24,970 bases of DNA from a virus: positions 1 through 24,970 of the IMG/VR virus record IMGVR_UViG_3300042197_002065. One strand, written 5' to 3'. The notes beneath the pieces are model-generated. The model saw only the letters and a list, made by a program, of their open reading frames with translations, was not told the DNA's origin and did not search any database. The position numbers and the translations under genes are program-made. How positions within the stretch are numbered: position 1 is the stretch's first letter; each line of letters starts with the position of its first letter. Below, piece after piece: positions 1 through 24,970 of the stretch.

Positions 1-1120
1 ATATTTCATTCTCTGTTAAAATCTCCGATAATCTTTCAATAAATATAAAGTTATTTTGGTTTAACATCATTCCATCAAACTCAACAACAATATCATTCTC
101 ACAAATAGGGTCGTGGCGGTGAATTAAGCGAACCCTACTAGTTAAATCAAACTTTGTGTTTTTTTGTTCTTCATCAATATAATGAGTAGTTATCACACCA
201 TCATCTATGTATATTTTATCACACCAGGGTTCTAATGCTCTCAATAACTCTAAATTACAATTTTTAACCACTAACCCAACACCATATTTGTGGGGGATGA
301 TTGGTTTCATAAATTCATCGTGCTTTACAAAATGTCCCCACTTACGAATAAAATTACGAGTAGACCTAATATTTTGAGCTTCCCATTCATTTGAGTTTTG
401 ACCCGGAGTTGTAAGAGTTGGATTAAATCGTGAACCTCTACAAGTTAAGTGGAATACAGCACCTTCCCAAGTCTGAACAAATGAGTATCCGTTCAAAAGG
501 AATCGGTTAAAAATATCGGAATCCTCTTTTGATTGTGGAGCGTATAATGGGTCGTGACCGCCAATGGATGTAAAGTCTTCTTTGAATAAAAACCAAGGAG
601 CGAAAATACCATCGGTGGTTTTATCTTTAACTGTGGGAACGTAACTATTAAAGAACTCCATAAACCAATCCTCATTGAAGTCTTCAGGTTCAGTTGGAGC
701 ATTTTGAATTAACACCTTTTCAGGACCAGGAGGATGTAAGTCTGGTTCGATTCGTGTAAGGGAAACTACAGTTAATGGCTTAATATACTTCAGTACCGAT
801 TCAAGAGCACCGGGACATAGGTACATATCAGCGTGATAGATACCAACTATTTTTGTAGGTGCTACCTCATTAATCAACCTATCATATAAAATAGTGTGAC
901 CCAATCGTGTAGGTCCTTCGTTTCTGATAGCATGAAAGTTCGGGTCAAGTTTCATCATTTCTTGACACCATTCCCATGTACCATCATTTGAAAAATCATC
1001 AGCTACACAAATGTGTGGCTCACTTCCAGCATTTTTACGAATGGCATCATACGACCATTTTAAATATTTCAAGTTATTTCTTGATGGCTGAATAAAACTA
1101 ATATCTTTTTTTGTAATCAT
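1..1120 (-). CDS. GT2-type glycosyltransferase (partial, 3' end outside window)
   Basis: I translated this minus-strand frame directly. It is open from an ATG at 1118-1120 to the window edge (373 codons), so the C-terminus is missing. The N-terminus has the GT-A/GT2 pattern: 'FIQPSRNNLKYLKWS' followed by 'CVADDFSNDGTWEW', matching the usual first strand and nucleotide-sugar acidic loop. A later 'YHADMYLCPGAL' is a DxD-like metal site (HAD-M). A second half from about residue 285 begins 'VGLVVKNCNLELLRALEPW', ending 'IVVEFDGMML', and may be an additional domain. It would transfer a sugar from an activated nucleotide donor in the host cytoplasm. The start overlaps the stop of the upstream gene in ATGA, which supports this start and translational coupling. 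Acceptor and sugar are unknown. The call of a glycosyltransferase is fairly secure; specificity is not. Confidence 0.8.
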   Translation of the reverse strand, partial: MITKKDISFIQPSRNNLKYLKWSYDAIRKNAGSEPHICVADDFSNDGTWEWCQEMMKLDPNFHAIRNEGPTRLGHTILYDRLINEVAPTKIVGIYHADMYLCPGALESVLKYIKPLTVVSLTRIEPDLHPPGPEKVLIQNAPTEPEDFNEDWFMEFFNSYVPTVKDKTTDGIFAPWFLFKEDFTSIGGHDPLYAPQSKEDSDIFNRFLLNGYSFVQTWEGAVFHLTCRGSRFNPTLTTPGQNSNEWEAQNIRSTRNFIRKWGHFVKHDEFMKPIIPHKYGVGLVVKNCNLELLRALEPWCDKIYIDDGVITTHYIDEEQKNTKFDLTSRVRLIHRHDPICENDIVVEFDGMMLNQNNFIFIERLSEILTENEI

Positions 1121-2076
1121 AACGTATGTAACTTTTTAGTCATTTCGGATAGAAACGATTCTTCCGAATGATGTTGTTTATATAAATATCTACATTTATC
1201 ACTCATGTCTTTATAAAAGACATTATCTGATTTTAATTTGTTTAAAAGTCGTCTGGCTGATTGTACATTGGATGGGTTTACAGACAAATCCGGATGTAAA
1301 TTTACTTGAGTATCCAAATCATTATATGCTACACATGGAATTCCCAAATAAGCACAATTCATAGGGAACGTTCCCGCGCCCGTAGTTGGCATCAAATGTA
1401 TAGCATACTTGAATGTCGACAACTCCTTAATCCAGTCGACCCACTCCATATATGGAAAATAGTTTATATCTTCAATCAGGTCTTCGTTTTCAATTTTCCT
1501 ACCCATCGATGGAGCCCAAATTGGTATCTCCAAATCTCTGGCACAAATGTATGAATCAAAACCACCATACCATCTACAAAAATTACCGCCGATTACAACC
1601 TTCTCTTCTTTTTCTGAATATGCAACACCACTTACAAGGTCTGTAATCATAAGACTCGGAATATCCTCAACCCATTTATTGTCACCTAATATACCTTTAA
1701 AGTATGGGATGTCGGTTTTGTTCTCACTCAATAAACCATCAGCAGACGCCAATACATTGTAATGCCAGAATTGATGTTCTAACGGCATATCTTGAAATAC
1801 CCAATGAGGTCCTTCTTGCATCCATAAAACTTTTTTCGAGAATCGTCTTGCCTCATTGACAACATCTATGTTTGCAATTTGTTCTCTAAAATTAGTAGAC
1901 TTACCAACTAAAAGAATTGCAACATCGTATTGTTCTTCTACTTGTTGTATTTTTAACATAGGATAGTGGTCAGCTCCAAGAGCACACATCTGAGCAAACT
2001 CCACTCTCATGTTTTTATGATTTCTTGGTATCTTACCAATAAATCCCATCTCACTAAAAAATGCTATTTTTCCCAT
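1117..2076 (-). CDS. Putative GT-B-fold glycosyltransferase
   Basis: A 319-residue protein. No textbook motif is exact, but the layout fits a GT-B enzyme. There is an N-terminal Rossmann-like half ('YDVAILLVGKS', 'KKVLWMQEGPHWVF') and a C-terminal donor-binding half containing 'YAIHLMPTTGAGTFPMNCAYLGIPCVAYND' in two pieces, which resembles the glycine-rich donor loop followed by 'G-[IK]-P-x-[VI]' seen in GT4/GT1 enzymes. No signal peptide or membrane segment is visible, so it should be cytoplasmic. It sits between a GT8-like and a GT2 gene and shares a 4-base ATGA overlap with the downstream gene and a 13-base overlap with the upstream one, so it belongs to the same operon. It may alternatively be a CgeB-like or other GT-B homologue. 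Donor and acceptor are unknown. Confidence 0.65.
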   Translation of the reverse strand: MGKIAFFSEMGFIGKIPRNHKNMRVEFAQMCALGADHYPMLKIQQVEEQYDVAILLVGKSTNFREQIANIDVVNEARRFSKKVLWMQEGPHWVFQDMPLEHQFWHYNVLASADGLLSENKTDIPYFKGILGDNKWVEDIPSLMITDLVSGVAYSEKEEKVVIGGNFCRWYGGFDSYICARDLEIPIWAPSMGRKIENEDLIEDINYFPYMEWVDWIKELSTFKYAIHLMPTTGAGTFPMNCAYLGIPCVAYNDLDTQVNLHPDLSVNPSNVQSARRLLNKLKSDNVFYKDMSDKCRYLYKQHHSEESFLSEMTKKLHTL

Positions 2077-2831
2077 AGTTCCGTATAAGCTCGTTTTAAA
2101 AAGTACCCAGAGTTTCTACCTAAGTTATTTTGTGGAATTGCATTAAAATGGTACACCCATCCCTGTTCGTACATATTCTGTAAATCATCTGGCCACCATC
2201 CCCATCCGAAGTATAGTAAGTTTTTGCTTAACATATGATGCAGATTATATGTTGGTGGAAAAATTTTTAAGTCAATATTATGACTCTGTACTAAGTAGTT
2301 GATTGGAGTCTGATCAGTACCTAAAGAAGCTTTTTGTTTTTCCACAAATAGTGTTTTATTTGCGTAGTAAAAATCTAGAACTTTTTTAAAGAAAGGCTTG
2401 TAAACTTCGTTTACTATCTGAAAGCCTCCGTTGAAGTAAAGTCCTCTATCGAGTTTGTAATTACTAAAGACATCTTTATAATGCCTGATACTTCTACCGG
2501 TCCATTCCCAGCATCCTAAATCAAGAACTCCAACATATTTTCTTTCTGTAAATTCAAAAAAGTTAGGAGTATCAGGGTGAACTATAGTATCAGAATCCAC
2601 CATTAAGATCTGATCGTACTCAATATCGTTATGTTCAAGTATGTCAAACAAGTGGTATCTCTGCCAGGGAATAGTCATTTCGTCCCAGGTATACAGCGGA
2701 GTATCCCATACTAATACTTCGGCATTATTTTTCTCAGCCCATTTTTGCCAAGACTTTACGCTGTAATGGTAAGCGTGATGTCTATTTCTCCCAGCATCAA
2801 TTGCCGGAATAAATATAATATTTTTTTTCAT
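2064..2831 (-). CDS. GT8-like / GT-A glycosyltransferase
   Basis: A 255-residue protein that looks like a retaining GT-A enzyme. It carries 'QILMVDSDTIVHPDTPNFFE' (DSD metal site, D79 and D81), then 'YFNGGFQIVN' (residues 132-141), 'LGTDQTPINYL' and a late 'YHFNAIP' resembling the terminal HxNG-type histidine motif of GT8-like families. This order (DxD, NGG, DQ, H-x-N) is characteristic of the GT8/PLOD-like superfamily. It probably transfers a hexose from a nucleotide sugar with Mn2+. The start ATG lies 9 bases after an AAAGAG purine stretch and overlaps the stop of the upstream epimerase in ATGA. It is co-transcribed with the epimerase, which could supply its donor; that pairing is an inference from neighbourhood. 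Confidence 0.75.
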   Translation of the reverse strand: MKKNIIFIPAIDAGRNRHHAYHYSVKSWQKWAEKNNAEVLVWDTPLYTWDEMTIPWQRYHLFDILEHNDIEYDQILMVDSDTIVHPDTPNFFEFTERKYVGVLDLGCWEWTGRSIRHYKDVFSNYKLDRGLYFNGGFQIVNEVYKPFFKKVLDFYYANKTLFVEKQKASLGTDQTPINYLVQSHNIDLKIFPPTYNLHHMLSKNLLYFGWGWWPDDLQNMYEQGWVYHFNAIPQNNLGRNSGYFLKRAYTELWEK

Positions 2832-3685
2832 AAATTTAACTCTTTAATATAGTTTTCTAATTCACGGCTTGGATACCAGTCTAAGATCTTATTAGCGGTA
2901 CTATCCGTATTCAACGTGTGTCTTGCTTCTCCTGGTTTAGCATCTTTATATACCGGTACAATGTTGAACATTTTTGCAACTTCATTGACTGAGTGATTTT
3001 TGCCTCTACCTAGTTCAAATTCATACCCGTAAGCTTTCTTTTTCATTATTAAAATTAAAGCATCTATAATATCATCTACATGTGTAAAATCTCTTCGCTG
3101 CTCTCCATCTCCGTATACTTCACATTGAATATGATTCTGCATGTTATTAATCCAGCGTCCAATAAGAGTAGTGTAGCCACCTTCTAGTAGCTGATACGGA
3201 CCGTATACGTTGTAGAATCTGGCAATAGATGCTGATAATTTAAAATGAGTTTGATATAACTGTATAATATCCTCTCCTAAATCTTTAGAGAATGTGTATG
3301 GGTTTTTAAATCTACCGCTGTGTTTAGATGATGAACCTGCGTAAATCAAAGGAATGTCAGTCTTAACACAAAACTTAACCACTTCATATGTTCCGTTAAA
3401 GTTTGTATCAATATACTCTTCAGGTCGTTCAAAAGATGGTCCAATTCTTGCAATAGCAGCCAAGTGAAATACAACATCAAAATCTTTATCCATAGTGGAT
3501 ATATTTTGAATATCACCGACCCAATAACGACACCCCTCTATCTCGTTGGATTTTAAACCGGTTGAGTAATTGTCTAATGATTGGATTTCGTGTCCATCTT
3601 TTAATAATCTTTTGATGAGGTTTGTTCCTACAAAACCAGCACCACCCGTAACTAATACTTTCATTTTATCCAATAATACTTTCAT
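2828..3685 (-). CDS. NAD-dependent sugar-nucleotide epimerase/dehydratase
   Basis: A 285-residue extended short-chain dehydrogenase. 'VTGGAGFVG' (residues 12-20) is the NAD-binding glycine loop, 'SLDNYSTG' follows strand 2, 'VFHLAA' is the usual strand-4 signature, 'AGSSSKHSG' holds the active-site serine (118-120) and 'YTFSK' gives Tyr130/Lys134 of the YxxxK catalytic pair. The family includes UDP-glucose/UDP-GlcNAc 4-epimerases and related dehydratases; which reaction is catalysed cannot be told here. At 285 residues it is shorter than GalE (about 338). I chose the ATG at 3683-3685: it follows the stop of the upstream GT2 (TAA-A-ATG) and has GGAAGGG 11 bases upstream. A 21-bp tandem duplication covers this start, so the protein begins MKVLLDKMKVLVTGG; the second ATG (3662-3664) may be the ancestral start. 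Confidence 0.9.
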   Translation of the reverse strand: MKVLLDKMKVLVTGGAGFVGTNLIKRLLKDGHEIQSLDNYSTGLKSNEIEGCRYWVGDIQNISTMDKDFDVVFHLAAIARIGPSFERPEEYIDTNFNGTYEVVKFCVKTDIPLIYAGSSSKHSGRFKNPYTFSKDLGEDIIQLYQTHFKLSASIARFYNVYGPYQLLEGGYTTLIGRWINNMQNHIQCEVYGDGEQRRDFTHVDDIIDALILIMKKKAYGYEFELGRGKNHSVNEVAKMFNIVPVYKDAKPGEARHTLNTDSTANKILDWYPSRELENYIKELNL

Positions 3686-3695
3686 TTTATCCAAT
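3654..3695 (-). repeat. 21-bp perfect tandem duplication over a stop/start junction
   Basis: Two identical 21-base units (3654-3674 and 3675-3695) lie head to tail. Each contains the minus-strand string GGATAAAATGAAAGTATTA, i.e. the TAA of the upstream GT2 and the ATG of the epimerase. The duplication is in frame and adds seven residues to the epimerase N-terminus (MKVLLDK before MKVLVTGG), giving two alternative start codons 21 bases apart. It is directly visible and looks recent because the copies are identical. Confidence 0.95.
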
Positions 3696-4322
3696 ACCCT
3701 TCCACGTTGCTCCATTTGTAGTGTAGTAATGGTTTACTTCTATGGTGGGTGTATATAAATAGTTTTTACCAAGCTTTATAATATCATCTGCCCAGTATCT
3801 ATCTTCCTTTCCAGGAAGAGTTTCATCAAAAAGATAATTGGTCAATATTTCTTTTGTATAAAAGCAAAACGCATTATGTAAAAATGGTCGGTCTTCTAAT
3901 TTAGAATACATATTAATTTCTTCATTATCACCAAAATGAGACCAAATGTATCTTTTACTAATTTTCTTACCTCTATAAATTGGAGTTTGTTTTCCAAAAA
4001 TAGCAACATACTTTTTCAATTCAGTATCAACATACTGCAAATTTAATTTGGTTATTTGTGAATGTGCTGACAATACTAATATAATATCATACTTTGAATT
4101 TTTAACTCCAAAATTTATTGCTTTTCCCGGTGTATAATCATCTATGGTAACTACTCTAATATCACCACGATTGTTAAACAACTTTACAACATCCAACGAA
4201 TCATCAGTAGAATGGTCATCAATTACAATTATTTCAGCATTAGGAATAAAATCTAAAACTGATTGAATAGCAAACCCAATATACTGATGTTCATTGTGGT
4301 TTCTAATAATTACACTAACCAT
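3687..4322 (-). CDS. GT2 glycosyltransferase
   Basis: A 211-residue GT-A family 2 enzyme. The opening 'MVSVIIRNHNEHQYI' is the standard first strand of GT2, followed by 'AEIIVIDDHSTDDS' (nucleotide-binding acidic loop) and 'TPGKAINFGVKNSKYDIILVLSAH', where the usual DxD is replaced by S-A-H. A C-terminal 'GKEDRYWADD' matches the ED motif holding the catalytic base. The SAH in place of DxD is a real departure, so metal binding may differ. I start at the ATG 4320-4322, which has AGGT 8 bases upstream; an upstream ATG would give a 62-base overlap with neuB and 18 extra residues before the conserved start. It overlaps the end of the NeuB-like gene by 8 bases and would act in the same glycan pathway. 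Confidence 0.85.
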   Translation of the reverse strand: MVSVIIRNHNEHQYIGFAIQSVLDFIPNAEIIVIDDHSTDDSLDVVKLFNNRGDIRVVTIDDYTPGKAINFGVKNSKYDIILVLSAHSQITKLNLQYVDTELKKYVAIFGKQTPIYRGKKISKRYIWSHFGDNEEINMYSKLEDRPFLHNAFCFYTKEILTNYLFDETLPGKEDRYWADDIIKLGKNYLYTPTIEVNHYYTTNGATWKGIG

Positions 4323-5115
4323 TGAATCTACCTGAATAATTGTTTCTTGAATCCAATTCACTCTCTTGAAAGTCATCTCCGTGATAAATTAACATTTCAT
4401 CTCTCATTTTGATGTAGTCCGTTAAGTCTTTCATTTGATGTGGTAGAACTGCAAATTTATTATCACGACCCGGTAAATCATTATCAATAGTAAAGTGTTT
4501 TTCAATTACTTCAGCACCCTCACCAATTGCAACTTTAGCAGACTCCACACCTTCAATATGGTCAGAATATCCAACAGGAAATCCAATAGACTTTAAAGTA
4601 TTCATTCGTTGTAAATTCGCCATATGTGGTTTACACGGATATGTAGAAACACAATGTAGTATATACAAATCAGCTAATTCTATAACAGAAGTGTTTTTCT
4701 CAATCTCATCAAATGTGGATGTACCCGTTGACATAAAAATTGTATTAAAGTTTTCATTACAATACTTAATGAGTTCGTGATTACGAGATTCAAAACTTGG
4801 AATCTTCACATCTACTACACCAAGCTCCACTAACAATTCTGCGTCTTTGATGCTGAACACACTTGATAGAAACTTGATACCAACTTCATTACAATAATTG
4901 ATAAGTTCAATGTGTCTTTCTCGTGTGAGTTCGGCTTTTTCGTAAATTTCTCTACGACCATCTTCATCCCAAATGCCAGGTTTGAGTCTTTCAACGGACC
5001 AGCTTTGAAACTTTGCGTAGGTAGCTCCACTTTTTTTCGCGGCCAAAATCATTTTTTTAGCCAACTCCATATCACCGCCGTGATTCCATCCAATTTCTGC
5101 AATTACTTTAACCAT
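4315..5115 (-). CDS. neuB: NeuB-like sialic/nonulosonic acid synthase, no SAF domain
   Basis: A 266-residue protein with the full signature of the NeuB TIM-barrel. It has 'AEIGWNHGG' (6-14), 'AKFQ' (34-37), 'IPSFES', 'MSTGTS' (128-133), 'HCVSTYPC' (154-161), 'GYSDH' (182-186) and 'EKHFTID' with 'LPGRD' (205-218). The family condenses phosphoenolpyruvate with an N-acetylhexosamine derivative (ManNAc or a diacetamido sugar) to give a nonulosonic acid such as sialic, legionaminic or pseudaminic acid. Family members are usually about 340-350 residues, with a C-terminal antifreeze-like SAF domain; here the protein stops after the barrel. Start chosen at ATG 5113-5115, which overlaps the end of the FkbM gene by 13 bases and begins directly at the first conserved strand. 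A NeuA-like gene lies two genes upstream, giving synthase plus activator in one operon. Confidence 0.88.
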   Translation of the reverse strand: MVKVIAEIGWNHGGDMELAKKMILAAKKSGATYAKFQSWSVERLKPGIWDEDGRREIYEKAELTRERHIELINYCNEVGIKFLSSVFSIKDAELLVELGVVDVKIPSFESRNHELIKYCNENFNTIFMSTGTSTFDEIEKNTSVIELADLYILHCVSTYPCKPHMANLQRMNTLKSIGFPVGYSDHIEGVESAKVAIGEGAEVIEKHFTIDNDLPGRDNKFAVLPHQMKDLTDYIKMRDEMLIYHGDDFQESELDSRNNYSGRFNG

Positions 5116-5702
5116 AGTTGATCGTTTTTTCCTAAATGACATTTATATGTAAATCCAAGTTTTTTAAGATTTTCTTCAGTTTTTTTGTTCATACCAAAAT
5201 CATCTTTGTAAACCAATTCAATTAGAACTGCTTTGGTTTCTGAAAAGAAATCTTCACATTCCAATATGTGTGCTTCGGCTCCTTCCACATCTATTTTAAC
5301 AATATGTGGTCTTATAGTTTCATTGTTTGCGTTTTTAAATGGAACACTAATTGAATTTTCTTTGTTAAATATTCCATATGTTCCATTATTTGACTTACCA
5401 TCTGAACGCATTCCTATTGTAAACTCACCATCAGAATTAAACAATCCATATTCGTGTATAGTAAATCGTGTATCTTCTAACTTCCGTAATTCATTTAAAT
5501 TGTCCGGCTGTGGTTCATATGCGTGAAGTTCACATTCAGAATATATTTCCAAAAATGATTCAGAAAAATATCCAATATTAGCACCAATGTCGGCTATAAT
5601 AAGCTTTGGTTGGTTTATTTGAACTTTTTGGTTCAACTCTTTAATTTGTCTTAAAGCACTATCCTTTAAAACGGACTTCATATCTTTTGTATATAAACTC
5701 AT
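5103..5702 (-). CDS. FkbM-family SAM methyltransferase
   Basis: A 199-residue class I methyltransferase of the FkbM family. 'IADIGANIGYFS' (36-47) is the SAM-binding motif I, 'ELHAYEPQPDN' (about 58-68) carries the acidic residue that binds the ribose, and 'VKIDVEGAE' (135-143) is the FkbM hallmark. Family members O-methylate sugars or polyketides, and they are common in capsule and LPS clusters. The C-terminus 'CHLGKNDQLWLK' is typical of the last strands. The start overlaps the stop of the NeuA-like gene as ATGA. Position between neuA and neuB suggests, but does not prove, that its substrate is a sugar of the same glycan, for example a methylated nonulosonate. Confidence 0.87.
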   Translation of the reverse strand: MSLYTKDMKSVLKDSALRQIKELNQKVQINQPKLIIADIGANIGYFSESFLEIYSECELHAYEPQPDNLNELRKLEDTRFTIHEYGLFNSDGEFTIGMRSDGKSNNGTYGIFNKENSISVPFKNANNETIRPHIVKIDVEGAEAHILECEDFFSETKAVLIELVYKDDFGMNKKTEENLKKLGFTYKCHLGKNDQLWLK

Positions 5703-6244
5703 TTCAACTTTTCTTTTACTAATTGTAAATCGGATTCGTAATGAACATCCACTGCGTCATCCTTAATACAACCTAATCTCTTACTTACTTGACCTGAATA
5801 CAAATAGTCATACTTAAATATACGAACAGAACCACTTCGTTTGTAACTTGGATTTACCGTAATCAAATCATCATATTTGTTTTCAATCATATAATCAATA
5901 CACTCATCAAGAGTATGAGACCTATTTGGATTGTCAGGTTGAAGCCCCACTACGAGGTCATATTGGTCATCTCTTTTTTTTCTTACAACATCCAAGTAGA
6001 CATCAACTACTTCAGTATCACCACATAAATTAGCGTTTCGTAAATCAAATCCAACACTATAATGTTCACAAATTGATTTTACTTCATCGCTTTCAGAGGA
6101 TACGATTATGGTAATATCGCGTTTACTTTCATTTGCATAATCTACTGAATGTAGGAACATAGGTTTACCATTCAAGTCACGAATGTTTTTCTTTTCCAAT
6201 CGTGTTGAGTCAAGTTTGGTTGGAATAATTACTAATACTTTCAT
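5699..6244 (-). CDS. neuA: NeuA-like CMP-nonulosonate cytidylyltransferase (short)
   Basis: A 181-residue nucleotidyltransferase. The N-terminal 'VIIPTKLDSTRLEKKNIRDL' matches the NeuA signature (IIPARxGSKRLxxKNI), with the KNI lysine at position 19; 'LNGKPMF' follows, and 'GLQPDNPNRS' (100-109) matches the family's LQPTSPLR. It would activate the nonulosonic acid to its CMP-sugar, the donor for sialyl-type transferases. Canonical NeuA is about 220-230 residues, so this version is about 40 residues short, mostly in the C-terminal part where the dimerisation helix and second metal aspartate reside. 'CIKDDAVDVHYESDLQLVKEKL' (in two parts) does give the terminal 'DI-DxxxDL' type ending. It overlaps its neighbours by ATGA on both sides. 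KdsB-like activity is an alternative. Confidence 0.82.
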   Translation of the reverse strand: MKVLVIIPTKLDSTRLEKKNIRDLNGKPMFLHSVDYANESKRDITIIVSSESDEVKSICEHYSVGFDLRNANLCGDTEVVDVYLDVVRKKRDDQYDLVVGLQPDNPNRSHTLDECIDYMIENKYDDLITVNPSYKRSGSVRIFKYDYLYSGQVSKRLGCIKDDAVDVHYESDLQLVKEKLK

Positions 6245-7047
6245 AATTTAATAAACCAACCATTTTGTTTTAATTTTTCTTTAACTTCTTCAATATTATT
6301 AGTTCCGAATTTTCTTATATTACCATCTTTTTTAAATGGTTCTATGAAAGCAATTGGAAATAATTCTTTGATTACCTCTTCTTGGTTTTGAAATTTATTT
6401 TCAGTATCAAATTTTTCTTGAATAAAAAATGCATTGTTTGAAGAAGGGTCTCCGTGTTGATTTTGTTTCATAACGTGAACCAACCGATATCCATATTGTG
6501 AAAATAATTTAACAAGACCATACAAACTAACACCATAATTTGAACTATATGATGTTTCTGAATCCGCCTTTTGAGTATTTTCACGATACACTTTGGTATA
6601 GGCCTCATCATATGACCAGATTGGATTAAATTCCGCAATTATAACATTTGATTTGTAACCACCCTTTAAAAGAGATTTCATAACCCAGTAATCCATATTA
6701 TCAATATCAACTGAAATATAGTCTATGTTTTTTGGACATTCATATTTTTTTAAAAGTTCAGTTATATTGTTTTCCGTAATCCAAACTTTTGTAATTTCCT
6801 TATCATTGTATTTGTTATCACCATCTAATAAAAGACCTGAAATGTTATACTTTTCCATAATTGGAACAATATTAGATGCTTTTTTAGAAAAAGCACCAAT
6901 GTCCAAAGTGTAGTTATGTTCTATTCCAATATTTTCAAAAATGTGTAAAGCCACTCCTTGATTTCCATCTTCGGTTGGGCTTCCATTATTGGAGTGGTGA
7001 CCCCCAATTAATCCTTCGTATTGTTGTAAGTTATCTAAAAAATACAT
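6241..7047 (-). CDS. FkbM-like methyltransferase-fold protein
   Basis: A 268-residue protein with a class I methyltransferase-like core. 'YTLDIGAFSKKASNI' (about 47-61) sits at the SAM motif I, 'GLLLDGDNKY' at the acidic ribose-binding strand and 'IDYISVDIDNMDYWVMKSLL' (in two parts) resembles the FkbM 'vKiDvEGaE...L' region with D-I-D-N in place of D-V-E-G. Related proteins often occur in phage and bacterial glycan clusters as methyltransferases of undetermined substrate. Because glycine-rich motif I is weakened (DIGAFSKK rather than DIGANxG), activity is less certain than for the FkbM gene at 5103-5702. The start is preceded by AAGGAAA, and the 12-base gap upstream is one of the few real intergenic spaces in the operon. 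A TATAAATA late-promoter match lies just before it. Confidence 0.6.
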   Translation of the reverse strand: MYFLDNLQQYEGLIGGHHSNNGSPTEDGNQGVALHIFENIGIEHNYTLDIGAFSKKASNIVPIMEKYNISGLLLDGDNKYNDKEITKVWITENNITELLKKYECPKNIDYISVDIDNMDYWVMKSLLKGGYKSNVIIAEFNPIWSYDEAYTKVYRENTQKADSETSYSSNYGVSLYGLVKLFSQYGYRLVHVMKQNQHGDPSSNNAFFIQEKFDTENKFQNQEEVIKELFPIAFIEPFKKDGNIRKFGTNNIEEVKEKLKQNGWFIKL

Positions 7048-7059
7048 AAGTTTCCTTTT

Positions 7060-7977
7060 TTATAGTTTATTTATAGCCCACTTATAGGCCTTTTCTTGTC
7101 CTTGAATTGTCATACCCCCAATATGAGGTGTAAATATACAATTTAATTTTGAATTATCCAAATTAAAAAATGGTGATTTTGAAATATCTCCAAATTCATC
7201 TTCAATTACATCAGCACCATATCCCCAAAGCTTCCGCTCTTTTAGTGCTGTGACCACATCAGATTCATTTACAATTTCACCACGAGATGTGTTCACCAAG
7301 AATTTAACATTACGAGAAAGTAAATCATAATCAATCATATATTTTGTTTCATCACTAACATGAACGTGAAGTGATACCGCATCACATATCTGAAATAAGT
7401 CTTCTAATTCTCTGACATTTGATTCATCTGAATATGGGTCGTAGATATATAATTGGGCGTCAAATGCTCTACAATACTTTGCCATCATTTTACCCAATCT
7501 ACCATATCCAACAATACCAACTTTAAAATCTTTCATTTGTTGACCCAAAAAGGGTAGGTAGTCCCAAGTTTTATTTTCCTTGGTAATGTTATTTGACAAT
7601 GTGATGTTTCTCATTAAGTCAAGAAGAAGACCAAATGCAAGTTCTGATGTTGATGGTAGTTGGTTGATTAGTTCATAATCTTTTGTCAAAGAATATATTT
7701 TTATTCCTACCGATTCACAATAATCAACATCAATGTGATTCATACCCGTAGAGCAGGTATTGATTAAGGATACATTTGTTCCGTTCAATAACTCTTCATC
7801 AATTTTATAAGTTTGTTGATTCGGATTACATAATATTACATCTATACTTTTATTTAGTAATAAATCCCTAACCTCTGATTTAGATCCCTCTTCTAACAAA
7901 AACACATTACCTTTTTCTGATAATAGTTGTAAGACACCATTCAAATGTTTTACGGGTGTAACCACAGCTATTTTCAT
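7060..7977 (-). CDS. D-isomer-specific 2-hydroxyacid dehydrogenase
   Basis: A 305-residue NAD-dependent dehydrogenase of the phosphoglycerate/lactate (D-2-hydroxyacid) family. 'VGIVGYGRLGKMMAKYCRAF' (153-172) is the NAD-binding loop with an aspartate at the end of strand 2 (D180). 'FLVNTSRGEIVNE' carries the catalytic arginine R232, 'GADVIEDE' the acidic partner and 'IFTPHIGG' the catalytic H285. All catalytic residues are present, and the length is near the family's usual 310-330. It interconverts a 2-keto acid and a D-2-hydroxyacid. Inside a sugar operon this could make a lactate-like substituent or oxidise a sugar-acid intermediate; that is inference. It overlaps its upstream neighbour as ATGA. 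Confidence 0.9.
   Translation of the reverse strand: MKIAVVTPVKHLNGVLQLLSEKGNVFLLEEGSKSEVRDLLLNKSIDVILCNPNQQTYKIDEELLNGTNVSLINTCSTGMNHIDVDYCESVGIKIYSLTKDYELINQLPSTSELAFGLLLDLMRNITLSNNITKENKTWDYLPFLGQQMKDFKVGIVGYGRLGKMMAKYCRAFDAQLYIYDPYSDESNVRELEDLFQICDAVSLHVHVSDETKYMIDYDLLSRNVKFLVNTSRGEIVNESDVVTALKERKLWGYGADVIEDEFGDISKSPFFNLDNSKLNCIFTPHIGGMTIQGQEKAYKWAINKL
7068..7075 (-). promoter_or_regulatory. Candidate T4-type late promoter (TATAAATA)
   Basis: The minus strand reads GGGCTATAAATAAACTATA here, an exact match to the T4 late -10 box TATAAATA. Transcription would begin close to 7055-7060, just before an AAGGAAA ribosome-binding site and the ATG at 7047. The site lies inside the last codons of the upstream dehydrogenase gene. 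At this base composition an 8-base match is expected a few times per strand by chance, so only its placement at a gap with a good ribosome-binding site makes it plausible. Confidence 0.35.
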
Positions 7978-8918
7978 AACTCAAAAGTTTTTAAAGGACC
8001 TTTTTTGTAGTCGTGATGATAAAAGTCGTGTATTAATCCACTCGTGTACCTTTCCGTTGGGAATGTATTTTTTACACTATCACGCTCCCATCCCCAAGTA
8101 TTTTTCCAATATACAAAATGTGGACCATAATCTCCAAAGTGTTTTGAGTCTCCAAGTTGTGCTGCTTTTGCTGATTTAATTGGAACTTTACCCTCTTTGA
8201 TGTGTTGGTCGTGCCAGATTTGTAGGAATGGTATAGTTACATTGTAAACACTTTGATTCAAAAACTGAATACAAATGTCATCAAAAGCACAAAACAAATG
8301 ATAATTGTCGGTGACCTTAATGTATTTTTTGAATAGTTCCACATTTATAGCCAGACCCATATCCACAGGCGATTCAACTGCAATAGCACGAGTACCACCC
8401 CACACTTCCCAATCAAGTTTCATATCAGGAGTTCTATACCAACCACCACGACCTGGCAAAGATGTTAATGGAGACCTACCTAACATACCACATTGAGTTT
8501 CGGTAATTGTTTTTTGATTATTTACACCACATTGTGGTCCAATAATATTAAATCCAACAATCCCAAAATTGTCTAATTTGTTGGAATTTACGATTGATTC
8601 AAACTTTGAAAAAAAGTCATTTGTTAAAATATGAGAATCGTGAGTCATCCAAACAACATACTTGATATTCATATTAATTGAATCCAAGTGGTCAATCATA
8701 GTTTGCGTTGCGTTTTGTAATCCTCTGGCCTTATTTAGAATAAAAGGAATGTTATATTTTTCACAAACGGATTTTCCAAGAAAAATTTCATCTTCATCTG
8801 AAAAGTCATCTACATTTACAAAGTAGTATCCATTTGTGTGATGTTGATTTCTATTAATAAAATCTTCTAACAACGAATAGTTGTTTCTTGAAGACAAAAA
8901 GATTGCTATGTTTTTCAT
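7974..8918 (-). CDS. Putative GT-A-fold glycosyltransferase
   Basis: A 314-residue protein with a GT2-like N-terminus. 'IAIFLSSRNNYSLLEDFI' is the first strand and helix, 'GYYFVNVDDFSDEDE' the acidic nucleotide loop, 'NKARGLQNATQTMIDHLDS' the helix usually preceding the metal site and 'YVVWMTHDSHILTNDFF' (THDS) the DxD-like position. A long middle with 'GPQCGVNN' and 'GRGGWYRTPDMKLDWEVWGG' precedes 'HLFCAFDDICIQFLNQ', which resembles the ED-type catalytic region, and 'IWHDQHIKEGK', a histidine-rich donor/acceptor motif. No membrane segment is seen. Acceptor and sugar are unknown. It sits in the middle of the glycan operon with ATGA overlaps at both ends. A GT2-type function is likely but the family is not one I can name precisely. 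Confidence 0.65.
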   Translation of the reverse strand: MKNIAIFLSSRNNYSLLEDFINRNQHHTNGYYFVNVDDFSDEDEIFLGKSVCEKYNIPFILNKARGLQNATQTMIDHLDSINMNIKYVVWMTHDSHILTNDFFSKFESIVNSNKLDNFGIVGFNIIGPQCGVNNQKTITETQCGMLGRSPLTSLPGRGGWYRTPDMKLDWEVWGGTRAIAVESPVDMGLAINVELFKKYIKVTDNYHLFCAFDDICIQFLNQSVYNVTIPFLQIWHDQHIKEGKVPIKSAKAAQLGDSKHFGDYGPHFVYWKNTWGWERDSVKNTFPTERYTSGLIHDFYHHDYKKGPLKTFEL

Positions 8919-9691
8919 TTTTCCAAAATTACATCAGATGGTTGTACTCCCCAACAACATAAGAATAATTCACATGATCTATCGACTACGGTTGTATCTC
9001 GCATTTCATATTGTGCAATACGCATCAATGCTTGGTCGTTAATTCTAGATTTACCTATTAATGAATTTGCAATTTCCAATTGTTGTTTTAAACTAGTTGT
9101 TTTTCCAAATCCACCACCTGAATTCATGTATCGCCATGGTGATTTAAATGTGTCATCATGTTGTATAACTTCATTGAGTTTGTTATCAATATCCGGTACG
9201 GATCCATGTTTACTGTTTAACCATTTGCCATGAGATGTTGTTGGATAGTTATTCTTCTCAGCATTCCAAACGAAATCATATTCACCATAAACCTTTTTGA
9301 ATTTTTCAAAAAATACATCAGGACTTTCAACAAAAAATACATCACTATTATCACACCAAAAAACATATTCAGTTTTGATTAACCCCTGATTAATTGCTTT
9401 CAAGGTTTCGGTTATCTTTTGTTGACTTCCCTTCCAAAACCCATCGGTTGGTTTCCATTCTAAATTTAAAACATTAAATCCATATTGTTTTCCAGACTCT
9501 TCAAATATAGTGCTTTTACCAGCAATACTCCCACCCTTCCAACTGATAAAAGTATAGTCTTTTTGGATTGGGTGATGTTTTGTTTGAAATTGTAATTTTT
9601 CAATTTCTTTGTATAAATCACCTTGTTTTCCCGTACCATTTCCGTGAATCAAAATTGGTGATGTATTATGTTCTTTTACTATTAGTTTCAT
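8915..9691 (-). CDS. PLOD-like GT-A glycosyltransferase
   Basis: A 258-residue GT-A protein related to the glycosyltransferase domain of procollagen galactosyl-/glucosyltransferases (PLOD1-3-like). 'EYVFWCDNSDVFFVESPDVF' contains the metal site (D114, D117), 'MNSGGGFG' (189-196) and 'RINDQALM' (216-223) follow in the family order. An unusual feature is 'SPILIHGNGTGK' at residues 11-22: a P-x-x-x-HGNG string normally found near the C-terminus of these domains, where its histidine binds donor. Here it comes first, suggesting circular permutation or a transposed motif. The gene begins one base after the stop of the upstream methyltransferase (TAA-A-ATG). Acceptor is unknown; related proteins glycosylate either proteins or glycans. 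Confidence 0.75.
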   Translation of the reverse strand: MKLIVKEHNTSPILIHGNGTGKQGDLYKEIEKLQFQTKHHPIQKDYTFISWKGGSIAGKSTIFEESGKQYGFNVLNLEWKPTDGFWKGSQQKITETLKAINQGLIKTEYVFWCDNSDVFFVESPDVFFEKFKKVYGEYDFVWNAEKNNYPTTSHGKWLNSKHGSVPDIDNKLNEVIQHDDTFKSPWRYMNSGGGFGKTTSLKQQLEIANSLIGKSRINDQALMRIAQYEMRDTTVVDRSCELFLCCWGVQPSDVILEK

Positions 9692-9692
9692 T

Positions 9693-10298
9693 TTAATGCC
9701 AAATTATTTTTGTTATTACACCCTCATAGTCTACAAGAATCCTATCAGGTCCACCTTTAATCGCGTTTCCAAAGTTATATCCGGATTCGTGACCTATAAA
9801 TTTTACAATCTCCAACACATTAGAGTTTACAGCAAGGGTTACAGCTTCTTTAATACCAGGATTTATAGTTGAACCATAATCATCAAATAACAAATAACAC
9901 TCCGTATCACAATTCATTCGTGTAATCCGATTTATATCATATACAAGTTCTTCATATTTGTGACCACCGTCAACAAAAAACATAGAGACCATATCATCTA
10001 TTGGTAAAACTTCATTTGTATAAAGATTAAAATTTGATATATAGTTTATGTTTGTTCTATCTGAATTTAAACGCATAGCTTCTGCGTTGTCTTGGTAATT
10101 AACAGTGTGAACTTTACTAAACAAATAAGACAAAACTCGTGAGGTCTGACCTTTATGAGTTCCAAACTCAACTGCAACTTTATCATCAAATCCTTGGAAA
10201 AACTCCCAAACATCTGATTTAAATTTAAATGAAGTGGTGCTTAGATTTTGAGTTTTATCTTCACCAATTTCATTTAATACTTCAATTATACTTTTCAT
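9693..10298 (-). CDS. Class I SAM-dependent methyltransferase
   Basis: A 201-residue methyltransferase of the Methyltransf_24 / CmcI-like type. 'VAVEFGTHKGQTSRVL' (41-56) is the SAM-binding motif I with E44-x-G-T-x-x-G, 'KVHTVNYQDNAE' follows as the ribose-binding region (though the usual acidic residue is replaced by asparagine-tyrosine), and 'MFFVDGGHKYEEL' (106-118) is the diagnostic VDGGH strand, followed by 'CYLLFDDYG' (motif with DD). Enzymes of this group commonly O-methylate sugars. It overlaps its upstream neighbour as ATGA and is followed by the PLOD-like transferase. The substrate is not determinable. A TATAAATA match lies 68-75 bases before its start but may be chance. Confidence 0.8.
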   Translation of the reverse strand: MKSIIEVLNEIGEDKTQNLSTTSFKFKSDVWEFFQGFDDKVAVEFGTHKGQTSRVLSYLFSKVHTVNYQDNAEAMRLNSDRTNINYISNFNLYTNEVLPIDDMVSMFFVDGGHKYEELVYDINRITRMNCDTECYLLFDDYGSTINPGIKEAVTLAVNSNVLEIVKFIGHESGYNFGNAIKGGPDRILVDYEGVITKIIWH

Positions 10299-11287
10299 AA
10301 CAATTTTTTAATTTCATCTAACATCAGAATTGTACTATTGAATTTCAATCCGCCAGCGATGGTATTATTTATAAATTCTTCTTTTTTTGTATACTCTCTT
10401 AAATATGATTTGAAATCTTTATTAATATCAAACAAACCATCATAGTCATAAAAATTTGATACTTGACCACTATGATTTATTAAAACTGTGGGTATACCAA
10501 GTTGTATAGGTTTGAATGCAAGAGTTGAGGGTGCTGATATTACTATTTTACTTTCTGATATGAGTTGGTTATCATTTTCAACATCTACTAATATACGATA
10601 ATTTAATGAATCGGGCAATATGTCTTCAAGATATTTTACATTATGTTTAAATCCACCTTCATCAGCTCTACTTTTGAGTTTTATTACCACCGGTAAATTA
10701 TATTCGTGTTGTAAAGACAATAGGTCTATTTTATCAAAAAGCTTTTCTCCAAAATTTATTTTAAATGGAGATACACGATTTGCTAAAAAGTTTACAATTA
10801 TCAAAATATGTTTTTTTTCAAAGTTTTGATAATTTATTAACTCATCATTTGATGGTATCCCTATTGGAATACAATAATCAAATTGACATTCCTTTTTACC
10901 AAAAACAAAACATTTATCAAATACAGTTTTGTATCCTTCTATTAGATATGGGTTATCGCCATTTCCGTGGGTACACGCCAACATCTGACATTTTTTGTTT
11001 TTATATATTTTGTTTAGAGCTGTTTTAGATGATAGTCTATTATCATCTGAAATAATTAAATCATATTTTGAACTATCACATTCATTGTTGAACACTTGAC
11101 TAAAATATTCACCATAGAATTTATCAAAATATAATCTTAAATCATTATCACCGATCCATTTGTGAGATGGTGACATCTGATACACTTTTAATAAATCCAA
11201 CTGATACTTTTTCGCAAGATGGGGTATGATTGGATAAATCCGTTCACCGACCCTATATTGTGAAGTTATGAATAATATTTTTTTCAT
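10295..11287 (-). CDS. Putative GT-B-like glycan biosynthesis protein
   Basis: A 330-residue protein with two Rossmann-like halves. The N-terminal half starts 'MKKILFITSQYRVGERIYPIIPHL' and contains 'DLIISDDN' and 'MLACTHGNGDN', where H-G-N-G sits where GT-B enzymes contact the acceptor or donor. The C-terminal half ends with 'SESKIVISAPSTLAFKPIQLGIPTVLIN', strongly reminiscent of the 'S-x-x-VIS-x-ST-x-x-EA-x-x-x-G-x-PT' region of CDP-glycerol phosphotransferases, UDP-GlcNAc 2-epimerases and capsule polysaccharide transferases. I cannot separate those possibilities. No signal peptide or membrane segment is visible. ATGA overlaps on both sides tie it to the operon. It could be a glycosyltransferase or a 2-epimerase-like enzyme feeding the nonulosonate route; the former seems likelier because the epimerase's catalytic pattern is not evident. 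Confidence 0.6.
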   Translation of the reverse strand: MKKILFITSQYRVGERIYPIIPHLAKKYQLDLLKVYQMSPSHKWIGDNDLRLYFDKFYGEYFSQVFNNECDSSKYDLIISDDNRLSSKTALNKIYKNKKCQMLACTHGNGDNPYLIEGYKTVFDKCFVFGKKECQFDYCIPIGIPSNDELINYQNFEKKHILIIVNFLANRVSPFKINFGEKLFDKIDLLSLQHEYNLPVVIKLKSRADEGGFKHNVKYLEDILPDSLNYRILVDVENDNQLISESKIVISAPSTLAFKPIQLGIPTVLINHSGQVSNFYDYDGLFDINKDFKSYLREYTKKEEFINNTIAGGLKFNSTILMLDEIKKLL

Positions 11288-11910
11288 TGATACATCCTAT
11301 GAATCTTAAACATCTCAACATACTTAATACCTCTACGAGAGCATTGGTAATTTGTATGAAAATCTTGAACTACTTCATCAGTAAAGTACAAATGCTTTCT
11401 CTGACTTTCAAAATTATCAAATTGTTTAATTTTCTCTTCTAAATATTCAGTCACATCTACAAATACATTTGGAATCCAAGTATCTAACGTGGATGGGGTT
11501 CTATAATCTACCACACTTATGGCGTGTCTTCTGCAAGCAGCCATTCCCACATTATTTATTTTTTTGTGGTCGTGGTGAGTGTCTTCTTCAGGTGGAAGTA
11601 AAATCAAATCATATAAAGATATGTCGTGGGTTGTTTCAATCTTATTAACCAAAAAATCATATGGAATGTTAATAGTATGGTCTTCTGATAAAAACGAACC
11701 GTTTACATTCGGTAAAGAACTCCAAATATTCATACACTCTTGGTGGCGATTTCTACTTGATGATGTATCAAATTTTCCACCAATTGAAATGGTTATAATA
11801 TCAAATTGGGTATCTTGAAACTTATACATACTTGCCAAAGCCCCATACTCAATATCATCCGGATGCGGTGATAGACACAATACTCTATCTGCGTTTAAAA
11901 ACTTAGCCAT
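11284..11910 (-). CDS. PIG-L/LmbE family deacetylase
   Basis: A 208-residue zinc-dependent de-N-acetylase of the PIG-L (LmbE) family. 'VLCLSPHPDDIEYG' (10-23) is the hallmark HPDD motif providing zinc ligands and catalytic aspartate, 'SSRNRHQECM' (51-60) matches the family R-x-x-E helix and 'PPEEDTHHDHKKI' (106-118) contains the second histidine pair (HxDH). Members remove acetyl groups from N-acetylglucosaminyl compounds. Near GTs and a nonulosonate synthase it would deacetylate a glycan or sugar intermediate; the substrate is inferred only. The start is the ATG at 11908-11910, one base after the TAA of the DUF616 gene with AAGGA about 10 bases before; a longer in-frame start would overlap by 23 bases without conserved residues. 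Confidence 0.88.
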   Translation of the reverse strand: MAKFLNADRVLCLSPHPDDIEYGALASMYKFQDTQFDIITISIGGKFDTSSSRNRHQECMNIWSSLPNVNGSFLSEDHTINIPYDFLVNKIETTHDISLYDLILLPPEEDTHHDHKKINNVGMAACRRHAISVVDYRTPSTLDTWIPNVFVDVTEYLEEKIKQFDNFESQRKHLYFTDEVVQDFHTNYQCSRRGIKYVEMFKIHRMYQ

Positions 11911-11911
11911 T

Positions 11912-12616
11912 TTATTTTTTTCCTTTATGTCCACTAATCATTTTAAAATAGTCGTTATTTCTAACATCACCTTCAAGGTAATCAATCTTAAAATTATTCT
12001 TCCACTCTACATAGTTTAAACTCATTTGGTCTCTACGAGAGTGATATTTCATTTCAATCCACCAATCTTCATCTACCTTTATACAAGATGGGTCATTATG
12101 TTTTCTGATAACAACGCTTGTCTCGGCTAATCCAAAATTTGATGGAAATCCTTCCGATTTGTATTTTTGTGCTTGAGCTACAATTACCGATGGATTATCT
12201 TTATAGTTTTTGGTTCTACGGTCCGGAGTTCTTGACATATTTTCTTTACCAAGTTGTAAAATAGCTTCGGCTTCTTGGTAAATACAATTTCTTTTATCAA
12301 AACATTTCATATGGTCGTATGTCTGAAATACCTTGTCATTAAACAATGGATTTAAGTCCTTTAACATTAACATATTACCATCCATCCACACGGAATATTC
12401 ATAATGTGGTAAATATCGGTGTGGTAAGGCTTTATACTTTCTGGCGTTTCGTGTAGGGTCATCATATACTTTATTAACCTTTACAACTTTCCAAAAATCA
12501 GATTCAAATTCGTGGTCAGTAAAACAAATATAATCTACATTATTAGATGTATATTGTGGAGATGGTAGTTCATCATACTTTCCAAAAATTGCGGTGTAAA
12601 CTACTGCTTTTTTCAT
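11912..12616 (-). CDS. DUF616 (TOD1/MUCI70-like) glycosyltransferase
   Basis: A 234-residue protein with the DUF616/TOD1-MUCI70 signature. 'AVVYTAIFGKYDEL' opens the domain, 'DYICFTDHEF' follows, 'PTRNARKYKALPHRYLPHYEYSVWMDGNM' (in parts) is the highly characteristic stretch containing the putative metal-binding D-G-N, and 'MSRTPDRR' plus 'RDQMSLNYV' (the DQ position of GT-A enzymes) come later. The family is classed as glycosyltransferase-like and appears in bacterial glycan clusters and plants. It likely transfers a sugar in the cytoplasm. ATGA overlap with the upstream gene and a one-base gap to the PIG-L gene show coupling. Sugar and acceptor are unknown. Confidence 0.82.
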   Translation of the reverse strand: MKKAVVYTAIFGKYDELPSPQYTSNNVDYICFTDHEFESDFWKVVKVNKVYDDPTRNARKYKALPHRYLPHYEYSVWMDGNMLMLKDLNPLFNDKVFQTYDHMKCFDKRNCIYQEAEAILQLGKENMSRTPDRRTKNYKDNPSVIVAQAQKYKSEGFPSNFGLAETSVVIRKHNDPSCIKVDEDWWIEMKYHSRRDQMSLNYVEWKNNFKIDYLEGDVRNNDYFKMISGHKGKK

Positions 12617-13455
12617 AGATAAAATTCACTTCTAATAAAGTTTGACCCAAGGTTTGGTCTTGCAATTGTAAATGTAGGTGCGTAATTTGAAATAGTATCA
12701 TTAACACCGGTCTGATTACCCACATTGAATTTGGCTTGTGTTTTGATATATAACTGAATACGAATATCAATGTGTCTCATATCTAAAGCCCTCTTAAAAT
12801 TTAAACCAACATCATACGATTTACTCCAATAAAACATAGGTAAGTTATACTCATCAAGTTTTTGTTGAATTTTTTCAATACCAACTCCATCAAATTTGTT
12901 AGAAATCAAAAGAGTTCCAAAATCACCACTACAATGGTTCTTGATTATATTGTCACCAAACTCACGTTCTTGGTCGGTAAAATAAATCTCGGGCTCAATG
13001 TTTGTATAATCATCAAATTGCCAGAATCGTAAAATTTGCTCTAAAAGGGGAACTTCTTCTAAACCATCATAAATACGATAGTGGTCATTAAATACATCAC
13101 CCTCAAACGAGTCAATAAACCCATCTACATATGGGTTATTATCAAAGATGGTATGAACCACCTCAAAGGGGTCTTCCCAAGACGACCAGTTAGATTCTAA
13201 ATCACCAAACATTTCACGAAGTAATTTTGGAGATGGTATCCAAACCTTACATTGTGAATATTTTTCTTTTAGTTTTCGTGGAAATGCTGAAATAATTCCC
13301 CAATCACCCACACCAAAACAAGTTCGTAAAATTACAAAATTTTGGTCTTGAAGATACTCATCGGGTATAAATGAGGGGTCATCTATTGAAAACCCAAGTT
13401 TACCAACTTCACCTACGTTATAAACTTTATTGTTATATGTTCTCCAAAAAATCAT
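12613..13455 (-). CDS. GT9-like (heptosyltransferase-fold) protein
   Basis: A 280-residue protein with weak similarity to ADP-heptose:LPS heptosyltransferases. 'NFVILRTCFGVGDWGIISAFPRKL' resembles the family start (hIlR-x-x-x-xGDxxxxxPx), and the C-terminus 'KFNVGNQTGVNDTISNYAPT' resembles the donor motif (IGNDTGPxHxAxxxGxP) with asparagine/threonine in place of histidine. The middle is divergent, and at 280 residues it is shorter than GT9 enzymes (about 320-350). The missing histidine may mean an altered donor or lost catalysis. Start at ATG 13453-13455 overlaps the dehydrogenase stop as ATGA, and a GGAAGGGCGG stretch lies upstream. Glycan-related function is supported mainly by this fold pattern and by the neighbours. 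Confidence 0.6.
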   Translation of the reverse strand: MIFWRTYNNKVYNVGEVGKLGFSIDDPSFIPDEYLQDQNFVILRTCFGVGDWGIISAFPRKLKEKYSQCKVWIPSPKLLREMFGDLESNWSSWEDPFEVVHTIFDNNPYVDGFIDSFEGDVFNDHYRIYDGLEEVPLLEQILRFWQFDDYTNIEPEIYFTDQEREFGDNIIKNHCSGDFGTLLISNKFDGVGIEKIQQKLDEYNLPMFYWSKSYDVGLNFKRALDMRHIDIRIQLYIKTQAKFNVGNQTGVNDTISNYAPTFTIARPNLGSNFIRSEFYL

Positions 13456-14279
13456 TCCGAAACCGCCCTTCCTTTCATTTTTTCCCAATCTCTTTCAGGT
13501 CTAACCTCAAGATTGGTTTTCCATCCACCTTCAATCGTATTCATATTTACATTGTGTTCTTTTGCAAATGAAATCAATGCGTTTACATCTTTTGGAAAAC
13601 AAGTTCCACCATATCCCAATCTACCATCCGGACCCGGAACGTGAAGATGTGAATCACCAATACGACCATCGGAGGCAAATCCGTAAAGTGCATCATTCCA
13701 ATTGACACCAATTTCCACACCCAAACGATAAAACTCATTCATCACAGCAACTTTGGTAGCAAAGAATGTATTGTTCATATACTTGATATATTCCGCTGTT
13801 GTAGAGTCCGTATGGATGATATGTCGGTTCATAAATCTTTGATTAAATAACTCCTCTACTCTTTTAGTCAAAGATTCTTCACCACCAAAGATAATTCGTG
13901 CTTGAGTCAACATATCCAACTTCGCAGTTCGTTCGGTCAAAAACTCCGGACAAAATACAATGTCGTATCCATACTTTTCTACAAGACCTTTTGTCGTGCC
14001 AGGCAAGACCGTGGACTTGATAATAAAGATAGTATCCTCTTTTGGTGTAATAGATTCAAAGAATTTCTCAATAAATGAAATATCTTGTGAACCATCCATT
14101 TTCATAGGAGTGGGAAGAGCTACAAAGATAAACTCTTGTTCAAGGGTCTCCTCAAGAGTATGAGTAGCCCTCAAAGGGTCAATGTCGTAAACACGAACAT
14201 CTGCGGTTGGGGAGAACGCAAACGCTTGAGATTCTCCAACAAACCCATTACCTATAATTCCAACTTTATAGCGAATCAT
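13452..14279 (-). CDS. Short UDP-glucose/GDP-mannose dehydrogenase (no C-terminal UDP-binding domain)
   Basis: A 275-residue NAD-dependent nucleotide-sugar dehydrogenase. 'VGIIGNGFVG' (6-15) is the NAD loop, 'VFCPEFLTERTA' (108-119) the conserved CPEFL strand, 'AEYIKYMNNTFFATKVAVMNE' (in parts) supplies catalytic K166 and N170, and 'YGGTCFPKDVNAL' (223-235) contains nucleophile C227. The family oxidises UDP-glucose or similar sugars twice to the uronic acid. Full-length enzymes are about 390-440 residues; this one stops just after the central domain, so the C-terminal nucleotide-sugar domain is absent. Such short forms occur in phages. The ATG at 14277-14279 is chosen because it starts the conserved Rossmann strand; it overlaps the upstream GT2 gene by 14 bases. 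It would supply a uronic acid donor, adding negative charge to the glycan. Confidence 0.88.
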   Translation of the reverse strand: MIRYKVGIIGNGFVGESQAFAFSPTADVRVYDIDPLRATHTLEETLEQEFIFVALPTPMKMDGSQDISFIEKFFESITPKEDTIFIIKSTVLPGTTKGLVEKYGYDIVFCPEFLTERTAKLDMLTQARIIFGGEESLTKRVEELFNQRFMNRHIIHTDSTTAEYIKYMNNTFFATKVAVMNEFYRLGVEIGVNWNDALYGFASDGRIGDSHLHVPGPDGRLGYGGTCFPKDVNALISFAKEHNVNMNTIEGGWKTNLEVRPERDWEKMKGRAVSE

Positions 14280-14889
14280 AATAATTATTTTGTTTTTCTT
14301 GTCTTTCAATTGTTTTGGGGTGATACAAAGCCCACTCTTCTTCCATAGGAAGGTAAGCGAATTGTTTATGCCCATCAAGTCTTTCGTGTACTTTATTTAT
14401 CCATTTTATTTCAGAGGTGTTTCTATAAATACGGGTTTGGAAATCAGGCCAATTCACCCACTCTTTTTCGTTTACATTCCATCCCCACTTTTGAATATGT
14501 TGGGGTGTTAAACCTTCTACAGTGTTTACTCTTGGAACAGCATATAAATCAACTGCTGAATTATTTTCTAACATATATGGTAATTGCAAAATAAGATTTT
14601 CATGTGGTAATTCATCCGCATCAATTTGAAAGATGTAATCACCACTACAAAGAGAATTTAAATGGTTCTTATGGTCTGCAAAATGATTATCAAAATCCCT
14701 ACTATACCACTTATACCAGTCCAGTAAGGAGTAGGCTTTGAGTATATCCAATACTTTAGATGTTCCATTTTTAGAATCAAAAAGAACAACAATCTCATCT
14801 TCTTCTCGCTTTTTTTCTAAAAGGAATCCAAGCAATTTTTGGATTTCTACTTCTTCATTTTTGACTGTTATTCCGTAACTTATTTTCAT
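14266..14889 (-). CDS. GT2 glycosyltransferase, WaaE/KdtX-like
   Basis: A 207-residue GT2 enzyme resembling the WaaE/KdtX beta-1,4-glucosyltransferases of LPS core. 'ISYGITVKNEEVEI' is the first strand, 'DEIVVLFDSKNGT' the acidic loop, 'FADHKNHLNSLCSGDYIFQIDADELPHE' (in parts) shows the FxxxxN helix followed by the DADE metal site (D90-A-D92-E93), which is diagnostic for this subgroup. It is somewhat shorter than the usual 250-260 residues, and the C-terminal acceptor region is reduced. Its start (ATG 14887-14889, preceded by AAGAAAG) overlaps the end of the upstream small protein by 35 bases. It acts in the cytoplasm on a nucleotide-sugar donor. Confidence 0.85.
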   Translation of the reverse strand: MKISYGITVKNEEVEIQKLLGFLLEKKREEDEIVVLFDSKNGTSKVLDILKAYSLLDWYKWYSRDFDNHFADHKNHLNSLCSGDYIFQIDADELPHENLILQLPYMLENNSAVDLYAVPRVNTVEGLTPQHIQKWGWNVNEKEWVNWPDFQTRIYRNTSEIKWINKVHERLDGHKQFAYLPMEEEWALYHPKTIERQEKQNNYYDSL

Positions 14890-15373
14890 TTCTTTCTTGC
14901 TCGTTTGTTTTTTGCTCTGCTTCTCTTACATTCTTTGGTTCTACCATATCAACAGGTTTGTATTTGTAATTATAAACTATTGCTGACCTGATGTTTTTCC
15001 ATATAAAAGTTCTATATCCCTCTTGCAATAGTTTGTTTCTAATTTTTGCGGTATATATCCCCTTTGATGCTTCATTAAACTCTAACTTTGTTAATCCTAA
15101 TTTTTTAACTCTTACTGATTCGGATATCACTTCCGGAAACTCTTTTGATAATCGTTCAAATATTTGAGGTTTTAAATAGTTTAAATCTAAACAATGAAAG
15201 TAATTTTTGAATCTTGGTTCTAAAACAAGTACCCAATAGTAATTCAATTCACCATTTACTTTTTCATACTGAAGCTTTGCTACCATACCCCTCTCCAAAT
15301 ACATTTTGTTTAGAGGTTGTGCATCACTCAATCTAGCTAAGTGTTGATTTACGAATGACTTTTTAACCGGCAT
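14855..15373 (-). CDS. Phage protein of unknown function (possible beta-barrel, basic C-terminus)
   Basis: A 172-residue protein I cannot assign. The middle 'GMVAKLQYEKVNGELNYYWVLVLEP' followed by 'FHCLDLNYLKPQIFERL' looks like a small beta-rich domain of a type seen in T4-like phage proteins of unknown function, and 'YRTFIWKNIRSAIVYNYKYK' closes it. The last 30 residues are charged and probably disordered (many K, E, N). It is not an obvious sugar enzyme, which makes it the odd member of region B. It overlaps the stop of the upstream GT4 gene by 11 bases, so it is translated with it. Structural or transcription-related roles are possible; no function is claimed. Confidence 0.7.
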   Translation of the reverse strand: MPVKKSFVNQHLARLSDAQPLNKMYLERGMVAKLQYEKVNGELNYYWVLVLEPRFKNYFHCLDLNYLKPQIFERLSKEFPEVISESVRVKKLGLTKLEFNEASKGIYTAKIRNKLLQEGYRTFIWKNIRSAIVYNYKYKPVDMVEPKNVREAEQKTNEQERNENKLRNNSQK

Positions 15374-16730
15374 CTACTTTCCTTAATTCAGGTAATTTTA
15401 TTTTTGGTAGTTCGTTTACTTCGCCAACTTTTTTGAGTTTTGGTAATTCAATCTTTTTAAGAGTTGGTAGCTTTAAACCAACTTGTTGTGGTGCAGAATC
15501 AGCTCCCCACTTATCTAAGTATTCGGATAACTTTTGGGTCATTTTATCAAAGGTAAAGTTATCTTTTGCATACTTACGATTCTTTCTGGATAGTTCTAAA
15601 TACTTATTGTAATTTTCGTAGATATCTTTCATATACCCAGCTGCTTCACTTATATTAATATTGAACCATTTAGAACCTTTAATTAACCAATCGTTTACTG
15701 CTGATTGATGTATTTCTTCTAACTCACCATTAACTAACATATTAAAACCATTATCCAAAAAGTCCATATGGCCACTCCACTTTGGAGCAATAATTGGTTT
15801 ACCACTTATCATTGCTTCTAATAGGGGTCTGCCAAATCCTTCACCCTTTGTGAATGATACATGCGCTTTAACCTTTGTATGGTTGTATAGGGAGTTCATT
15901 TCAATATCTGATAAATCACCACTCAATAAATAAATATTAGGTAATTTTGATTCCCCACTTTCTTTTCGGACTTGGTCTTTCAACAATTCAATTCTTTTTC
16001 GTATCTCATGCGTATCTACATACGAAGGAGCCATCAAATTTGTTTTTAGAATAAGAGCCGGTGGGTTCTTCTTACCTTTAAATGATTGTAGAAAGGTATA
16101 TATCATCGCACATACATTCTTACGGTCTTGCCCACATTCGCCAGGCAACCAATGTCCTACGAATAGAAAGCAAAACTCTTCTGAAACATCACTCAATACA
16201 TCTTTTACCGATTGTTCAACAGGCAGTTTATTATCGTATATCTGCTCATCAAATCCTTCAAAAAGAACCTCAACAGGTTTTGTTAATCCTAACTCACCAA
16301 CTTTTTGTTGGGTTTTTTCATCCTGCATATCATACTTTACTTCCAACCCAGATTTGGCGTGTTTGGATGATACCAATGTTAAGTTCATTCTATTACAACC
16401 TTCAATAAATTGAGGTGAAGCCTGATTTGTTTCAATCCCTGCGGTTATACCAATGTTATAGTTACCCATAGGTTGGAACTCATTTGGTATTGTAATTTGT
16501 ATCCAAACATCTGGCTTTTGATTTATTTGCCCTAAAACCAATCTACTCACCAAATCATCATCTATTGGTGATACCAATGCGTTTTGAGGTGTAGCACCCC
16601 ACCTTTGAGGTAAAATCTTAACATCCCAATCCGGTCTTGCTTTTATCAAACTACGGACAAAGTCACGGCTACGAGCCCCGTAACCACTACGGGTTGCTAT
16701 AGGGCAACTGCAAATACATAACTTTTTCAT
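15363..16730 (-). CDS. GT4 glycosyltransferase with LPKLKK-repeat tail
   Basis: A 455-residue GT-B enzyme of family GT4. The N-terminal half opens 'MKKLCICSCPIATRSGYGARSRDFVRSL' (in parts), a typical acceptor-side loop (G-x-G-x-x-x-R), and the C-terminal half has 'VSFTKGEGFGRPLLEAMISGKPI', whose E297...E305 is the GT4 EX7E donor motif. 'LPGECGQDRKNVCAMI' is the loop preceding the donor domain. Residues 419-453 are an added tail with repeats of the form L-P-x-[LI]-[KR]-K-[IV]: 'LKLPTLKK', 'IELPKLKKV', 'LPKIKLPELRKV'. A matching segment starts the next GT4 gene upstream. The tail is basic and likely extended, possibly a docking or tethering element. It transfers a sugar from a nucleotide donor in the cytoplasm and overlaps its upstream neighbour as ATGA. 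Confidence 0.87.
   Translation of the reverse strand: MKKLCICSCPIATRSGYGARSRDFVRSLIKARPDWDVKILPQRWGATPQNALVSPIDDDLVSRLVLGQINQKPDVWIQITIPNEFQPMGNYNIGITAGIETNQASPQFIEGCNRMNLTLVSSKHAKSGLEVKYDMQDEKTQQKVGELGLTKPVEVLFEGFDEQIYDNKLPVEQSVKDVLSDVSEEFCFLFVGHWLPGECGQDRKNVCAMIYTFLQSFKGKKNPPALILKTNLMAPSYVDTHEIRKRIELLKDQVRKESGESKLPNIYLLSGDLSDIEMNSLYNHTKVKAHVSFTKGEGFGRPLLEAMISGKPIIAPKWSGHMDFLDNGFNMLVNGELEEIHQSAVNDWLIKGSKWFNINISEAAGYMKDIYENYNKYLELSRKNRKYAKDNFTFDKMTQKLSEYLDKWGADSAPQQVGLKLPTLKKIELPKLKKVGEVNELPKIKLPELRKVDAG
15372..15476 (-). repeat. LPKLKK-type peptide repeats in GT4 tail
   Basis: This stretch encodes residues 419-453 of the 455-residue GT4. It holds four degenerate copies of L-P-x-[LI]-[KR]-K or L-P-x-[LI]-K (LPTLKK, LPKLKK, LPKIK, LPELRK). 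The same type of motif (LKLPKLRKID) opens the upstream GT4 gene near 18120-18148. Confidence 0.75.
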
Positions 16731-18148
16731 ATTTTTACTATTTCAAATTTTTTACGAGGTTTCCAATTTTCAAATACACACTCCATTGATTCAATAAATG
16801 TCTCACCCATTTTTTCGGCTGTCATATTACCAACACCATTTACAAATGCGTGCGCTAACATCCCCGCTTTCACTCTTTCATCTGCTGGGGTATCATACCA
16901 TTCCTTAATTGCGTTTCCAAAATCTCTGAAATCACATCTATCATCAAATATATAAGGTGTCAATGGTGAACCTTGCAATGAACGATTTGATGGCCATACC
17001 GGCTTCGCCCATTCGCCCCAAGTCAATCTACTCAAATAATCAGAACGAACATCGTGTAACGAACCCAATTCTAAATAATCATCTTCAGTTAAAAACTTAC
17101 CATCCAATTTAAACCCACATTGGTCCTGCAACCCACCTGTAACATTTACCACAATTGGTATTCCTGCTCTCATTCCCTCACAAGTACTTAATCCAAATCC
17201 TTCGTTGGAGGTAAGGTTTACAATTACATCACCTGAGTTGTAGTACAGGTTTAATTCTTCGGTTGATATGCCAGGATTTGTAAATATGTATTTACCACCA
17301 TTTGAACAATTCTTAATAACTTCGGGTATATCCGTTCCATTTTCATCTACCGGTTGGGTATGTAAAAACAAACAAACCTTATCACGCTTCTCCTTTGGTA
17401 ATTGTTGAACAAAGTGGTCAAAAGCAATAATTAAATCACCAGGTTGTTTTCTACGAATATTTCTATTGTTCCACAACACCACAAATTCCATCTTATCAAT
17501 TCCATACTTTTTCTTAAACTCCACCAACTTTTCGTTATCCTTTGGTAGTGGTTTAAAATGTTCGGATACCCCATGCGGAACATACTTAAATGTCCAATCA
17601 GGCAAATCCATACCATACTTTTTCAAACACCTTTTGTTGATACCATAAGTTTGCTTTGATATCGCCATCAACAAATCACAACTTGCGTAATAAGGTGAGT
17701 TCCACAGCGGGTCAGGTAAATCATCCCAAATATTGTAATAAAATATTGGAATCATCTGCCTAAGTTCATGCTCCATCTGATACAACCATATCCAATACCT
17801 CGGGTCAGTAAAGTGTAGAATAGCATCAGGCTTTTCCACATTTATCAATTGACGAACAATATCAGGATTTCCATATCCGTTTGTGCAATATATTTTTAGG
17901 TAAGCATCATCAACACCAGTTTCTTTTGCAGCATCCGCAGATACATCTAAAACCTTTCCGTTTTCGGGGTGGTTTAATGCAGCACCTAATTGAACCCAAT
18001 CGTATTTGTGTAGGGTTTTTAAGACAAACTCTTTTGATTGAGTTGCTATTCCACTAAATAATCTTAAATCATCTGAAAGAAGGAGTATCTTCTTTTTCTT
18101 TGGTTTGTTAGGGTCTATTTTCCTAAGCTTTGGTAATTTTAATTCCAT
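16727..18148 (-). CDS. GT4 glycosyltransferase with LPKLRK N-terminal extension
   Basis: A 473-residue GT-B family 4 enzyme. Residues 1-20 are a basic extension (MELKLPKLRKIDPNKPKKKK) preceding the first Rossmann strand 'KILLLSDDLRLFSGIATQS'. The donor half holds 'VNLTSNEGFGLSTCEGMRAGIPI', with the EX7E glutamates at E316 and E324, and 'VVLWNNRNIRRKQPGDLI' is the classic GT4 switch loop with R/K residues that contact the donor phosphates. The C-terminal W/E-rich part closes the fold. It is the first gene of region B and is separated by a 37-base gap from the replication-linked genes upstream. The LPKLRK extension is shared with the adjacent GT4's C-terminus, suggesting partnership or shared ancestry. 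Confidence 0.87.
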   Translation of the reverse strand: MELKLPKLRKIDPNKPKKKKILLLSDDLRLFSGIATQSKEFVLKTLHKYDWVQLGAALNHPENGKVLDVSADAAKETGVDDAYLKIYCTNGYGNPDIVRQLINVEKPDAILHFTDPRYWIWLYQMEHELRQMIPIFYYNIWDDLPDPLWNSPYYASCDLLMAISKQTYGINKRCLKKYGMDLPDWTFKYVPHGVSEHFKPLPKDNEKLVEFKKKYGIDKMEFVVLWNNRNIRRKQPGDLIIAFDHFVQQLPKEKRDKVCLFLHTQPVDENGTDIPEVIKNCSNGGKYIFTNPGISTEELNLYYNSGDVIVNLTSNEGFGLSTCEGMRAGIPIVVNVTGGLQDQCGFKLDGKFLTEDDYLELGSLHDVRSDYLSRLTWGEWAKPVWPSNRSLQGSPLTPYIFDDRCDFRDFGNAIKEWYDTPADERVKAGMLAHAFVNGVGNMTAEKMGETFIESMECVFENWKPRKKFEIVKI

Positions 18149-18185
18149 AAATCTTCGTAACTAACTTTAATATAAATATTATTTT

Positions 18186-18584
18186 CTAACCAATAAAAGT
18201 TACTTTTGAACCAGTTATTTTCAACATTTTTTTGAAATGAGATAATTCTCCGTGTGATATTTCTCCAAAATATAGTATCTTATCTGCGTTCCTAGCAATC
18301 AATTCATATTGGTGTAATTTTTGTGTTGCGTGGTAGGGTTTTTCATAATATGATTCGTTCATTCCACTATATAGGTTCATTGGTGTAGATGCTGGATTAT
18401 ATTCAATATATTTAACGCCCATTTCTAACGCCCATTTCTTAACCCATTTTTCAACTCCAGTTTGATTACCTCTTGAAATCAATATAAGGTTATCACCATA
18501 TAAATTTTTTAATTTAAAAACCAAATCTTTGATTTCCATTTGGTTTTCATATCGGTCACTACCAATCAATGCTACCCTGGTCAT
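18186..18584 (-). CDS. SLOG/DUF2493-like nucleotide-binding protein
   Basis: A 132-residue protein that resembles the DUF2493 (SLOG superfamily) proteins. 'TRVALIGSDRYENQMEIKDLVFKL' (in parts) is the first beta-alpha unit with the R-x-x-x-x-[DN] pattern of these Rossmann-like folds, 'LILISRGNQTGVEKWVKKWALEMG' follows as the glycine-rich 'SGGAxGVDxxAxxWA' helix, and 'YELIARNADKILYFGE' completes the fold. SLOG domains bind nucleotide-derived ligands and are common in phages and defence loci. The start is the ATG at 18582-18584, preceded by ACAGGAGC with 8-base spacing, the best Shine-Dalgarno in the region; the longer reading frame lacks this. It overlaps the nuclease gene's stop by 26 bases. 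Ligand and role are unknown. Confidence 0.72.
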   Translation of the reverse strand: MTRVALIGSDRYENQMEIKDLVFKLKNLYGDNLILISRGNQTGVEKWVKKWALEMGVKYIEYNPASTPMNLYSGMNESYYEKPYHATQKLHQYELIARNADKILYFGEISHGELSHFKKMLKITGSKVTFIG

Positions 18585-19602
18585 AATCTTGCTCCTGTAA
18601 AATCTCTGTGTTACTTTCATCTTTTTTACGATAAATACTCAATAAAAAATCGGTTTTAATTCTATCAGTTTTTGGGCAAAGATCGTATCTACTTTTAAAA
18701 GGACAAAACTTGCATTGCTTATTATTAAATCCGGCAGTTGCTGGGAAATTATTATCAACCCTATGAGAACCATCTTTATTAAAGGCCTCTTTTACAAAGT
18801 CCTCAAACATTTTAAGAGTTTTCTTAATTGTTCTACCACCGTTTGTTGGTGAAAACTTTTGTAATCGGGTTACATTATACATCATCGCCTCATTCAACTT
18901 TCTTTTTAGGATTAGATATTTTACATCAATCTTTTTGTAATCAATCCCAAATTGTTGTGAGAAAAAGTGTTTGTATAAAATAAGTTGTGCTGTTTTTGTT
19001 TCATCTGCTTTCTGATAACTATTCCAACCATTGGTGGATGTTTTGATATCAACAATTAAGATGTTACCCGTTTCAATTTCTTCAAAAACTAAATCTAAGT
19101 AACTAATCATTTTTACATTATCCATACCCTTTACAATGGGTTGATATAATTTTGTTTCAATACCAAACAACTTCCACTTCCTGGTTGAGAATAACTCTGC
19201 CCTACTTTTCTTTAACTCATTTAGTATTTCTATTCCATCCAAATAAAATTCATTCATTTGCGATTTTGTAATCCACTCCTTTAAATCAGGCCGGTTTTCC
19301 AATAGAGTTTTATACTCCCTTGCCATCGTATCCCTTAATAAAGTTCCTAAATCCATTTCATCGGATTCTAATGGGGATTTTGTAAAAAGTGTTTTTAACC
19401 ACTCCTGAATAGTTTCGTGCATACTCGTCCCAAAGAGCAGGTGAATAGAAGGTTCATCCTCTTTATGCCCATCCATATAGGTTAATTTCCATTTTTTAGG
19501 ACAATTAACCCACATTGTGAACTGAGAGTAAGAAACCTTTACATCACCTACAGACTCCGTTGGGGTTGTAAAATCAAGTATACTACTGAAACTATTTTTC
19601 AT
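18559..19602 (-). CDS. RecB/Cas4-like PD-(D/E)XK nuclease with predicted Fe-S cluster
   Basis: A 347-residue nuclease of the PD-(D/E)XK family. 'VSYSQFTMWVNCPKKWKL' resembles the AddB/RecB N-terminal SxSxxxxxxxCPxxY, with C34; 'FGTSMHETIQEWL' has the helix-1 histidine (H62); 'ISYLDLVFEE' and 'ILIVDIKTS' give D170 and D185-x-K187, and 'QLILY' the QxxxY motif. At the C-terminus 'QCKFCPFKSRYDLC' supplies C297, C300 and C309. Four cysteines in this arrangement bind a 4Fe-4S cluster in AddB and Cas4. It is probably a 5'-3' DNA exonuclease used in phage recombination or repair. I start at ATG 19600-19602; the in-frame TTG two codons earlier is an alternative. It overlaps the 83-residue gene's stop by 11 bases. 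Confidence 0.85.
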   Translation of the reverse strand: MKNSFSSILDFTTPTESVGDVKVSYSQFTMWVNCPKKWKLTYMDGHKEDEPSIHLLFGTSMHETIQEWLKTLFTKSPLESDEMDLGTLLRDTMAREYKTLLENRPDLKEWITKSQMNEFYLDGIEILNELKKSRAELFSTRKWKLFGIETKLYQPIVKGMDNVKMISYLDLVFEEIETGNILIVDIKTSTNGWNSYQKADETKTAQLILYKHFFSQQFGIDYKKIDVKYLILKRKLNEAMMYNVTRLQKFSPTNGGRTIKKTLKMFEDFVKEAFNKDGSHRVDNNFPATAGFNNKQCKFCPFKSRYDLCPKTDRIKTDFLLSIYRKKDESNTEILQEQDYDQGSIDW

Positions 19603-19846
19603 AATCAATCAAAAAAGCTGGAAATGGTTCTTGCCCATGCAATCCTAAAATATTAAATTCATAAAACTCATAGGCTTCTTCATAACTCATACCATCTCTT
19701 TCCATAAGAGTTGATAAAATACATTTAATTGAATAAAGTAATTTTGTATCACTTCCCGCCTGGTCAACTTTACCCAAAATACATTCATTAAACCCATCCA
19801 ACACAATCATCCCCTCATGCAAATCATCCAATATATTATTTTCCAT
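19592..19846 (-). CDS. Conserved phage protein of unknown function (84 residues)
   Basis: An 84-residue acidic protein I cannot name. The central 'ILSTLMERDGMSYEEAYEFYEFNILGLHGQEPFPAFL' (in parts) resembles a small phage protein family characterised by 'RDGMSxEEAxEFxEFN-x-x-G-x-x-G-x-x-x-P'. It is fully acidic, with no membrane segment or signal, and overlaps the start of the nuclease gene by 11 bases. There is no good Shine-Dalgarno before its ATG at 19844-19846. It sits between DUF3310 and the nuclease in a replication-linked position. No function is claimed. Confidence 0.65.
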   Translation of the reverse strand: MENNILDDLHEGMIVLDGFNECILGKVDQAGSDTKLLYSIKCILSTLMERDGMSYEEAYEFYEFNILGLHGQEPFPAFLIDYEK

Positions 19847-20048
19847 TTTGTAAGTTTTGAATTTTTCTATCTAAATACCACTTTGCTTTTAATAAATCTT
19901 CCAATTCTTTGTCTTGATGTTTCTTTCCGGCACGGGATATGTATTTGACTGTATTACCCAAATGAAAATCCAAATCCCATGCTTCTATAACCTTAATCGC
20001 TTCATATGGGTTATCTACTCCACCATAATGATTGGGGTGGTTTACCAT
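19836..20048 (-). CDS. DUF3310 family protein
   Basis: A 70-residue protein with the DUF3310 signature: 'NHPNHYGGVDNPYEAIKVIEAW' near the N-terminus and 'LGNTVKYISRAGKKH' then 'EDLLKAKWYLDRKI'. DUF3310 proteins are common small phage proteins; the fold is a helical bundle and the function is not settled. I chose the ATG at 20046-20048, four bases after the TAA of the gp62-like gene, because it begins directly before the conserved NHPxHY; ATGs at 20066 and 20105 would give longer products with overlap. It overlaps the next gene by 11 bases. Confidence 0.82.
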   Translation of the reverse strand: MVNHPNHYGGVDNPYEAIKVIEAWDLDFHLGNTVKYISRAGKKHQDKELEDLLKAKWYLDRKIQNLQNGK

Positions 20049-20052
20049 TTCT

Positions 20053-20532
20053 TTACTTTGCTGCATCTTTATACATTTTATCAATTTGAGAATCTTTAAC
20101 GCCATACTTTTTTATAATACTTCTAACCTCATCCTCTGATAATATCTCTAAATAATCATCAGCTTCTCTGCTTGAGACCTCAAAGTACTTACAAATATAC
20201 GAAATAATTTCTTCAGAAACAACATTTCCACCAGATTTTTTTATGTATTTATCAAAAGTTTTTTTCTTTGGTAAGAAATCATAATATACTTTATACACCT
20301 CCCTAGCACCCATTTGACCATTGGTAAATCTTTGAATTTCATTTACTAAATCAATGAATTCTGGATTCATACTCAACCAACGATTAGCAAGATAAACCGA
20401 AAACGATTTTTTATCAACATCCGAAAGGGAATCCCATTTCGTTTTGTTTTCCTTTAAACCACTCAAATGGTCAAAAAGAGTTTTAGCCTTTATCGTTCCC
20501 TCGGAACTATCACTTTTTTTCTTCGGAGGCAT
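20053..20532 (-). CDS. 62: gp62-like clamp-loader small subunit
   Basis: A 159-residue protein resembling T4 gp62-type clamp-loader accessory subunits. The 'LFDHLSGLKENKTKWDSLSDVDKKSFSVYLANRWLSMNPEFIDLVNEIQRF' region (in parts) parallels the N-terminal 'LFD-xxx-K-x-x-W...YxxxxNRxLSxxPxxxxxxNE' pattern of gp62 homologues. T4 gp62 is 187 residues, so this is a little short. It would combine with gp44 to form the ATP-driven clamp loader for gp45. I chose the ATG at 20530-20532 (MPPKKKSD) because AAAGG lies 8 bases upstream, and it overlaps the zinc-ribbon gene's end by 23 bases. Position just after gp44 and one small gene supports the call. Confidence 0.8.
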   Translation of the reverse strand: MPPKKKSDSSEGTIKAKTLFDHLSGLKENKTKWDSLSDVDKKSFSVYLANRWLSMNPEFIDLVNEIQRFTNGQMGAREVYKVYYDFLPKKKTFDKYIKKSGGNVVSEEIISYICKYFEVSSREADDYLEILSEDEVRSIIKKYGVKDSQIDKMYKDAAK

Positions 20533-20791
20533 CAAATAAACCTTTTGGTACAAACTTTGGATGTACAGTCCCACACTCATTACAAACAACCACTGGGATA
20601 GGAATCATTGATGCTTTTCCGGTTGGTGATTGAATTGCAGGTAATTCTTTGAACATCATCTTTTCTTCAAAAAAGATACCCTCACAATTTGGACAAGTAA
20701 CCGTCTGAAGCTTTGTTGGGTCTACATTAAACTGAACGGGTTGTTCGGGTTGTTGGGGTGCTCCCCCTTTGAAATCTACTAATTTTGCCAT
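20510..20791 (-). CDS. Small zinc-ribbon protein
   Basis: A 93-residue protein with a four-cysteine ribbon: C33-x2-C36 ('VTCPNCEG') and C70-x2-C73 ('VVCNECGTVHP'), spaced by 33 residues, the typical arrangement of a zinc ribbon. The N-terminal 20 residues are proline/glutamine-rich and likely flexible. It has a good ribosome-binding site (AAAGGA, 5 bases upstream). It separates gp44 from gp62, which are adjacent in T4. It may modulate the clamp loader or bind nucleic acid; no partner is evident. Function is unknown. Confidence 0.75.
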   Translation of the reverse strand: MAKLVDFKGGAPQQPEQPVQFNVDPTKLQTVTCPNCEGIFFEEKMMFKELPAIQSPTGKASMIPIPVVVCNECGTVHPKFVPKGLFDASEEKK

Positions 20792-20804
20792 TTTTATCCT
20801 TTAT

Positions 20805-21722
20805 TTACATTAAAATATTTACAAACATTGCCATTACATTTATTTCTTTATCCACCACCAACGAATCCTTATACTGTGCTTCGGCTATATTAACAATTGT
20901 TGTTCCAACTTTATTTCCGGCATACTCATCCACCCTCTCATATAGAGTTGAATACAACTTTGTATAATCCCTCACCTTTGAATCTGCCAATATTTGACGA
21001 ATTTGTGTGAATTTACTTTTTGTATCAGCACCACTTTTTAAGATATCCACAATCTTTTCAGAATAGGTTGATTCAATACTGGATTGTTTATCAATCACCA
21101 ACTTACCATTAATAACTTGCCGCTGTGCTGCATTTATCACCCTACGAATATCAGGATATCCACTATTAACAATCACCGCAAGGTCTTGCATCTCAAATTG
21201 AATACCTTCAGTAACTAATATTTCATTCAATCTTTTAGCCACATCCTTTTTAGATGGTGGTATGATTTCAAATGTTTGACATCTACTTTGAATTGGGTCA
21301 ATAATTTTTTCAGGATAATTACATGTCAATATAAACCTCGTATTCTTACTAAAAGTTTCCATTAGGTTACGAAGTGCCGCTAAAGCAGCCGGGGTTAAAA
21401 AATCTGCTTCATCAAGTATTACCAGTTTCCAACCCCGAAATCCAGCTGATGCAGCAAATCCTCTGATTTTTTCTCTTAAAGTATCAATACCCCTTTCATC
21501 GGATGCGTTGATATAAAGATAATCACAATCAATAGCATTTACTATGATTTTCGCAAGTGTGGTTTTACCAGTACCCGCATCCCCATACAATAGCAAATGG
21601 GGAACATCGTTGTTTTCTATATAAATCTTAACTTTTTCTATGATATGTTCATTACCAACATATCCCTCAAGTCCAGATGGGCGATATCGTTCTACCCATA
21701 AACTATTTTCATTGTTACTCAT
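20805..21722 (-). CDS. 44: gp44 clamp-loader ATPase subunit
   Basis: A 305-residue AAA+ ATPase of the RFC-small-subunit/gp44 family. 'LWVERYRPSGLEGYVG' is the RFC box II, 'LLLYGDAGTGKTTLAK' (43-58) the Walker A, 'YINASDERGID' (70-80) the RFC box IV, 'LVILDEADFLT' (100-110) the Walker B and 'QSRCQTFE' (145-152) the SRC arginine-finger motif, all intact. 'CNYPEKI' carries sensor 1. T4 gp44 is 319 residues, so this is full length. It loads gp45 onto DNA with gp62. The start overlaps the stop of the DruA-like gene as ATGA, with AGGAAG upstream. Confidence 0.97.
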   Translation of the reverse strand: MSNNENSLWVERYRPSGLEGYVGNEHIIEKVKIYIENNDVPHLLLYGDAGTGKTTLAKIIVNAIDCDYLYINASDERGIDTLREKIRGFAASAGFRGWKLVILDEADFLTPAALAALRNLMETFSKNTRFILTCNYPEKIIDPIQSRCQTFEIIPPSKKDVAKRLNEILVTEGIQFEMQDLAVIVNSGYPDIRRVINAAQRQVINGKLVIDKQSSIESTYSEKIVDILKSGADTKSKFTQIRQILADSKVRDYTKLYSTLYERVDEYAGNKVGTTIVNIAEAQYKDSLVVDKEINVMAMFVNILM

Positions 21723-22936
21723 CTTCCTACTTCTTTTAAATATGTTTCTTTTGCTTTTTCCCAGCTCATTCCTATAATATCTACATAAAAAAGTGATTCG
21801 GGTTTAATTCTCCCCTCATCAAACAGGGTGGTGTATCTACGAATTGCTTTGGGTTTCCACCAATTTATAGTATATTCATCACCTTTAACAAACTTATCCT
21901 TCATAACCAATTTATCTTCTTCTATCTCCCCCTTCAGAAATTCGTTACCATTTTCGTAGAATGGTGCAAGATACACCCCCCGTTTGAATCCGTGATCGTA
22001 AGCGTCTGATTTGATACCAAGCTCTTTATAGATTTGATGTATGATTTTTTGCTTTATCCCACTTACAGGCCCGTTTCTTTCGTAACCCATATTCGCACCA
22101 TTCCTCTCCCGCTCTTCCGTTATCTCCCTCTTATACCAATCTGAATGGTTTTCTTTTAACCATTGATGCCACGGGTCATACACCCCATCATCGGGCTTAG
22201 TACTAATCTTACCCTTACTTTCTCCCAAAGTTTTAAAATGCGGAATACCATTATATTGTGAGTGAATTCCATACAACGAAGTCGTTCCTAATGCTACCAA
22301 AACATCATCATACTTCTTTTTCCAATAATTCCTAACAATGGGCGATGTAGCAAGTGCAGCAATTAATTTACCACCTAAAAAGTTGTATCCAAAAGGTTGA
22401 GTAGAAACAATCGTAGTTGCGATACTCGTATTGTTTAACTTCCCTTCTTTAAACTTATTATCCTTACTCCAACCAATGTAAGCATCTCTTACACCCAATG
22501 ATGTAATATCAGAACCCAATGAAACCTGTCCTAAAACTTTGCCGCTAACTCTATCCTTTATCCATATCTTTACATTCCGACCAGGATTAGCAACAAACTC
22601 CATTGTATGGATTAGTTTTCGGATTTCTGTCCAGCGAGTAGATTCTTTTGGATTATCATCAACGATTTCTACATAAGGTTCTAATGATTCAATTTCTTTT
22701 ATCGTTAGTTCTTTGTTGTAAATATCCGTTGGAAACCAAAGTGAATCATAGTGGGTAGCAATGATTGCCTTTTTGGGCATGGTATTTTTAAGGTCACCAT
22801 TCCATTCCTGCCACTTTTTATATAAAGTCTGCTCTTCAACCGACATTGAAGATAGATAGTTCAAATTATCAATGAACTTCTTCTTTTCAACATCATAGTT
22901 GAATTCAGGCTTTGCTGGTTCAGTATCCCAAAACAT
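21719..22936 (-). CDS. DruA/DUF4338-like protein between gp45 and gp44
   Basis: A 405-residue protein. Its central part matches the DUF4338 (DruA-type) pattern: 'VLGQVSLGSDI', 'RDAYIGWSKDNK' (150-161), 'FLGGKLIAALATSP' (186-199) and 'VALGTTSLYGIHSQYNGI' (214-231), the latter close to the family's 'TTSLxGxSxxYNxL'. DruA is part of the Druantia anti-phage system, but single DUF4338 proteins are widespread in mobile elements and phages, so a defence role here should not be assumed. About 160 residues follow the domain with no family I recognise. It sits between clamp and clamp-loader genes; its start is one base from the stop of gp45. The fold is likely GNAT-like, which suggests a transferase role. 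Confidence 0.7.
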   Translation of the reverse strand: MFWDTEPAKPEFNYDVEKKKFIDNLNYLSSMSVEEQTLYKKWQEWNGDLKNTMPKKAIIATHYDSLWFPTDIYNKELTIKEIESLEPYVEIVDDNPKESTRWTEIRKLIHTMEFVANPGRNVKIWIKDRVSGKVLGQVSLGSDITSLGVRDAYIGWSKDNKFKEGKLNNTSIATTIVSTQPFGYNFLGGKLIAALATSPIVRNYWKKKYDDVLVALGTTSLYGIHSQYNGIPHFKTLGESKGKISTKPDDGVYDPWHQWLKENHSDWYKREITEERERNGANMGYERNGPVSGIKQKIIHQIYKELGIKSDAYDHGFKRGVYLAPFYENGNEFLKGEIEEDKLVMKDKFVKGDEYTINWWKPKAIRRYTTLFDEGRIKPESLFYVDIIGMSWEKAKETYLKEVGR

Positions 22937-22937
22937 A

Positions 22938-23636
22938 TTATTTCACTTCAACTAAAAAGTATTCTGATTTAAAACCTTCACTCTCAAATGTACAATGTGC
23001 TAACCCCGCAGTTGCAATTTTTAGATTAGCTGCTTTTGGTGTTCGATTCGCGTTTAGGATTTCTTTTAAATACTTTGCAGAAAATGAAATTGGTCCTACC
23101 GAATCTTTGGTGCAAGTGCAATCAACTTTAATAGAAATTCTATTTGAGTTAATCTTTGAATACCCCAAAATAATCTCACCCTTACCACCTTTACATTGGA
23201 AGGTAAAAGTATCAGATTCGTTTAACGCACTTTTTGATTTAATGAACCTGCTAATAAACTCATCACTTAGGGTAATTTCAGATTCAAAATCAGGCACCTG
23301 CTTAATATCCGGCACCGCAGGGATTACTGATAGGTCAGCCATCATATAATTCACCATAGTTGAATTATCAGAGAACTCCAATGCAGCGCTTCCAGCAGTT
23401 ACATTGATATTAGCATCCAACACACCTAATAGGTTTTTGAGCTGGGATGTGGTATATACACCAAATTCACCATCAGCGAATTCAGTATCTTCAGATGTAA
23501 CAGTTCCCAATAGGGTTTTATCATCTGAAATAAATTTAACACTCATACCAGCTTTATCTGATACGATTTTTACTGATTCAATTTCACCACCCAAATTGTA
23601 GCGGCTTATGAATCCTTCTAAAGAAGTTTTTTTCAT
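22938..23636 (-). CDS. 45: gp45 sliding clamp
   Basis: A 232-residue protein with the size (T4 gp45: 228) and layout of a T4-type sliding clamp. 'FISRYNLGGEIESVKIV' and 'KAGMSVKFISDDKTLLGTV' match the first domain, 'FGVYTTSQLKNLLGVLDANINV' the repeated clamp strand-helix unit, and 'LSDEFISRFIKSKSALNES' and 'ISFSAKYLKEILNANR' (second-domain helices) complete it. The trimer encircles DNA and gives processivity to gp43; in T4 it also activates late transcription. The start has an unusually A-rich leader and no Shine-Dalgarno. It is flanked by the Mom-like and DruA-like genes. The call rests on domain pattern and on the neighbouring gp44, gp62 and gp43. Confidence 0.94.
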   Translation of the reverse strand: MKKTSLEGFISRYNLGGEIESVKIVSDKAGMSVKFISDDKTLLGTVTSEDTEFADGEFGVYTTSQLKNLLGVLDANINVTAGSAALEFSDNSTMVNYMMADLSVIPAVPDIKQVPDFESEITLSDEFISRFIKSKSALNESDTFTFQCKGGKGEIILGYSKINSNRISIKVDCTCTKDSVGPISFSAKYLKEILNANRTPKAANLKIATAGLAHCTFESEGFKSEYFLVEVK

Positions 23637-23651
23637 AGTTTTTTATTTTTT

Positions 23652-23681
23652 ATTTTACACAATATACAAAATTTTTATCAA
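23652..23681 (-). promoter_or_regulatory. Candidate sigma70-like promoter before gp45
   Basis: In the 41-base gap upstream of gp45 the minus strand has TTGATA (23676-23681) and TAAAAT (23652-23657) separated by 18 bases, one mismatch each from the -35 and -10 consensus. The start would lie about 10 bases before the gp45 ATG, giving an extremely short, A-rich leader without a ribosome-binding site. A near-late-promoter TATAAATG also lies at 23692-23699. In DNA this AT-rich, chance matches are likely. Confidence 0.3.
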
Positions 23682-24256
23682 TTATCCAAACATTTATAGA
23701 AAATAATTTTACGATTTTCACCAGTCGGCTTTACAAACTTTTTAGATAACTCTTCTGAATTATCCCATTTCATAGATGATGATTTATGTTCAGGTAAGCC
23801 TGCTGTAAAGCCAATGGATTGCCAATTATCTGCTTTATAAACTGCTCCAGTATTACCACCAGCTACAAATGTGATAATATGTTTAAGTTCATCTCCATAT
23901 TTTTGTTTCCAAGCAATGGGGCCCTTTTTTCTCAATTCTTTTAAAACACGCGTTCCTGCATTCTTTATTGATTTTACCATACAAAATCTCCAATTATTAC
24001 ATATTGTATTGAAAACTTCCCTATATTCATTCTTACTCAATTTTAATTTATTCAATAAATCTTTTGGTGGTGGATATACCGAAGAACCTATACCAATCAT
24101 ACCAACAGGCTGAGATGGAAATGTATCTTCCTCATAAATTAACCAATCTATTCTCCTACCAACAGAAGCATTATTTGGAACATAGGAATGATAGTTTTCA
24201 ATTATTTTTTTAACAATATCCTTTTGAGACTGTGTTTTAACCTCAACTAAAATCAT
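23678..24256 (-). CDS. Mom-like GNAT-fold protein (putative DNA-modification enzyme)
   Basis: A 192-residue protein. 'ENYHSYVPNNASVGRRIDWLI' (in parts), with 'PVGMIGIGSS', 'NNWRFCMVKSIKNAGTRVLKEL' and 'IITFVAGGNTGAVYKADNWQSIGFTAG' (in parts), follows the pattern of Mom-like / DUF4338-related GNAT proteins. In those, a YH-x-x-x-P opening, an N-x-R-F core, and a 'Y-K-A-x-N-W' close are typical. Phage Mu Mom carbamoylmethylates adenine in DNA as an anti-restriction defence; whether this relative modifies DNA is inference. I start at ATG 24254-24256, right after the gp43 stop and at the conserved first strand; an upstream ATG at 24301 would add 15 residues and overlap gp43 by 41 bases. It lies between gp43 and gp45. 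Confidence 0.68.
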   Translation of the reverse strand: MILVEVKTQSQKDIVKKIIENYHSYVPNNASVGRRIDWLIYEEDTFPSQPVGMIGIGSSVYPPPKDLLNKLKLSKNEYREVFNTICNNWRFCMVKSIKNAGTRVLKELRKKGPIAWKQKYGDELKHIITFVAGGNTGAVYKADNWQSIGFTAGLPEHKSSSMKWDNSEELSKKFVKPTGENRKIIFYKCLDN

Positions 24257-24260
24257 CTCT

Positions 24261-24970
24261 TTAAAATCCAAAAAATTGTGAAGCTTTTTGTAAATTTTCA
24301 TTTGGTAAATCCCATTTCATCGAATTGTAGAAATCATTTATTTTGTTTTGAAGAGAACCTTCCCAAATAGCGTTTAAGTCAGCGTAATCGTTAATTAAAG
24401 TTTCAATTTCCTGCGGGTCATTCCACCCTGTAAAACCAACGGTTTCCAACCCCAAATTATTTCTTTTCAAATAAATCCACTTAATCTTATCACCATCTTT
24501 CATTGGTTCAAATTTGAATGGGCAGTTGTAGTATTTCAATAATTGATTGTATGTAATAGCAGATTTAACGTGTGCGGGTGTTCCTTTAGGAAATTTACCT
24601 AACGATAATCTACCATTATCATACTTACTCAATTCTTTTACAGCAGAGTTCTTTGCAATATCCTTCTTTGGTTGAGTTTCCATCCCCGCCTTAAAATCCA
24701 ATATCTTTTTATCAATATCTTTTTTATCTACACCCTTTAAGATATCCGATAAAACCTGCTCCATCACACCCTTAAAATAAGTTGGAAAATCTGAGCGTTT
24801 AACATCCAATCCCTTTGCATCAATCTTATCGCAGGGGACGGTGTTATCGTTAATAATCCATTGAGCATATCGTTTTTTAGCAACCCAAAACCCAGACTTA
24901 GCAATGGTTTCCTGCTTAATATCAAATCGGTGCTTTTCTATGTTGAACAACCTTTTTGACATTACATCAT
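24261..24970 (-). CDS. 43: gp43 DNA polymerase, C-terminal part (cut by window edge)
   Basis: This is the thumb region of a T4-type family B DNA polymerase. 'GFWVAKKRYAQWIINDNTVP' matches the palm-thumb boundary ('KKRYA') of gp43, 'GLDVKRSDFPTYFKGVMEQVL' the following helix, and 'ELSKYDNGRLSLGKFPKGTPAHVKSAITYNQLL' (in parts) the thumb strand-helix corresponding to T4 'NIAKYD...CPFHIRGILTYN'. The final 'QKASQFFGF' matches the T4 gp43 C-terminal clamp-binding peptide (KASLFDMFDF), so interaction with the gp45 encoded nearby is expected. The frame stays open to 24970; the ATG at 24960-24962 is internal, and the exonuclease and catalytic palm motifs lie outside the window. The apparent 233-residue product is therefore a fragment, not a small gene. 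Confidence 0.92.
   Translation of the reverse strand, partial: DVMSKRLFNIEKHRFDIKQETIAKSGFWVAKKRYAQWIINDNTVPCDKIDAKGLDVKRSDFPTYFKGVMEQVLSDILKGVDKKDIDKKILDFKAGMETQPKKDIAKNSAVKELSKYDNGRLSLGKFPKGTPAHVKSAITYNQLLKYYNCPFKFEPMKDGDKIKWIYLKRNNLGLETVGFTGWNDPQEIETLINDYADLNAIWEGSLQNKINDFYNSMKWDLPNENLQKASQFFGF

Follow-up and report, generated by a model that had tools for sequence, protein, structure and literature searches.

A conserved phage cassette couples a short, arm-less NeuA to either a SAF-less NeuB or a DAHP-synthase-like protein

NeuB and NeuA are textbook examples of enzymes whose active sites are completed by a domain of the partner subunit. What might such enzymes do in a phage that encodes both in shortened form? 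The question is raised by the complete 24,970-base IMG/VR record IMGVR_UViG_3300042197_002065, hereafter the window. The right part of the window carries T4-like replication genes, encoding clamp loader, sliding clamp and DNA polymerase, and several longer relatives encode Gp23, the T4-type major capsid protein. Across the left two thirds every gene lies on the minus strand, and this part encodes glycosyltransferases, methyltransferases and sugar-modifying enzymes. Overlaps of a few bases between neighbouring genes suggest an operon-like arrangement. An earlier, sequence-only reading described a NeuB-like protein that ends after its TIM barrel, a shortened NeuA-like protein and an FkbM methyltransferase between the two. 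These genes and their positions were correct (Table 1), but two conserved partners, a dehydrogenase and a GT2 glycosyltransferase, had been overlooked.

Table 1. Features of the cassette in the window.
Feature	Coordinates	Strand	Evidence
GT2 glycosyltransferase, 211 aa, next gene downstream of the synthase	3687..4322	-	PF00535, E=5.2e-19
NeuB C-terminal tail DSRNNYSGRFNG, retained barrel-SAF linker, stops where SAF would begin	4315..4353	-	
SAF-less NeuB-family PEP-condensing synthase, 266 aa	4315..5115	-	PF03102; AlphaFold2 full barrel; catalytic residues kept
FkbM-type methyltransferase, between NeuA and NeuB	5103..5702	-	PF05050 and TIGR01444
Short NeuA/KdsB-like cytidylyltransferase, 181 aa, without domain-swapped dimerisation arm	5699..6244	-	PF02348, E=2.6e-18
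Second FkbM-like protein, between dehydrogenase and NeuA	6241..7047	-	PF05050, E=0.045, below cut-off
D-2-hydroxyacid dehydrogenase, 305 aa	7060..7977	-	PF02826, E=5.3e-37

We examined whether NeuB is genuinely short. From its first ATG the open reading frame (4315-5142, minus strand) encodes 275 amino acids; the start common to relatives is the ATG at 5115, which gives the 266-residue protein. The GT2 reading frame also extends further, to 4376, from an earlier ATG. PF03102 matched residues 31-248 of the 275-residue frame (E=1.2e-58; 198.9 bits against a cut-off of 22.1), and the AlphaFold2 model (pLDDT 88.5) contained a complete eight-stranded barrel. Searches of the protein, of the rest of the 24,970-base record and of nine longer relatives (the longest of 298 kb) gave no SAF domain. 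The protein thus ends after the TIM barrel, as had been claimed, and no separate gene for a SAF domain turned up in these sequences. After the barrel, about 70 SAF-less rows have 35-43 residues, compared with 87-95 in almost every SAF-bearing row, and very few lengths fall between these ranges. The window NeuB chain stops at GRFNG, and GRFNG or GRFDG is the C-terminus of 29 proteins. Residue E253 of the linker, just upstream of this tail, also occurs in SAF-bearing NeuBs (0.87). Judged by these comparisons, NeuB ends inside the linker that normally connects the barrel to SAF. We also rejected a frameshift, truncation or contig-end artefact as the source of the short NeuB and NeuA, since their lengths and the C-terminus recur in independent contigs.

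The same protein could, in principle, have belonged to a different PEP-condensing family, and the earlier reading had named KDO8P and DAHP synthases. Profile, fold and tree all place it in the NeuB family. The closest NCBIfam families were NeuB and PseI, and neither KDO8P nor DAHP synthase was matched; against the NeuB equivalog TIGR03569 the protein scored 207 bits, under the cut-off of 399.65. Foldseek returned 6ncs as the best solved match of the NeuB model, followed by PseI and NmNeuB. The score for 6ncs was 4e-22, compared with 1e-9 for DAHP and KDO8P synthases. Hence, a KDO8P or DAHP synthase identity was rejected.

Where the SAF domain was lost was addressed with a quick maximum-likelihood tree (SH-aLRT support only, midpoint root). 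In this tree, 73 SAF-less NeuB rows lay on one side of a branch with an SH-aLRT of 100, and phage rows were nested among marine bacteria. Members of this clade derive from Pelagibacteraceae, Prochlorococcus, Synechococcus, SAR86, Flavobacteria and others, and are mostly marine bacteria and phages. Among 197 Pelagibacteraceae genomes, 8 carry a NeuB assigned to the clade by a score gap (>277 bits versus <=203.5 bits). Because these SAF-less NeuBs form one clade that includes marine bacteria, loss of SAF is not a product of phage trimming, and the tree indicates that NeuB lost SAF long ago, in bacteria. A SAF-less NeuB as such is already in the PDB (6ncs, from Leptospira); in the tree it falls on the same side as the SAF-bearing NeuBs and represents a separate SAF-less lineage. 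In a collection of published phages, matches to NeuB had only ~30% identity and came from three records, and NeuA had no matches. The open-access literature yielded no description of a SAF-less NeuB, this cassette or the synthase exchange described below.

The consequences for the active site were assessed against Neisseria meningitidis NeuB (NmNeuB), in which Arg314 of the SAF domain contacts and positions the N-acetyl group of ManNAc and the R314A derivative is inactive (PMC6795526). Residue roles were taken partly from Table 3 of that work, which lists E25, Q55, K129, Y186, S213, H215 and E234. The Arg314 equivalent is missing from the window NeuB, which ends before SAF. Equivalents of E25, K53, Q55, K129, H215, E234 and H236 were conserved at 1.00, and the larger set that adds S132, S154, Y186, S213 and D247 at 0.97-1.00. 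The window NeuB has Ser for T110 and, as in most SAF-bearing rows, Ser for N184. A further group of residues hardly varies within the SAF-less clade and is seldom seen in SAF-bearing NeuBs: W10, W39 and, in one loop, G47, W49, D50, D52, G53 and R54, together with R217 and N219, which lie beside D218, the D247 equivalent. At the C-terminus, nearly every clade member has G262 and R263, which no SAF-bearing row shows. With these clade-specific residues the aldose end of the pocket has probably been rebuilt. The suggestion that absence of SAF implies a different assembly or substrate is reasonable, given the role of Arg314; by the tree, SAF loss is not a phage feature.

The shortening of NeuA to 181 residues also proved real, and it corresponds to one defined internal deletion, that of the dimerisation arm, which the earlier reading had left out. 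In Vibrio cholerae NeuA, residues 137-176 form a dimerisation domain that reaches the partner and brings in the catalytic Arg169 (Arg165 in N. meningitidis) (PMC6580227). In our alignment, all 46 short NeuAs have 3 residues where 22 long homologues have 37-42. The domain-swapped arm and its catalytic arginine (Nm R165, Vc R169) are absent from every one of the 46; most long homologues keep this arginine in the motif RRQDL. PF02348 matched with 67.1 bits against a cut-off of 22.6, and the confident AlphaFold2 model (pLDDT 91.4) was most similar to V. cholerae NeuA (TM 0.87 on the query, with ~40 gap columns); 6ifd and 1eyr were its best PDB fold matches. The N-terminal motif, PxxxxSTRL..K, is KdsB-like, and KdsB models gave the best NCBIfam scores (50.3 bits against a cut-off of 155.2 for TIGR00466).

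Three substitutions accompany the loss of the arm. R141 is present in 46 of 46 short NeuAs, where 22 of 22 long forms have Tyr; D104 replaces a threonine and H168 an aspartate of the long forms. R141 is a candidate that may stand in for the lost catalytic arginine. Other phage records encode short NeuAs of 176-202 amino acids, except for a few that are extended at the N-terminus or fused to other sequence. In a quick maximum-likelihood tree (SH-aLRT only) the short NeuAs fall into a single lineage (SH-aLRT 100), phage-borne except for L019, a Bacteroidetes single-cell genome. The arm loss is essentially phage-specific, a trait of the phage lineage. Taken together, the comparisons indicate that NeuB and NeuA both lack the element normally lent to the partner subunit.

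We then considered the genes that travel with this pair. In nearly all phage relatives the order is dehydrogenase, short NeuA, one or more optional variable genes, synthase and GT2. The full order with NeuB as the synthase was found in 34 distinct phage records, window included, and that with a DAHP-synthase-like protein in 12. These counts were made after removing loci fetched twice, and a few near-duplicate assemblies remain in them (e.g. L105 and L106). The dehydrogenase, ~305-330 amino acids long, precedes NeuA in almost all phage records, and its nearest solved relatives are phosphoglycerate dehydrogenase and glyoxylate reductase. At cellular loci, GT2 is near NeuB in 26 of 42 cases, mostly directly after it, and NeuA often adjoins a dehydrogenase. 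The FkbM methyltransferase lies between NeuB and NeuA in the window, as first described. We rejected it as a core member of the cassette, since it varies or is absent in relatives; in L007 and L009 NeuA abuts NeuB. The second FkbM-like gene is missing in most relatives. Suspected sialyltransferase-like neighbours in L024 and L037 matched no Pfam family.

The synthase itself is exchangeable. In 15 phage records this role is filled by a DAHP-synthase-family protein of 268-286 amino acids. Its gene follows NeuA, as NeuB does, in 13 of the 15, and the order is permuted in L157 and L158. The protein keeps the metal and PEP motifs GPCS, KRG, DPSH and E.HP. The erythrose-4-phosphate (E4P) motif KPRT has become KPCT; in DAHP synthases, KPR(T/S) contacts E4P. 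Two aldehyde-side loops carry six-residue insertions, and the protein falls below the curated DAHP synthase cut-off (TIGR01361). The NeuA tree needs at least 3 changes of synthase type. The exchange is seen most clearly in L105 (NeuB; 172,976 bases) and L114 (DAHP-synthase-like; 172,940 bases). These genomes share 97% identity over 5.3 kb downstream, 87% over the dehydrogenase and NeuA genes and 73% over GT2, and the DNA between NeuA and GT2, at the synthase, is unrelated. SAF-bearing NeuBs also pair with a short NeuA, adjacent in L140 and fused in L141-L143.

What sugar acid might such a cassette handle? PEP condensation, CTP-dependent activation and GT2 are its steady components, which points to a CMP-activated 3-deoxy-2-ulosonic acid for glycan building. 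We give slightly better than even weight to a phage-borne cassette that makes and uses such a compound, likelier non-N-acylated than Neu5Ac. From the features above we infer the activities, the aldose, the product, the oligomeric states and the roles of the dehydrogenase and GT2 as follows. The SAF-less NeuB would condense PEP with an aldose, and the short NeuA would activate the product with CTP, each without the domain-swapped arm through which the active site of the partner is usually completed. GT2 and neighbouring glycosyltransferases would place the ulosonic acid, or adjacent sugars, on a phage- or host-surface glycan. The dehydrogenase would supply or tailor an associated acid; our guess is that it may provide a D-2-hydroxy acid substituent or act on a pathway keto acid. 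With the SAF arginine lost, and the slot of NeuB taken in related phages by a DAHP-synthase-like enzyme, Neu5Ac is a less likely product than an ulosonic acid that carries no N-acyl group (Kdo-, Kdn- or heptulosonate-like).

The main competitor is an ordinary nonulosonic-acid pathway, in which the SAF-less NeuB uses host ManNAc or a diNAc-hexose and the cassette yields CMP-sialic, legionaminic or pseudaminic acid. It would fit the closest families (NeuB and PseI) and the closest folds (the SAF-less 6ncs, PseI and NmNeuB). The deepest SAF-less relatives, L055, L060 and L072, adjoin a NeuC-like epimerase, which favours ManNAc at least there. The SAF-bearing NeuBs adjacent or fused to short NeuA in L140-L143 weigh in the same direction, and this pairing means that true nonulosonic acids may be among the substrates of the short NeuA. 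Conversely, the loss of the N-acetyl-binding arginine, the DAHP-synthase-like exchange and the KdsB-like NeuA all weigh against a ManNAc-derived sialic acid, as do the clade's own invariant pocket residues. No NeuC-like gene was seen among the window proteins searched, in line with the earlier observation, and bona fide NeuC scored over the cut-off in 3 of 12 cellular genomes with a clade NeuB; several of the single-cell genomes are incomplete, so that a missing NeuC carries little weight. NeuC as a general supplier of precursor was not supported by these counts. The proposed reliance on a host hexosamine is not favoured, because the DAHP-synthase-like enzyme occupies the same slot in related phages. 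We regard the nonulosonic-acid pathway as unlikely, if a serious contender.

Two further explanations concern the shortened proteins themselves. A complex of synthase and NeuA, each capping the other, might replace the lost homodimer arms. In most records the two genes lie side by side or almost so, and L141-L143 encode them as a fusion, but the fused NeuB keeps its SAF domain and the synthase has been swapped at least 3 times against related NeuAs, which lowers the chance of a tight, specific interface. We consider such a complex improbable. Less probable still is that the proteins are degenerate or non-catalytic remnants, either decaying phage genes or genes recruited to encode binding proteins. 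Both proteins are indeed shorter than the classic forms and score under the NCBIfam equivalog cut-offs; against decay, dozens of phage records agree in protein length, gene order, catalytic residues and C-termini, and both models are confident.

Within the preferred reading, of a cassette for a CMP-activated ulosonic acid, the exchange of synthases suggests that a swap of one gene is how marine phages vary their surface sugar acids. A fuller version is that marine T4-like phages switch the sugar acid of a glycan in this way, with arm-less enzymes and either a SAF-less NeuB or a re-pocketed DAHP synthase, to produce ulosonic acids that are not known from phages so far. As a whole this is tentative and somewhat doubtful. 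The exchange of NeuB and DAHP-synthase-like enzymes between close phages is a natural experiment on PEP-condensing enzymes, and a lineage without both arms can show whether catalysis itself requires them or whether they serve only to recognise N-acylated sugars. The presence of SAF-less NeuB in Pelagibacter, Prochlorococcus and Synechococcus means that the sugar may belong to the surface of very abundant marine bacteria. Standard annotation would call the cassette a set of sialic acid genes, perhaps mistakenly.

Comparison with known systems places each protein beside a characterised relative. The window NeuB shares the TIM barrel, the PEP/Mn residues and PF03102 with NeuB of N. meningitidis (NANAS, 1xuu/2wqp) and with PseI (8h2c). 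Unlike these, it has neither SAF nor Arg314, and its beta2-alpha2 loop and sugar-contact residues are rebuilt. The Leptospira borgpetersenii NeuB (6ncs, 290 aa) likewise consists of the barrel only and is the best PDB match by both sequence and fold; the two differ in lineage and share ~32% identity. The short NeuA has the globular nucleotidyltransferase fold of VcCMAS (6ifd) and NmCMAS (1eyr), and differs in the missing arm and catalytic arginine and in the T to D104, D to H168 and Y to R141 changes. KdsB resembles it in the N-terminal motif and as the best NCBIfam match, but only the first ~130 of 240-250 positions are matched, far below the cut-off, and the phage protein is much shorter. 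The exchanged phage synthase has the barrel and the metal and PEP motifs of type I-beta DAHP synthase (1vs1, 1zco), from which it is set apart by KPCT in place of KPRT, the two aldehyde-side insertions and a score below the TIGR01361 cut-off.

The phage-type cassette of a Bacteroidetes single-cell genome is set within a bacterial polysaccharide cluster. This suggests that phages and Bacteroidota exchange the cassette. In some Pelagibacter loci (L021:4015-6044, L027 and L034) the neighbourhood of SAF-less NeuB includes a sugar-acid dehydratase of the enolase superfamily, together with a distinct 2-hydroxyacid dehydrogenase. Two proteins beside the cellular cassette (L024:9450-10535 and L037:11184-12194) resemble GT42-type sialyltransferases, by eye only; a Pfam search of both gave no match.

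Seven Pelagibacteraceae genomes (G213, G179, G137, G144, G071, G167 and G030) encode lower-scoring NeuB proteins in ORFs of just 278-285 aa. These are probably additional, independent SAF-less lineages. One more shortened sugar enzyme, resembling UDP-glucose dehydrogenase, is encoded in the window. A full-length NeuA adjoins the tandem SAF-less NeuBs of phage locus L017.

Features of shortened, fused and rearranged sugar enzymes
Feature	Location	Remark
Phage-type cassette with short NeuA	L019:6505-8798	Bacteroidetes single-cell genome
Short NeuA/SAF-bearing NeuB fusion	L141:7989-9605	
Short NeuA/SAF-bearing NeuB fusion	L142:8001-9569	
Short NeuA/SAF-bearing NeuB fusion	L143:7992-9569	
UDP-galactopyranose-mutase-like or FAD-dependent domain, then SAF-bearing NeuB	L140:5561-7939	One fusion, 792 aa
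UDP-glucose-dehydrogenase-like protein	window 13452-14378	Lacks C-terminal UDP-binding domain
Tandem pair of SAF-less NeuBs	L017:7980-9590	298-kb phage record
GT2/short NeuA fusion	L134:7308-8564	
GT2/short NeuA fusion	L131:7308-8543	
Second cytidylyltransferase and synthase pair	L145:1044-2496	Contig of L114

On three phage contigs, short NeuA and a full SAF-bearing NeuB form a single protein of 522-538 aa. The larger fusion at L140, which also includes a SAF-bearing NeuB, adjoins short NeuA. Elsewhere, short NeuA is joined to GT2 (411-418 aa). Here, the DAHPS-like synthase, a DAHP-synthase-family protein, lies ahead of the fusion and the cassette order is permuted. The second pair at L145 lies ~2 kb upstream of the cassette on the same phage contig. 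Its 217-aa cytidylyltransferase is more distant, and its synthase, of 270 aa, is a weaker DAHPS/KDO8P-like protein. Possibly, this pair belongs to a Kdo pathway.
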